Source: Paraprevotella sp.
GTDB lineage: Bacteria > Bacteroidota > Bacteroidia > Bacteroidales > Bacteroidaceae
Assembly: GCA_017937925.1 (NCBI GenBank)
Contig: JAGBCQ010000010.1
Span: 1-64,000 of the forward strand
DNA length: 64,000 bases
Reading direction: 5' to 3'
The notes below the pieces were generated by a model, which ran no database searches, was not told where the DNA came from, and saw only the letters and a list, made by a program, of their open reading frames with translations. The position numbers and the translations under genes are program-made. Of this stretch, positions 1-64,000 are shown one piece after another. Positions within the stretch are counted from its first letter, which is position 1. Every line of letters starts with the position of its first letter.

Positions 1-143
1 ATTTGCAATCGGATTAATTCGGATTAAAATTTAATATGATTGTAAATAGTTGATATATAGTTATATTGCTGTGTTTTTCTGCATTTTTCTTTTTACCCAC
101 ATTTTCCCCACTTTAATTATTTCAAATGCGGGTCTGGGTACAA

Positions 144-178
144 AAAAACGGAGAGAGTTGAAAAACCTCTCCGTTTTT
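144..178 (+). terminator. Intrinsic terminator of a gene left of the window
   Basis: A 12-bp perfect stem (AAAAACGGAGAG at 144-155 with CTCTCCGTTTTT at 167-178) and an 11-nt loop is followed by a T-rich run. The A/T symmetry makes it usable from either side. No rightward gene in the window precedes it, so it probably ends transcription entering from the left. Confidence 0.65.
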
Positions 179-263
179 TATTTTTCAAAAGTAAGATTAA
201 GATTTAGAACCGTCTTAATAACTGAGACAAGCAAACTGGCGGACGTCCGCCGTTTGAACGCAA

Positions 264-291
264 GACGTCCGTCGTTGCAATGACGGACGTC
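264..291. repeat. GACGTCC-type hairpin
   Basis: Perfect 10-bp inverted repeat, GACGTCCGTC at 264-273 and GACGGACGTC at 282-291, with an 8-nt loop. A second near-palindrome built on the same GGACGTCC core lies just upstream at about 236-254. Function unknown: paired operator or RNA hairpins are both possible. Confidence 0.5.
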
Positions 292-437
292 CGATAGTTT
301 CATGACGAAAGCACCTCATTTTGTAAATAAAAAATACACTCCTTCAACCACTCTCGCGCGTGCGCGCGCGTTACAGGGATTTTAAAAAATCATGTTTCAT
401 GTTTCACTATCCTCCAGAATCCCTCTGTAGCCACGAC

Positions 438-480
438 TTTTGGAGTGAAACATGAGGTTCATCCATGTTTCACTCCAAAA
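438..480. repeat. 17-bp perfect inverted repeat
   Basis: TTTTGGAGTGAAACATG (438-454) is followed after 9 nt by its exact reverse complement (464-480). The core GTTTCA/TGAAAC also appears at 391-407. It lies about 60 bp beyond the stop codon of the GH43 gene, so on the minus strand it could serve as that gene's terminator or 3' stabilising hairpin. Confidence 0.5.
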
Positions 481-540
481 ACACACGAATTTTACTCGTC
501 TAACAGCCTATTAAAATTAGATAACTAATTGAATATAAGA

Positions 541-3093
541 TTATTTTATTACCACCTTCTTGCCGTCTACAATGTAAACACCTCTATGAAACATACTTTG
601 AGCACTGCGCATTTTTCTACCTGCCAAATCATAAACACCCTTTGACAGAGATGATGACTTTGTATATATTTTTTCAATTGAAGATGGGTCTTTTTCTCCT
701 AAATAATACAATTCAAAATGGTCAAAAGCCGTCCAATTATCTGCAGGAAGTGCCCCCTCAGTCTTCCTTACTCCGACACGCAATGTTCCATCTGTGACCT
801 CAACTATAAGACTTTGTTTGTACAACCCACTTGAGAACATGGCAGAAACTGCGTTGAGTGTTGCCGGAATCTTTCCCAACTCCGTTTCTTCAGCCTCAGC
901 ACTTGGTATCATCACATTATCCGCAAACTCAAATACCGACATTAAAGGTTGTTCCACTTCATTCGCATACATATAGGCATTCAATTCCTCACGCCCATTA
1001 TTCCTACGATTTGCTGCCACCGTAGCTGTACCATCTCGATAGAAACCTTGTACACTGACTTCATAAAACCCATTCGGTATATCTTTAAGAATTTGATAGA
1101 CATCATATGCTTCGGACGGAGCCTGAGCGCATTGGTTGGTCACATCACCGCCGGTTTCAAACTGTCCGTTCCAATAACCGATGCGCAAATCATTACGTCC
1201 AAAATTGGCCCCTTTTAAAAGGAATGTTGCATTTACCGGCATTTCGGGTGTCGCCATCAAAAATTCTCCCAACAGGTCGCTTTTACGTTTCATTATCCAC
1301 CGGCTGGCAGCAGATGCCGAACTTGTCAAGTCTGCTTTGACAACGTTACTGCCGGTAACTGTGCCAAAATAACCAACACCATTATGAATGGCACAAGTCA
1401 CAGAGTCAATCATCCTTATTCTGAGTTCGGTCATCGCGGCATCCAGATACCCTCCTGAACCCAAATAGTGGTTCGTACTGCCGTTTCGGATATGCGTATC
1501 TATCACATATTTGCCATTAGGTAATTCTATTGGGTATAGATCCAAAGGACAGTCGGACACCAAAGCTTGGGTTCCCCAACTTGCTCCACAGTTAAGATAA
1601 GTTCCGGTCTTTTTATTCATCAAATACACCGCATCCGCCCCATTCAACATGGCATCAATGGTTTCTTCGGCAATGCGTTCCTCGCCATAGTACACCACTT
1701 TTACGTTATCTAATCCCATCCACTGATAGTTCTTCTTTTTAGAACGCAAACCTATTTTCAATTTACCATCCGCGACATAGGTGGTAACGGAAAAATCTTG
1801 TGGGGTCGGTGTCGTGACGTCACATTCGTCGCTATTGGCAAAAAGACAAACGGCTGAATTGTCATCCACCGCACCTTGCACAGGAAAACTTCTGAAAGCG
1901 GAAGCTGTCAGACGATAAGTACCGTTAGGCACTTTCAACTCTTGGTAAATCTCACCTGTAAATGAATTCGCATCCCAACTTTCATAGTATTTGCCAGAAA
2001 TAGTACCACCTTGATTGTCAGAAATCTTACGATTAGAAGCATCGGTCGTATTTACCCATGCGGTCGTAGAATAATCAAAACCAGGATTCAGTACGACCAC
2101 CTGTGACGGAGAAGTTAAATCATACTTGTATCTGTACTGCATCACCGCCCTCATTTCATCGCCACTGTCATCCATTACAAAAAGTTCAGGGTGGCGCTCG
2201 AAATGTTGATTGGCAAGGTCTATGTTTCGATTGCTATGGATTGACATCAAAAGTTGTCCGTCAAAAGTACGGAACAACATACCATGCCCATGATTATCAG
2301 GTGTAATAGGACACTTAGAATGTGACCATTTCCCGTTTAATTTTCCATTATCCGAATAGGCCACGCCTTGAACATAAATACCTGAACGCCAACACGTCCA
2401 TATCATACCCAAACGTCCTGTCTGTGTACGGAATAGAAAAGGACCGTCTGTCACGGCATCCGTGTTCCATGCCCTTCCGTCACTCGCCTTACAAATGTGG
2501 GTTGAAGAACCTATTGTTCCCGACAAGTCCGACTTCAGTTCAATAAATTCTATTGCTCCGTCACCGGCTTGTACCCATTCGTAACAATACACTAAATAAA
2601 GATGTCCGTCCTCCTCCCAAATGGTTCCGTCAATAGCCATTTTTGAAGCCGGAAGATAAAGTTCATCACCACCTTGAATTTTCTTGAATGGCCCTTCCGG
2701 TCGGTCACTTTTCAGGATATGGATGCTCCGTCTTGAATAATTGGTCCCTTCAGTTTTTGCATTCGGATTGGTAAACGTCACAACATTATAGTAGGCTCCA
2801 TCTTTATAATATAGTTCCGGTGCCCAAATCTGTCCGGGATTCGGAGCGGTATGATTGACTCCTACCCACGCAATATCGGACGTATTGAGAGCCCAATCCA
2901 ACTTAGTCCATACCTCTAAATTCGCACTCTTGAAGATGTCACCACCGGTACCTGTCATATAATACGTATTTGAAACAGGGTCAGCCAAAACGGCAGGGTC
3001 ACTCAAAGAGATATCACTCCTTATCATTTGCGCATTCATTGCCACACACACCAACAAAGATAAGAAGCAACTAAAATTTCTGTTTGTCACCAT
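541..3093 (-). CDS. Secreted GH43 glycosidase with carbohydrate-binding modules
   Basis: An 850-residue exported protein with an N-terminal signal peptide (about 1-22). Residues about 26-320 form a GH43-type five-bladed propeller: the early SDPAVLADP carries the expected general-base Asp, and AIDGTIWEEDG is typical of the family. Two similar beta-sandwich, CBM-like modules follow (about 335-470 and 660-810; the second has YEVSVQGFYR). Between them is a beta-trefoil-like stretch starting NKKTGTYLNC. The last 30 residues are the YDLAGRK...GVYIVDGKK tail shared with other enzymes here. GH43 members cut arabinose or xylose linkages; the neighbours suggest arabinan or arabinogalactan side chains. 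The exact substrate cannot be read from the sequence. Confidence 0.85.
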   Translation of the reverse strand: MVTNRNFSCFLSLLVCVAMNAQMIRSDISLSDPAVLADPVSNTYYMTGTGGDIFKSANLEVWTKLDWALNTSDIAWVGVNHTAPNPGQIWAPELYYKDGAYYNVVTFTNPNAKTEGTNYSRRSIHILKSDRPEGPFKKIQGGDELYLPASKMAIDGTIWEEDGHLYLVYCYEWVQAGDGAIEFIELKSDLSGTIGSSTHICKASDGRAWNTDAVTDGPFLFRTQTGRLGMIWTCWRSGIYVQGVAYSDNGKLNGKWSHSKCPITPDNHGHGMLFRTFDGQLLMSIHSNRNIDLANQHFERHPELFVMDDSGDEMRAVMQYRYKYDLTSPSQVVVLNPGFDYSTTAWVNTTDASNRKISDNQGGTISGKYYESWDANSFTGEIYQELKVPNGTYRLTASAFRSFPVQGAVDDNSAVCLFANSDECDVTTPTPQDFSVTTYVADGKLKIGLRSKKKNYQWMGLDNVKVVYYGEERIAEETIDAMLNGADAVYLMNKKTGTYLNCGASWGTQALVSDCPLDLYPIELPNGKYVIDTHIRNGSTNHYLGSGGYLDAAMTELRIRMIDSVTCAIHNGVGYFGTVTGSNVVKADLTSSASAASRWIMKRKSDLLGEFLMATPEMPVNATFLLKGANFGRNDLRIGYWNGQFETGGDVTNQCAQAPSEAYDVYQILKDIPNGFYEVSVQGFYRDGTATVAANRRNNGREELNAYMYANEVEQPLMSVFEFADNVMIPSAEAEETELGKIPATLNAVSAMFSSGLYKQSLIVEVTDGTLRVGVRKTEGALPADNWTAFDHFELYYLGEKDPSSIEKIYTKSSSLSKGVYDLAGRKMRSAQSMFHRGVYIVDGKKVVIK

Positions 3094-3119
3094 AAAAATT
3101 CTTTATTACAAATTTCAAG

Positions 3120-3148
3120 CAAATATAACGTATATACTATGATATTCA
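3120..3148 (-). promoter_or_regulatory. Promoter of the GH43 gene
   Basis: On the minus strand TATATTTG (3127-3120) matches the Bacteroidetes -7 box TAnnTTTG. TTG at 3148-3146 lies 18 nt upstream, close to the usual -33 spacing. The ATG at 3093 follows within a short leader. Confidence 0.5.
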
Positions 3149-3225
3149 AGTCTTGCCTTATCATAAAAACATACAACTGACTTATTTTATAAATTTTTGA
3201 ACTCATTTTCAACTCAATGTTTTAG

Positions 3226-3254
3226 TTTGTCTTTTAATTTTTATTGTACCTTTA
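3226..3254 (+). promoter_or_regulatory. Possible promoter of the GH30 gene
   Basis: TTTG (3226-3229) and TACCTTTA (3247-3254, one mismatch to TAnnTTTG) are separated by 17 nt and precede the ATG at 3281. Spacing and the -7 box are imperfect. Confidence 0.3.
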
Positions 3255-3280
3255 TCACCAAAATCAATATAAGTCACTGT

Positions 3281-5761
3281 ATGAATAAGTTTCTTACCTT
3301 ATTGGCAACGTTCTCTCTTTTCTGTATCTCTTTATACTCACAGCCACAATTCGCTGTACCGACTCGTATCTATGTCATGCACAGCAGTGGGAACCACTTG
3401 GAAATGAATGATGCAGGGGGAGGCATCATTGCCTCACCAACGGCCTCAGCAAGACAGCAAATGACCATGATTCCCGATGGAATGGGCTATTATAACATTC
3501 AAGCCGGCAGCGAGCCCTTGTTTCTCGCTCTAACCGGTGATTGGAACACTTCATTCATATCTGACTCTACTTCAAGCAATGCTAAATACGCCATTGAAAA
3601 GGTATCAAATACATTGGTTAAGCTACGTTGTAAAGCCAACAATCGCTACTTGGGGACTGACAGCAACTCCCCAAACAAGAGCGTTTATTCGGACAAGAAC
3701 GGAGAAGACATTAAGCACCATTGGTTCTTCAGCGAAACAATAGACGCTACCTTACCGGTTGACACAGCAACATGGCTCATCAATCCTTCGCTCGTCAGAC
3801 AACACTTTACGGGGTGGGGCGTATCACTTTGTTGGTGGGCAAGGATGTGTGGCGAATGGGACGACGAGAAAATCGATGAAATTGTCACATGGTTGGTTAG
3901 TCCTACAGGTTTGAACTACCGCTTTTTCCGTTATAATATTGGTGGTGGCGACGACCCTGAGAATAATAACTGTACCGAACACCATATGGGCGAAGGTAAG
4001 GGATTGCGCGCTGAGATGGAAGGTTTTAAGGATTTCAGCGAAGACGAATACCATTGGGATCGAGATGCCGGACAACGCAAAATTATGCTAAAGATAAAGG
4101 AGAAACGTCCAGATGCCGTTTTTGAAGCATTCAGCAATTCAGCACCTTACTACATGACATATAGCGGTTGCGTGGCAGGGAACACCAATGCCGGCAAGGA
4201 CAACCTACGACCGGAATATTATGAAGAATTCGCACATTATTTAGTGGATGTCTGCAAGCATTACAAAGAAGAATACGGCATAGAATTCGCGACATTGGAG
4301 CCTTTTAACGAGCCGGTCACTAATTATTGGGGCGCCAACGGAAGCCAAGAGGGTTGCCACTTTGACGCGACATCGCAAGTGGCATTTCTTAAAGTGCTCG
4401 CACCTATATTGGAAGCCTCAGGTTTGAATACCGTCATCTCAGCATCCGATGAAACCAGCGTATCGCAATCGGTCAAGACATTCAATCAATATATGGACAG
4501 CAATGTTTTGCATTTGGTGGGACAATGGAATACACATACTTATGGTGGCAATAACGCCGACCGTTGTCGCATCAGTCATTTGGCATACCAAGCCAACAAA
4601 CCACTGTGGATGAGTGAAGTGGGAGCTGGTGGTACAGGATTGTCCGGCAATTTAAGTCTTGCTCAGAAACTTATCGACGATATGCGATACATTCAACCTG
4701 AGGCTTGGATAGATTGGCAATATATGGAAGAGAATAACGACCAATGGTGCACCATAAAAGGCAGTTTCAGCGAACAGACTTATGCCAAAGTCAAGAACTA
4801 CTATGTCAGACAGCAATGTACACGTTTCATCAAAGAAGGGTACAATATTGTGACATCAACAGACAAACGCACACTTGCCGCTGTGAATGAAGCACAAGAC
4901 ACACTGGTTCTTGTTATCCTGAATGAAGGTTCGGACATGGTACATAAGATAGACCTTTCATTCTTTTCAGACCTACCTAGTAGCAAAAGCCGTATCAAGG
5001 CTTACAGAACCTCAGAGAGCGAAGACCTTGCACGTTTCAGAGACTATGAATTGCAAGATAACTTATTGACAGTAAATATTCCGACACAAAGTATTACGAC
5101 ATTGGTCATTCCCGCAAATGCCAAAGACGCAGCGGTTGATTTTTCGCAACCGAATATGGAATATCTCATCATCCCACGCCATGAAAACACTCGAGCTATT
5201 TCTGCTGATGCTACCGGTAAGGTCACCATACAAAATATCGATAGGACGGATGATGCACAACGTTGGACTATTCAAGAAGACGGAAATGCCTTTACTATAA
5301 AAAATGCGGCAGGCCAACTATTGACAGCCCAACGTGCTACGGATAATAACACATTGGTAGCACAGACACATTCTGCCGACGAACAAACATTCTACATAGA
5401 AAATGTTGATCCCATTTATGTTAAGATATTATCAACTTTAGACAGTGAATATGCCTTTGATCTTACGGAAGAAAAAACAGCTAGCGGTACACGAGTTGGA
5501 CTATGGACATACAACACCTCCACATCACCCACCCACCGACAATGGATGCTCTTCCCATTACCCACAGACGCACCGGATGCCATCAATGAGCTACAAAACG
5601 GACAAAGCAGAGAGGATAATAAAGAAAATGATGGTATTTACGACTTGACCGGACGCCGTTTGTACCATCATAGCAATGTGCGTGAGATACGTCACCAACT
5701 CCTACCGGGCATCTACATCATTCAACACAACGGTAATAGCAGAAAAGTGTACATTAAGTAA
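3281..5761 (+). CDS. Secreted GH30 endo-glycosidase with beta-trefoil modules
   Basis: The start at 3281 is chosen because it opens a clean signal peptide (MNKFLTLLATF..., about 21 residues); the open frame extends 28 codons upstream without one. A beta-trefoil-like segment (about 22-150) precedes a GH30 barrel (about 165-490) and its beta side domain. The acid/base Glu is in EPFNEP and the nucleophile Glu in WMSEVGAGG. GGDDPENNN and the barrel sequence resemble beta-1,6-galactanases of GH30, so the side chains of arabinogalactan or RG-I are the likely substrate (inference). A second trefoil-like region and a YDLTGRR...GIYII tail finish the 826-residue protein. It is divergent from the GH43 gene. 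Confidence 0.85.
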   Translation: MNKFLTLLATFSLFCISLYSQPQFAVPTRIYVMHSSGNHLEMNDAGGGIIASPTASARQQMTMIPDGMGYYNIQAGSEPLFLALTGDWNTSFISDSTSSNAKYAIEKVSNTLVKLRCKANNRYLGTDSNSPNKSVYSDKNGEDIKHHWFFSETIDATLPVDTATWLINPSLVRQHFTGWGVSLCWWARMCGEWDDEKIDEIVTWLVSPTGLNYRFFRYNIGGGDDPENNNCTEHHMGEGKGLRAEMEGFKDFSEDEYHWDRDAGQRKIMLKIKEKRPDAVFEAFSNSAPYYMTYSGCVAGNTNAGKDNLRPEYYEEFAHYLVDVCKHYKEEYGIEFATLEPFNEPVTNYWGANGSQEGCHFDATSQVAFLKVLAPILEASGLNTVISASDETSVSQSVKTFNQYMDSNVLHLVGQWNTHTYGGNNADRCRISHLAYQANKPLWMSEVGAGGTGLSGNLSLAQKLIDDMRYIQPEAWIDWQYMEENNDQWCTIKGSFSEQTYAKVKNYYVRQQCTRFIKEGYNIVTSTDKRTLAAVNEAQDTLVLVILNEGSDMVHKIDLSFFSDLPSSKSRIKAYRTSESEDLARFRDYELQDNLLTVNIPTQSITTLVIPANAKDAAVDFSQPNMEYLIIPRHENTRAISADATGKVTIQNIDRTDDAQRWTIQEDGNAFTIKNAAGQLLTAQRATDNNTLVAQTHSADEQTFYIENVDPIYVKILSTLDSEYAFDLTEEKTASGTRVGLWTYNTSTSPTHRQWMLFPLPTDAPDAINELQNGQSREDNKENDGIYDLTGRRLYHHSNVREIRHQLLPGIYIIQHNGNSRKVYIK

Positions 5762-5784
5762 CGTGAAAACGTGAGAAGTAGGTA

Positions 5785-6975
5785 TTATACCTTCGAGGTC
5801 CGTCCCAACCACGTCAGTCGATGCCAAATGGTTTCGAGTGGACCGCGCTTATAACGGCGCATCCACCAATGGGCAAAAGCGACTTGTAACACAAGGAACA
5901 CGAGTCCTATACAGAAGCTGGCCGTGATACCACAACTCTCGTATAGCGACAATCCATACCCAAAGTATATGAAACTACCGATGACGGACTGCGTCACATA
6001 ATCCGTCAAACTCATCTTGCCATAAGGAACCAACCAACGTTGTAAAGCGCATGGACGAGTCCAATAAAGCAATAAGAAAATGGCAACAATACATAACATA
6101 AAGAAAAGATTATACCATGAGTTAAAGGTGGTTGTTATTGACGACTTCATGAACGGATTTTCTATCACAGAGAACAGAAAACGCTTCCCGTAATAAAATA
6201 GCAATGCCAAAGGAGCAGAATAGCAGAGCGCCTTTATCCAGAACGTCCTACTGCGACTCAGTTCTTCATCCGTCGAAGTACGGAACAGTCCCTTACGTCC
6301 AATCAATATTCCGAAGATAAAGAGTGAGGTAGTCTGGAACACGCGTCCATAACACCAAGCCCAATTCAAACTCGCCAAATGTCCTTTAAGGAAATTGACT
6401 TTTATCATCTCCCATAACGAATCCCCACGCAACTGGGGATACACATTCCCTAAAGGATAGAACAATTGTTGCGGATTAGCTTCGGGATCAATCGCCGCAT
6501 AAATAATTTTACCCCATTCCACCGGTTGTAACATCAAAAATACCGCCAACCAGAACAAAGCCTTGTCACTCCAATGGCGTATAGGAACCAACAAAAAACC
6601 TAACAATGCATAAAGCACCAATATTTCGCCGGGGAAGAACAAACCATTGATGAGTCCAAAACCTAATAACAACAGCAAACGCCACATATAGCGGTTCTTA
6701 AAATCTAGCCCGCGTTTCTCACTGTTTCTACTTTGCAGATAGAAAGTAAATCCAAACAACAAAGCAAATATTGCGTATGCCTTCCCGGAGAAAGTGAAGA
6801 ACATCATATCCCAAATACTGCTATCCAACGAACGTAACCACTCATGCTCCACTTTAGGAAAGGAATAAAAGTTGAAATGTTCAATATTGTGCAACAACAT
6901 GATGCCCATTACAGCAAATCCGCGCAACGCATCTATCGCCGTAATTCGTCCATTGTTTGAAGTTTGTTCTGACAT
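5785..6975 (-). CDS. DUF418 family integral membrane protein
   Basis: 396 residues with about ten hydrophobic helices. The N-terminus RITAIDALRGFAVMGIM and the C-terminal half match the DUF418/YeiB family, acyltransferase-3-like membrane proteins whose substrate is unknown. The start lies 7 bp after the stop of the upstream lectin-glycosidase gene, so the two are probably cotranscribed. The tail converges on the GH30 gene with a 23-bp gap. A role in exporting or modifying sugars of this cluster is possible but not shown. Confidence 0.75.
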   Translation of the reverse strand: MSEQTSNNGRITAIDALRGFAVMGIMLLHNIEHFNFYSFPKVEHEWLRSLDSSIWDMMFFTFSGKAYAIFALLFGFTFYLQSRNSEKRGLDFKNRYMWRLLLLLGFGLINGLFFPGEILVLYALLGFLLVPIRHWSDKALFWLAVFLMLQPVEWGKIIYAAIDPEANPQQLFYPLGNVYPQLRGDSLWEMIKVNFLKGHLASLNWAWCYGRVFQTTSLFIFGILIGRKGLFRTSTDEELSRSRTFWIKALCYSAPLALLFYYGKRFLFSVIENPFMKSSITTTFNSWYNLFFMLCIVAIFLLLYWTRPCALQRWLVPYGKMSLTDYVTQSVIGSFIYFGYGLSLYESCGITASFCIGLVFLVLQVAFAHWWMRRYKRGPLETIWHRLTWLGRTSKV

Positions 6976-6982
6976 AGTAATT

Positions 6983-9900
6983 TTATTTTATCAATACCTT
7001 TTTACCACCTAAAATATATACGCCCTTTCTCGAAGTATTCAAGTCCACTTCTCTGCCTGTCAAATCATATACCGGTCCGTTACCCTCATACTTTACATCC
7101 GTTTTTACATCCACAATCGCATCCAAATCGGCACCACCATAGTATTGAAGTTGGAAACCATTGACTACAGTCCAATCGTCATAAACAGCAGTCACCTTCT
7201 TCAAACCGACCACCAATTCGCCATCCGCATCGGCATCGTAAACGGCCTTAGCACAACTAGCGGTATTGCTTGGTTTATAGCGATTCAAAATATTGAACGC
7301 TGCAGCCGCTGCTTCTAAATCATTGGGTACGTTCTTACCGGTTGTGTACGCATACCAATCGCCCTCGGAAGTGTCGGTACCGGCTCTTCTTGATATTGGA
7401 TAAGTGGCTGTTGTGGAATCGCACACATATACCATCGTATAAACATTGGTATTCGCACTGTTTTCCTTAGACCCATTACGGTAAAACGCTTGTGCTTTCA
7501 ACGCGTACGTTCCATCAGGCATGCCATAAAGCACTTGCGACAAATCGAAAGTATGGTTCCAAATCTCCAAACATCCATAGTTGACTGTGGCATTGTAACC
7601 ACTCTCATTTGTTGTAAGCGTCCAATACTTTGAAGTGTTGCTCTCAAAGTCCGCATTCCTTAACAAGAAAGTGATATCCACCGGGCGTCTATCGGTTGCC
7701 GTCGCAATGGCATCCGTCATCAAATAACGATTCGTAAAAGCCTTGACTACTTTTACTTGGTCCTCAACCTCTGCATGCGTATAAATTCCCTCTTGGAGGT
7801 TGGCTAACGCAACATCATATTGAGAGGAGTATGTTGTCAACGCCTCTGTATCGCTCTGAGGATACGTTTCTGCCATTTCAGACGACCACGCTACAGCGTC
7901 TGCCAATGGTGCATAAGCGTCTATTGATGTCCGAGCCGAAGTCATCGCTGTCTTTAGTCGGCGTAACGCCTTAGTAATTGCGTCTTCATCTCCTTCTTCG
8001 ATAGCTGTCTCCGCATTCTCCATTGCCGTAATCAACGTCTGACGACGCACCTTATACATTGGTTTCTCCAATAACTCATTAGCACTTGACAACTGATCAT
8101 GATAGAATAACTTTTGTACAGCCTCCTCATCCAAATCGTAATTGTAAAGGCAAACATCGCCTATCACACCACCGAACAATGGGTCGTTATCAAAGAACGA
8201 ACGTCCTAAATAACACACATTCGGAGCTATGTCAGAAGGTCGTAATGTAATCTCAGTGGTAGATGCATTTAACTTTCCATCAATATATATTTTCGTACCT
8301 GACTCGCCCGTTGTCACAACGACATGAGTCCATACGTTCGCAATGATTCCTTTAGTAGCATCCAAACCTTGTTTCACACCATCCTTACATATTTCATATC
8401 GCATACCTCCACCCGTATGAGGCGTAAAGAAGAGATAGTTTTGCGAGTTTCTACCAAAGTCGAAGACACGCTGCCATGCGGTTGTTGCAGAAACCTTAAC
8501 CCATGCGCTGAACGTCATTGCATTCATATCGCCGACATGATAAGGGAGGTTGATATAATCGTCCACTCCATCAAACAAAGCACCGTTATGAGTATCGTTA
8601 GTAACATACTCCACACCTGAACTTACCGCATGGAATTTGTTCTCCGATTTATCCTCAAGTGTTCCGTTTAGCGACCATTGTGCCATAAGGGTTGGTTCAA
8701 CGGATGTGGATGCCGATACTGCCTCTGAAGGTTCACTCACATTCCATGCCTTATCCACAGCACGCACTCGGTATTGATGCTGTTTTCCTTTGGAGCAGAT
8801 ATTATCTATAAAGTTATTCTCTGACACGCTACGTCCGATAGTTTCCCATATAGCAGCCGCCTCGTTGTATCTGTAAACCATATAACCCAAAAGGTCTTCC
8901 TCTGCATTAGCTTCCCATGACAATTTTACGCTTCCGCTCAAAGCTTCTGCCACCAATCCTGATGGCGCAACCGGAGCTTCAGTCTCTACAGTAGCATCCT
9001 TCGGAATGATACGCCACAACTGCAAATCCGTTCCTGTACGTTCCCACTGTGTCACCGAACCGCCTCTGCCATCCAGTGACAAACCGCTATCATGGTTGGT
9101 AATAACATAGTAACCATCGCCTTTATAACGAAAATGCCAGCGTTCACACTCATTACCACCACCGGCATACAACTGAATGCCGGCACCATTATTTGCTGCA
9201 TACTTTATGGCATCCAAATACATAGACTTGTTAGCAGCGTTAATAATGTGCATATAACTGAAATCGCCCGAACTACGAGGCGCAATAGGTTGTAATGTCC
9301 ATGTGGAAACACCTCCTACCGTGAGAAGTTTTCCAGTCGATTTATTCTGTATCATAAAGTCGCCTTCCATCGGTCCTACAGGTACATCTTCACCATAAGT
9401 CATCTCTATCACATATTCCGAGTTGGTCTGACCTGTTCCGTAACCCGTACCACCCGGAGTGGCTTTTGTATATTCATAAAAAGGACCGTAACCATCGTAA
9501 TATACCAATCTGTCTTCTGAAAGGAATGTATATGCCGACTCTCCGGCCTGACGTTCGGACGTTCCGAGAAACGCCTCAACAAGGTCCTGCGATTTACGTT
9601 TGAATACTGCCGCCGAAGTCCATGCCGCCCGATTCTCGGCATAACCTATTCGGGAACCGTCATTGCTGGCGCATCCCAACTCAGCACGTGTATAACCACC
9701 AAAGTCCGACCACCATATACCTTCCGACATACCATAGTTCATCCCGATAAGGGCATCGTTGATATTGTGCATTTCGTCACCGGTAGATTTCTTGCCTGAA
9801 GCCTGTACTGCCGCATAGAATCCTGCGAAAGAATCGAACGTTCCCGCCAATTGGTGGGTGTTACCCATTTGTACGGCATCCTTCATTATGGGCCACCAAG

Positions 9901-10567
9901 AATAAGCATAATCAGGATTCAGAGTACTCGGACCGCACACATCTATCGTACTCAGTGTCGGATTCTGGCGTATCTGTCGCGAAACTTCTGCCATCTCCTC
10001 CGGTCCGGGTGCCAAATTAGCACCATAATCCGGTTCGTTGAACGGAGATATAACAGTCACATTATATCCCTTACTTTGCAAATAGAGTACAGAAAGTTCT
10101 ATATCTTTAATAAAAGCCGCACGATAGGACGTCTGCCAATTTGTTCCGCTCGTATTTCCTGCCAACAAGTACAAGTCCTTGACACCGGACTTCTTCAACC
10201 AACTCAATTGCAAATCAAAATTGGACTTTTGGTCGGAGTCTAACTCTGTATAATTACCACTTACACGCGGATTCAAGGTGACACGTCCCAAGGAAACGCA
10301 CTCTCGCATATGATTGGTTGCTCGCAAAGGCCACCAGTCCCACAACCATGCCGTGTCAATACCCCAACGGACAGGCTGCTCCACGCCTTTGGACGCTATA
10401 TTATAAGGAACAAACTGCGCACGCATCCCTGCCTGCATCGCATCGCTAGCCAATGGCTGCGCCTTCATTTCATACATCGTACTAAGACAGCAAACTGACA
10501 ATAGTACAATCCGTCCTAACCTCACTTGCTGAACAACTTTCAATCCTTTAGTGATAATTCTGTTCAT
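6983..10567 (-). CDS. Secreted clan GH-A-like glycosidase with ricin, FN3 and LamG modules
   Basis: 1194 residues. After a long signal peptide (about 1-37) comes a barrel (about 60-390) with ISPFNEPDYG (acid/base Glu expected in NEP) and GDEMHN as candidate nucleophile region; it resembles GH30/GH5-type enzymes but I cannot assign the family. Then follow a ricin-like beta-trefoil (about 400-525; SGLSLDGRGG, WRIIP), an FN3 domain (about 535-625), a LamG/concanavalin-like domain (about 630-800; MTFSAWVK, YIDGKL), a helical FIVAR-like stretch (about 830-930), a CBM-like sandwich (about 960-1140; YALKAQAFYRNG) and the YDLTGRE...GVYILGGKK tail. The modules imply binding to complex plant polysaccharide. 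Transcribed toward the DUF418 gene. Confidence 0.75.
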   Translation of the reverse strand: MNRIITKGLKVVQQVRLGRIVLLSVCCLSTMYEMKAQPLASDAMQAGMRAQFVPYNIASKGVEQPVRWGIDTAWLWDWWPLRATNHMRECVSLGRVTLNPRVSGNYTELDSDQKSNFDLQLSWLKKSGVKDLYLLAGNTSGTNWQTSYRAAFIKDIELSVLYLQSKGYNVTVISPFNEPDYGANLAPGPEEMAEVSRQIRQNPTLSTIDVCGPSTLNPDYAYSWWPIMKDAVQMGNTHQLAGTFDSFAGFYAAVQASGKKSTGDEMHNINDALIGMNYGMSEGIWWSDFGGYTRAELGCASNDGSRIGYAENRAAWTSAAVFKRKSQDLVEAFLGTSERQAGESAYTFLSEDRLVYYDGYGPFYEYTKATPGGTGYGTGQTNSEYVIEMTYGEDVPVGPMEGDFMIQNKSTGKLLTVGGVSTWTLQPIAPRSSGDFSYMHIINAANKSMYLDAIKYAANNGAGIQLYAGGGNECERWHFRYKGDGYYVITNHDSGLSLDGRGGSVTQWERTGTDLQLWRIIPKDATVETEAPVAPSGLVAEALSGSVKLSWEANAEEDLLGYMVYRYNEAAAIWETIGRSVSENNFIDNICSKGKQHQYRVRAVDKAWNVSEPSEAVSASTSVEPTLMAQWSLNGTLEDKSENKFHAVSSGVEYVTNDTHNGALFDGVDDYINLPYHVGDMNAMTFSAWVKVSATTAWQRVFDFGRNSQNYLFFTPHTGGGMRYEICKDGVKQGLDATKGIIANVWTHVVVTTGESGTKIYIDGKLNASTTEITLRPSDIAPNVCYLGRSFFDNDPLFGGVIGDVCLYNYDLDEEAVQKLFYHDQLSSANELLEKPMYKVRRQTLITAMENAETAIEEGDEDAITKALRRLKTAMTSARTSIDAYAPLADAVAWSSEMAETYPQSDTEALTTYSSQYDVALANLQEGIYTHAEVEDQVKVVKAFTNRYLMTDAIATATDRRPVDITFLLRNADFESNTSKYWTLTTNESGYNATVNYGCLEIWNHTFDLSQVLYGMPDGTYALKAQAFYRNGSKENSANTNVYTMVYVCDSTTATYPISRRAGTDTSEGDWYAYTTGKNVPNDLEAAAAAFNILNRYKPSNTASCAKAVYDADADGELVVGLKKVTAVYDDWTVVNGFQLQYYGGADLDAIVDVKTDVKYEGNGPVYDLTGREVDLNTSRKGVYILGGKKVLIK

Positions 10568-10600
10568 AACGTCAATTTTATTTTATGGTGTTTTCTGTTG

Positions 10601-10608
10601 CAAAAGTA
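10601..10608 (-). promoter_or_regulatory. -7 box of the lectin-glycosidase gene
   Basis: TACTTTTG on the minus strand fits TAnnTTTG exactly and lies 34 bp upstream of the ATG at 10567. No well-spaced -33 TTTG is evident. It suggests this gene has its own promoter rather than relying on read-through from the PL11 gene. Confidence 0.4.
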
Positions 10609-10629
10609 CAATATTTATACAAAAGGAAT

Positions 10630-10681
10630 AGCAACTGCAGTCGCTTTTTTGAAGAATCCCAATCATACGAGTGCAGTTGCT
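10630..10681. terminator. Inverted repeat between PL11 and lectin-glycosidase genes
   Basis: AGCAACTGCA (10630-10639) and TGCAGTTGCT (10672-10681) form a perfect 10-bp stem around a 32-nt loop, starting 24 bp past the PL11 stop. It may end the GH2-PL11 transcript. There is no clean U-tract after it on the minus strand, so the call is tentative. Confidence 0.35.
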
Positions 10682-10705
10682 TTACTACTAAAATCTAATT
10701 CTTTC

Positions 10706-13700
10706 TTACTCCGTTTTGAGCAGTTTATAAATTCTTTGTTCTTCACCTACAATGAAACGGATGAAATAGATACCGGACGGTCTGTCAGACACCTCCAAAT
10801 CATAAGACTTCGCACCGGCTGAAATCCGCTCGTTGGTCAACAACTGTCCGTTAGCCGACAACAATTGCAAAGACACATCGTTCTTCAAAGGTGCGCCAAA
10901 TGTCACTCGGGCAATGTCCTTAGTCGGGTTGGGTGAAACTGAGATTTGCTCTATCTCCACCTCATTAACACCCGTCGCTTTCACGATACGAATGATACCA
11001 TCTTCGGCAAAGGTTGACAAGTCCCAAGCCAAACCTTCTGTCGGAGCTGCTGGCGTAACAGTGACATCTCCTGAAACATTCAAAGAGGTGTATTCATCAA
11101 ACACCTTGATTTCCTCGCCTTCAGCATACGTTCCTCTTGCATATACGATATTTATGGTAGGCGTGTTGAGTGAGACCCTGCCACTCACCTCAAAATTATC
11201 ATAACGTGCACCGGCTTTCTTCACCGTAACAACACCACCCTTTTGCACATTCAAGTTGCCGGTTACATATCCGGTCGTTGCAGTTTTTTTGGAAGGATTG
11301 GCAACCAAAGAGCCACCACCACGGATAGTTACTGCTCCGGCTGTACCTTTTAAATCAAGCGTAGCACCTTCGCGCACAGTCACGGTTCCTGTCAATGAGG
11401 CATTCGCATCCAAAACCAATGTTCCACCCAGTACATCAATACTTGTTGCCGAAGTGTTGGTCAAAGTCCATGTGCCCTCGCCATATTTTGAAACTTTGGC
11501 ATTGGTGGAGAACGTACCTTTATAGATTGCATCCTCATTGTTGTAACCAATCTCATACGTACCCATACCCAAGCTGCAGGTCGTACTCTCGCTTGTCAAC
11601 GAGCCGATTTTCGTTGTCAGATTGACTTCAGTTCCACTTCCGGATTTTGTATGAACCAGATATGCATCGCCTTGCAGTACGACTGATGCCTTACTCAAAT
11701 CCGTTGCCTTCACCAAACGGAATTGTCCGGACGTGATGTTCAACGTACCACTGAACGCCGACATATTGGTAGAGACGTCGCCACGCACATAAGGGAATGA
11801 GATGTACAAAGTTCCTGCACCCGTCAAGTTCCCCTGAATAGAACAACGCTGACCACCGGCCATCGTCACGGATTTACCTTCCGGGATCTCCAATGTATTA
11901 TTAAATACCGGAACGGCTGAGGTTGAATTGTTGTCAAATATACGAATGGTACCACCCTTTGCTGTAATCTTAGACGTAGGCAGACCGAAAGTAGTGTTCC
12001 ACGTTCCCATAGCCAACGTTCCACCCGTTATCACAGTACCACCACTCCATGTATTATTACCGCCATAAGTTATGTTCAGTTGTCCTGTACCGCTCTTAAT
12101 CAAAGTTCCTGTTCCTTTTATGATACCCTTGAACGAAGTTGCTCCCGAAGGAATCTGTATGGTCGCGGAATCGGTCAATGTAATACCTCTATTGGTAGAG
12201 GTGTTGGAATTATCTACAATCAACGTCGCTTTGCCTATCTTCAAGTTCTCGGCACTTGATGATGCCGCACCGAACGAACTTGGCATACCGCCATCTGCCA
12301 ATGCAGCAACATTTACCGTTCCTTCATTGATAATGGTTGCGCCTGTATAATCGCTCTTATCGACTTTCAGCGTCAATTTCCCTTCTCCGTTTTTCACTAA
12401 CGAACCGCTACCGCTAAAGCCACCATCGCCCGTAAACATATAATTCTTCGCTGAATTGTCCACGCTGATGCTCGCCACCGGCATCAGTTCATTGACGATG
12501 ACACCCGTAGAGACCGCATCATCCGTAAACTCAACAGCATCATTGGCCACGAAAGATGTCGCTGTCCCATCTATGTCAAAGTTCGAAACAGAATAGTTCC
12601 AATAATTATCTTCATATCCCATCCATTGGACTCCTTCTGACGCTGTTCTTTGTTCATTGATGATAAGATAAACCGCTCCATCCTCATTCAACAGTTCACA
12701 GAACAAACCTTTCAGACCGTTAATGCTGAAATAGTTCATCTTACCGTTGAACGCACCGCTGTACTCAATGAGTTTGTATTTGCCGGGTAGCGGAGCAGCA
12801 TCAGACGTTACGATGGTAAATACTACCGGTGCAGTGACATTCAAGTCGCCTTCCACCTTGACCACATCAACTATCGGTTCAGCACCTGAAGTCTGCAAGT
12901 CCATCTCCATATATACCTTTTTATTGATGTCAAGACCTTTTTTGAAAGTCATGGAGCGATTGGGAGCAATACGACAACCCTCATAATTCAAAGCGCCTTC
13001 GAAACTAATGTTGTATATACTGCCATTTCCACTCAATGTACCTCTTGCCCGTAAGGATACGTCGCTCTTCAGCTCGGTATTAACTTCCAACGTACCTTCC
13101 GAAATATATGTGGTTCCAGTATATTCCATCGGCACATCCACCCTTAACGTTCCCGCTTGACTCTTCCACAGGTCCATATCGCCGGACAGTTTACCACTGC
13201 CTGCCAAAGCAATGGTTTGCCCTTTCACCGGCATGGCGTACAAAACACTTGGACGCATCTCTTTGGTCATGTTAATCTCACCGTCAGAATTCAAATCCAA
13301 CAGCACGCTTTTTCCATCTTCATAAACAGCCGCTGCCGAACGTTCATAGTTCGTAAAGTTATCGGTCGATTTCCATATTACGTCCGTTACCATACAAGGT
13401 GGCAACTGAGGACGGGGCATATCATAACCTAAATAGAAGCCTGTATTCGGACTTTGATAGTAACCTTTTGTCGTACACTGCAAACGATACGCCGGGTCCT
13501 CCTGCAAGCTATAAATATTGTCTATGTTTGTCGTAATATCGGTCGTAAAGCCGACAATACCTACACAGACTCCATTCTCCTTGTGAAGCAACACCAACTC
13601 CTCGCGCCAATCGCCGATGATGTCACCCCAGAATGCCGCACGCTTGGCATAAACCGTCACATAACGATAGCCGCTCAGTTTAGCAATCTCAATGAGGCGC

Positions 13701-15253
13701 CACCCCGTAGAATAGTCCTGTATATAAACATTATAATGGCTATCGCTTGTTTGTACGATTTCACGGTCATAGTCGCCATCCCACCAAATACCTTCCGTAG
13801 GATAAGGTGCGGTATGTTCAGGAATCAAATTGCCCTTGGCATTATATACACCTCCCATGGTTGACCACATTTCCCAACCCAAATGATTGGGGTCTATATC
13901 CATACACTCGCCACGACCTACGTCGCCCACTGCTCCCAGATACCACTTCTTAATCGCCTCTCCGGTTGCGGCATCATAAAGGATTTGTCCCAACATATCA
14001 CCGGCATTCTGCTGTATGGCAAATGTCTCCAAACCGGGACGTTCGGGGTCGATGTCGCTTGTGCGGAAACGGTCGCCATGGGCAATACCCGGACTGTTGA
14101 GCGTACTACCGTCCTCGTTCATGGTATATCCTCCGGTGAGCATTTCATCCTTACCATCGGCATCCACATCGGCAATTCTTATTTGATGGAAGGCAGGACC
14201 TCCCGTCGGTTTACAGAACAGTTCCTTCCACTCTCCCGCTTTGCCACTTGAGAAGTCAAAAGCAAAAGCTGAGTTGTAATAGGCATGCGAACCGTTTGAA
14301 TAACGAATGTGCCATTCCATGATGACAGCCGGATGCACACCATCGTGATAGAACACACCAACGTGTCCCACGTGTTTGTTATACTCATCGCCCATCAACG
14401 AACTCCTATTGGTTCTGCTGTAAGCCGAATTATAAGTTTGTTCTACGCTGCTTTTCTCTTTTCCGGTCATACCATCCACCACCGTCATGTAACGCGGTGC
14501 ATTTCGTGTGGCTTGCGTTTCGTAATTGATAATACCATCGCCGTCGGTATCGCCTGTCGTATGACCATTCACATAAAGCCCGAATGTCTTATTGGCAGCA
14601 TCCCAGAACTGTGTCCCATCGCTCGTTTGACACACAACATCTGCTTTGCCGTCGCAATCCATATCGTATGCCAAAATCATATCATCCTGACCGGCGCAAC
14701 TCAATTCGTTAGGTCCTAACTTTACCGTCCACAGATGTTCGCCGGTGCGCAAATATCCCTCTATATAATTATCCAGCCCCGTAGATACGCTTTTACGATT
14801 CACCACATAATCCATCTCTCCATCACCGTCGAGGTCGGCAGGCCACACGTAATCAGTCGTATAATTGGCAGCTGTCAAAGGGGAAGCGGCAAAACTTATC
14901 TGCATAAACATATTACGCAAATCGCGACTCTTCATGACATACGATGTACCGGTTTCCGACTCTACGCCATTGACAATAGCACTGACGGCAATACTGCTCC
15001 CTACCGGAACGACACCGGTTGTCGTTGCATAATTCGTATTGGTCAAAGGCGTGCTGTTTATCTTCGTGCCGTTGACGTACAAGTTGTAAGTGACATTTTC
15101 AGGTTCCTGCGCCAAGCGTCGCCAAGTTACCGACACATTTCCGCCGTTTTGAGCGGCGACAACACCACGACCCAACGTCTGCTGAATACGTTGCGCTGAA
15201 ACTTGAAACGTTCCAAACAGGAACAACAATCCACTAATAATAATCTTCCTCAT
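10706..15253 (-). CDS. PL11 rhamnogalacturonan lyase fused to autotransporter-like beta repeats and a T9SS sorting domain
   Basis: 1515 residues. Signal peptide (1-20) is followed by a PL11 catalytic region (about 21-630): the opening QTLGRGVVAAQNGG and repeated FG-GAP-like calcium-loop motifs such as DLDGDGEMD and DTDGDGIIN are characteristic. The family cleaves the rhamnose-galacturonate backbone of RG-I by beta-elimination. Residues about 680-1420 are unrelated repeats of the autotransporter-associated beta-strand type (GSGSLVKNGEGKLTL, TGATIINEGTVNV, WSGGTVITGGTLAMG). The final 75 residues form a type IX secretion CTD (VSPNPTKDIARVTF, RPSGIYFIRF). The start is 12 bp past the GH2 stop, so one operon. 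A long surface stalk carrying a lyase is the likely architecture. Confidence 0.85.
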   Translation of the reverse strand: MRKIIISGLLFLFGTFQVSAQRIQQTLGRGVVAAQNGGNVSVTWRRLAQEPENVTYNLYVNGTKINSTPLTNTNYATTTGVVPVGSSIAVSAIVNGVESETGTSYVMKSRDLRNMFMQISFAASPLTAANYTTDYVWPADLDGDGEMDYVVNRKSVSTGLDNYIEGYLRTGEHLWTVKLGPNELSCAGQDDMILAYDMDCDGKADVVCQTSDGTQFWDAANKTFGLYVNGHTTGDTDGDGIINYETQATRNAPRYMTVVDGMTGKEKSSVEQTYNSAYSRTNRSSLMGDEYNKHVGHVGVFYHDGVHPAVIMEWHIRYSNGSHAYYNSAFAFDFSSGKAGEWKELFCKPTGGPAFHQIRIADVDADGKDEMLTGGYTMNEDGSTLNSPGIAHGDRFRTSDIDPERPGLETFAIQQNAGDMLGQILYDAATGEAIKKWYLGAVGDVGRGECMDIDPNHLGWEMWSTMGGVYNAKGNLIPEHTAPYPTEGIWWDGDYDREIVQTSDSHYNVYIQDYSTGWRLIEIAKLSGYRYVTVYAKRAAFWGDIIGDWREELVLLHKENGVCVGIVGFTTDITTNIDNIYSLQEDPAYRLQCTTKGYYQSPNTGFYLGYDMPRPQLPPCMVTDVIWKSTDNFTNYERSAAAVYEDGKSVLLDLNSDGEINMTKEMRPSVLYAMPVKGQTIALAGSGKLSGDMDLWKSQAGTLRVDVPMEYTGTTYISEGTLEVNTELKSDVSLRARGTLSGNGSIYNISFEGALNYEGCRIAPNRSMTFKKGLDINKKVYMEMDLQTSGAEPIVDVVKVEGDLNVTAPVVFTIVTSDAAPLPGKYKLIEYSGAFNGKMNYFSINGLKGLFCELLNEDGAVYLIINEQRTASEGVQWMGYEDNYWNYSVSNFDIDGTATSFVANDAVEFTDDAVSTGVIVNELMPVASISVDNSAKNYMFTGDGGFSGSGSLVKNGEGKLTLKVDKSDYTGATIINEGTVNVAALADGGMPSSFGAASSSAENLKIGKATLIVDNSNTSTNRGITLTDSATIQIPSGATSFKGIIKGTGTLIKSGTGQLNITYGGNNTWSGGTVITGGTLAMGTWNTTFGLPTSKITAKGGTIRIFDNNSTSAVPVFNNTLEIPEGKSVTMAGGQRCSIQGNLTGAGTLYISFPYVRGDVSTNMSAFSGTLNITSGQFRLVKATDLSKASVVLQGDAYLVHTKSGSGTEVNLTTKIGSLTSESTTCSLGMGTYEIGYNNEDAIYKGTFSTNAKVSKYGEGTWTLTNTSATSIDVLGGTLVLDANASLTGTVTVREGATLDLKGTAGAVTIRGGGSLVANPSKKTATTGYVTGNLNVQKGGVVTVKKAGARYDNFEVSGRVSLNTPTINIVYARGTYAEGEEIKVFDEYTSLNVSGDVTVTPAAPTEGLAWDLSTFAEDGIIRIVKATGVNEVEIEQISVSPNPTKDIARVTFGAPLKNDVSLQLLSANGQLLTNERISAGAKSYDLEVSDRPSGIYFIRFIVGEEQRIYKLLKTE

Positions 15254-15265
15254 GGTATATCTTTT

Positions 15266-18200
15266 TTAGTTTTTCTTTATTATCACGCCATCGTCAGCAT
15301 GCGGAGCAAGCCATTTCAAGAACTCAACTTCCACAATTCTCAGTTCGTTCTTACTGTCCGCATCCTGACTTTTGTACAAATCCAACTCACCCTCAACAGG
15401 CGCCACCAATTCGGTAATTCCGCTGAAAGCATCGTCACTCTTGGCACTTCCTTTCAGACGAATGGTTATGGTTGAGGCTTGTACAGGGCGTAAGGGCAGA
15501 TGCACATATCCCAAACTAATGGGAGTCTCGCCTTCCCACACAAGGGTGGAATCGGCGAAGATTTCTATCGGATAGCGACGTTTACGCCAACCGGTCAGTT
15601 TCATACAAACCTCGTCAACGACTTCGGGTTTCTTGAGCGTGTAAGTAATCCATGCCGTTGACAAGCGTCCGTCGTTGGTCCATTCACTGCGTTCGTTGTC
15701 ATCATGACCGTAACCGGCCTTCTCCTGATTCGCACCGGCTTTGACATCGGCAATCTCCACGCTTAACTTCGTATCTGTGTAAGACGGTGTCGTCGGTGTC
15801 GCGCCATTGGTCAAATTCAAAGGCAGGGCATCGCTTGCAAAATATGTGCTGTAGCCATTCTCCATACTTACTTCCTGACTTCTCCACCATACCACTTCGG
15901 TTATAGGCAGTCCATCGGCGACAGCACACAATTTGAGCGTTCCTGCTTGACGAGTTGAACGTATCAGTACCCGACTCACGCCACATTCCAACGGGAGACG
16001 GGATGACAAAATGTAGTTCTTCGGTGTGCCGGGCAAGTCGTCCGGTCTGTTTCCGGCAATACCGCCCAAAAACTCGCCCGGACCTTCCAATCTGTAATTT
16101 ATCATACGGAAATCCGTCGGACATACCCGACCATTCTCATCCACCGCCTTAACCGTAACCAGAACCATATCCGCGCCATCGGCTTTAAAACCATCGGGAG
16201 CAGTTTCAAGCGTCAGACGCAATGCTACTGCCTCACCAACCGTTGTCAAGGTGTCTGAAGAAAGAATATTCCCTTGCTCGTCATAACCTACTGCCACCAA
16301 CTGACCCGGCTCAAACGTCACTTCGTCGAATGTATGCAAAAAGGCATACTCACGACGCCCCGACCCTAAACTCTTGCCATTGAGTGTCAATCGTACTTCC
16401 GGTGCTGTTGAAGCCACATATACCGGTTTCACTGTTCCGGAAGCATAATTCCAATGACCTATGATGTGTGTCCGTTCCTGTTCATTATCTACCCAACCAT
16501 TCCACATCACCTGATGCACATAGAACGATTCCTTAGGTAGTCGCATGGCGTCAACCACTCCGCTTGTACGATAGTTTGACTCTCCGCGAGCATGGGTGTT
16601 CGTGTCGGAGAAGATGATTTTCACCCCTCCGCTACTGCTTCGTTTCCCCTTCCCGGGACGTTCCACCCAATACTCATGCCAGCGTCTGATGTGTTCGACA
16701 GCAAACAAGTCTTGATTTTGGTTGTATGCCGAAGCATCCGCCCCCTTGTATAAAGGTCCGTCGCCATGTTTGTGATAAGGATAGGTCCAATTATCCCAAT
16801 ACCTGCGCATGCCTTCATCGCGACAATATTCCATCGCCCACATAGGGTGTTTGGCACTCTTGTTGATGTACAACATCTCACCGCCATACTCTGAACTATC
16901 CACATCCAACATCTCTCTACTGCCGATGGCTCGCCCGCCATGCGGGTCGAATTGTTCGCGCAACGCTTTCATTTCCAAAAAATGCGCTTCGGATATTCCT
17001 TTGTTGCCACATTCATAAAATAAGATGCTCGGATTGTTACGGTTATATATAATTGCATCGCGCATCAACTCAACGCGTTGCTCCCAACGCCGTCCGTCCA
17101 CATCGCGCTCGGCATCGCCGGCAGGCATTGCTTGTATCAGTCCGACTCTGTCGCATGACTCCACATCCTGTTTCCAAGGAGTCACGTGCATCCAACGCAC
17201 TAAATTAGCTCCGCTCTCTACCATCATCCTGTTACTGTAATCACTCAGCCATGCCGGAACGCTCATGCCCACTGCCGGCCATTCGTTGCTGGTACGTTGG
17301 GCATAACCTTTCATCTGTATGACACGGTCGTTCAACCATATTTTCCCTTCTGCAAAACGAGTCTTCCGGAATCCGGTGCGCGTCACCACTTCATCCGTCA
17401 CTTTGCCATCACGAACCAGGCGCGACTTCACCGTATAAAGGTAGCCATAACCATGACTCCAAAAATGCAGGTCCTCCACTTTATGTGCTGCTTGCAATAT
17501 CGCTTTGGCACCGGTGGCTAAGGTCTTTGGAGTGCCTTGCATCAAAGCGACCGACTTGCCTGCTGCGTCAAATACCTCTACTTCGTAACTTACCGTGACA
17601 GGTTGCGCTGTCTCATTACGGACTTCACTTTCAGCATGTATCAACGCCGAACGTTGGGCGCAATCCATATCGGTAGCATACACATAGACGCCCGTAGTCC
17701 CTAAATTGCTGTAAAGCGGCAGGGTCTGATAAACATTATCGCACAGATGCAACTTCACATGTTTGGGGATGCCGCCATAGTTGGCATTGAAATTCTTATC
17801 GTTCCATTGATAGCGGCTATACTTATGACCTCGCTCGCGATACTGCCAATTGTTATCGACACGCACCGCAATGAGGTTCTTCCCTTTCTTCACATACGGA
17901 GTAAGGTCCATTCCGAAAGCCATGACACCATTTTCATGACAACCTACATGATGTCCATTCACATAAACATCTGCTCCCTGACGCACGCCCTCGAACTCAA
18001 CAAACAGCTTCCCCTCTATTGCCGTGCGCGATAGTTCAAAGGTTTTGTAATACCACATCACGGTATCTGTCAGCTCTTGAATACTTTTGCAAAACGCCTC
18101 TTTGCCGTTGAATGCATGGGGCAAGGACACGACCGACGCTCCTTTGACCGCCTTGACACTTTTCACATTCTCAAATGTCTTGACCGGCAAGTCACCAATA

Positions 18201-18328
18201 TAAAGTTGCCAATCCAGGTCAAAGTTGAGCACTTGACGTTGAGGCGATGACATTGCAGAAAAAGGCAATAGTGAAATAAAAAGCAATACGAAGTTTATTC
18301 GAAGGCATAATGCTGAAAAACGCGTCAT
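15266..18328 (-). CDS. Secreted GH2 family glycosidase (beta-galactosidase-like)
   Basis: The start at 18328 (MTRFSALCLR..., signal peptide) is preferred to the frame opening 81 bp upstream, which overlaps the promoter. 1020 residues: sugar-binding sandwich (about 30-200; GVRQGADVYVNGHHVGCHENG), Ig-like domain, TIM barrel (about 320-620), then a C-terminal Ig-like domain and an extra beta domain. The nucleophile candidate is the Glu in MEYC. The usual acid/base motif GNE reads GNK in ILFYECGNKGIS, so the conserved Glu is replaced; the preceding YEC Glu might substitute. GH2 subfamilies of gut Bacteroidales cleave beta-galactosides and related uronides; specificity is open. First gene of the operon with PL11. 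Confidence 0.8.
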   Translation of the reverse strand: MTRFSALCLRINFVLLFISLLPFSAMSSPQRQVLNFDLDWQLYIGDLPVKTFENVKSVKAVKGASVVSLPHAFNGKEAFCKSIQELTDTVMWYYKTFELSRTAIEGKLFVEFEGVRQGADVYVNGHHVGCHENGVMAFGMDLTPYVKKGKNLIAVRVDNNWQYRERGHKYSRYQWNDKNFNANYGGIPKHVKLHLCDNVYQTLPLYSNLGTTGVYVYATDMDCAQRSALIHAESEVRNETAQPVTVSYEVEVFDAAGKSVALMQGTPKTLATGAKAILQAAHKVEDLHFWSHGYGYLYTVKSRLVRDGKVTDEVVTRTGFRKTRFAEGKIWLNDRVIQMKGYAQRTSNEWPAVGMSVPAWLSDYSNRMMVESGANLVRWMHVTPWKQDVESCDRVGLIQAMPAGDAERDVDGRRWEQRVELMRDAIIYNRNNPSILFYECGNKGISEAHFLEMKALREQFDPHGGRAIGSREMLDVDSSEYGGEMLYINKSAKHPMWAMEYCRDEGMRRYWDNWTYPYHKHGDGPLYKGADASAYNQNQDLFAVEHIRRWHEYWVERPGKGKRSSSGGVKIIFSDTNTHARGESNYRTSGVVDAMRLPKESFYVHQVMWNGWVDNEQERTHIIGHWNYASGTVKPVYVASTAPEVRLTLNGKSLGSGRREYAFLHTFDEVTFEPGQLVAVGYDEQGNILSSDTLTTVGEAVALRLTLETAPDGFKADGADMVLVTVKAVDENGRVCPTDFRMINYRLEGPGEFLGGIAGNRPDDLPGTPKNYILSSRLPLECGVSRVLIRSTRQAGTLKLCAVADGLPITEVVWWRSQEVSMENGYSTYFASDALPLNLTNGATPTTPSYTDTKLSVEIADVKAGANQEKAGYGHDDNERSEWTNDGRLSTAWITYTLKKPEVVDEVCMKLTGWRKRRYPIEIFADSTLVWEGETPISLGYVHLPLRPVQASTITIRLKGSAKSDDAFSGITELVAPVEGELDLYKSQDADSKNELRIVEVEFLKWLAPHADDGVIIKKN

Positions 18329-18378
18329 AGCAAATGGATTTAAGAGTAATTTTGTGTTCTTAGTTAATAAGGTCTGCA

Positions 18379-18410
18379 CAAAAATAGAGGTTTTACCTAT
18401 TAAACACAAA
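18379..18410 (-). promoter_or_regulatory. Promoter of the GH2-PL11 operon
   Basis: On the minus strand TTTG (18410-18407) and TATTTTTG (18386-18379) are separated by 20 nt, an exact match to the Bacteroidetes -33/-7 arrangement. The predicted transcript starts near 18372, 40-45 nt before the ATG at 18328. Confidence 0.65.
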
Positions 18411-18483
18411 TTAAACTCTGTTTAAATGCTGTTCAAACCGGTTTTATAACGATATGGTAATGACGGAAAATGCATCGCCCGAT

Positions 18484-18592
18484 GTACTTTTTGTGTACGC
18501 CTTTGTACATTTTTGTGTACACTTGAGTACATTTTTGTGTACGCCTGAGTACATTTTTGTGTACACTTGGATACATTCTTGCGTACACTTTT
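18484..18592. repeat. Five tandem 22-bp repeats with internal dyads
   Basis: Units begin at 18484, 18505, 18527, 18549 and 18571 (21, 22, 22, 22 bp apart). The consensus is GTACATTTTTGTGTAC followed by a 6-bp spacer (ACTTGA or GCCTGA). Each unit contains an inverted repeat GTACA-N6-TGTAC. The period equals about two helical turns, and the array sits 75-185 bp upstream of the GH2 promoter. The unit length is not a multiple of three and no gene crosses it. A multi-site operator is the favoured reading. Confidence 0.75.
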
Positions 18593-18618
18593 TGGTTCTT
18601 TTTTTGTGTGCGGAAAAC

Positions 18619-18648
18619 AAAAAAAAGATAGGGCTGCAGCCCTACCTT
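18619..18648 (-). terminator. Intrinsic terminator of the DEAD-box helicase gene
   Basis: A 16-bp perfect palindrome TAGGGCTGCAGCCCTA (18629-18644) is followed on the minus strand by an eight-T run (18626-18619). It lies 66 bp past the helicase stop codon and fits a Rho-independent terminator. Confidence 0.75.
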
Positions 18649-18713
18649 TCCACAACCGACATCGTACTCTAGCTGTACGAACATCACGGTTAAAAGAGCT
18701 TAGGGATTGAGTT

Positions 18714-20648
18714 TTATTTCTTCGGGAAACGACGGGCCCAACCTTCCTCCGAGAAATCCGGTTCCTCACCTTTCATTTTGTTGGATGACTGCGGCTCAAA
18801 GAACTGTTTCCAATCATCCTTTGTAAACTTGCGCCCTCTCGGTTCGGTATATCCTCGTTCCTCACGGCTTGGTTTCTTCTTCTTTTTGTCCTCGGCACGT
18901 CTATCGTTTTTCCGTCCGTGGGCATCGCCACGCGAACCGCGCTCATCACGACCTCGTCTGCCACTGTCTTTTGACTCCTTTCTGTCTCTACCGCCTCGTT
19001 TCTTGCCCTTACCTTGTTCGCTGCCGCTCTGCTCACCTGTAGCCACTTCGACCGTCACCTTGCGTCCTTTGACATGAACGGATGACAATGCCTTTATCAC
19101 ACGGTCGGTTTCCTCCTCAGCCACCTCAAAGAAGGAGAAACTCTTCATCAAATCTATACGCCCTATCTCTACCTTACCGTGTACATGGTCGTTGACTAAT
19201 TTCATGACTTCCTTTGCATAGAATCCGTCCACCTTTCCTAAGTTAAGGAACAAACGGGTATAACCCTCTTCTGCCTGACGCCCGTTGCGCTTGCCGTTTT
19301 TCTTACCACTATCCGACGATGAGGGTTCCTCAATCTCCGGTGCATTGGCATAATATTGTAAGAAACGCCCAAACTCGCGACTTACAACTCGCTTGATTAA
19401 ATCCTCCTTGTCAAGCCATTCCAACTTGCGGTACACCTCCGGAAGGAATTGCTCGATTTCCTCCTCGTCCACCTCGACGCGCTCAATGTCATCTATCACC
19501 TTGTAAAGTTGTTTGGCACAAATTTCCTTGCCACTTGGCAACTCTCCCTTGACAAACTCCTTACCAATGACCTTTTCTATCTCACGCACTTTCGCTTTCT
19601 CACGGGTGTGGATAATGCAGATGCTGGTTCCTTTCTTTCCCGCTCTACCCGTTCTGCCACTGCGATGCGTATAATTTTCCGTATCGTCGGGCATACCATA
19701 ATTGATGACATGAGTCAAGTCATCAACATCCAAGCCCCTCGCGGCCACATCGGTTGCCACCAAGAACTGAATACGATGCTGACGGAACTTTTGCATCGTA
19801 AGGTCGCGTTGCTGCTGAGAGAGGTCACCATGCAAAGCGTCGGCATTATAGCCGTCCTGTATCAGTTTGTCGGCAATCTCCTGTGTCTCCATTCTTGTAC
19901 GACAAAACACAATGGCAAATATCTTGGGGTAATAATCGACCACACGTTTCAATGCCAAATATTTATCTCTGGCATGCACCATATAATAAACGTGGTTCAC
20001 GGTCTCAGCACCTTCATTGCGTGAGCCGACAACGATTTCCTTTGCATTTCGAAGGTATTTCTTGGATATGCGCTCAATCTCGCGGCTCATCGTCGCAGAG
20101 AAAAGTAACGTATTGCGCTCCTCCGGCACACCGGCAAGAATCGTATCAATGCTTTCCGAGAATCCCATTGACAACATCTCGTCCGCCTCGTCCAACACCA
20201 CATTTTCTACTTTTTCCAAAGACGCCGCCTTACGCTCCATCAAATCAATCAAACGTCCCGGCGTAGCAACGATGATTTGTACTCCTTTCTTTAACGAACG
20301 AATCTGACTCTCAATGTTTGTTCCACCATAAACGGGCAAGACGCGTACTCCCGGCAGATATTTGGAATAATTCTCCAAATCATCGGCTATTTGCAAACAC
20401 AACTCGCGAGTGGGACTAAGGATTAACGCCTGAGTTTCCTTTCTTTCGGCGTCCACCTTTTGCAGGATAGGAAGACCATAGGCTGCCGTCTTTCCTGTTC
20501 CGGTCTGCGCCAACGCCACCACATCATTGTTTACTCCCAAAAGATAGGGGATTACCTCTTTTTGTACGGGCATGGGATGTTCATAGCCCAACTCTTCAAT
20601 TGCCTGCCTTATCTCGGCCGAGACACCAAGCTCTTCAAATGTTTTCAC
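18714..20648 (-). CDS. DEAD-box ATP-dependent RNA helicase with DbpA-type RNA-binding domain
   Basis: Start set at the GTG at 20648, giving VKTFEELGVSAEI, the usual helicase opening; the frame stays open upstream but has no family-like sequence and would overlap the divergent kinase gene. 644 residues. Motifs in order: Q motif MPVQKEVIP, AQTGTGKT (Walker A), PTREL, TPGRL, LDEADEML, SATMSRE, and HRSGRTGRAGKKG (motif VI). A DbpA-like RRM follows (about 460-540), then a Lys/Arg/Asp-rich disordered tail of about 100 residues. Such enzymes remodel rRNA and mRNA, often in the cold or in ribosome assembly. Ends with a clear terminator. Confidence 0.9.
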   Translation of the reverse strand: MKTFEELGVSAEIRQAIEELGYEHPMPVQKEVIPYLLGVNNDVVALAQTGTGKTAAYGLPILQKVDAERKETQALILSPTRELCLQIADDLENYSKYLPGVRVLPVYGGTNIESQIRSLKKGVQIIVATPGRLIDLMERKAASLEKVENVVLDEADEMLSMGFSESIDTILAGVPEERNTLLFSATMSREIERISKKYLRNAKEIVVGSRNEGAETVNHVYYMVHARDKYLALKRVVDYYPKIFAIVFCRTRMETQEIADKLIQDGYNADALHGDLSQQQRDLTMQKFRQHRIQFLVATDVAARGLDVDDLTHVINYGMPDDTENYTHRSGRTGRAGKKGTSICIIHTREKAKVREIEKVIGKEFVKGELPSGKEICAKQLYKVIDDIERVEVDEEEIEQFLPEVYRKLEWLDKEDLIKRVVSREFGRFLQYYANAPEIEEPSSSDSGKKNGKRNGRQAEEGYTRLFLNLGKVDGFYAKEVMKLVNDHVHGKVEIGRIDLMKSFSFFEVAEEETDRVIKALSSVHVKGRKVTVEVATGEQSGSEQGKGKKRGGRDRKESKDSGRRGRDERGSRGDAHGRKNDRRAEDKKKKKPSREERGYTEPRGRKFTKDDWKQFFEPQSSNKMKGEEPDFSEEGWARRFPKK

Positions 20649-20836
20649 TTTAATTTCGGTTTTAAGTTTGTACTCTAAGCGGTGTACGGCGCACGACAAT
20701 TTTGCTATTAAAAAAGCACCCACCATAGGAAAAAACAAGCACCTAAAACCGCTCTTATCGTATGAATTCGCCGACAAAGGTAATACAAAATGTGAATTTA
20801 AGCATAAGAATGATAAGATATTCCGACGTTTTTCCG

Positions 20837-20844
20837 TAAGTTTG
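20837..20844 (+). promoter_or_regulatory. -7 box of the PfkB kinase gene
   Basis: TAAGTTTG matches TAnnTTTG and lies 27 bp before the ATG at 20872. No clear -33 box was found. Confidence 0.4.
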
Positions 20845-20871
20845 TACGTAGAAACCAAAGGGGAAAGATAT

Positions 20872-21804
20872 ATGAGGAAAGTTATCGGAGTTGGCGAAAC
20901 CATCATGGACATCATATTTCAAGGACAACAGCCGTCGGCAGCAGTTCCGGGTGGTTCTTCCTTCAATAGCATTATTTCTATTGGTAGAGCAGGATTGCCG
21001 GCTGTGTTCGTGGGAGAAACCGGACAGGATTTGGTGGGCAAACGCATAGCGGACTTTTTGCAAGAAAATCACGTGAAGTCCGACTTTCTTAATATGCGAA
21101 CTGATGTAAAGTCTGCATTGTCGTTGGCTTTCCTTAATGCCAACAACGATGCCGAATATCTGTTCTACAAACAAGAACCACAATGTAGCGCAGATGCGCC
21201 TCATCCCATAGTATCAAAAGGCGATGTGATTCAGTTTGGTTCTTTTTACGCCATCAGTCAAGGCACCCGCGAGTTTATGAGAAAGTTCCTGTCTTATGCC
21301 AATAAAGAGGACGGTATCTTGTATTACGATTTGAACTTCCGACGTTCGCACCGAGCCGAATTGGAGCAACTACTACCTATTATTCATGAGAACTTCCGAT
21401 TGACAGACGTCGTGCGTGGTTCTGCCGATGACTTTGAAATTATGTTCGACCTGCGCGACGCAGAAGCTATCTACCGCCAACACATTGCTCCGTACTGTCC
21501 CATATTTATTTGTACAAAAGGCGGCGAAGAAATCACTGTATGTACTCCTCACCAAACTCTACGCTTCAATGTGCCTCCGGTAAAAACCGTCAGCACCATC
21601 GGGGCAGGAGATAATTTTAATGCCGGATTCATTTACGGACTTTTCAGATATGGCATCTACAAACAGGATTTATTGAATCTATCCGATGAAATGTGGGGAA
21701 AACTCATTGAGTGTGGGCGCAAATTCGCCGCTAACGTATGTGCCAGCATACACAATTCTATCGACAAGGACTTCGGTGAACAAATGAAAAGGGAGATGAT
21801 GTAA
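20872..21804 (+). CDS. PfkB family carbohydrate kinase
   Basis: The start at 20872 gives MRKVIGVGETIMDII, a typical PfkB opening, right after AGGGGAAAG-like purines; the open frame upstream (68 codons) overlaps the helicase leader and is not family-like. 310 residues with the N-terminal substrate-binding signature (PGGSSFNSIISIGRAGL) and the catalytic GAGDNFNAGF near the C-terminus, where the Asp is the base. Members phosphorylate fructose, ribose or other sugars; the substrate cannot be fixed here. It is divergent from the helicase gene and convergent with the LOG gene, so it forms a one-gene unit. Confidence 0.85.
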   Translation: MRKVIGVGETIMDIIFQGQQPSAAVPGGSSFNSIISIGRAGLPAVFVGETGQDLVGKRIADFLQENHVKSDFLNMRTDVKSALSLAFLNANNDAEYLFYKQEPQCSADAPHPIVSKGDVIQFGSFYAISQGTREFMRKFLSYANKEDGILYYDLNFRRSHRAELEQLLPIIHENFRLTDVVRGSADDFEIMFDLRDAEAIYRQHIAPYCPIFICTKGGEEITVCTPHQTLRFNVPPVKTVSTIGAGDNFNAGFIYGLFRYGIYKQDLLNLSDEMWGKLIECGRKFAANVCASIHNSIDKDFGEQMKREMM

Positions 21805-21848
21805 GCACCACTCCCTCTACCTTTATATATTACAATATTCTCTAATTA

Positions 21849-22379
21849 TTATAGAAGAGCGAACAACTCTTCCCACGAAGACGCTACAGACAGGTATCTA
21901 TCCAATGGCACGTTGACAAAGTGCTTACGGTCCAATTCATGAAGCACCTCTATCACACCGTCCCAAAAACCATCCAGATTGAAAAGGACTACACGTTTGG
22001 TATGGTAGCCAATGCTGTGTGAAGCCATTACTGTGAATATCTCGTCCAACGTCCCAACTCCACCCGGCAAAGCAACTAACACATCACTGCGGTCTATCAG
22101 AATCGCTTTACGGTCGTTCAAATCAACACAAGGCACTATCTCATCAATATAAGTACTCGCCCGACGTTTGGTTTCAAGTATGCGCGGAACAATACCTACC
22201 ACCGTTCCACCGGTACTTTTTACACCTTTTGCGATACTCTCCATCAGTCCGGAATTGGCACCGCCATACACCAAGGTCTTACCATTCTCACCCAACCATT
22301 TGCCAAACTGTTCTGCCAACTCGTAATAATGAGCGTCCAATCGGTCGGAAGCTGCACAGAAAACGCCTATATTGTTCAT
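21849..22379 (-). CDS. LOG family protein (nucleotide 5'-monophosphate phosphoribohydrolase-like)
   Basis: 176 residues, the normal length for the TIGR00730 LOG family. Diagnostic motifs are VYGGANSGLM and the catalytic PGGVGTLDEIF with its conserved Arg/Glu. Members hydrolyse AMP-type or cytokinin riboside monophosphates to base and ribose 5-phosphate in the cytoplasm. The ATG lies 4 bp beyond the stop of the LuxR-type regulator gene, so the two are translationally close and probably cotranscribed. Confidence 0.88.
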   Translation of the reverse strand: MNNIGVFCAASDRLDAHYYELAEQFGKWLGENGKTLVYGGANSGLMESIAKGVKSTGGTVVGIVPRILETKRRASTYIDEIVPCVDLNDRKAILIDRSDVLVALPGGVGTLDEIFTVMASHSIGYHTKRVVLFNLDGFWDGVIEVLHELDRKHFVNVPLDRYLSVASSWEELFALL

Positions 22380-22383
22380 ATTC

Positions 22384-23364
22384 TTATAATTTAACGTCCT
22401 CTAAATTTATCAATCCGTTCACTATGGCATAAATTGTCAGTCCTGCCGGTGAGTGTATCTGAAGCTTTCGACTGATGTTACGTCGATGGGTCATAACAGT
22501 ATTTACAGAAATGAACAGATGCTCGGCAATCTCCTTATTCGCCATACCTTTTACCACACATACAATTACTTCCTTCTCACGCTCGCTCAAAGCATCTGCC
22601 GACGAAGCATCCGTTTCCTGCTCATCTGTTCTTATTTCCTCCTCAACATATTCTTCTTGACGTTGTTCCTCCAAACGAACTACTGCCTCAAGGAACAAGG
22701 TATCTTCCAAATGGCAATGACTGAAAAGGTCTTCTTCCGTCATGAACAAGTCTATCAGAACATCATTCAACAACTGAGCATGACTGTCGGTTGGATAATA
22801 CTTGATGATGATGCTCTTCAACTCGGACAGCGTCTTTTCTATCTGGGCATGATTGCCATGATGCTGATGCGAAAGTTTATGGATATTGATGTCAGGAGCT
22901 GTCCTTGCGCCTTTTATTAAGTCATTGACATACGTGTGGATATGCTTATCCTCATAATCCATGTGATGACCTACTTCGGCAGCGAACTCATCGTAAAACT
23001 TCAATATAAGGAATGCTATTTGATTCCTCGCCGAACAATCCAATGCCTCTATCAGTTTTCGACGAATGGACGGCAAACGGAACTTCACAAAATAATCGTG
23101 CGAACGGTGTAGATAATCCATCATTGCCGGTAAAGACAAAGATTCAACAATGTCCGAAAGGTTTGATGTCCGCCCATTGGAACGAATAAAATTAACGACT
23201 GCCAAAAAAGTTGGAGCGTCAACTCCTGCTGCCGCACACGTTTCACTTACCGTATGATCACCAAATCCTAATGTCAGTCCGAACCGACTTATTACTTGTA
23301 GGATTCTATAGTCATCACAAATGATGTCTCCCATCTGGTCTGTTTCCTTATACTTCTCAGACAT
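22384..23364 (-). CDS. LuxR-type regulator with a hemerythrin-like sensor domain
   Basis: 326 residues. Residues about 100-225 contain spaced His/Glu/Asp residues of the HHE hemerythrin fold (EVGHHMDYEDKHIH, LSHQHHGNHAQIE, EEDLFSHCHLED), suggesting a di-iron site for O2, NO or redox sensing. An acidic linker (EEEIRTDEQETD) leads to a GerE/LuxR helix-turn-helix (about 255-320): SEREKEVIVCVVKGMANKEIA and ISVNTVMTHRRNI. No receiver domain is present. The adjacent haem/iron genes (ccsA-type, feoAB) transcribed away from it are plausible targets, by inference only. First gene of a unit with the LOG gene. Confidence 0.8.
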   Translation of the reverse strand: MSEKYKETDQMGDIICDDYRILQVISRFGLTLGFGDHTVSETCAAAGVDAPTFLAVVNFIRSNGRTSNLSDIVESLSLPAMMDYLHRSHDYFVKFRLPSIRRKLIEALDCSARNQIAFLILKFYDEFAAEVGHHMDYEDKHIHTYVNDLIKGARTAPDINIHKLSHQHHGNHAQIEKTLSELKSIIIKYYPTDSHAQLLNDVLIDLFMTEEDLFSHCHLEDTLFLEAVVRLEEQRQEEYVEEEIRTDEQETDASSADALSEREKEVIVCVVKGMANKEIAEHLFISVNTVMTHRRNISRKLQIHSPAGLTIYAIVNGLINLEDVKL

Positions 23365-23602
23365 GGCTCTTTTTGTTTTAAATCGATATGCAAAGAACGG
23401 AAAAATATCCTACAAAAACAATCACTAATATTAGGTATTCTTCACGAATAGATGAAATTAGCGCAATATTACGCCTACCTACTCTTTCGCAAGCAACTCC
23501 TTAAAATGCCCAAATTTGTGTATTGCCAAACATTCAGCCACAATACAACTGCAATATTCTTTCTGATACTAACGACATTATATAAATAAAATACTTCAAT
23601 TG

Positions 23603-23926
23603 ATGACTAAGCAAATAAATAATCTTATCTTTGCCGGTGGTTTGGTGTTAATTACACTCAATGCGTGCGATGATGGACCTATACGGAAAGATGTGATTGG
23701 AACCACACACACGGGATATACCGCGAAACTGATAGGAAAGATTAGTGGCGTTGATACATGGAACGATTACTATCGGGGCGTATTAGTCGGATTCGGTGAT
23801 TCGAAGTATGCCATTACACCGGGTAAAAGAATAGGATTGAGATTTGACCATGAACAAATCATCACATCGAGAGATGAAAGGCGGGTCATTGATGAGTGGA
23901 TTAACAATTTACGAAAAAACGATTGA
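23603..23926 (+). CDS. Small lipoprotein of unknown function
   Basis: 107 residues from the ATG at 23603. A short hydrophobic leader ends in a lipobox (LNAC, about residue 22), so the mature protein is probably a lipid-anchored periplasmic or surface polypeptide. The rest is not recognised; it has a Gly-rich turn region (YYRGVLVGFGDSKYAI) and a charged C-terminus. It ends 2 bp before the Rid-family ATG, pointing to cotranscription with the Rid and cytochrome c maturation genes. A TATCTTTG motif lies inside its first codons (23626-23633), so either the start is uncertain or an internal promoter serves the next gene. Confidence 0.55.
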   Translation: MTKQINNLIFAGGLVLITLNACDDGPIRKDVIGTTHTGYTAKLIGKISGVDTWNDYYRGVLVGFGDSKYAITPGKRIGLRFDHEQIITSRDERRVIDEWINNLRKND

Positions 23927-23928
23927 AT

Positions 23929-25068
23929 ATGTATAAAAGCAAAATATATTGGAAAGAAATTGGGGTAACGGCAGAAATCGCGATTTTTGCTCCTAAGAAC
24001 AAGGTTGAGGAGTTTCACGTCATGCTACACGTAGCACCCCAATACGAGTTATTCTTGGGACAGTTGGAGCGAATCTACGAAGGAGAACGTTTATTGCATG
24101 AATTACCTATTTTCAAGCAAGCTAAACCTATATTTAAACGTTACTTCCTCAGCGACTCTACTAATCAACAACCCTTGATGCGACAAGAAACCGAGTGTTC
24201 TGTAAGTATCATTCAACAACCGCCTCTAGACGGTAGTAAAATAGCTGTATGGTTGTATCTACAAAAAGGTAGCGACATCGCCAATATTAATGGGATGGTT
24301 GTTTCCGAGCATAACGGTTACAAGCATTTATGGAAAATGGGAATGCACGAGCATAAAGGCGACTCTGCATGGCAAACAGAATCACTATTGATTAACTATG
24401 AAGAATCTTTGCAAAGCTTTGGAGCGACATTGGCTGATAATTGTATCCGTACTTGGTTCTTTGTACGAGACGTTGACACCCAATACACCGGCATGGTTAA
24501 AGCACGGAAAGAGAATTTTATTGAACAAGGTTTGACCGAGCAAACTCATTATATCAGCAGTACAGGAATAGGTGGACTGCCGGCAGATACCAGAGCACTG
24601 GTGCAAATGGGGACATATGCGATTACCGGATTCCAACCGGAACAACAAAGTTATCTGTACGCACCAACCCATTTGAATCCCACTTACGAGTATGGTGTAA
24701 CATTTGAACGTGGAACTGTCATGCAATATGGCGATCGTCGTCACGTATTCATCAGCGGTACGGCTAGTATTGACAATAAAGGTGAAGTGGTTCATGTTGG
24801 CGACATCGTGAAGCAGACAGAACGCATGTGGGAAAACGTTGAGACTTTATTAGCAGAAGGAGGAACCACCTACGACGATGTCTGTCAAATCATTGTCTAT
24901 CTGCGTGACATTTCCGACTATCCCCTTGTCAAGGCCATGTTCAACAAAAAGTTTCCCGACATACCGACAGTCATTACTTTGGCCCCCGTATGCCGCCCCA
25001 CTTGGTTGATTGAGATGGAATGTATGGCTATCAAGGAGCAAAAGAACGAAGAGTTCAGAGATTTCTAA
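23929..25068 (+). CDS. Rid-family protein with an extended chorismatase-like N-terminal region
   Basis: The ATG at 23929 (MYKSKIYWKE) lies 2 bp after the lipoprotein stop. 379 residues, about three times a simple RidA. The C-terminal third (about 260-370) is a Rid fold with FISGTASID, DIVKQTERMWENVETLL and VIVYLRD-like elements and a conserved Arg (CRPTWLIEME). The N-terminal part (TWFFVRDVD, HYISSTGIGG) resembles the FkbO/Hyg5 chorismate-converting relatives of the Rid superfamily. RidA proteins hydrolyse reactive imines; the activity of this longer type is uncertain. Sits directly upstream of the ResB-CcsA gene (12-bp gap). Confidence 0.7.
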   Translation: MYKSKIYWKEIGVTAEIAIFAPKNKVEEFHVMLHVAPQYELFLGQLERIYEGERLLHELPIFKQAKPIFKRYFLSDSTNQQPLMRQETECSVSIIQQPPLDGSKIAVWLYLQKGSDIANINGMVVSEHNGYKHLWKMGMHEHKGDSAWQTESLLINYEESLQSFGATLADNCIRTWFFVRDVDTQYTGMVKARKENFIEQGLTEQTHYISSTGIGGLPADTRALVQMGTYAITGFQPEQQSYLYAPTHLNPTYEYGVTFERGTVMQYGDRRHVFISGTASIDNKGEVVHVGDIVKQTERMWENVETLLAEGGTTYDDVCQIIVYLRDISDYPLVKAMFNKKFPDIPTVITLAPVCRPTWLIEMECMAIKEQKNEEFRDF

Positions 25069-25080
25069 ATCTCACTCAAG

Positions 25081-27111
25081 ATGCGAACCATTACCTTCAT
25101 ACTGCTATATGTCGCTGCGCTCGTCTTGGGCTTGGCTACTTTTATTGAAGCCATCGGTGGCACACCAGCAACACAGGACATCATATACGGCACGGCTTGG
25201 TTCAAGACCTTATGGACCATCTTAATCGTCTTAATGATGATGGTTCTATACAAAATGAATGTATGGAAACGCATTCACATCCTCATTTTACACATTGCCT
25301 TTGCTTGCATATTGATAGGGGCATTGACAACGGCTTTCACATCCCAAAAAGGCATGTTACACTTAAGAGTAGGCGTACCGCTTGAAAAGTTCGTGGATAA
25401 AGGGAAACACTTGCATCAACTGCCTTTTACGCTCCGCTTGGATAGTTTTAAGGTAGAATACTACGAAGGGACAGAAGCACCGGCGGACTACGTCAGTCAT
25501 ATCACATGTAATTATCACGATGACACACCTGACACTCCGGTCCGAATCTCCATGAATAAAATCTTCTCATCAAAAGGTTACCGCCTCTACCAAATGTCTT
25601 ACGATGAAGACATGCAAGGTTCATGGCTCACTGTGAACCATGACCCATGGGGTACAACCATTACTTATGTCGGATTTATTCTCTTAGTCATCGGAATGAT
25701 ATATTCCCTCTGCTCTCCTCAATCGGGATTTCGAAAACTTCTGCGCCATCCATTGCTAAAGAAAAGTAGTCTGATTGTTCTACTTGCCTGTTCTTTCACT
25801 CATGCTCATGCAGAAGATTCCTTACCTGCCGTCAATAGGCGTCAAGCAGATAGTCTGCGTACCCAACAAGTTATTTATCATGACAGAACAACGATTCTCA
25901 ACACATTGGCACATGACTTTGTACAGAAGGTTTATGGAAAATCATCTTACAGAGGACTATCTGCCGAGCAAGTCATCAGCAGTTGGATGTTGTACCCTGA
26001 CGCATGGAATAATACACCTATTATATATATAAAGGATGCGACACTGCGCAAGCGTCTGAATATTGAAGGAGATTATGCCCGTCTTACCGACCTTTACAAT
26101 CAAGCAGAATACAAACTGCAAGCCATCTGGCAACAAGAGAAGACCAAGCAAAGCAAATTATCCAAAGCAATTAGAGAAACCGATGAAAAAGTAGGACTCA
26201 TCCTCATGCTCATACAGGGGCAACTGATTCGTCCTATTCCAAATGACATAACACCACTGAACGAACATCGGATTATGGCAGAATTGGTTTACAATAGTAT
26301 TCCTTTCAGCAAAATTCTATTCATGTTCAATCTCACCTTGGGAATTTTGGCTTTCGGCCTTCTACTGTATAGGATATTAAGACAAAAGGACGAGGGGCAT
26401 ATCAGTCGCAGTATATGGAAAGGTCTTCTCGTAACCGCCACCCTTTTTCATACTATAGGCTACGGATTAAGATGGTACATCAGTGGCAATGTTCCACTGA
26501 GCAATGGTTACGAAACCATGCAATTCGTAGCGCTCTGCATCCTTATCATCGGATGTTTACTCTATCGTCGTTTCCCTTACACCCGTCCATTTGCGTTTCT
26601 TCTCTCTGGCTTTACCTTATTAGTAGCTTACCTCGGACAGATGAATCCGCAAATCACTCCTCTTATGCCGGTATTGATTTCGCCATGGTTGAGTTATCAC
26701 GTGTCGTTGATTATGATGTCCTATGCGCTGTTTGCATTTATATGGTTGAACGCTATCCTATCTTTGTTACTCAGCTACCGCTATCCGCATGAGAACGAAC
26801 AAGTGGAGCGGCTCACGATACTTAGTCGTCTGTTACTCTATCCCGCAACATTCCTTTTAGGTATCGGCATCATTTTAGGTTCTGTGTGGGCGAATGAGTC
26901 TTGGGGCAGTTATTGGTCGTGGGACCCTAAAGAAGTCTGGGCTTTGGTGGCATTCATCATTTATGGTATTCCTCTGCACTCTCAAAGCATGAAATGCTGG
27001 CGCAACACCCGCACTTTCCACCTATATATGTTTTTTGCTTTCTTTGTCATCCTTATGACCTATTTCGGCGTCAACTACCTACTTGGTGGTATGCACAGTT
27101 ATGCGAACTGA
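25081..27111 (+). CDS. ccsA: Cytochrome c maturation protein, ResB-CcsA fusion
   Basis: 676 residues. The N-terminal part (about 1-230) has three to four membrane spans with a ResB-like periplasmic segment; a second large soluble segment (about 235-410) follows; the C-terminal part (about 420-670) is CcsA/CcmC-like with the haem-handling tryptophan-rich motif WGSYWSWDPKEVWAL. System II proteins of this kind deliver haem to apocytochromes c in the periplasm. Its last 11 codons plus stop (LLGGMHSYAN and stop) are repeated exactly twice more downstream (28255-28290 and 29313-29350), so this 3' end looks like an integration target. It lies in the lipoprotein-Rid-ccsA unit. Confidence 0.85.
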   Translation: MRTITFILLYVAALVLGLATFIEAIGGTPATQDIIYGTAWFKTLWTILIVLMMMVLYKMNVWKRIHILILHIAFACILIGALTTAFTSQKGMLHLRVGVPLEKFVDKGKHLHQLPFTLRLDSFKVEYYEGTEAPADYVSHITCNYHDDTPDTPVRISMNKIFSSKGYRLYQMSYDEDMQGSWLTVNHDPWGTTITYVGFILLVIGMIYSLCSPQSGFRKLLRHPLLKKSSLIVLLACSFTHAHAEDSLPAVNRRQADSLRTQQVIYHDRTTILNTLAHDFVQKVYGKSSYRGLSAEQVISSWMLYPDAWNNTPIIYIKDATLRKRLNIEGDYARLTDLYNQAEYKLQAIWQQEKTKQSKLSKAIRETDEKVGLILMLIQGQLIRPIPNDITPLNEHRIMAELVYNSIPFSKILFMFNLTLGILAFGLLLYRILRQKDEGHISRSIWKGLLVTATLFHTIGYGLRWYISGNVPLSNGYETMQFVALCILIIGCLLYRRFPYTRPFAFLLSGFTLLVAYLGQMNPQITPLMPVLISPWLSYHVSLIMMSYALFAFIWLNAILSLLLSYRYPHENEQVERLTILSRLLLYPATFLLGIGIILGSVWANESWGSYWSWDPKEVWALVAFIIYGIPLHSQSMKCWRNTRTFHLYMFFAFFVILMTYFGVNYLLGGMHSYAN

Positions 27112-27112
27112 C
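27073..27112 (+). repeat. Cassette repeat copy 1 (native ccsA 3' end)
   Basis: The last codons and TGA stop of ccsA. 27077-27112 (36 bp) is identical to copy 2, and 27073-27109 (37 bp) is identical to copy 3. It contains two small dyads: TACC-N8-GGTA and CAGTT-N5-AACTG, the latter spanning the end of the gene. Confidence 0.9.
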
Positions 27113-27151
27113 AGATCAATTATTGATTTTATAGTTCCTGAGAAATAAAGG

Positions 27152-27207
27152 AAACAGGCTTTATTTGAATCTAATCTCAGAAGATTTATTTCAAATAAAG
27201 CCCGTTT
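27152..27207. terminator. Strong hairpin between ccsA and the convergent barrel-protein gene
   Basis: Arms of 18 nt (27152-27169 and 27190-27207) pair at 17 of 18 positions with a 20-nt loop; the core is GGCTTTATTTGAA. Being nearly symmetric, it could stop transcription from both ccsA and the opposing gene. Confidence 0.55.
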
Positions 27208-27287
27208 CAAAAATCAATCTTAGTAGATTTTGCTATTTTCGGACGTTAAATTATAATACTTTTATTCAATTTTGAATTCTCAATTTC

Positions 27288-28133
27288 TTAAAATGTCCAA
27301 CCTAAACGAATCGCAGGTTCTACTTTAAAACGAACTGAAGTCGTACGCAACTCATCTTCATATTTCACTTCTGTTTCTTCAGTTTTCGTCTTTCCATCTA
27401 ATGAATTATAACTCGATGTTAATTTTTTTTCTTCTCGTTCCAATACTTTATGAGAGTTTATATTCAATCCTAACTCTGCACCGATATATAGACCTTTATA
27501 AAGATAAAAATCTAAACCAGTAAAAATACTTGCTGCAACTCCAAAATAAGCTTCATCAGCATTTACTCCGTAACCCTCGTAACCAGAAGGTATCATGTTT
27601 GAATATTCGCTTGAGGAACTTTGTATAACTGTATACGCATCATTCCAGTATGTCGCTTTATAGAAAGACTCGCTGCTCGTTTCTCCCTCAGCAGATACAA
27701 AATGCTTATATATACCTATCTGAGCACCAGCATATAAGCTTATACGTTTATGAATATTAAAATGACGTTCATAACCTAAATCGAGACTAAAATCACCCCA
27801 TTTTGCTTTCATTTCAGTATTAGTAAAATAATCGTCTATATCATCCCCATCCATATCTCTACTTGCTTCGTTATTATACTTCTTAGAATCCATACCTAAA
27901 CCTATTCTTAACCTTAAGGCATTCTTGTCGTTCAAAAAGTAACGGAACTTCAAAGCATAACCGTTTTCAAGACTGAACATATTACCATCATTTTCAAATG
28001 GTGTAAAATTAAGTTCAGTACTGAACGAACCTTTTGTTGGCTTAAACTGACTTTCTTGTGCATTAACATCGGTTACACAGAATACTGTGAATACTGTGCC
28101 TACCATTCCTAATAAAAACTTTTTCATATACAT
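27288..28133 (-). CDS. Outer-membrane beta-barrel protein (cassette 1 cargo)
   Basis: 281 residues (or 279 if the second Met is used) with a signal peptide ending near VNAQ. The mature part shows alternating hydrophobic strands and ends in RLGWTF, the C-terminal aromatic typical of outer-membrane barrels. Segments such as GDFSLDLGYERHFNIHKRISLYAGAQ and LYIGAELGLNINS resemble OmpW/opacity-type porin-like proteins. An acidic loop (DMDGDDIDD) could bind cations. Function unknown. It is antisense to ccsA and lies wholly between two copies of the ccsA 3'-end repeat, suggesting acquisition as a cassette. Confidence 0.75.
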   Translation of the reverse strand: MYMKKFLLGMVGTVFTVFCVTDVNAQESQFKPTKGSFSTELNFTPFENDGNMFSLENGYALKFRYFLNDKNALRLRIGLGMDSKKYNNEASRDMDGDDIDDYFTNTEMKAKWGDFSLDLGYERHFNIHKRISLYAGAQIGIYKHFVSAEGETSSESFYKATYWNDAYTVIQSSSSEYSNMIPSGYEGYGVNADEAYFGVAASIFTGLDFYLYKGLYIGAELGLNINSHKVLEREEKKLTSSYNSLDGKTKTEETEVKYEDELRTTSVRFKVEPAIRLGWTF

Positions 28134-28208
28134 AATTTTAAATAAAATAGATAATAATTAACCTTATAAAGGTAAGGTATCTTACACTATTACTCTTTTT
28201 TATTAAGT

Positions 28209-28239
28209 AACTTTAACTACTTATTGAGAAACTTTAACT
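28209..28239. promoter_or_regulatory. Direct repeats upstream of the barrel-protein gene
   Basis: AACTTTAACT occurs at 28209-28218 and 28230-28239, exactly 21 bp apart, 75-106 bp upstream of the start at 28133. Two-turn spacing is compatible with tandem binding of a regulator; no regulator is known. Confidence 0.3.
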
Positions 28240-28254
28240 GCAATACACAATAGC

Positions 28255-28290
28255 ACCTACTTGGTGGTATGCACAGTTATGCGAACTGAC
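28255..28290 (+). repeat. Cassette repeat copy 2
   Basis: 36 bp identical to the native ccsA end at 27077-27112, including the reading LLGGMHSYAN and TGA. Here it is not attached to any ccsA coding sequence, so it is a duplicated junction. Confidence 0.9.
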
Positions 28291-28344
28291 GGAGCAAAGA
28301 TTCTGTTAAAGCATAAAGTCGGAAAAATATCTTTTAACAGCCCC

Positions 28345-28422
28345 TGTCATTCTGAACAAAGTGAAGAATCTCTTTCGAAAACCAAAGAGATTCCTCGTCA
28401 CTATCGCTCCCACGGAATGACA
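28345..28422. repeat. Palindromic interspersed repeat (REP/MITE-like)
   Basis: 78 bp opening TGTCATTCTGAAC and closing GGAATGACA, with an inner GAAGAATCTCTTT/AAAGAGATTCCTC stem. This resembles a widespread interspersed palindrome found between bacterial genes (frame reading CHSEQSEES). It lies downstream of the lipoprotein gene inside cassette 2. Confidence 0.6.
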
Positions 28423-28485
28423 ATTCAAAAACTCTGCCAGAAAAACTTCTCTATCCCCTTGTACGGAGCGTAAGAGGATATTCTC

Positions 28486-29178
28486 TTAACGCACCACCGC
28501 ACGCACAGCAAGACCGTTACAACGATCTATCCAATAGAAATTACATCCTATTGAACTAGTTTCTATATACCATGCATCATCAGCTCCGCTGTCATCTACT
28601 GGATAATCCTCTAGTATAGAACTAGACCAATAGGCTCCAAATGTTTGGCCATTGCCAAGTTCGTTAGCAGGAAGAAATATGCTGTTACCGTTAGGGCCAA
28701 CCACTTTACAACCTTTGACACCGTTTTGGGAGAACCACACCCATGAACAAAACTTTTCTAATTCTTCCATTTCTTCACAGGTCGGCATCCGCCAATTTTC
28801 TCCCCAATTGGAAGTAGCGGCATCATCTTCGAGTTCTAATGTCATTTTGTTATCTATAGTTCCCCAATCCGCATCAGGGCAATATTTGGTTAATTTATCA
28901 GAACTACCATTACACCACTTATAATTACTCCAATCGTAAGTTTTCTTAGGTTTTGTTTCACCCCAAGCAAACTTATAGCCATAATCTTTAGGCGAATCTG
29001 CGCCAATGTTACGATCTGCCCAAAGTGTACCGCTCGGTAAACCTAAGTCTACAGCAACTCCCTCATCAGATTTGTTATAATTACATTTACAACTACTTTC
29101 TAGGGTCATTCCAAACACAAACACTAACAAAGCGGTCAAAAGTCGCCAATCTAAAAGTCTTTTCATCGTCTCATGCAC
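28486..29178 (-). CDS. FISUMP-type lipoprotein (cassette 2 cargo)
   Basis: 230 residues (226 if translation starts at the second Met, 29166). A hydrophobic leader ends near LESSCKC, a possible lipobox. The mature part matches the Fibrobacter succinogenes major paralogous domain: VDLGLPSGTLWADRNIG, YGYKFAWGETKPK, WRMPTCEEMEEL, YWSSS and GLAVRAVVR. Such proteins are abundant surface or secreted proteins of Bacteroidales and Fibrobacteres with no defined activity. The gene lies between two ccsA-end repeats and is preceded by a -7 box and a G10 tract on its strand. Confidence 0.8.
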   Translation of the reverse strand: MHETMKRLLDWRLLTALLVFVFGMTLESSCKCNYNKSDEGVAVDLGLPSGTLWADRNIGADSPKDYGYKFAWGETKPKKTYDWSNYKWCNGSSDKLTKYCPDADWGTIDNKMTLELEDDAATSNWGENWRMPTCEEMEELEKFCSWVWFSQNGVKGCKVVGPNGNSIFLPANELGNGQTFGAYWSSSILEDYPVDDSGADDAWYIETSSIGCNFYWIDRCNGLAVRAVVR

Positions 29179-29227
29179 TTATCCGTGTCGTGCGCAACTT
29201 CTATATTAACTTATTTATACATACACT

Positions 29228-29235
29228 CAAATGTA
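29228..29235 (-). promoter_or_regulatory. -7 box of the FISUMP lipoprotein gene
   Basis: TACATTTG on the minus strand matches TAnnTTTG, 50 bp upstream of the start at 29178. No good -33 box is seen; the region where it would lie is next to a homopolymeric tract. Confidence 0.4.
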
Positions 29236-29262
29236 AATATAAACAAAGTTGAACTTTTACCT

Positions 29263-29272
29263 CCCCCCCCCC
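29263..29272. repeat. Homopolymer of ten C (G on the gene strand)
   Basis: An uninterrupted C10 run lies about 28 bp upstream of the lipoprotein -7 box. Runs of this length are prone to slipped-strand length change. Its location just beyond the expected -33 region could affect promoter activity, but no evidence of variation can be seen in one sequence. Confidence 0.85.
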
Positions 29273-29312
29273 ATTCGTTAAATAACGTTAACAAAAGAAG
29301 AGGGTTACAAAG

Positions 29313-29349
29313 AACTACCTACTTGGTGGTATGCACAGTTATGCGAACT
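29313..29349 (+). repeat. Cassette repeat copy 3
   Basis: 37 bp identical to 27073-27109. It also reads as the end of ccsA but closes with TAA instead of TGA (AACTAA). It directly precedes the feoAB promoter, so this copy may be the ancestral right-hand end of the ccsA-feoAB junction. Confidence 0.9.
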
Positions 29350-29375
29350 AATTGTTAATTCACTGTTTTTAGGTA

Positions 29376-29406
29376 TTGTCATTATCCGCAAACGGTAGTA
29401 ATTTTG
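29376..29406 (+). promoter_or_regulatory. Promoter of feoAB
   Basis: TTG (29376-29378) and TAATTTTG (29399-29406) are separated by 20 nt, a full match to the Bacteroidetes -33/-7 pattern. The start codon at 29434 follows 28 bp downstream. It begins 26 bp after repeat copy 3, so both cassettes left it intact. Confidence 0.65.
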
Positions 29407-29433
29407 CAAGCAGAAACACTACACGTACAAATT

Positions 29434-31773
29434 ATGTCGAGATTATCGGATATTAAAGCAGGCGAAGAAGTTATTATATCCCACGTCAAGGGAAGCGGAG
29501 CCTTTCGTGCCCGTTTAAGCGAGATGGGATTTGTTGAGGGTAAATCCGTAAAGAAAATATTCTCCGCACCCATTGGGAACCCCATCGTTTTTGAGTTGAT
29601 GGGCAGTAAAATAGCCTTACGACGCGAAGAAGCCCGTAACATCCACGTCACAAACGACGTGAACAATGTACAAAGACATTTATCTGACACAGACGCGCCG
29701 AAAATCTATAGTCATCAATCAGACTCAACAGTTCAAGTCCCCATGACTTGTAATATGGGTTGCCCTAGTTGCAGCAATAAGCAATCAGACACCTCGACAA
29801 AAGAAGGCGAGATTACCATTGCACTTGTAGGCAATCCCAATTGCGGTAAGACCTCATTGTTCAACGCAGCTTCCGGTGGTCACGAACGTACAGGGAATTA
29901 TAGCGGTGTTACTGTCAGTTGTATTGTAGGACATATCAAATTCGAGGGACGCGCCGTTAAAATCATTGACCTTCCTGGGACATATTCACTTCGAGCGTTC
30001 AGTCCCGAAGAGGCATACGTTGCTCACGAATTGGAAAGCGGGCAAATAGATGCTGTTATCAACGTGCTTGATACGACCAATCTCGAACGTAATCTTTTAT
30101 TGACACTACAATTAAAAGAACGCAACATCCCTATTGTTGGCGCATTGAATATGTTCGATGAATTCGAGCAAAGTGAAAGTACAATTGATGTTGAGCGCTT
30201 GTCACAACGTTTGAATATTCCACTATGCCCCACCGTTGCACGACAGAAGAAAGGCATTGCCGAATTGTTACGCACAGCCATAGAGTTGGCCGACCAACAT
30301 ATTGCATTGCATCGTTCCGGTGTAAAAGGGCATAACCACACAGCTAACTGCTGCACCGACACCGAACATTGCTGCCATTGTACGAATCAGACCAATACAA
30401 ATCGACAGAATCACACCATTGACGCTGCTGTGAAAAGCGAGGCTGAAGCTTGCCCATGCACTTGTCGTGAACACGAGGATGCCGACCGTTACGCACACAT
30501 CACAGAATTGCTTCAAGGTGTCTATGAGAAGAGAAACGGAAAGATTGAGCATATCACTTCACTTATCGACCGTGTATGTTCTAACAAGTGGTTGGCATAC
30601 CCCTTGTTCATACTCATCATGTGGTTCATCTTTTGGCTGACATTTACAATCGGACAATACCCGATGGACTGGATTGACAGTGGTGTAGCATGGCTCACGG
30701 CTTATTGCCAAGAATTGATACCGGAAGGCGTCCTGCAAGCTCTTGTCTGCGACGGCATCTTAGGTGGTGTGGGCAGTGTCATCATCTTCCTTCCAAACAT
30801 CCTGATTTTGTATTTCCTCATTTCCATATTGGAGGACTCCGGTTATTTGGCAAGAGCCGCAATGTTGGCCGACCCTCTTTTGAACAAGTTAGGACTTCAT
30901 GGCAAGTCATTCATCCCCTTATTGATGGGATTTGGATGCAATGTTCCGGCTGTTATGGCAACACGCACCATTGAGAATGCTAAGAGCCGTCTGATTACCA
31001 TGTTGGTGACTCCCATGATATCATGTAGTGCACGCATTCCTGTTTATGTTGTATTCGCAGGCGCATTTTTCCCAAAAAACGCATCAACCGTCATGCTTGC
31101 CCTATATGCTTTAGGCATCCTTATGACACTCTTTGTCGCATGGGTGTTCAGTAAAATGTTCATGCGTAAGTTGGAGAGTCACTTCGTTATGGAACTGCCC
31201 CCCTATCGTCTGCCGGGTTATCGCGACGTATTCCGCCATACTTGGGAAAAGGGCCGACAATATCTTCGCAAAATGGGAGGTATCATCCTCGTTGCAAGTA
31301 TTGTTATTTGGGCATTGGGTTACTTCCCCCAAAGTAGTGATACCCTAAGTGAATCGGAGCAACAAGAACAATCCTACATGGGACAAATCGGTCATGCTAT
31401 AGAACCGGTCATTAAACCATTGGGCTATGATTGGCGCATGGGAGTGGGCATCCTCGCCGGTGTAGGAGCCAAGGAATTGATGGTCAGCTCACTCGGTGTT
31501 CTTTATGATTGTGATGCAGAAGATGCAGAAGTGGAAACCACCGAAGAAGCCTCACAAACGCGTTTAGCTCAGGTATTGAGTCAGCACACCACGCCTGAAG
31601 CTGCATTAAGCTACATGATTTTCGCTCTGCTATACTTCCCCTGTCTGGCAACCATCGCTGCCGTCAAGGGAGAAAGCGGAGGTTGGAAATGGGCTTTGTT
31701 CACTGCTGCCTATACCACTGTTTTGGCATACGTCATGGCTTTTGCCGTCTATCGAATTGCTTTATTGTTTTAA
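29434..31773 (+). CDS. feoB: Ferrous iron transporter, FeoA-FeoB fusion
   Basis: The ATG at 29434 (MSRLSDIKAGEE) is used; a TTG-started frame 30 bp upstream would include the promoter. 779 residues: an FeoA SH3-like domain (about 1-75), a linker with CNMGCPSC (Cys 106, 110, 113), a GTPase domain (G1 GNPNCGKTS about 133, G3 DLPGTYSL), a Cys/His-rich insert (about 295-355; NCCTDTEHCCHC, CPCTCREHED), and the FeoB membrane core with GFGCNVPAVMATRT. It imports Fe(II) across the inner membrane. The Cys/His clusters suggest metal binding or sensing. An OprB-like porin gene follows 56 bp downstream. Confidence 0.92.
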   Translation: MSRLSDIKAGEEVIISHVKGSGAFRARLSEMGFVEGKSVKKIFSAPIGNPIVFELMGSKIALRREEARNIHVTNDVNNVQRHLSDTDAPKIYSHQSDSTVQVPMTCNMGCPSCSNKQSDTSTKEGEITIALVGNPNCGKTSLFNAASGGHERTGNYSGVTVSCIVGHIKFEGRAVKIIDLPGTYSLRAFSPEEAYVAHELESGQIDAVINVLDTTNLERNLLLTLQLKERNIPIVGALNMFDEFEQSESTIDVERLSQRLNIPLCPTVARQKKGIAELLRTAIELADQHIALHRSGVKGHNHTANCCTDTEHCCHCTNQTNTNRQNHTIDAAVKSEAEACPCTCREHEDADRYAHITELLQGVYEKRNGKIEHITSLIDRVCSNKWLAYPLFILIMWFIFWLTFTIGQYPMDWIDSGVAWLTAYCQELIPEGVLQALVCDGILGGVGSVIIFLPNILILYFLISILEDSGYLARAAMLADPLLNKLGLHGKSFIPLLMGFGCNVPAVMATRTIENAKSRLITMLVTPMISCSARIPVYVVFAGAFFPKNASTVMLALYALGILMTLFVAWVFSKMFMRKLESHFVMELPPYRLPGYRDVFRHTWEKGRQYLRKMGGIILVASIVIWALGYFPQSSDTLSESEQQEQSYMGQIGHAIEPVIKPLGYDWRMGVGILAGVGAKELMVSSLGVLYDCDAEDAEVETTEEASQTRLAQVLSQHTTPEAALSYMIFALLYFPCLATIAAVKGESGGWKWALFTAAYTTVLAYVMAFAVYRIALLF

Positions 31774-31829
31774 CAATATCAAATCGTTTTCGCTCCAAAA
31801 GAAAATAAACAAATTTAAACACTACACAT

Positions 31830-32912
31830 ATGAATAGAAACACTACTCTACAAGGTGCGTTCGCGCGCTTTGCCTTGTGCTTGCTATGTACTTTTGCAAG
31901 CCTATCATCCAACGCTCAACGTATCACATGGAGCGTAGCCGGTACAACAGAAGGACTTTGGAATATCACCGATGGGAAAGTCGGTTGGTGTAATCTGCTT
32001 GAAGCCGATATGCAAACCGGACTGTGGAAAGGAGCAAGTTTGGACTTAGCAGCCCTCGCTACTTATAACCTCAACACACCTGTTGCGGACGACCTTCAAG
32101 TATTTAGTAACCTTGATGCCGGACCGGACAAGGCCTTTCGCCTTATACAAGCCGGATTATCACAACAGATAGGCGAGCATGTCTTGGTTTTTGCAGGCTT
32201 GCGAAATGTAGATTTCGACTACTTTACAACGCCCTCTACCGGACTTTTTACAAATGCTTCTCATGGCATTCTACAGGTTCTGACCGCTAACTTCCCCATT
32301 GCGACATTTCCTGTTGCCGCCCTATGCTTACACACTGAAATCCGCCCCGTAAAAGGACTTATCATTCGCGAGAGTGTTTACAATGGAACGGCAAGTGACC
32401 GCTTGGACGAGCAATTCCGCTTTTGTCCCAAAAGTGACGGTGTGTTCAATATTGGTAGCGTGTCCTATTACACCGGCGAAAGTGAGGAGGAACATACCGG
32501 TCATTATACATTAGGTTACGCGCTCGGTACTTCACCGGCTGAGGGTATTGAAAATGATTTGACTTATAACTACGCTTTGTGGGCTTTGCTCGAACAAGAT
32601 ATTGTAAAACTAGGACGCACTCAATTATCAGGATTATTACAAGGAGGTGCAGCGCCTGCCACTCGCAGTTCCTGCCGTGGTTATTGGGGTGCCGGATTGT
32701 TGTTAGGTAACATCACAAAGAATGAAGCTCAAATCGGTATTGTTGTCAATCGCGCCTTATATGCCGACGGTCGCGAAACGGATGTTGAACTTACGGGCAG
32801 TTTCCCTGTCTGCAAGTACTTCACCTTACAACCTGCCGTCCATTGCATCAACACAAACGGACACTATACCGCTGCGGCACAACTTCGTGCCATCGTTGAG
32901 ATTGGGAATTAA
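31830..32912 (+). CDS. OprB-like outer-membrane porin
   Basis: 360 residues with a signal peptide ending near LSSNAQR. Alternating strand patterns and phrases such as WKGASLDLAALATYNLN, VLVFAGLRNVDFDYFTTP and YWGAGLLLGNIT resemble the carbohydrate-selective porin (OprB) family. In this setting, immediately behind feoAB with no separate promoter evident, it may supply iron or a small chelate across the outer membrane (inference from context). A terminator follows at 32930. Confidence 0.65.
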   Translation: MNRNTTLQGAFARFALCLLCTFASLSSNAQRITWSVAGTTEGLWNITDGKVGWCNLLEADMQTGLWKGASLDLAALATYNLNTPVADDLQVFSNLDAGPDKAFRLIQAGLSQQIGEHVLVFAGLRNVDFDYFTTPSTGLFTNASHGILQVLTANFPIATFPVAALCLHTEIRPVKGLIIRESVYNGTASDRLDEQFRFCPKSDGVFNIGSVSYYTGESEEEHTGHYTLGYALGTSPAEGIENDLTYNYALWALLEQDIVKLGRTQLSGLLQGGAAPATRSSCRGYWGAGLLLGNITKNEAQIGIVVNRALYADGRETDVELTGSFPVCKYFTLQPAVHCINTNGHYTAAAQLRAIVEIGN

Positions 32913-32929
32913 ATTTAGGACTATATTAG

Positions 32930-32971
32930 AAAAGAGGAATGAAATAATAATAAATACTTCATTCCTCTTTT
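32930..32971. terminator. Bidirectional terminator
   Basis: Perfect 14-bp stem AAAAGAGGAATGAA (32930-32943) and TTCATTCCTCTTTT (32958-32971) with a 14-nt loop. The A-start and T-end make it functional for both the rightward porin gene and the leftward secreted-protein gene. Confidence 0.8.
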
Positions 32972-32983
32972 ATCTTATACTAT

Positions 32984-33694
32984 TTACAAGTCTTCGCCAT
33001 TCGCCTTATTGTATTCATTATCATAATACATTGAGATAACATATCCGCCATGTAATTCTAATATACAAAACCAAACCGATTTATTAAATACATTTTCTGA
33101 AAGTCTTATAGGAACTTCTTTATAAACACTCTCATATAAATCTGACTTTTGGGCATCTGTAAGATTAACAAGTTCTTCTAATGAATATTTATCCTCCACG
33201 ATTTTTTTCACTTCTTTTTGTATCTGTATAGAGTCTACCAATTCCCAATTTATATTTTGACAAAAAGCTGCATAGTACCTTTTATTTTTTACAGTTATTC
33301 CGTATGAGATATCCTCGTCATCGGGAATAATGTAATTAAAGGGAGCTTTCGTGACATCTATTGGCACATATTTTTTATTATTTGCAAATTGATAACAAAG
33401 ATTGTTAAATCTTATTTGAATATCCCTTTCACTACTTGAATATGAATCTACTATATTGATTCTATAAACTCTATTATTATTAGTCACTATACTAACATTT
33501 ACATCTCTTCCATTAAATTCCCCTTCAAAACAGTCTAGTTCACGATTATAAGTAAAACCTTTCTCAATAAGTTTGCTTTTCATCGCCGCCTTCGTTCCAT
33601 CTACAGGAATTCCTAAAAATGTTGTTACGTCCTTTTGGGCATATACCCCAACAGTCATCAGTAAAACAATGATGATTGATAAAAACTTTTTCAT
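32984..33694 (-). CDS. Secreted protein of unknown function
   Basis: The start at 33694 gives MKKFLSIIIVLLMTVGVYAQ, a clean signal peptide; the open frame reaches 75 bp further into a structured leader and is not used. 236 residues. It begins TFLGIPVDGTKAAMKSKLIEKGF, a pattern of small Bacteroidales secreted proteins in which a threshold-like motif opens a mixed alpha/beta domain. It is otherwise unrecognised, with many Asn/Tyr residues. It converges on the porin gene and shares the terminator at 32930-32971. Its base composition is more A+T rich than the neighbours. Confidence 0.65.
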   Translation of the reverse strand: MKKFLSIIIVLLMTVGVYAQKDVTTFLGIPVDGTKAAMKSKLIEKGFTYNRELDCFEGEFNGRDVNVSIVTNNNRVYRINIVDSYSSSERDIQIRFNNLCYQFANNKKYVPIDVTKAPFNYIIPDDEDISYGITVKNKRYYAAFCQNINWELVDSIQIQKEVKKIVEDKYSLEELVNLTDAQKSDLYESVYKEVPIRLSENVFNKSVWFCILELHGGYVISMYYDNEYNKANGEDL

Positions 33695-33721
33695 ATTACT
33701 ACATTTATTAATTAATAAATA

Positions 33722-33850
33722 GAGGCGCAGACTTTCGCCATACGACTCTCGGCTCACCACAAACCACAAATGTATATGGGAAATCTGCGCCCATTATGGG
33801 GCAATCCCAATAACATTTGTTGCTCTTTCTCAAGGTGGTGAATGAGAGTC
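33722..33850 (-). ncRNA. Structured leader or small RNA
   Basis: 33744-33850 can fold into one rod: GACTCTC/GAGAGTC (33744-33750 with 33844-33850), TCACCAC/GTGGTGA (33754-33760 with 33835-33841), ACAAATGT/ACATTTGT (33766-33773 with 33813-33820), TGGGA/TCCCA (33777-33781 with 33805-33809) and an apical CCCAT/ATGGG. A competing stem GGCGCAGA/TCTGCGCC (33724-33731 with 33784-33791) would disrupt the tip. As part of the minus-strand transcript it would be the 5' leader of the gene at 33694; an independent RNA or a palindromic mobile repeat is equally possible. Strand is a guess. Confidence 0.4.
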
Positions 33851-33940
33851 TATTGAGCAATATATGTCTTGTACCTCATCAAGTACGATGTAAAATTACA
33901 TTTTTTCTTTGAAAGCAAGATATAAATTGCCAAAATACCG

Positions 33941-33948
33941 TACTTTTG
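33941..33948 (+). promoter_or_regulatory. -7 box of the M16 peptidase gene
   Basis: TACTTTTG fits TAnnTTTG and lies 22 bp before the ATG at 33971. A TTTG further upstream is too distant for a normal -33 box. Confidence 0.4.
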
Positions 33949-33970
33949 TAATCAAATAGTACTTAAAATT

Positions 33971-35275
33971 ATGCAAACTGAACCACAACAGTTACAATAT
34001 ACTGAAACGCTCCCTTGTGGACTGCGCCTCGTTTGCGCCCCATCCAACTCGGATGTGGCTTATTGCGGAATTGCCATCGATGCAGGAACACGCGATGAAC
34101 TTGAAACGGAAAGCGGTTTGGCACACTTCTGCGAACACTTGACGTTCAAGGGGACTCACCGTCGCCGCTCATGGCACATCCTGAACCGTATGGAAACTGT
34201 AGGCGGTGACCTAAACGCATATACCGGAAAGGAAGAAACCATCTATTATTCGGCATTTCTTAAAGAACATCTCCCACGAGCCGTTGATTTGTTGACCGAC
34301 ATTGTATTGGGCAGCACCTATCCGCAAATGGAAATGAATAAGGAAGTAGAAGTCGTCATTGATGAGATAGAAAGTTACAACGACTCTCCTTCGGAACTCA
34401 TTTTCGACGAGTTTGAAAATCTTATCTTCAACGGACATCCTTTAGGTCGCAACATCTTAGGCGAAGCCCCACGACTGCGAGAGTTTCGCAGTGAAGACGT
34501 TCAACGGTTTGCCGACCGACTTTACACGCTCACGAACATGGTGTTTTTTGTTTATGGAAAAATAGAACCGAAAATCGTTCGTCGTGAATTGATGAAAGCT
34601 CTCAATAAAGTGGCGCTATCGCTCCCCGAAGATAACACATTACGCCAAAAACTGACGGAAGAAACAACAGAAACAAAGGCTACTACGGACAACAACATAA
34701 CTAGAACGGTCTTGCCACCTTATACCCCACAAGAGGTGGTACGCAAAAAAGATACGCATCAAGCACACGTTCTCATTGGTACACGCGCATATAGCGCACG
34801 CGACCCCAAACATCTGAGTCTTTATCTTTTGAACAATATCTTAGGTGGTCCGGGCATGAACTCACGCCTCAACATCAGTCTAAGGGAGAAAAACGGATTG
34901 GTATATACCGTAGAAAGCAGTATGACAGCCTATACTGACACAGGTGTCTGGAGTGTTTATTTCGGATGTGACCCTCACGATGTAGCACGTTGCAAACGTT
35001 TGGTAATGAAAGAATTGAAGCGATTGTCAGAAAAACCGCTCAGCGCATCGGCCCTGAAAGCTGCGAAGCAACAGATAAAGGGACAAATCGGAATTTCATA
35101 CGACAACTCAGAAAGTGTTGCTCTGGCTATGGGAAAAACATTTCTACACTACCGACGTACACGCGACAAGGAACGCCTGTTCCGTAAGATTGACGCTCTG
35201 ACAGCTGAAGACTTACATGCAGTAGCACAAGAACTGTTCCAACCGGAGAATCTGACAACACTGATTTACAAATAA
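33971..35275 (+). CDS. M16 family zinc peptidase
   Basis: 434 residues, close to the usual length of single-chain bacterial M16B (processing-peptidase-like) enzymes. The inverted zinc site HFCEH is at about residue 58, inside GLAHFCEHLTFKGT, with the downstream Glu in EVEVVIDEIESYND. The C-terminal half (about 245-430) contains HVLIGTRAYSARD and the LGGPGMNSRLNISLREKNGLVY substrate-binding signature region. No signal peptide is evident, so it is probably cytoplasmic. It cleaves oligopeptides; physiological targets are unknown. It stands alone between a leader region and a hairpin-rich spacer. Confidence 0.88.
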   Translation: MQTEPQQLQYTETLPCGLRLVCAPSNSDVAYCGIAIDAGTRDELETESGLAHFCEHLTFKGTHRRRSWHILNRMETVGGDLNAYTGKEETIYYSAFLKEHLPRAVDLLTDIVLGSTYPQMEMNKEVEVVIDEIESYNDSPSELIFDEFENLIFNGHPLGRNILGEAPRLREFRSEDVQRFADRLYTLTNMVFFVYGKIEPKIVRRELMKALNKVALSLPEDNTLRQKLTEETTETKATTDNNITRTVLPPYTPQEVVRKKDTHQAHVLIGTRAYSARDPKHLSLYLLNNILGGPGMNSRLNISLREKNGLVYTVESSMTAYTDTGVWSVYFGCDPHDVARCKRLVMKELKRLSEKPLSASALKAAKQQIKGQIGISYDNSESVALAMGKTFLHYRRTRDKERLFRKIDALTAEDLHAVAQELFQPENLTTLIYK

Positions 35276-35521
35276 ACCCGGTGACATTTTCGTTTAAGTT
35301 TTAGTAATTTATTTTGACGAAAACATTTCATAAAAATAACGTCAGTAGGAAATAAAAATTACCTACTGAGCAAAATAAAATTATCTACTGATGTCGTCGC
35401 GACGATCTACTGACGACAATCCGACGACGTACGTAGGTAATTTTAGCACGAAAAGCAAGTTGAAAATCAGACGGTTATAAAACGGCATAATTCCAGACCT
35501 TTGAAAATACCGCTCCGGAAA
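35276..35521. repeat. Hairpin-rich convergent spacer
   Basis: The gene-free 246 bp between the M16 and WbqC genes carries CAGTAGG...CCTACTG (stem from about 35343 to 35368), a 12-bp perfect palindrome TCGTCGCGACGA (35394-35405), and the motif AAAATTACCTACTGA in three variants: 35355-35369, 35377-35392 and inverted at 35431-35445. It may serve as a two-sided terminator; the repeated motif is unexplained. Confidence 0.5.
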
Positions 35522-36160
35522 TTATTTTACAGAATCGCGAAGCACGAGTAATGCTTCCGGACCCATATTAAACAACAAGTCCGCTATACTTAAATTGGGA
35601 ATAAACCCATTTCGGTTTTGAAACACCTGATAATACACAGGACAAGCAAACCGCTCGTCCGCCTCAACTGCAACCTTAGGACTTATCAATGTTCTAAAAT
35701 CATCTGCCGTATCATCATTATCCACCAATCCGTAAGCGTCAGTTGGCACAACATTGATACTAAGGTCTATCAATTCACACACCTTTTGTCTGATAGCCTC
35801 ATTGAAATCAAAAAGAAACTCCCACTGTTTGGTGTAGAATGGTAGGAAATCGTCTGCGTAATACTCAAAAAAAGGACTGTTGCGGTATGAACTCTCCAAG
35901 GCATTCCAATGCAGATGGCGCCAATTACCATGATCGGAAATACGAATATCTTTCATGGCGCACTTATCCGTTTCGGGCTTAATGATAGGAACAGTCAATG
36001 CTTGCGTTCCGGCAGGCGATGCAATCACACACCGATTGCGATAGGTCTGCTTTACATAATGCTCATGCGCCTCGACAAAAACATTGCGATACGAATAGAG
36101 TTTAGAATAATATTGTATTGGTCCCCAATAGGCAGACGAAAGTAGACAAGCACGTTCCAT
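35522..36160 (-). CDS. WbqC-like family protein
   Basis: 212 residues, full-length for the WbqC-like family (PF08889). Typical features are the N-terminal SSAYWGPIQYYSKLYSYRNV, HYVKQTYRNRCVIASPAG and HGNWRHLHWNALESSYRNSPFFEYY. The family is linked to surface polysaccharide synthesis but has no firmly established activity. Last gene of the dapB-lepB-lepB-like-wbqC unit, starting 11 bp after the preceding stop. Confidence 0.85.
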   Translation of the reverse strand: MERACLLSSAYWGPIQYYSKLYSYRNVFVEAHEHYVKQTYRNRCVIASPAGTQALTVPIIKPETDKCAMKDIRISDHGNWRHLHWNALESSYRNSPFFEYYADDFLPFYTKQWEFLFDFNEAIRQKVCELIDLSINVVPTDAYGLVDNDDTADDFRTLISPKVAVEADERFACPVYYQVFQNRNGFIPNLSIADLLFNMGPEALLVLRDSVK

Positions 36161-36171
36161 ATATTACGGTT

Positions 36172-36915
36172 TTAAAGTTCTCTGCCCACTTCCATCATGG
36201 TACGTTCAAAACGGAATGGAGCATACCACGGAGCTTCCTTATCATAAGAATACAATATGTATGACAACCGTCCAATGACATACTTGTCGGGGACAAATCC
36301 AAACGTACGCGAATCTGCCATATTGTGACAGTTGGCGGACGACATCCAATAATAGTCATTGGTGAAACGGAATGTAGTTACCAACTGCTCGGCAACATAC
36401 AAAGAGTCGGAAACAACGGTGGACGATAGTCCTTCATGTTGGTTAATCATTTGGTTGTACCAATAGACATTGTCGGGAGTGACAGGAACATACTCTCCCT
36501 TCTGTGGCAAGCGTACAACACGAAACCGACAATTTTCATCGGGACATTCTCTGAACACATGCCCACAGGCATCAATCCATAAGGAATCACCAGGACCGGC
36601 AAAGCTATAACCGATGAAGATGTTACGCTCATCAATAAACAACGAATCGTCGCGTTGAGTCGGGTCGTTGAATGCTACCCATTCGCCATTCTCAATCTTA
36701 TTGCCACCCAATCGAACATAATCAAACCATTTCATCGGTGACAATCGCCAACCATAAGCCCATTTATTGACTGCCACACAGTCACCGGCTTCAAATACCG
36801 GTTGCTCCCCATCCTCCGGAATCTCGACAAGGGTGACTCCCATATATCTGACCGTCAACACACATATTCCGGTTACAGAAAGTACAAGCAATAAACGCAG
36901 CGCATCTTTCAACAT
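36172..36915 (-). CDS. Signal-peptidase-I-like protein lacking the catalytic dyad
   Basis: 247 residues, one N-terminal membrane span, then an S26-like fold with VNKWAYGWRLSPM, GPGDSLWIDACGH and the C-terminal DYYWMSSANCHNMADSRTFGFVP box. In the position of the nucleophile (normally IPSxSMxPT) it reads IPEDGEQPVFEAGD, with no Ser. The general-base region (normally NYVKRxxGxPGD) reads RNIFIGYSFAGPGD, with no Lys. It is therefore probably not a peptidase; a partner or regulator of the active enzyme encoded 7 bp upstream is plausible. It is intact, with no frameshift, so it appears maintained. Confidence 0.8.
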   Translation of the reverse strand: MLKDALRLLLVLSVTGICVLTVRYMGVTLVEIPEDGEQPVFEAGDCVAVNKWAYGWRLSPMKWFDYVRLGGNKIENGEWVAFNDPTQRDDSLFIDERNIFIGYSFAGPGDSLWIDACGHVFRECPDENCRFRVVRLPQKGEYVPVTPDNVYWYNQMINQHEGLSSTVVSDSLYVAEQLVTTFRFTNDYYWMSSANCHNMADSRTFGFVPDKYVIGRLSYILYSYDKEAPWYAPFRFERTMMEVGREL

Positions 36916-36922
36916 CGGCTCA

Positions 36923-38374
36923 TTATTTTATGTTATCCACCAAACGGAACAAACGATTCCAACGGATATGGCCATCACCCCAAGCACGATCTTTATCTAT
37001 CGACAACCATACAAGAATCGGCTTACCTACAATATGGTCCTCTGGCACAAAACCCCAGTAACGAGAATCGGCAGAGTTATGACGGTTGTCGCCTTGCATC
37101 CAATAGTAGTCCATTTTAAAAGTATAACTGCTTGCAGGCTCTCCGTTAATCATGATTTCTCCTTCTGCCGTCACTTGCAAATCGTTATTTTCGTACACCT
37201 TAATAGGACGTTCATAAACAGGCAGGTTCTCCAAAGTCAACTCTATGGTTTTTCCTTTAGCCGGAATCCATACCGGTCCGTAATTATCACGCGTCCATCC
37301 CGTAACGGCATTGAGTGGGTATAGTCCATCGGGAATAGAATTGACACTATCAAATACTATGCTCTCTACAATATCGGGACAAGCCTTCAAACGTTCATAC
37401 GCTGTCTTAGTCAACGGAATGGAACCTGTTTGCGACAATGATGTCAAATCTTCTTGACTAATACCCAATTCACGAACCAACTCGTCGGGAATGGGCTGCT
37501 TTAAAGTCACCAGATAATCGTATTGCACATTATCCGGTTCTTTATTTGGCACACCATCCAAATAGATAACATGGTCCTTAATTTGAAGTGTCTGACCGGG
37601 TAAACCAACACAACGCTTCACATAATTTTCGCGACGGTCCACCGGACGCCACATGACTTCGCCAAAAATATTCGGATTACTATTTATATATTGCCTTCCT
37701 AACGCGTAAACTTTATCAAAAAAGGCACGTTGTTGCAGTGCTGACATTGAATCCAACTGCGGATAGTTGCCATAAGTCTGATAATAATGCTGACTACCTA
37801 TACCATACGCCACCGCATAAAAATCCATACTTTGGAACTCCGGATTTGCTGTCACCGTATCGCCAGAAGGGTAATTAAACACCACGATGTCGTTCAGTTG
37901 TGGCACTCCATCGCCTACTCGCTCATATTCCCATTGCGGCCATTCGACGTAAGACTTACAACCTACTATGGGCAGAGTGTGCTGGGTCAAAGGCATGGAT
38001 AACGGTGTCTGTGGTTTTCGCGGTCCGTAGCTCATCTTACTGACAAACAAATAGTCGCCCACCAAAAGGGACTTCTCAAGCGAAGATGTCGGAATCGTAT
38101 AGTTTTGGAAAAAGTAAATGTTCACAAAATAAACAGCTACCAATGCGAATACAATAGCGTCCACCCAACTCATCAATGTTCGGGTGACCGGACTTTCGGC
38201 ATCCTTCCACCATGTCCAACGGATATATTTCGTGATGTACGCATCATATATGAATGGTAGTACTATAATTCCCCACCAACTTTTTATCCATATCAAAAAA
38301 GCCAAGTAGAGCACTACTGCCACTATCATCTTAACCCAATCCATAGGGGTCGGCTTGTACTTTATTCTTTTCAT
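36923..38374 (-). CDS. lepB: Signal peptidase I
   Basis: 483 residues, longer than the E. coli enzyme, as is common in Bacteroidetes. Two to three N-terminal membrane segments (about 12-50 and 70-92) precede the catalytic Ser in TIPTSSLEKSLLVGD and the general-base Lys in NYVKRCVGLPGQ. The C-terminal box is DYYWMQGDNRHNSADSRYWGFVP. It releases mature proteins from Sec/Tat signal peptides at the outer face of the inner membrane. A large insertion of about 100 residues separates the Lys box from the C-terminal box. It follows dapB by 40 bp. Confidence 0.93.
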   Translation of the reverse strand: MKRIKYKPTPMDWVKMIVAVVLYLAFLIWIKSWWGIIVLPFIYDAYITKYIRWTWWKDAESPVTRTLMSWVDAIVFALVAVYFVNIYFFQNYTIPTSSLEKSLLVGDYLFVSKMSYGPRKPQTPLSMPLTQHTLPIVGCKSYVEWPQWEYERVGDGVPQLNDIVVFNYPSGDTVTANPEFQSMDFYAVAYGIGSQHYYQTYGNYPQLDSMSALQQRAFFDKVYALGRQYINSNPNIFGEVMWRPVDRRENYVKRCVGLPGQTLQIKDHVIYLDGVPNKEPDNVQYDYLVTLKQPIPDELVRELGISQEDLTSLSQTGSIPLTKTAYERLKACPDIVESIVFDSVNSIPDGLYPLNAVTGWTRDNYGPVWIPAKGKTIELTLENLPVYERPIKVYENNDLQVTAEGEIMINGEPASSYTFKMDYYWMQGDNRHNSADSRYWGFVPEDHIVGKPILVWLSIDKDRAWGDGHIRWNRLFRLVDNIK

Positions 38375-38414
38375 ATCAAACGTTCTTGTTTATTACGGAA
38401 TGGACTGTTTCGCA

Positions 38415-39170
38415 TTAGAATTGAAACAAATCGCTCATGCTGAGCAAACCTTTATGTTCGGCAGTATATTCTGCTGCCAATACAGCGCCTAAGGCAAAAC
38501 CCTTACGGTTGTGCGCATCGTGTGTAATTGTTATCATATCCGCCTCACTATCATAACAGATACTATGAATGCCCGGAACCTCATCACGACGGACACTGTC
38601 AATTACTAATTGGTTTGCAGGATGCTCCTGTTCGCCACTAATAGTCCCATCGGGAGCAAGTAAAGAACCTTTTACCCACTCTGTTTTTCGGTCAAGGTTT
38701 TCTAAAACGCCCTCTGCCAAAGTAATAGCCGTACCACTCGGTGCGTCCAATTTGTGGATATGATGCACCTCCTCCATCTTCACATCGTAGGCCTCAAAAC
38801 GGTTCATAATACGAGCCAAATATTTGTTTACCGCACTGAATATCGCTACGCCCAAACTGAAGTTGCTACTCCAAAACAAAGTTTTACCCTCTTCCGTACA
38901 CATCCGACGCACTTCATCACCATGTTCCGACACCCAACCCGTAGAACCTGAAACTACTTTCACGCCTTGTTCAAACGCTTTCAAGTAATTGTCGTAAGCT
39001 GTATGGGGCGTTGTAAACTCTATTGCTACATCTGCCGAACGGAACGCATCGGAATCAAAATCCTCTCGGTTGTCAATGTCGATAATAGAAACTATTTCAT
39101 GTCCTCTTTCCAGTGCGATACTCTCAATCATGTGGCCCATCTTACCGTAGCCTATCAATGCTATTTTCAT
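38415..39170 (-). CDS. dapB: 4-hydroxy-tetrahydrodipicolinate reductase
   Basis: 251 residues, normal for DapB. The N-terminal Rossmann motif is GYGKMGHMI, followed by TTPHTAYDNY, SGSTGW, NFSLGVAIF and the catalytic-region sequence EVHHIHKLDAPSGTA (His and Lys for substrate). It reduces the dihydrodipicolinate precursor with NAD(P)H in lysine and diaminopimelate synthesis. First gene of the unit with lepB, its degenerate paralogue and wbqC; a -7 box lies at 39205-39212. Confidence 0.95.
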   Translation of the reverse strand: MKIALIGYGKMGHMIESIALERGHEIVSIIDIDNREDFDSDAFRSADVAIEFTTPHTAYDNYLKAFEQGVKVVSGSTGWVSEHGDEVRRMCTEEGKTLFWSSNFSLGVAIFSAVNKYLARIMNRFEAYDVKMEEVHHIHKLDAPSGTAITLAEGVLENLDRKTEWVKGSLLAPDGTISGEQEHPANQLVIDSVRRDEVPGIHSICYDSEADMITITHDAHNRKGFALGAVLAAEYTAEHKGLLSMSDLFQF

Positions 39171-39204
39171 GCTTTTTTGGAATGATTCTTAATAAATTAT
39201 GTCG

Positions 39205-39212
39205 CAAAGATA
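39205..39212 (-). promoter_or_regulatory. -7 box of the dapB unit
   Basis: TATCTTTG on the minus strand matches TAnnTTTG, 35 bp before the dapB ATG. It faces the rightward -7 box at 39234-39241, so the two divergent operons share a very compact promoter region. Confidence 0.45.
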
Positions 39213-39233
39213 GGGATTTGCACTGAAATTCAT

Positions 39234-39241
39234 TACTTTTG
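39234..39241 (+). promoter_or_regulatory. -7 box of the DUF2851 unit
   Basis: TACTTTTG matches TAnnTTTG and lies 34 bp upstream of the ATG at 39276. The nearest TTTG (39217-39220) is too close for a normal -33 box. Confidence 0.45.
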
Positions 39242-39275
39242 TTAGTAAAAATAAACGTTTCACTCGCTCAACTGC

Positions 39276-40583
39276 ATGGAAAAACTCTTATACTATATTT
39301 GGAATTATAAACTATTTCCACTCAAACCGTTGCAAACTACAGACGGTATGAACGTGGAAGTTTTGGACAGTGGGACATTAAATCGAAACGCAGGTCCTGA
39401 CTTTTTTAATGCCAAAATAAAAATAGGACAAACCGTATGGGTGGGAAATGTGGAGATACATAGCAAAGCGAGCGATTGGTATCAGCACCGACACCATGAG
39501 GACGTCCATTACAACAATGTGGTGCTACATGTAGTGGGACATGCCGACCGCACCATCACAACTCAAGACGGACGACAGTTGCCCCAAATAGAGCTTCAAA
39601 TTCCCGACCATCTGAAAGAGAATTACCAAGAACTTTGTCATACGACCGACTATCCCCGATGCCATAAAGTCATCGGCCAAATAGATACATTTACTATTCA
39701 TAGTTGGCTCAACGCTTTGCTTTACGAACGTTTGGAACAAAGAGCGCAAACCGTCATACAACGAGTGAAGGATTTGCAAGGCGATTGGGAGCGGGCTTAT
39801 TTTATTACTTTGGCACGCAACTTCGGCTTCGGCATCAACGGTGATGCGTTCGAGACATGGGCAAAACACATTCCCTTACAGTCGGTGGGTCATCACCGTG
39901 ACAACCTGTTCCAAATAGAGGCTATTTTTATGGGACAAGCAGGACTGCTGAATCTTGACACCATTCCACTAAAGTATCATAAAGAAGCCATAGACGACGG
40001 TTACTTCCCAAAACTGAAACAAGAATACGATTACTTAGCTCATAAGTTTTCGCTAAAAGCCATGGACGCGGACGCATGGCGTTTCCTGCGATTACGACCA
40101 CAGAACTTCCCTCATGTAAGGATTTCTCAAATAGCGCAACTTTACTTTAGTCAGACCGCCGGATTCTCACAAATATTAGAGGCCGGGAGCATTGAGGAAC
40201 TGCACCGACTACTTGACACTCATGTCACACCCTATTGGGAGTCGCATTATACTTTCGGTTGCCCAAGCATCAGAAACGCAAAGAGTCTGACTTCGACGTC
40301 ACGCAACCTTATCATTATCAACACTATTGTACCATTACTGTATGCGTATGGCATTACCCATGGAAACGAGCATTACCAGGAACGCGCCTTACAATTACTT
40401 GACCCCATTAAGGCTGAGAATAACTATATTACCCGCCAATGGGAAAGTTTAGGTATAAAGGTAAATAGCGCTGCCGATACGCAGGCGCTAATACAACTTA
40501 AAAAAGAATACTGCGACAGGAAATACTGCCTTCACTGCCGCTTCGGATACGAATTTATGAAAAGAACTCATCAAACGGAATAA
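39276..40583 (+). CDS. DUF2851 family protein
   Basis: 435 residues. N-terminal LYYIWNYKLFPLKPLQTTDG and VGNVEIHSKASDWYQHRHH and the C-terminal Cys cluster (CDRKYCLHCRFGYEF) are hallmarks of the Bacteroidetes DUF2851 family. The VEIHxKASDW stretch resembles a nuclease-like active-site patch, but no activity is established. First gene of the DUF2851-thioesterase-dprA unit, ending 1 bp before the next ATG; the dprA link hints at DNA metabolism, by inference. Confidence 0.85.
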   Translation: MEKLLYYIWNYKLFPLKPLQTTDGMNVEVLDSGTLNRNAGPDFFNAKIKIGQTVWVGNVEIHSKASDWYQHRHHEDVHYNNVVLHVVGHADRTITTQDGRQLPQIELQIPDHLKENYQELCHTTDYPRCHKVIGQIDTFTIHSWLNALLYERLEQRAQTVIQRVKDLQGDWERAYFITLARNFGFGINGDAFETWAKHIPLQSVGHHRDNLFQIEAIFMGQAGLLNLDTIPLKYHKEAIDDGYFPKLKQEYDYLAHKFSLKAMDADAWRFLRLRPQNFPHVRISQIAQLYFSQTAGFSQILEAGSIEELHRLLDTHVTPYWESHYTFGCPSIRNAKSLTSTSRNLIIINTIVPLLYAYGITHGNEHYQERALQLLDPIKAENNYITRQWESLGIKVNSAADTQALIQLKKEYCDRKYCLHCRFGYEFMKRTHQTE

Positions 40584-40584
40584 T

Positions 40585-40992
40585 ATGGCACAAGAATATA
40601 CCTTTGAAATAGAGATGAAAGTGCGCGACTATGAGTGCGACTTACAAGGCATCGTAAACAATGCCAATTACCAACACTACATAGAACATACCCGACATGA
40701 ATTTCTACGGGCGAACAATATTAGTTTCGCTCAACTGCACGAAGAAGGTATCGACCCTGTCGTCGCCCGACTGAATATGGCTTTCAAAACTCCCCTCACG
40801 AGTGGCGACTCATTTGTCAGCAAACTGAGAGTGGAAAAGGATGGTGTGAAGTACGTTTTCTATCAAGACATTTTCCGTCTGCCGGACATGAAATGTTGTC
40901 TTAAGAGTCAGGTAGATACCGTTTGTATTATCAACGGACGGATGCGTACTTGTGAGATTTTCGACCATCTATTATCCGACAACAAAGAATAA
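40585..40992 (+). CDS. 4HBT-type acyl-CoA thioesterase
   Basis: 135 residues, standard for a single hot-dog domain. The motif DYECDLQGIVNNANYQHYIEHTRHEF includes the Asp-x-x-Gly-x-Val-x-N pattern of the 4-hydroxybenzoyl-CoA thioesterase/YbgC group, with the catalytic Asp replaced in context by the DLQG stretch. It hydrolyses acyl-CoA or acyl-ACP thioesters in the cytoplasm; chain specificity is unknown. It lies tightly between DUF2851 and dprA. Confidence 0.88.
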   Translation: MAQEYTFEIEMKVRDYECDLQGIVNNANYQHYIEHTRHEFLRANNISFAQLHEEGIDPVVARLNMAFKTPLTSGDSFVSKLRVEKDGVKYVFYQDIFRLPDMKCCLKSQVDTVCIINGRMRTCEIFDHLLSDNKE

Positions 40993-40997
40993 ACTGT

Positions 40998-42113
40998 ATG
41001 ACAGAACAGGATTTGATTCATAGCATTACCTTAAGTCGGGTGTTGCATTTTAACGTGGCGACTCAACGATTATTGATCGAGAATTTGGGGAGTGCAACTG
41101 CAGTATATGAACATCGCCACGACATTCAGCAAATATTCCCTGATGTCTCTGCCCACCTAACTGCTGCCCTTGAAAAAATGGAGGATATGCTACCTCGTGC
41201 CGAACAAGAGTTGGATTTTATCCATAAAAAGGGAATCAAATGCTTAGGCTATAATGATGAAGACTACCCGTCACGACTTCGAGAATGCGATGATGCTCCT
41301 ATCTTGTTATTCTATAAAGGTAATGCTGACTTAAATCGCCGACGGGTTATCAATATGATTGGTACACGTCACTGTACGGAATACGGCAAAGACATCTGCC
41401 GACACTTTCTTGCAGAGATTAAGCACCTAAGTCCCGACATATTGGTTGTAAGCGGATTGGCATACGGCATCGACATCAACAGCCACCGCGAAGCATTGGC
41501 TAACGGGTTGGACACAGTGGGTGTTTTGGCCCATGGATTAGACCGGATTTATCCTAACACCCATCGTAATACCGCTATAGAAATGATGAGCCACGGCGGT
41601 CTGCTCACTGAATTTATGAGTGGCACAAACGCTGACAAGATGAACTTTGTGCGACGTAACCGTATCGTGGCAGGAATGTCGGACGCGACCATAGTCGTTG
41701 AGTCAGCCGACAAAGGTGGCGCACTGATTACTGCCGGAATGGCATCCGATTATCATCGTGATGTTTTTGCCTTTCCGGGACGAACAAGTGACCGCTATTC
41801 GCAAGGTTGCAACAACTTGATTCGCGACAACAAAGCCACACTCATTCAATCTGCCCAAGATTTTTTGGAGGCCATTGGATGGGAAACACAACAAAAGGCC
41901 ATCAAAAATAATCAACAGATGGAATTATTCCCCGATTTAAACGAAGAAGAGCAACGCATCGTATCGCAACTTCGTCAACAAGAATCTATGCAAATCAACC
42001 TTTTAGCTGTAGCCACCAATATCCCCATACACCAACTCAGTGCCCATCTTTTCAACCTTGAAATGAAAGGCATTGTCAAACTCATGAGTGGCGGAATGTA
42101 TAGATTGTTGTAG
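40998..42113 (+). CDS. dprA: DNA processing protein DprA
   Basis: 371 residues. A SAM-like N-terminal region is followed by the Rossmann-like DprA domain: NMIGTRHCTEYGK, VVSGLAYGIDINSHREAL, LAHGLDRIYPNTHR, FVRRNRIVAGMSDATIVVES and GCNNLIRDNKA. A winged-helix C-terminal domain (about 315-370) closes the protein. DprA protects incoming single-stranded DNA and loads RecA during natural transformation. The gene ends just before the horizontally acquired-looking island. A terminator follows at 42273-42298. Confidence 0.93.
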   Translation: MTEQDLIHSITLSRVLHFNVATQRLLIENLGSATAVYEHRHDIQQIFPDVSAHLTAALEKMEDMLPRAEQELDFIHKKGIKCLGYNDEDYPSRLRECDDAPILLFYKGNADLNRRRVINMIGTRHCTEYGKDICRHFLAEIKHLSPDILVVSGLAYGIDINSHREALANGLDTVGVLAHGLDRIYPNTHRNTAIEMMSHGGLLTEFMSGTNADKMNFVRRNRIVAGMSDATIVVESADKGGALITAGMASDYHRDVFAFPGRTSDRYSQGCNNLIRDNKATLIQSAQDFLEAIGWETQQKAIKNNQQMELFPDLNEEEQRIVSQLRQQESMQINLLAVATNIPIHQLSAHLFNLEMKGIVKLMSGGMYRLL

Positions 42114-42272
42114 TTTATTTTATTGGTGTCCGATAATTCGATATATTGGAGTTCAACAGTTAGTATTAACTTTGATTGGATAAAAAATAATGCTTACGCA
42201 TATTGTATTAATTTTCATGTTGGTAAATAGACCGCCTGACCATACTTGCAAAACGTTTTTATAACTGCTTAT

Positions 42273-42298
42273 AAGCCACCAAAATGGTGGCTTTTTTC
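42273..42298 (+). terminator. Intrinsic terminator of the dprA unit
   Basis: AAGCCACC, a short AAAAT loop and GGTGGCTT followed by a T run form a compact Rho-independent-type terminator about 160 bp downstream of the dprA stop. Confidence 0.8.
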
Positions 42299-42463
42299 GT
42301 TTTTACACTTTTCATTTGTAATTTGTTGATACCAGTTTTTCGAGGTAACTTAGGCGGTGCTGGCTATGACGACGGTAGTCAGCAGATGGACGACGGGGCT
42401 GACGGACTGCAGCGTGGGTCGGTGATATGCTTTCAACATGACGGAAGAGTGTTGTGAGCCTCC

Positions 42464-42516
42464 CCCCATCCCCTCCGAGAGAGGGGGAGACTGTCCCTCT
42501 CTCGGAGGGGATGGGG
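42464..42516. terminator. 22-bp perfect hairpin past the GH29 gene
   Basis: CCCCATCCCCTCCGAGAGAGGG-type arm at 42464-42485 and its exact complement at 42495-42516, with a 9-nt loop. This very stable stem sits 34 bp beyond the GH29 stop, between convergent genes. It resembles interspersed palindromes common in Bacteroidetes and may act as a 3' end for both transcripts. Confidence 0.65.
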
Positions 42517-42549
42517 AGAATGATGTACTTGATGCTTCAACGTGGTGGA

Positions 42550-45500
42550 CTATCGGACGAGGACTTTCTTGCCATCGACGATGTAGATACCCTTCTGGAT
42601 GCGTCCGACGCCCGACGCTAAACGCCCGACGAGGCGGCCCTGCAGGTCATAGACAGCATCGTCCTTTCCCACTTTCAACCCTTCATTTTCCACGTCCTCT
42701 ATGCCGTCTTCACCGTCGTCGAAAATCCAGCGCAGGGGTGCACTGCTGTCGGTGGGCAGTTGCAGGTAGGCTTTTCCGCCGTCGAGTATGCCTCCGGCCG
42801 AGATGCTCCAGTTGACAGTCTCGTCAGGCAGGACGCCGAGGATGAAGTTGGTGTAGCTGCCAGTGGTGGCATCGACCTGTGTCGGTTCGGTCACACCCAC
42901 CAGCAGGTTGGGCCACCACATGTCGGTTTCCTGCACGGGGACGGTGTAGTCGCCTTCGGCTCCGAGCAGCACGATGCCGGTGCCGCCCTGCACGTGGTCG
43001 GCACGTGTGAGGGTGATGGTGTTTTCGCTGGACGAGAATCCGGAGACGACGTAGCAGCGGAGGTCGTCGGTGCGGCCGGTGAAGTCGAGGTCGTAGGGCG
43101 AGCAGTAGGACATGACGCCGTAACGGTTCATGGCAATCTCGATTTCGGTCGGGTCTTCATCAGGCGTGCTGTCCTTGAATCCGATGCCGCGGATGAGGGG
43201 CGAGTAGCCGTTGTTCTTGTAGCTGACAGTGTGTACGCCCTGGATGCCTTCGGGCAGTTGCACCTCGAACACCTCGTAGGTGGTCATCACGCGTCCGATG
43301 GCGGTGCCGGGCAGGGTGGCGATGTGCTGGCCGTTGAGCACGACAGAAGCTGGATCGCCGTCGATGAGGGTGATGTTGTCAAGCCACAGGTCGATGGAGT
43401 TGGAGGCGGTGAGGTTCGACGTGCCGCTGTTGCCGTAGAGACTGGCTCCGTCGTATTGGATGTAGAAATAGGCTACATCGTACTTTCCTTCGCCAAAATC
43501 GACGTCGCCGACCACGGCTGCACGGTCTTTCCAGTCGCCCAGACGACACTGGGTTGGATCGCTGCCGTCGTACTGGCACGAGGTCTTGTAGCCCTGGAAC
43601 GTTCCCTTGTCGGCCCACTGGCTGACGGGGATGTAGAGGTCGGCAGTCGTCGTGCTGAGGGCCTCGTCGTCGTAGGCGGGGAGCCCGTTGTCAGGATCGA
43701 CGGCACGAACGAGTTGGACATCGGACACGCGCAGCTCGTAATTGCCCGTCTTGAAGTCGGCACACCATCCAAGGTAGATGTCGGAGGGCTCGTCGAGGGT
43801 GAACTCGATGCCCCACCAACCGGTGTGGGCATTGACAGCCATGTTGATGTATTGGCAGTCGGCGAGCGTGGTGACGGTCGATGTGGTGGGCAGGGTCTTG
43901 GCAACGAACATGTAGGTGGTGCCGTCGTCCATACCGTAGCAGCTGGTGGCATAGGCATTGAAGGCGTAACGTCCGGCGGGCAGGGTGATGTGTCGATAGA
44001 CTTTGGAGTCGCTTCCCACGAAGCCGTTGTACCATTGGTCCATGTTGATTTCGCACATGCCGTTGTAGGCGTCGGCTCCGTTGTTGATGCCGTCGTTACC
44101 CATGTCGATGCCCAGGTTCTCGACAGTCCAGTGCTTCAGGCTGCCATAGCGTTTGTACTGGCCGCCGACCATCTCATCGGTGCGTGCAAAGTTGCGGGCT
44201 TCGACCAGATACTTGACGGTGATGTCGCGCTGCTGCAGGCCGTAGTCGGCTACGAAGTTGACCTTGGTCTGTCCGAGCGACTTCATCATCTGGTCGGCCA
44301 CGGTCTTGCTGGTACGCATCACCTTGGTACGGTTGTAGAGGGTGGGACAGGTGGTGGCGTGTGCCTGTGCCAGCTGTTCGAGCTGGAACCATGCTGTGTT
44401 GTAGTCCTCGACATATTTCTTCACATTGCCCGTAGCCTTCGACTGATGGATGGCTGCAGCATAGGAGACGTCGCGGAAAATACGGAACATATAGTAGCCA
44501 TAGGCACAGGTGACTTTGACCACTTCGTTCAGATGCTCGTCCGAGCTGCTGAACTGCTCCGACAGTTGGAGGATGTCCTGCCAGTCGGCTACAGCCTCGT
44601 CGCGTTCCTGCAGCACGACCGCAGTCTTGGCTGCGTCGGGCATGGTGGGGAAGGTGATGTACTCGTCGCGCACCCACATGTTGTAGATGTCGTCGGGATG
44701 CTCAGCGCTCCGCAGCCCGCGAAGCACGGCGTGTTCGCTCTTGAGGGCGATGTTGCGGAAGATTTCAGCATTGGCAGCATCGAGTCCGAGGCGTGTGGTG
44801 CAGTAGTCGCTGAAGATCTGCTCCTCGCTCTGCTCGGGATGGAGTGCCCACTGGGCCATGACCCATGCGTTGAGGTCGCACCACAGCTCGTCCTTGATGT
44901 AGGGGCCTTCCCACCCGCCGCCGCGGGTCCAGGTCCACACGCCCGACAAGAGTCCGCTCTCATAGACATCGCGCAGACACCAATTCAATCCGGCGTCGCG
45001 ACGGGCGGCATCCTCTTCGAAGCCGTCGATCACACCGCGCGCCACATAGTTGGGAAATGCACCCTTGCCTTCGTATTCGCGGGCACACTGCACCTCGACC
45101 ACTTGCTGGTGCTGTCCCTGTCCGAGCACCTTGCTGAAGGGATCGCCACGATGGAAGTCGCCTTCGCAGTGCTTCACGCCCAGGTAGAGATTCTCGTGCG
45201 GCTCGACGCTGCTCGACACCTGGTTATACAGGCTGAGGTCCTCGTCGAACGACATCCAGGTGCGGAAGATGATTTTCTTGTTCAGACCCTCGCACACCAC
45301 CTCGCGCAGCAGTTGCATGAGCGGGATGATGCAGTTCTGGGCACTGGTCTTGTTCTGAATGCTGCCCTGATGATAGGGGGCATCCTGCAGGTAGGTCTCG
45401 CCGATGCGCACCACGAGTCCGTCGAGCTGGGGGAACTGTTCGAAACACTGCGTCATCTGATAGCGCAGAATCTCCTGCGTCGTTGCGTCGAGCGGATTTC

Positions 45501-48500
45501 CAAAAGTGCTGCCGATGCCCTTGAGCGACACCAAACGCTTGGGAAGCAACACGAGGTCGCACATGGCATAGACGTCGATGTTGTTGGCCTCACATTCGTC
45601 GTAGAGCGTATTGAGACGTGCGGCCTTGGCCTCGACCCACTGACGCTCGGCACTGCCTGCGGGCAGGACCTGCGGGTCGTAGTCGTCCCAGTCGATGGCC
45701 AGCGTGGGCGAATCGAAGAGGTAGAAACACTTGGCGTTGTAGCCCATCGCGGCCAACGTGGCGGGATTGTTGTACTGGCTGTCGTACAGGGCTTCGCCCG
45801 GATTGTGGTGCACCATGTCCATCACGAGGTGCAGGTCGCGGCGGCCAGCCTTTTCATCCACCGATGCACGGGCGGCTACCAGCGCGTCGAGCAACTGGTC
45901 GGTAGCGGCCTGCACAGCCGTATTCTCGCTGCTGGCATCGACGGTCATGGCCTGTGTGAGCGCGGTCTCCAGGGCTGTACGCACTGCGCTGTCCATGTTT
46001 TTCTGAACCAGAGCCTGCCCTTCGACCACGTGCTGACGGAGGAAGTCGATAAACTCCTGCGCATCGTAGCCGCGATAGCTGATGCGGAAGTCGTCGGCCT
46101 TGAACCATCCGGCACCAGTGGTCGATCGGCTGCCGTCGCTCAGCATATTGCCGGATTTCACGCCGAGCGTGAGTGCCTGACCTTCGTACAGAAGGATGTC
46201 AAGCGTCAAGTCTTCCAGCTGTTTGTCGCCCGATGTGGGTGTATGTCCCTGAAACGAAGCTATCTCCGACGCGTCGATATTCTTCCCATACATGCTCTTC
46301 GAACCGAAATAGCATGAGTAGCGGTTGGCGAAGAGCCGCTGGTTGGACACCATGCCCGCATTGTTCATCATCTTGCACGACACGACATAGTGGCCGACAG
46401 GCAGTCCTTCGACCGTCTGCGACATTTGAAAAGAGTCTGGCATCGGCACGGAACGATACCAACAGAGGGCCTTGCCGTCGTTGCCAACGCCGTCGTTGCT
46501 GATGCCATAACTGTTGCCAGTGAGCTCTCCGCTGCGGGTCCAGCCCCAGGGGTCGCCGCGCCAGGTGGAGGTCCAGGCCACGCCCTCGGCGGTGTACTCA
46601 AAGTTAGGGTTGACCATGCGGGACGTATAGGATACGTTTCCCTCGAACGACTCGAGCAACTCGAGCTTGAAATTATCGACTCCGACAATCTGTTCCTTGC
46701 CGCTGACCGTGTGACTGATGCTGAAGCCCAGTTCGACAGCTGCCGCTTCGTTGACCGTGAACTCGACACTGAGGTTGTTCCAACCGGCAGCATCGCTCTT
46801 GGTGGACGATGTGGGGCAGGCGGTGGTGGTGCTGCCTGCAAAGAGGTATGCTTTGTTGCCAGCGTCGGCATTGTACTGCAGCATATCGGCTGTGAGGCGA
46901 TAGCGTCCAGGTTGCAGGTTGACGGTCTGCAAGATACGGAACTTCGGCGTCGAGATGCGCTTATAGCTCAGACGTGCCCAGTAGGTTTTGTCGCCACGCG
47001 TCGTGGAATCGATCATCGTAAAGCTGCCCGTGACGAGGTTGGAAAAGAGGTCGGCCGTGGTGAGGCAGCTGAGGTCGTCGCTGTTCTTGTTCCAGTCAAC
47101 GGTCCATCCCTCGGGCTTGTAGATGGCGCGATCGGACACAGGCTGCTCGCTGTGCTTGACGTAGCTGCCCTCGAAGTCGGGATTGGTCAGATAGCGTGTG
47201 GTGACGTCCTTCGGACCAGACGTGTCTTGCTTGAGCAGTTTCACCTGATCGACACGAAACTCCTGGGTATTGCTGCCCTGCGTGAGGTCGATCTGCCAGC
47301 CGAGACAAACCGACGTGGTGGCGTCGAGGGTGAACTGAATGCCGTAGTATTTGCCATCGTTGGCGATACACTTATTGAGAGCATAGTAGGCCAGCGAAGC
47401 ATCAGGAAGCTGGCTGGTCGTAGTCAGGCTTGTCGATGCGAAGATGTAGGCTTGGTCGTTGACTGCATTTAATTGGTTATAGGTTCCGCCGAAAAAATAC
47501 TGTCCGGCAGGCAGTGTGACGCGGCGATAGAGTCGTGCGTTGGCCAAGTCGCTGCTGGTCGTGCCGTCCTCGCCTTTCCACACGCCGAGCATGAGCGACG
47601 AAGCACCGGTATAGTTGTCGATGCCGTTCTTCGTGCCGTTGGCTGTGTTTTTCTGGGGTACAGAAAAGTTCTCGACAGTCCAGTACATGGGTGTTCCGAA
47701 ACGCGAGGTGCTGCCATCGGTGCGGCAGAAGCCGCTGGCCTCGACGAGTTTGTCGGTCGTGAGGTCTGTGCCTTCGTCGCTGCTCAACGCACCTCCCTCA
47801 CAGAATCCTTCCTCGACGTAGGTCTGATAGGCTGTGCGGAGCGTGTTGACGGCAGCCTCAATGTCGGCATCGGTGGCGGTGCTGGTGATGGTTTTGGCTG
47901 CGTTGACCTGTTGCTGAAGCGTGGCGTAGGCCTCGGCAGAGTATTTGCCAGTGTTCACTCCGCTGGTGGGCTCGATCATCGACAGCTGAGCCTCGATGGC
48001 GGTAATGAGCTCCTGCAGCTGGTCGTAGGTCGATGCCTCGTCGTCGAAGGTGATTTCGAAGACGGGAGCGATGGGGTTGGGGTGCGTGGCTGGCACGTTG
48101 ACCGTCAGTCCGTCGGCGTTGTGTGTGAAGGCGACGTCGCCATAGCCGAGCAGCTTCACGCTATTGACCTTTCCGCTGTAGGAGGCTGCGGTGATGCCGA
48201 ACGCCTTGAAGGTGAAGTCGCCTGCGGTGGGCCACTGCATGATGGTGGCATAGACGGTGGAGCCTTTGGCATTGTAGCGCACGTCGGCAGCGGTGTAGTT
48301 GAAGCCTTCGTTAAATCCCTGCGCATTGAGTGGGTTGACAGTCTCGGCGAGGGGTCCTTCGCCAAAGGTTTTCCACGGACGTGTGCCGTAGATGCTCTCC
48401 TTGTTGATGTCCATCCACGCCTTGATGTCGAGGACGACGGCGCGTTCTTTCTCATCGATGGTACCGTTGCCACGCACGGGGATGCTGAGCAAGAGGTTTC

Positions 48501-49635
48501 CGTTCTTCGACACGACATCGACCAGCATACGGACGACGGTGGCTGCCGACTTGTAGCCATTGCGGTCATAGACGCCTCGGTCGTAGTGCCAGGAGCCGAT
48601 GCAGGTGCAGGTTTGCCACGGCAGGTCCTGACAACGGTCGGGTATGCCGCGCTCAACGTCCCAGAGCAGACGCTGCTTCTGGTCGTCGTTGAGTATCTTT
48701 CCCATCACGACGACGTCCTGCTGACCGCCGTTGGCATTGGCACTCTGATTGTAGTAGTGGGCGAGGATGTTGTAGCCGATCTGATTGTCGCAATAGTAGA
48801 AAGGAAGCACCGAGTCGTCAAAGTAGATGGCACGGGGATGGTACTTATCAATACATTGCAGGACGCGGTTCTGGAACTTCTGCTTGTAGGCTGCGCTGGG
48901 CTGACTGGCTCCGTTGCCCCAGTTCCACTGGCTGTGGATGGCACCCACGTCCTGCCAGTTAGTGCTGTGGGCGTGCTGCTGGGCATAGAGTTCCTGGGGG
49001 TCGTAGCCTTCCCACCACTGCCCCACTCCGTCTGCTTTGGTGAGGTTGCCGTCGTAGGCCTGCGCACCTTCCATCCAGGTCCAGGTGTGGCTGGCATGGA
49101 TGGAGATACCGAGCGGCAGGCCGTACTTCTCGCAAGCCTCAGCCCACTCGCCGACGATGTCGCGCTTGGGACCCAGGTTCACCGAGTTCCACTCCTGATA
49201 GGGGCTGTCCCACAGGTCGAAGTTGTCGTGGTGGTTGCCCAGCGTCATGAAATACTTGGCGCCGGCACTGGCATAGAGCTGGATGAGTTCATCAGGATTC
49301 CACTGCTCGGCCTTCCAGTCGCGAATGAGTTCCTTTAGGCCATAGACCGAGGGGTCGCCGAAATGGCTGACGTGGTAGTTGTACTGGCCTTGGCCAGGAA
49401 AATACATGTGGCGTGCGTACCAGTCACCGTCTTCGGCCTGACACTGTGGACCCCAGTGGGCCCACAAACCAAATTTTGCATCGCGGAACCACTCGGGACA
49501 TTGCCAACCGGCAAGGCTTTCCCAGTTGGGCTCGAACGGACCTTCGGCCACACTGACGTCGGTCAGTGTCTGTGCATGGGCCGAAAGCGAGCAGGCTGCG
49601 GCCAGCACAAGAATTGTAGTTTTCAGAGTTTTCAT
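42550..49635 (-). CDS. Giant secreted GH29 alpha-L-fucosidase-like protein with a second glycosidase-like domain
   Basis: 2361 residues. Signal peptide (1-22). Residues about 35-530 are GH29: WFRDAKFGLWAHWG, TLGNHHDNFDLWDS and IYFDDS (nucleophile Asp, about 273). A FIVAR-like helical hairpin (about 535-610), a DUF5013-like sandwich (about 620-805) and two CBM-like domains (about 810-995 and 1000-1190) follow. Residues about 1265-1795 form a second, unassigned enzyme-like region (DLHLVMDMVHHNPGEALY, GLVVRIGETY, GVWTWTRGGGWEGPY). A second DUF5013-like copy (about 1805-1975), further beta domains and a YDLQGRL...GIYIVDGKK tail end it. Probably acts on fucosylated glycans; a dual-activity enzyme is likely. 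Divergent from an AraC-type regulator and G+C rich. Confidence 0.85.
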   Translation of the reverse strand: MKTLKTTILVLAAACSLSAHAQTLTDVSVAEGPFEPNWESLAGWQCPEWFRDAKFGLWAHWGPQCQAEDGDWYARHMYFPGQGQYNYHVSHFGDPSVYGLKELIRDWKAEQWNPDELIQLYASAGAKYFMTLGNHHDNFDLWDSPYQEWNSVNLGPKRDIVGEWAEACEKYGLPLGISIHASHTWTWMEGAQAYDGNLTKADGVGQWWEGYDPQELYAQQHAHSTNWQDVGAIHSQWNWGNGASQPSAAYKQKFQNRVLQCIDKYHPRAIYFDDSVLPFYYCDNQIGYNILAHYYNQSANANGGQQDVVVMGKILNDDQKQRLLWDVERGIPDRCQDLPWQTCTCIGSWHYDRGVYDRNGYKSAATVVRMLVDVVSKNGNLLLSIPVRGNGTIDEKERAVVLDIKAWMDINKESIYGTRPWKTFGEGPLAETVNPLNAQGFNEGFNYTAADVRYNAKGSTVYATIMQWPTAGDFTFKAFGITAASYSGKVNSVKLLGYGDVAFTHNADGLTVNVPATHPNPIAPVFEITFDDEASTYDQLQELITAIEAQLSMIEPTSGVNTGKYSAEAYATLQQQVNAAKTITSTATDADIEAAVNTLRTAYQTYVEEGFCEGGALSSDEGTDLTTDKLVEASGFCRTDGSTSRFGTPMYWTVENFSVPQKNTANGTKNGIDNYTGASSLMLGVWKGEDGTTSSDLANARLYRRVTLPAGQYFFGGTYNQLNAVNDQAYIFASTSLTTTSQLPDASLAYYALNKCIANDGKYYGIQFTLDATTSVCLGWQIDLTQGSNTQEFRVDQVKLLKQDTSGPKDVTTRYLTNPDFEGSYVKHSEQPVSDRAIYKPEGWTVDWNKNSDDLSCLTTADLFSNLVTGSFTMIDSTTRGDKTYWARLSYKRISTPKFRILQTVNLQPGRYRLTADMLQYNADAGNKAYLFAGSTTTACPTSSTKSDAAGWNNLSVEFTVNEAAAVELGFSISHTVSGKEQIVGVDNFKLELLESFEGNVSYTSRMVNPNFEYTAEGVAWTSTWRGDPWGWTRSGELTGNSYGISNDGVGNDGKALCWYRSVPMPDSFQMSQTVEGLPVGHYVVSCKMMNNAGMVSNQRLFANRYSCYFGSKSMYGKNIDASEIASFQGHTPTSGDKQLEDLTLDILLYEGQALTLGVKSGNMLSDGSRSTTGAGWFKADDFRISYRGYDAQEFIDFLRQHVVEGQALVQKNMDSAVRTALETALTQAMTVDASSENTAVQAATDQLLDALVAARASVDEKAGRRDLHLVMDMVHHNPGEALYDSQYNNPATLAAMGYNAKCFYLFDSPTLAIDWDDYDPQVLPAGSAERQWVEAKAARLNTLYDECEANNIDVYAMCDLVLLPKRLVSLKGIGSTFGNPLDATTQEILRYQMTQCFEQFPQLDGLVVRIGETYLQDAPYHQGSIQNKTSAQNCIIPLMQLLREVVCEGLNKKIIFRTWMSFDEDLSLYNQVSSSVEPHENLYLGVKHCEGDFHRGDPFSKVLGQGQHQQVVEVQCAREYEGKGAFPNYVARGVIDGFEEDAARRDAGLNWCLRDVYESGLLSGVWTWTRGGGWEGPYIKDELWCDLNAWVMAQWALHPEQSEEQIFSDYCTTRLGLDAANAEIFRNIALKSEHAVLRGLRSAEHPDDIYNMWVRDEYITFPTMPDAAKTAVVLQERDEAVADWQDILQLSEQFSSSDEHLNEVVKVTCAYGYYMFRIFRDVSYAAAIHQSKATGNVKKYVEDYNTAWFQLEQLAQAHATTCPTLYNRTKVMRTSKTVADQMMKSLGQTKVNFVADYGLQQRDITVKYLVEARNFARTDEMVGGQYKRYGSLKHWTVENLGIDMGNDGINNGADAYNGMCEINMDQWYNGFVGSDSKVYRHITLPAGRYAFNAYATSCYGMDDGTTYMFVAKTLPTTSTVTTLADCQYINMAVNAHTGWWGIEFTLDEPSDIYLGWCADFKTGNYELRVSDVQLVRAVDPDNGLPAYDDEALSTTTADLYIPVSQWADKGTFQGYKTSCQYDGSDPTQCRLGDWKDRAAVVGDVDFGEGKYDVAYFYIQYDGASLYGNSGTSNLTASNSIDLWLDNITLIDGDPASVVLNGQHIATLPGTAIGRVMTTYEVFEVQLPEGIQGVHTVSYKNNGYSPLIRGIGFKDSTPDEDPTEIEIAMNRYGVMSYCSPYDLDFTGRTDDLRCYVVSGFSSSENTITLTRADHVQGGTGIVLLGAEGDYTVPVQETDMWWPNLLVGVTEPTQVDATTGSYTNFILGVLPDETVNWSISAGGILDGGKAYLQLPTDSSAPLRWIFDDGEDGIEDVENEGLKVGKDDAVYDLQGRLVGRLASGVGRIQKGIYIVDGKKVLVR

Positions 49636-49821
49636 CTTTTTCTTTATTTTAGTATTGCAAATATTGTTTCATTTTCAGCCACTCAGTTCTTCCCTCCAAC
49701 TTCTTTATTCTATTCTATGAATAGAAAGATTTTATCGTTCGGTCCTGGTGATTTTTTGCATTGCAAATTAACGAAAACACTTCCAAGCCACCGACAAAAA
49801 TAATGACAAATTTTCAAAAAA

Positions 49822-49851
49822 GTCGATATTAAGACACCGAATGTCGATATT
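49822..49851. promoter_or_regulatory. Putative AraC-type operator
   Basis: GTCGATATT occurs twice in the same orientation, at 49822-49830 and 49843-49851, 21 bp apart. Two-turn spacing of direct repeats is the arrangement used by AraC-family proteins. The pair lies between the GH29 gene and the AraC-type gene, next to the latter's promoter. Confidence 0.5.
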
Positions 49852-49898
49852 GTGCTAAAATTCAACAAAACAAGTGAGAAAAATCAAAAGAATTTCAG

Positions 49899-49906
49899 TA
49901 AATTTG
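49899..49906 (+). promoter_or_regulatory. -7 box of the AraC-type regulator gene
   Basis: TAAATTTG matches TAnnTTTG and lies 20 bp before the ATG at 49927, about 48 bp downstream of the nearer operator half-site. Confidence 0.45.
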
Positions 49907-49926
49907 CAAACAGACATGACACCACA

Positions 49927-50781
49927 ATGGAACAGACTCTGAATTTCGACTTTTCGCTCCTCAACCAGGGGTATGCACAAACGGACGGCGACTGGAACTT
50001 CGGCCCCATCTGCAGCAGTTTCTCGCGGATTTACTACGTGACCGAGGGCACAGGTTCGGTCATTTTTGGCGGCCGTGACCACCTGCTCACACCGGGTCAC
50101 CTCTATCTCATCCCAGCCCTGACGAGCCACTACGACCGCTGCGACGGTCGGTTTTCGCACTACTACATCCACTGTATCGACCAGACACAGCAGACGATTC
50201 ACTGGTACCGCCAACTGCAACTGCCTTTCGAACTCGACGCAACCGAAGCCGACGTGCTGTGCATCCGACGCCTGAATGAGATTTGTCCCGACATTCCCCT
50301 GGCCGATACCCAGCCTGACACCTACGACAACTCGTCGAACCTGCTGCAGTGTTCACGCCGTTTTATGGCCCTGCCAATGGGGGTGCGGATGGAGGTGAAC
50401 GGACTATTGCTGCAGTTGCTTTCGCGTTTTTTTGCACATGCCACAGTGCGGCACAATGTCAATGACAACCGCATCATCCAGACGCTCTACACCATTGGTC
50501 AGCACTTGGCCGACACGCCCAGCATCGAACAACTTTCGAGGGAGGTTTCGCTGACCAAAGACGCCTTCATCCGCCTGTTCCGCCGCCAGACAGGTCAGAC
50601 ACCTACCGACTACATCATCCGCAAGCGTGTTCAGCACGCCCAGATGCAGTTCATCGGCGGCAAGCGCAGCGTAAAGCAGGTGGCGCTGTCGCTTGGCTAC
50701 GACAACGTCAGTTATTTCGGTCGCCTGTTCAAGAAAGTGACCGACGTGAGTCCGATGGAGTTTATCAGGCAGAACAGGTAA
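49927..50781 (+). CDS. AraC family transcriptional regulator
   Basis: The ATG at 49927 (MEQTLNFDFSLLNQGY) is preferred; a GTG frame 75 bp upstream would include the -7 box. 284 residues: an N-terminal cupin-like sensing domain (about 20-150; YYVTEGTGSVIFGGRDHLLTPGHLYLIP) and a C-terminal pair of helix-turn-helix motifs (about 185-280), LSREVSLTKDAFIRLFRRQTGQTPTDYI and VKQVALSLGYDNVSYFGRLFKK. It probably senses a sugar and controls the divergent GH29 gene through the direct repeats at 49822-49851. It shares the G+C-rich composition of the island. Confidence 0.88.
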   Translation: MEQTLNFDFSLLNQGYAQTDGDWNFGPICSSFSRIYYVTEGTGSVIFGGRDHLLTPGHLYLIPALTSHYDRCDGRFSHYYIHCIDQTQQTIHWYRQLQLPFELDATEADVLCIRRLNEICPDIPLADTQPDTYDNSSNLLQCSRRFMALPMGVRMEVNGLLLQLLSRFFAHATVRHNVNDNRIIQTLYTIGQHLADTPSIEQLSREVSLTKDAFIRLFRRQTGQTPTDYIIRKRVQHAQMQFIGGKRSVKQVALSLGYDNVSYFGRLFKKVTDVSPMEFIRQNR

Positions 50782-50801
50782 AAAAGCCTCCCAAAATCTT
50801 T

Positions 50802-51100
50802 CTACGTATATAAGAACCGCTTGATGTTACGCTTCGGTGTCTTTTCAAACTCCTCGTCGCGAGGTTCGAGGCGCGAGAGGTGGTAGAAGGGCGGGAGCAT
50901 CTTGTTGACGTGGCGGCGATAGCGCTCGAGAGAGTCGTTGAAGTCCTGACGCAACATGCCGTGGCGCTGCAGGGTGTCGTCGGAGGTATAGACCAGTCCG
51001 ACGAGTTTGTCATCGCGCTGCACGACGACACATTCGTCGATGAGCACGTGTCCGGTGAGTTTCTCCTCGATTTCCTCGCAGGGGCGTACAAACGTAGCAC
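50802..51100 (-). pseudogene. C-terminal fragment of an AMP-forming acyl-CoA ligase
   Basis: About 100 codons matching only the last part of long-chain acyl-CoA synthetases: PCEEIEEKL, HVLIDECVVVQRDDKLVGLVY and the terminal EFEKTPKRNIKRFLY, whose Lys is the usual adenylation Lys. The N-terminal 450 or more residues are missing because the reading is interrupted at about 51098-51111, where the sequence becomes the 3' end of queG. A full gene of this family is about 550-620 codons. It marks the right junction of the G+C-rich island. Confidence 0.75.
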
Positions 51101-51111
51101 CCAGATGCATA

Positions 51112-52095
51112 TTACGATATATACTCCATATCTTCTGCCTCAGCCTCAAACATAGCTTCAACGTTGCGACGTAAACCGGAGATTTTCGCACGTTTTATAG
51201 CTGAACCTTTAAATAAGCGTTGGTACGTTTGTTCTGTCAAATTCTGCCAATCCTCAGACGTCATTTGCAACAAATCCGAACTTGGAGTAAAAGCCGCCTC
51301 ACTTGTAGAGAGAGGATGACGCATGTGCGGGCATACTTGCTGACAACGATCGCAACCATAGAAGCAAGGATACATTTTCTCAGCAGCCTCAACCGGTATC
51401 CCACCCCGATTCTCTATGGTAAGATAACTCAAACAACGGCGAGCATCCAATCCCCTTTCCAACGAAAGGGCTTGCATTGGACATGAGTCAATACACTTGG
51501 TACACGTACCACAATTCGACTTTGTCGGTTCATCATAATTATCGGCCTCAACTGACAAGAGAATTTCCCCAAGGAAGAAGGCACTCCCGGCATGAGGTAT
51601 GATAAGTTGTTTATTACGACCTAACCAACCCAATCCGCACTGCCACGCCCAATATCGCTCCAATATAGGGGCTGTATCACAGAAACAACGTCCGGAAATC
51701 TTTATATCGGGATGAATGGATGCTATCGACTCATATAATTCATGAAGTTTCATGCGCATCACGTCGTGATAATCTTTTCCATAAGCATACCACGAAATCT
51801 GCGGTTGGTCTTTTGGAATAAAAGTAGCAGGATAATAATTTAAAGCTACTGACACTATAGTACGGCAACCTTCCACCAAAAGTGTAGGGTCGATACGTTT
51901 TTCAACATTACGCTCCATGTAACTCATGTCCGCATGACATCCGCAAGCAACCCAATCAGCATAGAATACTGCATGTGACTGTTCCACAGGACCAGCTTTT
52001 GCCATACCACAAGCAGAAAAGCCGAGACGTGCAGCCTCGGCTTTTATCTTTTCGGAAGAAAGCAAATAGTGTGCTTCTCTCATATTCTCAATCAA
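51112..52095 (-). CDS. queG: Epoxyqueuosine reductase
   Basis: 327 residues; the ATG at 52083 (MREAHYLL) is an equally good start. Domain pattern of QueG: a cobalamin-binding N-terminal region (GRCFCDTAPILERYWAWQCGLGWLG), two 4Fe-4S clusters (CGTCTKCIDSCP and CDRCQQVCPH) and the SAIKRAKISGLRRN C-terminal signature. It performs the last step of queuosine synthesis in tRNA, reducing epoxyqueuosine. The start overlaps or abuts the deacetylase stop, so the two form one unit. The stop codon lies a few bases from the island junction, yet the protein looks complete. Confidence 0.92.
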   Translation of the reverse strand: MIENMREAHYLLSSEKIKAEAARLGFSACGMAKAGPVEQSHAVFYADWVACGCHADMSYMERNVEKRIDPTLLVEGCRTIVSVALNYYPATFIPKDQPQISWYAYGKDYHDVMRMKLHELYESIASIHPDIKISGRCFCDTAPILERYWAWQCGLGWLGRNKQLIIPHAGSAFFLGEILLSVEADNYDEPTKSNCGTCTKCIDSCPMQALSLERGLDARRCLSYLTIENRGGIPVEAAEKMYPCFYGCDRCQQVCPHMRHPLSTSEAAFTPSSDLLQMTSEDWQNLTEQTYQRLFKGSAIKRAKISGLRRNVEAMFEAEAEDMEYIS

Positions 52096-52699
52096 AGACC
52101 TTAAATGTATAACCTTGCTCTTTCAACCATTGCAACGACTCCGGTAATGCGGTACGTAACTTATCTATACTTTTCAGTGAATCATGGAAAGTAATGATAG
52201 AACCATTACGTGTGTAACGTTTTACATTGTTTACCACATCCTCTGCTGTCAGTCTCTTACTATAATCACGCGTTACCAAATCCCACATAACTACACGATA
52301 GTGTTTGCGAAGCAAGCGGAACTGAAGCATACGCATCCATCCATGTGGCGGACGAAATAAGTTAGTATTCAGGAATGCATTTGCCTTATCGGTATTCTCC
52401 AAATAATCTTTACAAGAATGTCTGAAACCACCGATGTGATTGAATGTATGATTGCCTATACGATGCCCACGTTCTACTACCATCCGATAAGTGGCAGGAT
52501 GCTTACGTACATTATCACCCACCATGAAGAACGTTGCCTTTATACCAAACTTATCGAGCGTATCCAATACAAAAGGTGTCGCTTCTGGTATCGGTCCATC
52601 ATCAAATGTCAGGTACACCGCCTTCTCATCAGGATTCATCCGCCACATTGCCGACGGATAAAGCCATCTAAGGAATCTTGCAGGTTGCTCAATGAACAT
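52088..52699 (-). CDS. Polysaccharide deacetylase (NodB homology domain) protein
   Basis: 203 residues forming a single carbohydrate esterase 4 type domain. The first motif is LTFDDGP (catalytic and metal-binding Asp), the second is GNHTFNH (metal His pair), and TFHDS near the end is the last motif. RPPHGW supplies the catalytic-region Arg. No clear signal peptide, though the N-terminus has hydrophobic character (RFLRWLYPSAMW). It removes N-acetyl groups from a glycan such as peptidoglycan; the target is unproven. It lies between DUF2723 (11-bp gap) and queG. Confidence 0.85.
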   Translation of the reverse strand: MFIEQPARFLRWLYPSAMWRMNPDEKAVYLTFDDGPIPEATPFVLDTLDKFGIKATFFMVGDNVRKHPATYRMVVERGHRIGNHTFNHIGGFRHSCKDYLENTDKANAFLNTNLFRPPHGWMRMLQFRLLRKHYRVVMWDLVTRDYSKRLTAEDVVNNVKRYTRNGSIITFHDSLKSIDKLRTALPESLQWLKEQGYTFKVFD

Positions 52700-52710
52700 A
52701 TTTTCTTATA

Positions 52711-55700
52711 TTACATATTTACACCACGTTGCATACCCATCTCAATATACTTACCAAGCAATTCCTGACAAGCAAAAGATTTTTCTTCGTCGCTAATAGC
52801 AAGTGTCTTAGCTACTTCATTGAGAATGTATATATTTCGAATATACTCTCGTTGTGACTGCAACAACCGAGATGTACTTAGTGATAAATACCAATCCAAA
52901 TATTCCATAACATTATTGCCTACAGCATTGAGTATTGCTTCACCTTCTTCCGTGGAACCCAAACGAAGCAAAACCTCCGCCAAATCAACTGAACCACCCA
53001 TATAGTTATGAGGTACGACAGAAGAAGGAATTACCTCTTCAATACGCTTAACAACATTCAGTGCCTTTTCCGGTTTATCCTCTTTAAGCAATTGTGTAGC
53101 CAACTGTGCGAACAAGCGACGATGCGTGTAACACATCCTTGTTACCGTTTCGTCCAAATAAATATTCGGATTCTCACCGACACCACCGAACTTAAACTTG
53201 TTCATTAGGTTGTCGTACATCCGCTCTGTATCAATCGTCTTTCCGGTGTTTTTGGTATTGAAAGGAGTAATACGATTGGCAAGACCTTCTTGAACGAAAT
53301 TACGACCTAAATGACCATAGTTAGCTTCGCCCACAGTCATTGCGACATACAAGGGACGTTCCCAATTGGCTTGGGATAGCATTTCAAGCATCATCAATTC
53401 ACTCTTATAAACTGCACGCTTACCTTTTAATGAGATGTGCATCACGTCAGGGATAGAGTCACCTGCTATCATCATGCCCGAACGCTTGACGGCCTCCTTA
53501 TCTATAGTAATCACCATACTATCCGTAGGGAATATCTGTAAATCTTCATTGTCGTTCAGAACCCAGTATTTAATAACATTCTTCAACTCATACGGATTAT
53601 CGCCCAACATTGCTTTCAAATCATCCGGACTATCCTTATAATAATCAAGCACCTGTTTTAAAGCATCGGCATGAACAGGTATTCCCTCGCGCGTACCGGC
53701 CACATACTGCAAACGTGACCATGTGATTGGCAACGATGGGGAATCGTATGCAGGGCGCCTCATTTGATCAATATACCAATCCGTTTGCAAATAACTCAAG
53801 TTGCAAACACGAGCATCCGTGCGGAAACCTTCAGTTTCTTGATTGTACCATAAAGGGAACGTATCGTTATCGCCATTTGTAAAAATCACCGGATTGCCTT
53901 TTTCATCAAGTGAGTTCAGATAGTTCTGGCCGAAATCGCGACAAGTATATCTTCCGCTACGATCGTGATCATCCCAATTCTGACTTGCCATTTGGATTGG
54001 AACGAAAAGAGCCAATACGGTAGCAACTATAGCAGCCGGTAATTCCGGTATGCGTAAGCGTTTTAATCCATCAATAATAGCTGCAACTCCCATGCCCACC
54101 CAAATGGTGAATGCATAGAATGAACCGGCATAAGCATAATCACGTTCACGAGGTTGCATTGGTGTTTGGTTCAAATAGACAACAATAGCAATACCCGTCA
54201 TGAAGAATAAGAAGAATACAACCCAGAATTGCTTAACACCCTCTTGATTCTTATAAGCTTGCCAGAACAAACCGAGTAGTCCTAACAACAAAGGCAAACA
54301 ATAATAAACATTATGTCCCTTATTGTTCTTTAAATCACTTGGCAACATATCTTGATTGCCTAAACGTGCATTATCAATGAGCGGAATACCTGTCAACCAG
54401 TTACCATGCTCCAACTCTCCATTACCTTGTATATCATTCTGACGACCGGCAAAATTCCACATGAAATAACGCCAATACATGAAGTTTAGTTGATAGCTGA
54501 AGAAGAAACGCAAGTTTTCCGCCTGAGTCGGAACTTTTACCATAATGGTTTGTCCACACTGATCGTGTGGAACTTCTTTGCCATCAACCCCTCCCATCCA
54601 TGACTCATAGGCTTGTGGATGACCATCTTTATCGGAATACATACGAGGGAAGAACATATTTTGTCCATAAATGTACTCAATGTCATAGTGCACGATTTCG
54701 TAAGCATCTTTTTCGTCCGCACTATGCTTTTCCACTCGCTGATAAACAGGCGCACCTTTCTTACTTTTGGGAGTACAATAACCATCATTGGTTGGTTCAA
54801 GCGCAACCTTGGAAGTATATGCCTGACCATAGAACAATGGACGACTTCCATATTGCTCACGATTCAAATACTGTCCTAACGTAAAGATGTCTTCCGGAGA
54901 GTTCTGATCCATCGGTGGATTGGCTGTGGAACGTATGACGATTACAGCATAAGTGGAATACCCAATCATAATCATCAACATGCACAACAAAGAAGTGTTC
55001 ATCACTCTCGCACTAACCAAAGGCTTGCCTTGAATAGTACGACTTAGAACAAAAGCGAGAACTGCCAAAACCAAAATTCCTATAACAAAACTACTCCAGC
55101 CATATCCATAGAAAGGAATACCCAACATAGCGACTGACAGCATATAAGAAATGTTCATGCGCATACGATTCTTTTGAACGATGGTCTCATAGATCGCCCA
55201 AAGAACTGTTGTAACCAAACAACAAATGTAGAATATCAAACCGCTATTAAATGGTAATGTTAAGGTGTTTACAAAGAATAATTCAAACCATCCGCCAACC
55301 TTTACAATACCGGGAACAATACCATAAAGTACGACCGCCACCAAAACACAAGATGCCATCAATGCCCATAACGAGCCTTTGAGGTCGGCATTAGGATTCT
55401 TTTTGTAGTACCACACCAAGACAATGGCGGGCAAACAAAGCAAGTTCAACAAGTGAACACCGATAGAAAGTCCTGTAAGATATGCGATAAGTACCAACCA
55501 ACGATCGCTATGTGGTTCGTCTGCATATTCCTCCCATTTCAGTATCAGCCAAAATACTAATGCTGTAAATAACGATGAATAGGCATAAACTTCGCCTTCT
55601 ACCGCACTATACCAAAAAGTATCGGTAAAGGTATAAACCAATGCACCTACCAATCCGCTACCCATAATAGCAACCAATTTCCCGGTAGTCATCTCACTAT

Positions 55701-56025
55701 AGTCCTTACACAACATCTTACGGGTAAGATGAGTAATACTCCAGAACAAAAAGAGAATACAACCGGCACTCATCAGCGCAGACATAATGTTTACCATATA
55801 AGCAACTTGTGACGGGTCGCTCACAAATTGAGAAAATAAATTGGCTGTAAGCATGAAAAACGGTGCACCGGGTGGGTGACCGATTTCTAACTTATAACCG
55901 GTCGTAATAAATTCCGGACAGTCCCAAAAACTCGCAGTTGGTTCAATCGTTGAGCAGTACACCCATGCTGCTATGGCAAAAGTAATCCATCCCAACAGAT
56001 TGTTGACAAATTTAAACTGTTTCAT
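52711..56025 (-). CDS. DUF2723 polytopic membrane protein
   Basis: 1104 residues. The N-terminal 400 residues hold multiple membrane helices with WVYCSTIEPTASFWDCPEFITTGYKLEIGHPPGAPFF, the signature of DUF2723, related to GT-C O-mannosyltransferases (acidic Asp-Cys-Pro-Glu loop). More helices are at about 590-690, then a large soluble C-terminal half with NGDNDTFPLWYNQE and TPR-like helices. It is widely conserved in Bacteroidetes; a role in protein or envelope glycosylation is inferred from the GT-C resemblance. First gene of the unit leading to the deacetylase and queG. Confidence 0.85.
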   Translation of the reverse strand: MKQFKFVNNLLGWITFAIAAWVYCSTIEPTASFWDCPEFITTGYKLEIGHPPGAPFFMLTANLFSQFVSDPSQVAYMVNIMSALMSAGCILFLFWSITHLTRKMLCKDYSEMTTGKLVAIMGSGLVGALVYTFTDTFWYSAVEGEVYAYSSLFTALVFWLILKWEEYADEPHSDRWLVLIAYLTGLSIGVHLLNLLCLPAIVLVWYYKKNPNADLKGSLWALMASCVLVAVVLYGIVPGIVKVGGWFELFFVNTLTLPFNSGLIFYICCLVTTVLWAIYETIVQKNRMRMNISYMLSVAMLGIPFYGYGWSSFVIGILVLAVLAFVLSRTIQGKPLVSARVMNTSLLCMLMIMIGYSTYAVIVIRSTANPPMDQNSPEDIFTLGQYLNREQYGSRPLFYGQAYTSKVALEPTNDGYCTPKSKKGAPVYQRVEKHSADEKDAYEIVHYDIEYIYGQNMFFPRMYSDKDGHPQAYESWMGGVDGKEVPHDQCGQTIMVKVPTQAENLRFFFSYQLNFMYWRYFMWNFAGRQNDIQGNGELEHGNWLTGIPLIDNARLGNQDMLPSDLKNNKGHNVYYCLPLLLGLLGLFWQAYKNQEGVKQFWVVFFLFFMTGIAIVVYLNQTPMQPRERDYAYAGSFYAFTIWVGMGVAAIIDGLKRLRIPELPAAIVATVLALFVPIQMASQNWDDHDRSGRYTCRDFGQNYLNSLDEKGNPVIFTNGDNDTFPLWYNQETEGFRTDARVCNLSYLQTDWYIDQMRRPAYDSPSLPITWSRLQYVAGTREGIPVHADALKQVLDYYKDSPDDLKAMLGDNPYELKNVIKYWVLNDNEDLQIFPTDSMVITIDKEAVKRSGMMIAGDSIPDVMHISLKGKRAVYKSELMMLEMLSQANWERPLYVAMTVGEANYGHLGRNFVQEGLANRITPFNTKNTGKTIDTERMYDNLMNKFKFGGVGENPNIYLDETVTRMCYTHRRLFAQLATQLLKEDKPEKALNVVKRIEEVIPSSVVPHNYMGGSVDLAEVLLRLGSTEEGEAILNAVGNNVMEYLDWYLSLSTSRLLQSQREYIRNIYILNEVAKTLAISDEEKSFACQELLGKYIEMGMQRGVNM

Positions 56026-56061
56026 TATTTGTATGTTTTATTAATATTTTCACTAAAGTTA

Positions 56062-56069
56062 CAAAATTA
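56062..56069 (-). promoter_or_regulatory. -7 box of the DUF2723 unit
   Basis: TAATTTTG on the minus strand matches TAnnTTTG, 37 bp before the ATG at 56025. No clear -33 box is visible. Confidence 0.4.
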
Positions 56070-56133
56070 CGTTTTTTTCGTTTACTACACTTCGTTTTAA
56101 CTAAGTTTTAAATGCAACGGAATGTTTTAACCA

Positions 56134-56892
56134 TTATTCTTCATGGTTTCTTAACACTCTATGCGGATGCTTACCATGCCCTATCAAATCAATAGGACAC
56201 TCCATTTTGTCATCCAACCAACCATCGGGCAACTCTGCATAAGGATGATAATGTAATGTTCCGTTCACACAAGCTATACTCCGGACATTCTGTAATACAG
56301 CTCCTGAATCGTGACTTATCAGTATGATGGCACTTTCTTTATTAACCTCCTCTAATAAACTATAAAGATTGACCTTTGTCTTTTGGTCGATATAGGTGTC
56401 TGGTTCATCCAATATAAGCACTTCCGGCGACGAAACAAGCGCTCTACTCAAAAGGGTCCTTTGAAGTTGACCTCCACTTAACTCTCCGATTGAACGTTTT
56501 GCAAAATCCTCCAAACCCATACGCTCTAGTATGTTACAAACCTTTTTGTGTTGATTCCGCGAGTAACCTAACCATGTATCTTTTTTTAAACCGGATAATA
56601 CCACGTCGTAAACACTTATCGGAAAGCTCTTGTCTATTTTTCCTGCTTGAGGCAAATAACCCATTTTTATATCTGTCACCTCTTTCCCATCACGTAAAAA
56701 TGTAATACTTCCTTTTACCGGTTTCTCCAAACCGAGTATGGTACGTACCAATGTCGTCTTCCCCCCACCATTGGGACCTATCACTCCCAAGAAATCATGC
56801 TTATAAACCGTGAGGTTGATATCACGAAGCACAATATTGTCAGAATAAGCGACATCTACATTCCGGATTTGTATGATTGGTGTTTTATTCAT
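56134..56892 (-). CDS. Metal ABC transporter ATP-binding protein (ZnuC/MntB-like)
   Basis: 252 residues with GPNGGGKTTLV (Walker A), LSGGQLQRTLLSRAL (signature), EVLILDEPD (Walker B) and the switch His in LISHD. The sequence class is that of zinc/manganese importers. Its start overlaps the 3' end of the binding-protein gene by 8 bp, so the two are translationally coupled. The permease that should complete the transporter is not adjacent. Confidence 0.87.
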   Translation of the reverse strand: MNKTPIIQIRNVDVAYSDNIVLRDINLTVYKHDFLGVIGPNGGGKTTLVRTILGLEKPVKGSITFLRDGKEVTDIKMGYLPQAGKIDKSFPISVYDVVLSGLKKDTWLGYSRNQHKKVCNILERMGLEDFAKRSIGELSGGQLQRTLLSRALVSSPEVLILDEPDTYIDQKTKVNLYSLLEEVNKESAIILISHDSGAVLQNVRSIACVNGTLHYHPYAELPDGWLDDKMECPIDLIGHGKHPHRVLRNHEE

Positions 56893-57742
56893 TCTCTCTT
56901 AAAATATGTGCAACTCTTATCATCTCTTGCTCCCAATCGTAACTCAGTGGATTTATAAAAAACACCTTACCTCCTATCTCCTGAGCTATCAGTTGGCAAC
57001 TTCTCTGAGTAAATTCTTGCTGTATAAATATTGATTTTACATTTTCTTTCCGGCATAGTTTTATTAACTCAATGAGTTGATGTGGCGATGGTTCTTTCCC
57101 TTCATGCTCTACCACAATCTGATTAAAACCATAATCATGCGCAAAATAGGTTAGTGTAGGATGATATATCAGAAATGACTTTTGAACCATATCACCTGTT
57201 AACGCACGAATGCTATCGTTCACAACATTAATCCTATCCAACAGGTTGGCTAAATTCTTCGTATATACATCAACACAACTTGAGTCTGCCACACAAAGTG
57301 CTTGATATATGTTACGTGCCATCCGTTGCATATTCCTAGGTGTGGTCCATACGTGTGGGTCATGATGATGTTCTTCATTATGTATATGCTCACCCATTTG
57401 CTCAATGCCGATTGACGTTTCTTTGAAATGAACATTTGGAGCCATTTGTTTTAAACGTTCAAGCCACGCACGCTCAAAACCTAAATTCCCTACATAAAAG
57501 AAAAAATCACTTTTCTCTAAATCTATCATTTGGTTTGGTGTCGGTTCATAAGTTTCCGGACTACTACCCATTGGCACCAAACTCTCTACCTTATAAGTAT
57601 CTCCAACTATAGCCTCTACCAAGAAACGTAACGGTTCTATTGAAACCATAATGGTTGATATCTCTGATTCTTTTGGGTCTTTAGGAGTCGGTTTGCACCC
57701 CGTGAATAACAACAAAATTACTATATATAAAATTCTGTTCAT
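56885..57742 (-). CDS. Zinc-type ABC transporter substrate-binding lipoprotein (ZnuA-like)
   Basis: 285 residues with a lipobox (LLFTGCKP). Features of cluster A-I metal-binding proteins: SIEPLRFLVEAIVGD, VPMGSSPETYEPTP, a His-rich loop (EHIHNEEHHHDPHVW), YHPTLTYFAHDYG and EHEGKEPSPHQL. The His residues in these segments are the usual metal ligands, so Zn(II) or Mn(II) is the likely substrate in the periplasm. It lies 8 bp after the YqaA-type gene and overlaps the ATPase gene. Confidence 0.87.
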   Translation of the reverse strand: MNRILYIVILLLFTGCKPTPKDPKESEISTIMVSIEPLRFLVEAIVGDTYKVESLVPMGSSPETYEPTPNQMIDLEKSDFFFYVGNLGFERAWLERLKQMAPNVHFKETSIGIEQMGEHIHNEEHHHDPHVWTTPRNMQRMARNIYQALCVADSSCVDVYTKNLANLLDRINVVNDSIRALTGDMVQKSFLIYHPTLTYFAHDYGFNQIVVEHEGKEPSPHQLIELIKLCRKENVKSIFIQQEFTQRSCQLIAQEIGGKVFFINPLSYDWEQEMIRVAHILRENE

Positions 57743-57750
57743 AATTATCT

Positions 57751-58200
57751 CTATATAAGTGCTATGGCATAGACCAAAACAGCATATCTAATGAGTTTCC
57801 CAATACTGATTGCTATAAAACTTACTAAAGGATTGGCACGCATAAATCCCATCGTTACCGCTATTACGCTACCTAATATCGGCAGAAAACAAAGAATTCC
57901 CATCCATGCACCTTTCTTTTCCATCCACCTCTGCGTCTTTTCCACCTTCTCTTTCTTAACATGAAGATATTTCTCAATCCATTCCATGCGTCCCATTCGT
58001 CCAATCCAATAGTTAAACATACTACCGGCAACATTTCCTACCGTTCCCCAAATTAACAATGGAATAGGACCTAGTCCAGCCAATTGCAATCCTGCCATGA
58101 CAGCCTCCGAGCTAAAAGGGAAAACACTACCGGCAATGAATGCTGCTACAAACATTCCGGCGTATCCGTATTGCATTAAAAAATCTGTTATGACATCCAT
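57751..58200 (-). CDS. DedA/YqaA family membrane protein
   Basis: 149 residues with about four membrane segments. YGYAGMFVAAFIAGSVFPFSSEAVM, GNVAGSMFNYWIGRMG and the FLPILGSVIAVTMGFMR stretch match the short YqaA branch of the VTT (DedA) superfamily, related to lipid scramblases and undecaprenyl-phosphate flippases. Its start overlaps the upstream membrane-protein gene by 13 bp. Function in the family is only partly known. Confidence 0.85.
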   Translation of the reverse strand: MDVITDFLMQYGYAGMFVAAFIAGSVFPFSSEAVMAGLQLAGLGPIPLLIWGTVGNVAGSMFNYWIGRMGRMEWIEKYLHVKKEKVEKTQRWMEKKGAWMGILCFLPILGSVIAVTMGFMRANPLVSFIAISIGKLIRYAVLVYAIALI

Positions 58201-59120
58201 ATACTAAGAATTGCTAATGCGATGAATAACATCACAAAAAGAACAAACAGAACATTCGTAACCTTATGATGTGTCAAAGCAAAAAAGTGTGCCAATATCG
58301 GTGATGTATTCATCACCAATATCGGGAACAATACATTTAACAAATTAGGTTGCAGCAAAACAAAAAGTCCTATAATGAACTCTTGCGTAAGTAATAAATA
58401 TAATAACATTCGCGTCCGAACTTTATCATTGAATCCTGAACGCAGACAATGAATACCACTAATTATCGAAAAAACTGACACAAGAATAAATCCTAAAAGG
58501 TCAGTCAAAATCCAATCGGCATATACCGCTATACTTATTGGGTGAAAAGTAATAAGTTCATCAACATAACCAATAAACAAATTTTCCCCTTTATATAAAG
58601 AATAACAACCGACCAACCAATATGGTAAAAGAAGACCTACTATTGCAGCACTAAAGGTTCGCAAAGATAATGAGCGCAAATAAACAAATGCATACCACAA
58701 ATAAATGGGGACAAACAAAAGCACTTTCGGGAACAATAGGCTAGCCAAACCCAAACAGAGAAATGCATGAAAAAAGTTCAATACTGAGCCTGCCGAAGAA
58801 TATGACTTAAACAACAATCCATAGGACAATAAAACCAAAGCTGATATAACGTGTCCTTCACTAAAGGAATGTAAACCAAACAAACAACCGCAAAGAAAAA
58901 CATATACAGATGAAGTCAAAAAACTCCTTATACGTATCAAAGAATTGGTGTTGTTTATTTCTGTCCATAAATAGGTTATTAAACCGCATGAAAGCGCACC
59001 ATACAACAGTTTCATTTCAAAAAAACCATGAGCGCACCACAATAGTACGCTTATAACAGTAGCAATGGGAAGCGTTGCGCTACTCATTGCTACTCTATTT
59101 TGAAATCGCACTGCTTTCAT
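58188..59120 (-). CDS. Polytopic membrane protein of unknown function
   Basis: 310 residues with roughly eight to nine hydrophobic helices and no recognised catalytic motif. The region LASLLFPKVLLFVPIYLWYAFVYLRSLSLRTF resembles uncharacterised Bacteroidetes membrane proteins (possibly DUF6427-like). It starts 6 bp after the purD stop and overlaps the YqaA gene, so it belongs to the purD-to-znuC transcription unit. Role unknown. Confidence 0.6.
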   Translation of the reverse strand: MKAVRFQNRVAMSSATLPIATVISVLLWCAHGFFEMKLLYGALSCGLITYLWTEINNTNSLIRIRSFLTSSVYVFLCGCLFGLHSFSEGHVISALVLLSYGLLFKSYSSAGSVLNFFHAFLCLGLASLLFPKVLLFVPIYLWYAFVYLRSLSLRTFSAAIVGLLLPYWLVGCYSLYKGENLFIGYVDELITFHPISIAVYADWILTDLLGFILVSVFSIISGIHCLRSGFNDKVRTRMLLYLLLTQEFIIGLFVLLQPNLLNVLFPILVMNTSPILAHFFALTHHKVTNVLFVLFVMLFIALAILSIWMS

Positions 59121-59126
59121 GAATAA

Positions 59127-60395
59127 TTATAAATCCTTTCCTATATCTGAACGGAAATATTTCTTTTCAAACGCAATTTTCTGCGCCCCTTCAAATGATA
59201 ATTTCAACGCAGCATCCTTGTCTGAGCCATAAGAACTGATTGCTATTACACGGCCACCGGCTGTTACGATAGAATCGCCCTTTTTCGCAGTTCCTGCATG
59301 AAAGACAATACTATCCTTTACGTTCTCAAATCCGGTAATGGGGAAACCTTTTTCATAGGCTTCAGGATATCCTCCGGAAACCAACATCACGCAAACTGCA
59401 CTGCGTTCGTCAAATTCTAATTCGCGTTTATCAAGGTCGCCCTGTGCTACTCCCTCAAGCAAATCCACCAAATCGCTCTTGATTCTTAACATGACACTCT
59501 CGGTTTCCGGATCGCCCATTCGCACATTATACTCAATGACCATTGGTTCACCTTCCACATTTATCAAACCGAAAAAGATAAATCCTTTATAATCGATACC
59601 TTCAGATGCCAATCCTTCCACCGTCGGACGAATGATACGCTCTTCAACCTTTTGCATCCACTCCTTGGTCGCGAAAGGAACCGGAGAGACACTACCCATA
59701 CCGCCCGTATTCAAACCGGTATCATGCTCACCTATACGTTTGTAGTCCTTTGCTTCCGGAAGAATCTTATAATTCTTACCATCTGTCAATACAAAGACTG
59801 AACATTCAATACCGCTCAAAAACTCCTCAATAACAACAGACGAAGATGCTGTACCAAACATTCCACCTAACATCTCTTTTAATTCAGCCTTAGCTTCTTC
59901 CAATGTTGGAAGTATCAAGACACCTTTTCCAGCACATAATCCATCTGCCTTTAACACATAAGGCGCTTTTAAAGTTTCCAAAAACTTCAAACCGGCTTCC
60001 AACGTTTCTCCTGTAAAAGTTTGGTAGGCCGCCGTCGGTATATGATGACGTTGCATAAATGCCTTAGCAAAGTCTTTACTGCCTTCCAATACCGCCCCCT
60101 GCTTAGAAGGACCTATTACGGGTATATGGCAGATCGTTTCATCATTCTTAAAGTAATCGTAAATACCTTTTACTAGTGGGTCTTCCGGACCTACGACCAC
60201 CATGTCAATACTCTTGTCTAAAACAAAAGCCTTGATACTATCAAAGTCATCTGCCTTTATTGCAACATTCTCACCGACCGAGTCCGTTCCAGCATTTCCC
60301 GGTGCTATATATAAATTCTCTGCTTTCTTACTTTGCGCAATTTTCCATGCTAAAGCATGTTCGCGACCACCACTTCCTAATAATAATATTTTCAT
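59127..60395 (-). CDS. purD: Phosphoribosylamine-glycine ligase
   Basis: 422 residues, normal for Pur[19 protein letters not shown] opens the protein, [10 protein letters not shown] and [11 protein letters not shown] mark the ATP-grasp fold, and the family signature appears in [12 protein letters not shown]. It joins phosphoribosylamine and glycine to form GAR, the second step of purine synthesis. It starts 9 bp after the stop of the peptidase gene, in an operon that continues through the membrane protein and metal transporter genes. Confidence 0.95.
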
Positions 60396-60404
60396 GTTCG
60401 TATA

Positions 60405-62642
60405 TTATTTCAAATAATCTTCAAAATATTGCGTAATTCTCTCATGCAAATGCACTCTGTCCGTACCCAACATATTATGCTCTTGATTGGGATACATAAA
60501 GAAGTCCGGATGGGTACCTGCATCAATGCAAGCACGCAGGAATGAAAGAGTGTGTTGTGGCACACATACAGGATCATTATATCCTATGATAATCTGTAAC
60601 TTTCCCTTTAAATTTCCCGCTTTCAATCTAAGATTGCTACCTTTATATCCATCGGGATTGTCTTGCGGGCGGTCCATATAACGCTCACCATACATCACTT
60701 CGTAGTATTGCCAATCAACAACCGGACCACCGGCAACACCCACCTTAAAGACGTCAGGATAAGTCAGCATCAAATTGGTCGTCATAAAACCTCCGTATGA
60801 CCACCCGTGAACACCCATTCTGTCTGCATCAACATATGGTAACGATTTCAAGAACTTAACACCCTCCATTTGGTCTTTCATCTCCTCAACACCAAGCTGA
60901 CGGTAGGTCACATTCTCAAACTCAATTCCACGATGCTGTGAACCTCGATTATCTAAGATAAACAACAAATAACCCTTTTGTGCCATGTAAATTTCCCAAC
61001 CACGAGCATAATAATTGCGACTGGCTTCCACATTATGAGCATGCGGGCCACCATATACATAAATCACTGTAGGATATTTCTTAGTTGGATCAAAATCAAC
61101 CGGTTTGACCATACGATAATACAAATCCGTAACACCATCAGCAGCCTTAATACTTCCACTTGTTATTTCCGGAACATTATAATCTTTCCACGGGTTTTCG
61201 GCAGTGAAGATTTCAACAGACTTTCCGCTTACGGTATTCGTCAAATTTATGTTACGCGTTACCGTCGGTGATGAATATGAATCAACCAACAAGCTACCGG
61301 AAGGACTTAATTTCCCATAATGAACACCCTCGCCATTATCCAACAAAGTACGTTTACCGTCTTTGACTCTAACCTTAAATATATTTGATTGTAATGGGTG
61401 TAACTCATTACTACAAATCAATATACTTTTATCCTTTACATTAAAACCTAAAACTTCTTTAATCACCCATTGACCGGAAGTGAGCATCGTTACTTTTACA
61501 TTCTCTTTTTTACTTCCTCCTGTTAAAGTAGGTTGCTCTTTCCCCTCGCGCTCTGTACTTAAATCAAACAAATAAAGTTGATTGTATCCATCACGTTGAG
61601 ACTGATAAATAAACTTCGTTTCATCCCATGGCAAGAATAACAAACCATGCATAGGCTCTACGTATTTAGGATGCTTCTCCTCATAAATAACAGCCTCTTT
61701 CACTCCCGAAATCGCATCATATCGTACCAATTCTGCATGATTCTGATCGCGATTCAGTTCTATCATATATATTTTCTTGCTATCAGGGCTCCAACTTATA
61801 TTCGTAAAATATCTGTCAGTCGGGTCGCCAACTTGAAGCCACACGACTGTATTCGTGTTTGGATTATAAACTCCGACAGTCACTTTGTGGGACGTTTCAC
61901 CCGCCATTGGATACTTGCATGAATATGTAGAAGAAATACGTGTATCAATATTCACTTGAGGATAATCGGGGACCATACTTTGATCCATTCTATAAAACGC
62001 CAACAAATTGCCATCTGGACTCCAATAAGTTCCCTTGTGAATTCCAAACTCATCACGATGTACACTCTGCCCATATACCAAATCGTTGCTACCATCAGTC
62101 GTCACAGGCATCGTCTTACCCTTTGCGTTGATTACATACAAATTTTGTTTATAAACGTACGCTAAACTATTTGACGCACTTGAACGATCCAACGCAACAG
62201 CCTCAGTAGGGTATTCCTGACTTAACACCGGTTGCCCCGACTTAAAATCAACTACTACATATTTATACTTTCTGCTTTTCTCAACTTTATTTTGAGAAAC
62301 TCTTACTGCAACCCAAGTCTTGTCTCCCTCCGGGAATGTTACGTTATAGCAACTCCTAACAATTTTATTTTCTTCATCACCACCCAACCATGTATTCAAA
62401 TCTGAAATAGTGAAAAGTAATGATTTAGAACCATTCTTAGCATCTATTATGTTACATTCATCCACCGAGGTTTCAACACACTTATCACCCCACCAAGTTG
62501 TGTACATATTCTTTGGCGACATTTGTGAAAAAGTTCTTCCACCGGGCAATAAATCATCTAATGTAAAACTTTTCTTTCCTTGTGCCATAACTACAATTGA
62601 TAAGAAGGAAAACAATACATATAAATTAATCTTCTTCATCAT
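60405..62642 (-). CDS. Dipeptidyl peptidase IV (S9B prolyl oligopeptidase family)
   Basis: The start at 62642 (or 62639) gives MMKKINLYVLFSFLSIVVMAQ, a signal peptide; the longer frame upstream lies inside the methyltransferase gene. 745 residues: an eight-bladed propeller (about 25-490; FSPDGN-like YWSPDGNLLAFYRMD) and an alpha/beta hydrolase domain (about 495-745) with GWSYGGFM (nucleophile Ser), an Asp in GYNDPV and the His in NQEHNM. It removes Xaa-Pro dipeptides from peptides in the periplasm or at the surface. The start overlaps the end of the methyltransferase gene by 17 bp. Confidence 0.92.
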   Translation of the reverse strand: MMKKINLYVLFSFLSIVVMAQGKKSFTLDDLLPGGRTFSQMSPKNMYTTWWGDKCVETSVDECNIIDAKNGSKSLLFTISDLNTWLGGDEENKIVRSCYNVTFPEGDKTWVAVRVSQNKVEKSRKYKYVVVDFKSGQPVLSQEYPTEAVALDRSSASNSLAYVYKQNLYVINAKGKTMPVTTDGSNDLVYGQSVHRDEFGIHKGTYWSPDGNLLAFYRMDQSMVPDYPQVNIDTRISSTYSCKYPMAGETSHKVTVGVYNPNTNTVVWLQVGDPTDRYFTNISWSPDSKKIYMIELNRDQNHAELVRYDAISGVKEAVIYEEKHPKYVEPMHGLLFLPWDETKFIYQSQRDGYNQLYLFDLSTEREGKEQPTLTGGSKKENVKVTMLTSGQWVIKEVLGFNVKDKSILICSNELHPLQSNIFKVRVKDGKRTLLDNGEGVHYGKLSPSGSLLVDSYSSPTVTRNINLTNTVSGKSVEIFTAENPWKDYNVPEITSGSIKAADGVTDLYYRMVKPVDFDPTKKYPTVIYVYGGPHAHNVEASRNYYARGWEIYMAQKGYLLFILDNRGSQHRGIEFENVTYRQLGVEEMKDQMEGVKFLKSLPYVDADRMGVHGWSYGGFMTTNLMLTYPDVFKVGVAGGPVVDWQYYEVMYGERYMDRPQDNPDGYKGSNLRLKAGNLKGKLQIIIGYNDPVCVPQHTLSFLRACIDAGTHPDFFMYPNQEHNMLGTDRVHLHERITQYFEDYLK

Positions 62643-64000
62643 ATCTACCTCTTTTACGATTCTTACCAAAATTCTTATCGCCCCTTTCAAAGTTCTTCAT
62701 TCCATGTTTGAATGTTTGCTTATCTGAAAAAGACTTTCTTTCACGTCCTTCTCTTTCGCCTCTTTTGCGAGAATATTCTCCATGCGACCGTGCACTCCGT
62801 TCTTCCTCAAACCCGCCTCTACGCTTAAAGTGATAATCTGTATTATCTTCATCAATGGCGTTTTTAAATTCACGATGAGCCTTAAACCTACGTTTCTCTG
62901 CCATTTGACGGCGTTCCTCTGCAGTTTTTATATCGCGACCTTCTGCCCTCAAATCCTTAAACTTCCCACTAAATATTTGATATTTACGGAACTCACATTC
63001 TAAAGAGCCATTATATAACGGAGTTTTAAGGGACGGTTTCAATCCAATCTGATCAAAACACTCCTCACGATAACTCAAAATCCATGCCTCATTATCTTGG
63101 AACTGATGCTTCAAACGCTCCCCAATCATCTTATACAATCCAAGAAGGTCGGGAGTAGAAATTCGCTCACCATAAGGTGGGTTGGTAATTATTATACTCT
63201 TCTCTTTGGGTTGCTTAAATTGATGAAAATCTTGCTGTATGATTTCTATATCCTTGGTCAATCCTGCAGCTTTAACATTATGAGTAGCGATTTCTACCGC
63301 ATTGCGATTGATATCATATCCATATATCTTATGCGTAAATTCACGCTCATTTGATTCGTCATTATAAATTCTATCAAACAGAGCTTCATCAAAATCAGGC
63401 CATTTCTCAAATGCGTATTCCTTTCGGAACAATCCCGGAGCCATGCCACGTGCAATTAAAGCGGCTTCAATAGCAATGGTTCCGGAACCACACATTGGAT
63501 CTATCAAATCACACTCTCCACGCCATCCTGTCATCAAAATCATAGCCGCAGCCAACACCTCATTTAAAGGTGCTTCTACAGCCTCCTGGCGATAACCACG
63601 ACGATGAAGAGACTCGCCGGAACTATCTAATGACAAAGTGCAATCATATTCTGCTATATGGATATTCAAGCGTAAGTCCGGATTGGTCACGCTGATATTA
63701 GGACGTGTTCCTGTTTTCTCCCTAAAATAATCAACTATAGCATCCTTAACTTTATATGCAACAAATTTACTATGGCGGAATTCTTTAGAAAAAACTACAG
63801 AATCAACAGCAAAACTAGTCTCATTATTCAAATACTGATTCCAATCAATAGATTTTACTGCATCATAGACCTCATCCGCACTTTCTGCCTTAAAATGCTT
63901 TATCGGCTTCAATACTCGAATAGCCGTACGCAATGCGAAATTCGCACGATACATCATCTCCTGATTTCCGGTAAACGACACCATACGTCGACCTATCTGG
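62626..64000 (-). CDS. THUMP-domain 23S rRNA guanine-N2 methyltransferase (RlmL-like), 5' end outside window
   Basis: The reading stays open to the last base, and the codons before the first Met (QIGRR) fit the family, so the N-terminus is cut by the window edge. The visible part holds the end of the THUMP domain (MYRANFALRTAIRVLKP, about residues 10-140), then the methyltransferase domain with DPMCGSGTIAIEAALIARG (SAM binding), GYDINRNAVEIATHNVKAAGL and the catalytic NPPYGERI. A Lys/Arg-rich tail of about 100 residues ends the protein. It methylates a guanine N2 in 23S rRNA (G2445-type). Confidence 0.9.
   Translation of the reverse strand, partial: QIGRRMVSFTGNQEMMYRANFALRTAIRVLKPIKHFKAESADEVYDAVKSIDWNQYLNNETSFAVDSVVFSKEFRHSKFVAYKVKDAIVDYFREKTGTRPNISVTNPDLRLNIHIAEYDCTLSLDSSGESLHRRGYRQEAVEAPLNEVLAAAMILMTGWRGECDLIDPMCGSGTIAIEAALIARGMAPGLFRKEYAFEKWPDFDEALFDRIYNDESNEREFTHKIYGYDINRNAVEIATHNVKAAGLTKDIEIIQQDFHQFKQPKEKSIIITNPPYGERISTPDLLGLYKMIGERLKHQFQDNEAWILSYREECFDQIGLKPSLKTPLYNGSLECEFRKYQIFSGKFKDLRAEGRDIKTAEERRQMAEKRRFKAHREFKNAIDEDNTDYHFKRRGGFEEERSARSHGEYSRKRGEREGRERKSFSDKQTFKHGMKNFERGDKNFGKNRKRGRYDEED

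What the first reader, a model, noticed from the sequence alone, without database searches (positions are those of the whole stretch)
27073..29350. Serial cassettes inserted at the 3' end of ccsA, each rebuilding the gene end
Seen directly: the last 36-37 bp of ccsA, reading LLGGMHSYAN and stop, occur three times in one orientation at 27073-27112, 28255-28290 and 29313-29349. The spacing is 1178 and about 1062 bp. Each interval has exactly one complete gene, both on the minus strand, both encoding envelope proteins of unrelated families. Copy 3 keeps a valid stop (TAA) and sits directly before an intact feoAB promoter, so deleting both intervals would restore a simple ccsA-feoAB junction. Each repeat has two short dyads (TACC-N8-GGTA and CAGTT-N5-AACTG), reminiscent of a core recombination site. 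Known tyrosine-recombinase islands duplicate gene ends in this way, but normally carry an integrase. Here two sub-1.2-kb units lack one, suggesting a trans-mobilised cassette system in Bacteroidales that exchanges surface-protein genes. Template-switch duplication is the alternative.
Basis: partly seen in the sequence, partly recalled or inferred. Interest (0 to 1): 0.8.

Follow-up and report, generated by a model that had tools for sequence, protein, structure and literature searches.

The report
Genes inserted with long target duplication
In a draft Bacteroidales genome two genes appear to have been inserted one after the other behind ccsA, each insertion copying the last few dozen bases of ccsA so that no gene was broken; relatives show similar insertions, which looks like a known but unexplained way for single genes to move rather than a new mobile-element family.

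Summary
The repeat is real: the ccsA 3' end occurs three times (27073-27109, 28255-28287, 29313-29349) and nowhere else in this draft genome. Each interval holds one plausible gene, both minus-strand: a beta-barrel-like and a putative exported protein. Copy 3 is the native end: it lies exactly 40 nt from the feoAB promoter-like motif, as in 8 relatives with no insert.

Other inserts with duplicated ccsA ends: G006 (59 bp; near-identical G012 is empty) and, in another genus, G243 (360 bp). Similar repeats flank a VapD gene behind rpiB in G007 (100 bp) and a PIN-toxin gene in G006 (52 bp).

This fits 'insertion with long target duplication', known from Helicobacter restriction-modification genes, better than a site-specific cassette system. 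New: Bacteroidales host, other cargo, recurrence at one junction (3 of 121 family genomes with the ccsA pattern, 0 of 318 for an imperfect rpsI control; Fisher p 0.02, but 0.07 without the discovery genome). The mechanism is inferred; site-specific recombination is not excluded.

The parts
25081..27111 (+). ccsA-type cytochrome c biogenesis gene (ResB + Cytochrom_C_asm), intact; its stop TGA is completed by inserted bases (inference: the native stop in copy 3 is TAA)
   Evidence: Pfam PF05140 and PF01578; ORF; related genes in the genus set
27073..27109 (+). repeat copy 1, the 3' end of the functional ccsA (similarity to copy 2 runs to 27119)
27120..28254 (.). insert A, about 1.14 kb: gene plus upstream region and a terminator-like hairpin (27151-27208); GC 0.311 against 0.449 for the window
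   Evidence: (inverted repeat I1)
27288..28133 (-). gene A, 281 aa, outer-membrane beta-barrel-like protein
   Evidence: PF13505 at 28.1 bits, just under cut-off; relatives in 5 of 17 other genus genomes, not beside ccsA in the five neighbourhoods listed
28255..28287 (+). repeat copy 2 (33 bp exact to copies 1 and 3; to 28297 with copy 1, 41 of 43)
28288..29312 (.). insert B, about 1.03 kb; GC about 0.40
28486..29178 (-). gene B, 230 aa, putative exported protein/lipoprotein, weak Lcl_C match; matches in 10 of 17 other genus genomes, several with more than one; best match in G003 (60% aa identity)
29313..29349 (+). repeat copy 3, the native ccsA 3' end (AAC TAA) still attached to the feoAB upstream region
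   Evidence: AGGTATTG starts exactly 40 nt after the start of ATGCAC, as in 7 empty relatives and G006 copy 2; the eighth empty relative (G004) has AAGTATTG there
29371..29410 (+). conserved feoAB promoter-like stretch (AGGTATTG ... TAATTTTGCA)
   Evidence: sequence comparison; reading it as a Bacteroidales-type promoter is from memory
29434..31773 (+). feoAB fusion gene (FeoA + FeoB domains)
   Evidence: Pfam

Best explanation
Two single-gene DNA segments, probably acquired horizontally, were inserted one after the other at the 3' end of ccsA by a process that needs no element-encoded integrase and that duplicated a variable stretch of the recipient's own target (insertion with long target duplication). 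The likely order, which is inferred, is: segment B entered first with a 37-bp duplication of the ccsA end, leaving a functional ccsA (copy 1) on one side and the native end plus the feoAB promoter (copy 3) on the other. Segment A then entered at the ccsA/B junction with a 43-bp duplication that included the first bases of B, making copy 2. The local biochemistry is also inferred, not shown: a widely staggered break filled in around a captured fragment, replication template switching out of and back into ccsA, or recombination of incoming DNA that is homologous at one end and illegitimate at the other. Selection would explain why such events survive at gene ends: the upstream copy keeps the gene whole, and the downstream copy keeps the next gene's promoter in its native context.
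For: Shown: copy 3 is in native register with the feoAB promoter-like motif (40 nt), and 8 of 10 genus loci looked at have ccsA directly followed by feoAB. Shown: G006 has a 59-bp ccsA-end duplication (97%) around a 580-bp insert with a DUF6722 gene, and near-identical G012 has the empty site. Shown: G243, another genus, has a 360-bp duplication (97%) around a single ATPase gene. Shown: similar repeats at other targets, with 100 bp (96%) at the rpiB end around a 64-aa gene and a VapD-like gene in G007 and 52 of 52 bp around a PIN-toxin gene and partner upstream of a clostripain-family gene in G006. Duplicated stretches are the recipient's own version: the G000 repeats match their own ccsA at 33 of 33 core bases, while the ccsA ends of the other loci held then differ at 4 or more (the closest relative, G003, lacks this part). 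G007's repeat includes its own rpiB terminator, which differs by eye in the 15 other rpiB loci printed. Inserts have lower GC than their surroundings in G000-A, G006 and G007.
Against: Three of 121 family genomes carrying the ccsA-end pattern have a local duplicate against 0 of 318 for rpsI (Fisher p = 0.02; p = 0.07 without G000, where the finding arose). That hints at a site preference, which a purely random process would not predict, but rpsI lies in an operon and the genomes are related, so the control is imperfect. Inserts A and B share about 10 bp after the repeat (GAC-GA-CAA), which could be an element end instead of a nested duplication. Insert B (gene GC at the 37th percentile of own ORFs) and G243's insert (0.402 against 0.41) do not look foreign by GC. 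No donor locus was found, so junction microhomology could not be tested. No empty site was tested for the rpiB and PIN cases. The closest relative, G003, has a contig gap running from within ccsA to the start of feoA.
Confidence: 0.65

Rival explanations
1. The ccsA 3' end is an attachment site of a tyrosine (or other) recombinase. The two units are remnants of integrated elements that lost their integrase, or cassettes moved in trans.
For: Recurrence at the same gene end in G000 (two), G006 and G243; gene-end duplication is typical of such islands (recalled); inserts A and B share about 10 bp beyond the repeat. A paper read in passages says of one H. [quoted passage not shown]
Against: Duplication lengths 37, 43, 59 and 360 bp; dyads not kept in all copies. 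No tyrosine-recombinase motif among the window ORFs (one hit of a loose serine-recombinase regex lies in a 2361-aa protein at 42550-49635 and is probably chance). Only two tyrosine-recombinase-like ORFs by regex in the loci held: L253 (G007 C3) and L046, where a Xer-like ORF lies beyond feoAB, about 2.8 kb from ccsA; I saw no ccsA-end duplication reported for L046 in the 40 rows printed of 97. No second match in any of the 25 positives other than G000 in the order-level sample. Similar repeats at other genes. No match of the interval in the plasmid (72,556 records) or phage (50,697 records) collections and no exact repeat on viral contigs.
Confidence: 0.2
2. The array was imported or exchanged as a whole by homologous recombination through the flanking ccsA and feoAB genes (a minimal-mobile-element-like locus), with the repeats formed earlier elsewhere.
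For: Different single genes at one conserved junction in different species resemble such loci (recalled).
Against: This moves an array but does not explain the duplicated ends; G006's repeats carry its own ccsA version.
Confidence: 0.1
3. Assembly or binning artefact.
For: The genome is a draft, 78.6% complete in 33 contigs.
Against: Repeats of 33-43 bp are short, the flanks are unique in the search, and the pattern recurs in other assemblies (G006, G007, G243).
Confidence: 0.03

Closest known systems
Insertion with long target duplication (Nobusato et al. 2000; Furuta et al. 2010), Helicobacter pylori and restriction-modification genes
   Same: Gene(s) present in one genome and absent in a relative, flanked by a long direct repeat of variable length made from the target, not tied to a known mobile element. 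[quoted passage not shown]
   Different: Host is Bacteroidales; cargo here is a beta-barrel-like and a putative exported protein (elsewhere DUF6722, VapD-like, PIN toxin gene, a PDC-S27 ATPase), not restriction-modification; two insertions in series at one gene end. The two original papers were not read (Furuta not held; Nobusato known only through citing passages).
Tyrosine-recombinase islands that use gene 3' ends as attachment sites (recalled)
   Same: Gene end duplicated, gene function kept, tandem insertions possible.
   Different: No integrase recognised, no constant core length, no large element.
Gene transposition with flanking genic repeats in Arabidopsis (PMC2869330, passages read)
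   Same: Single genes flanked by direct repeats over 30 bp, most of which match the orthologous target site of a sister species; the authors cite the H. pylori case.
   Different: Eukaryote; the authors favour recombination of circles between existing repeats.
One-sided homologous, one-sided illegitimate recombination of incoming DNA in H. pylori (PabI paper, PMC4615327, passages read)
   Same: Proposed there for a 1577-bp duplication that sandwiches an insertion.
   Different: The insertion there is a ~50-kb integrative element and the duplicated stretch replaced part of it.
Integron gene cassettes / minimal mobile elements (recalled; for the latter only a search listing was seen)
   Same: Serial or exchangeable single-gene units at one place.
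   Different: Units are separated by copies of a host gene end; integron features were not tested.

Membership tests
Insertion with long target duplication | Empty allele in a close relative | tested here: met
   Direct for G006 against near-identical G012; for G000 through 8 genus relatives and the 40-nt register. The closest relative G003 is unassembled at this place. Not tested for the rpiB, PIN and G243 cases.
Insertion with long target duplication | Long, variable direct repeat derived from the target | tested here: met
   37, 43, 59, 360 bp at ccsA; 100 bp at rpiB; 52 bp upstream of a clostripain-family gene.
Insertion with long target duplication | No transposase or integrase in the insert | tested here: met
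   The genes recognised in six inserts were scanned (Pfam and/or NCBIfam and/or PADLOC); none matched a transposase or integrase family. Short overlapping ORFs were not scanned.
Insertion with long target duplication | Restriction-modification cargo (an association in the literature, not a definition) | tested here: not met
   None of the six inserts had a restriction-modification match; three carry toxin or candidate-defence genes (VapD-like, PIN, PDC-S27).
Tyrosine-recombinase gene-end islands | Integrase gene in or beside the element | tested here: not met
   Regex scans and ORF lists, so not exhaustive. An integrase acting in trans is not testable here.
Tyrosine-recombinase gene-end islands | Constant core/attachment sequence between events | tested here: not met
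   Different repeat extents and broken dyads.
Integron cassettes | attC site and IntI | not tested
   No dedicated model was run; the repeat is coding sequence of ccsA.
Composite transposon / IS-mediated | IS copies or terminal inverted repeats at the boundaries | tested here: inconclusive
   No inverted termini seen by eye in five inserts and no transposase among the scanned genes; no IS database was searched.

The most novel reading that the evidence does not exclude
The ccsA-feoAB junction of this family is a preferred docking place where single genes are added, stacked and, because the flanking repeats are direct and the native stop is retained, could be removed without a scar, by a host-encoded machinery that does not need an element of its own.
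Probability: 0.12. Interest if true: 0.8.

Novelty: new variant of a known kind. Interest (0 to 1): 0.45.

Why it matters
How single genes without mobile-element enzymes enter bacterial chromosomes is poorly understood. Long target duplications were reported around restriction-modification genes in Helicobacter in 2000, and the passages I read give no settled mechanism. Finding a like signature in Bacteroidales, with toxin, candidate-defence and envelope-type genes as cargo and with a near-identical sister showing the empty site, gives a signature that can be scanned for in gut bacteria. It also suggests why such events are seen at gene ends.

Tried and rejected
Dyads as a core recombination site: rejected, not present in all copies. 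Extra copies of the repeat elsewhere in the draft genome: none. The repeat on viral contigs, and the interval in the plasmid and phage collections: no match; gene A relatives on viral contigs: 4 candidate stretches, none confirmed. Second ccsA-pattern hits in G108 and G192 are separate ccsA genes, not end duplications; G259 has a detached 218-bp ccsA fragment at another locus. A paaK-like gene was found in G000, but its neighbourhood was not followed up. Repeats looked at and not counted: G010 C3 (tandem lipoprotein-like paralogs); G007 C3 114616/118145 (upstream of two paralogs), G007 C3 40442/44590 and G006 C25 10/2526 (dispersed-looking), G006 C2 52825/54798 (within one reading frame); G006 C2 36854/37745. 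Set aside from the listing alone, not inspected: the runs of repeats at near-constant offset in G007 C3 and G011 C1 (read as paralogs) and the repeats in the other loci (130 loci, 1,201,971 bases).

Literature: 'long target duplication' alone (19 papers), with restriction-modification and insertion (17 papers, 15 listed), with 'Bacteroides' (1 paper, on a Helicobacter enzyme); author and mobile-form terms (43 papers, 10 listed); gene-end/integrase terms (65 papers, 15 listed); direct-repeat/toxin-antitoxin terms (20 papers, 12 listed); minimal mobile elements (5); transformation terms (0). In these listings I saw no report of this in Bacteroidales. Papers were read only as passages: PMC1643837, PMC4978471, PMC2869330, PMC3031569, PMC3874152, PMC3154945, PMC4615327.
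Full report
Observation. The ccsA 3' end is present three times in one orientation. Copies 1 and 3 are identical over 37 bp. Copies 1 and 2 agree at 41 of 43, the last eight bases being beyond the ccsA stop. All three agree over 33 bp. A search of the own draft (2.06 Mb, 78.6% complete) found no further copy.

What is native and what is inserted. Ten ccsA loci of the same genus were laid out (17 other genus genomes were in the search, the remaining ones being divergent, fragmentary or broken there). In eight the ccsA stop is followed at once by the feoAB upstream region, one (G006) has an insert, and one contig ends. Exactly 40 nt after the start of ATGCAC lies AGGTATTG in seven of the eight and in G006 copy 2, and AAGTATTG in the eighth (G004). 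The window has AGGTATTG at that distance after copy 3, and the motif is absent from the 100 bases after copies 1 and 2. Copy 3 is therefore taken as the original end of ccsA, and the DNA between the end of copy 1 and the start of copy 3 as insertion. Insert A (about 1.14 kb) carries a beta-barrel-like gene with its own upstream region and a terminator-like hairpin. Its GC is 0.311 against 0.449 for the window, and its gene lies in the lowest 3.3% of 269 own ORFs. Insert B (about 1.03 kb) carries a putative exported protein of a family found in 10 of 17 other genus genomes; its gene GC is unremarkable (37th percentile). Pfam support for both is below the curated cut-offs.

Independent cases. 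G006 has a second ccsA end 639 bp downstream: 59 bp, 97%, around a 580-bp insert with a DUF6722 gene at GC 0.391 in a 0.571 background. Its near-identical sister G012 has the uninterrupted site. In a family-wide pattern search, 121 of 399 genomes matched the ccsA-end pattern exactly and six had more than one match. Inspection showed local end duplication in G000, G006 and G243; two separate ccsA genes in G108 and G192; and a detached fragment in G259. In G243 the duplication is 360 bp (97%) around a single ATPase gene that matches PADLOC candidate PDC-S27. An order-wide sample gave 25 positives besides G000, each with one match. A control pattern for the rpsI end matched 318 of 399 genomes; reading the table, one genome (G311) had two matches, on different contigs, and none had a local pair. 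The 3/121 against 0/318 contrast has Fisher p = 0.02, and 2/120 without the discovery genome has p = 0.07. Since rpsI sits in an operon, the genomes are related and changed second copies would be missed in both, the hot-spot claim is only suggestive.

Other targets. A repeat scan of fetched stretches (895,538 bases; 790,707; distances up to 5 kb) found like signatures away from ccsA. In G007 the last part of rpiB plus its terminator (100 bp, 96%) is repeated 693 bp downstream, with a 64-aa gene and a VapD-like gene between. The VapD reading rests on NCBIfam VapD below cut-off (46.9 against 100 bits) and on PDB matches to VapD chains (best E 6.5e-31); Pfam and PADLOC file the protein under the related Cas2 family. 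The 15 other rpiB loci printed have no repeated end and different terminators. In G006 C1 a 52-bp perfect repeat just upstream of a clostripain-family gene flanks a PIN-toxin gene and a partner gene without a family match. Tandem paralogs and dispersed repeats were set aside, some after inspection and some from the listing alone (see Tried and rejected).

Mechanism. Repeat lengths vary (37, 43, 52, 59, 100, 360). The repeats reproduce the recipient's own version of the target (for ccsA wobble bases, for the rpiB terminator). Five inserts compared by eye have no common ends, apart from about 10 bp shared by A and B, and no recombinase was recognised. This is what is expected if the target was duplicated in place during insertion. 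For the window the simplest history is nested: B first (37-bp duplication), then A at the ccsA/B junction (43-bp duplication that took along the first bases of B). The order and the biochemical route (fill-in of a staggered break, template switching, or one-sided illegitimate recombination of incoming DNA) are inference. Survival at gene ends follows if the upstream copy keeps the protein whole and the downstream copy keeps the neighbouring promoter in place.

Comparison with known systems. The pattern matches 'insertion with long target duplication', described for Helicobacter restriction-modification genes. It is known here only through passages of citing papers: the CGAT paper, a review giving 'in the order of 100 bp', PLoS One 2011, and a pan-genome paper that leaves site-specific insertion open. 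The original papers were not read. The present case differs in host, cargo and serial use of one gene end. Two features usual for tyrosine-recombinase islands (integrase present, constant core) were tested and not met, though an enzyme acting in trans remains possible.

Limits. The genomes are mostly drafts without names. The nearest relative (G003, 90% ccsA identity over residues 1-444) has a contig gap across this interval. Repeat scans covered only part of each genome. Integrase absence rests on a regex, family scans of the insert genes and ORF inspection.

Noticed in passing
29263-29272: A run of ten C lies about 85 nt upstream of gene B's start (G on the coding strand); such tracts can slip and switch expression on and off (recalled).
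   Followed up: no
28342-28422: Interspersed repeat (TGTCATTCTGAACAAAGTGAAGAATCTC...) downstream of gene B, with partial matches elsewhere in the own genome (C1, C6, C8, C12, C28).
   Followed up: no
L208:4100-4892 (G007 C7): rpiB 3' end plus terminator duplicated around a 64-aa gene and a VapD-like gene.
   Followed up: yes
L327:16254-17083 (G006 C1:56254-57083): 52-bp perfect direct repeat around a PIN-family toxin gene and partner, upstream of a clostripain-family gene; no sister-genome check made.
   Followed up: partly
L270:9146-10280 (G259 C39): A detached 218-bp ccsA 3'-end fragment (96%) lies between two copies of a 102-bp repeat at the 5' end of a 970-aa gene.
   Followed up: partly
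32984-33769: A 261-aa minus-strand gene lies between the OprB-like gene and the M16 peptidase-like gene; in G006 (L211, by eye) the corresponding gap holds repeats but no such gene was noted, so this stretch may also have gained DNA.
   Followed up: no
29371-29410: The feoAB promoter-like motif keeps a fixed 40-nt distance from the ccsA coding end in the eight empty loci compared although the stop codon position varies, which hints that the ccsA end is part of the feoAB control region.
   Followed up: partly
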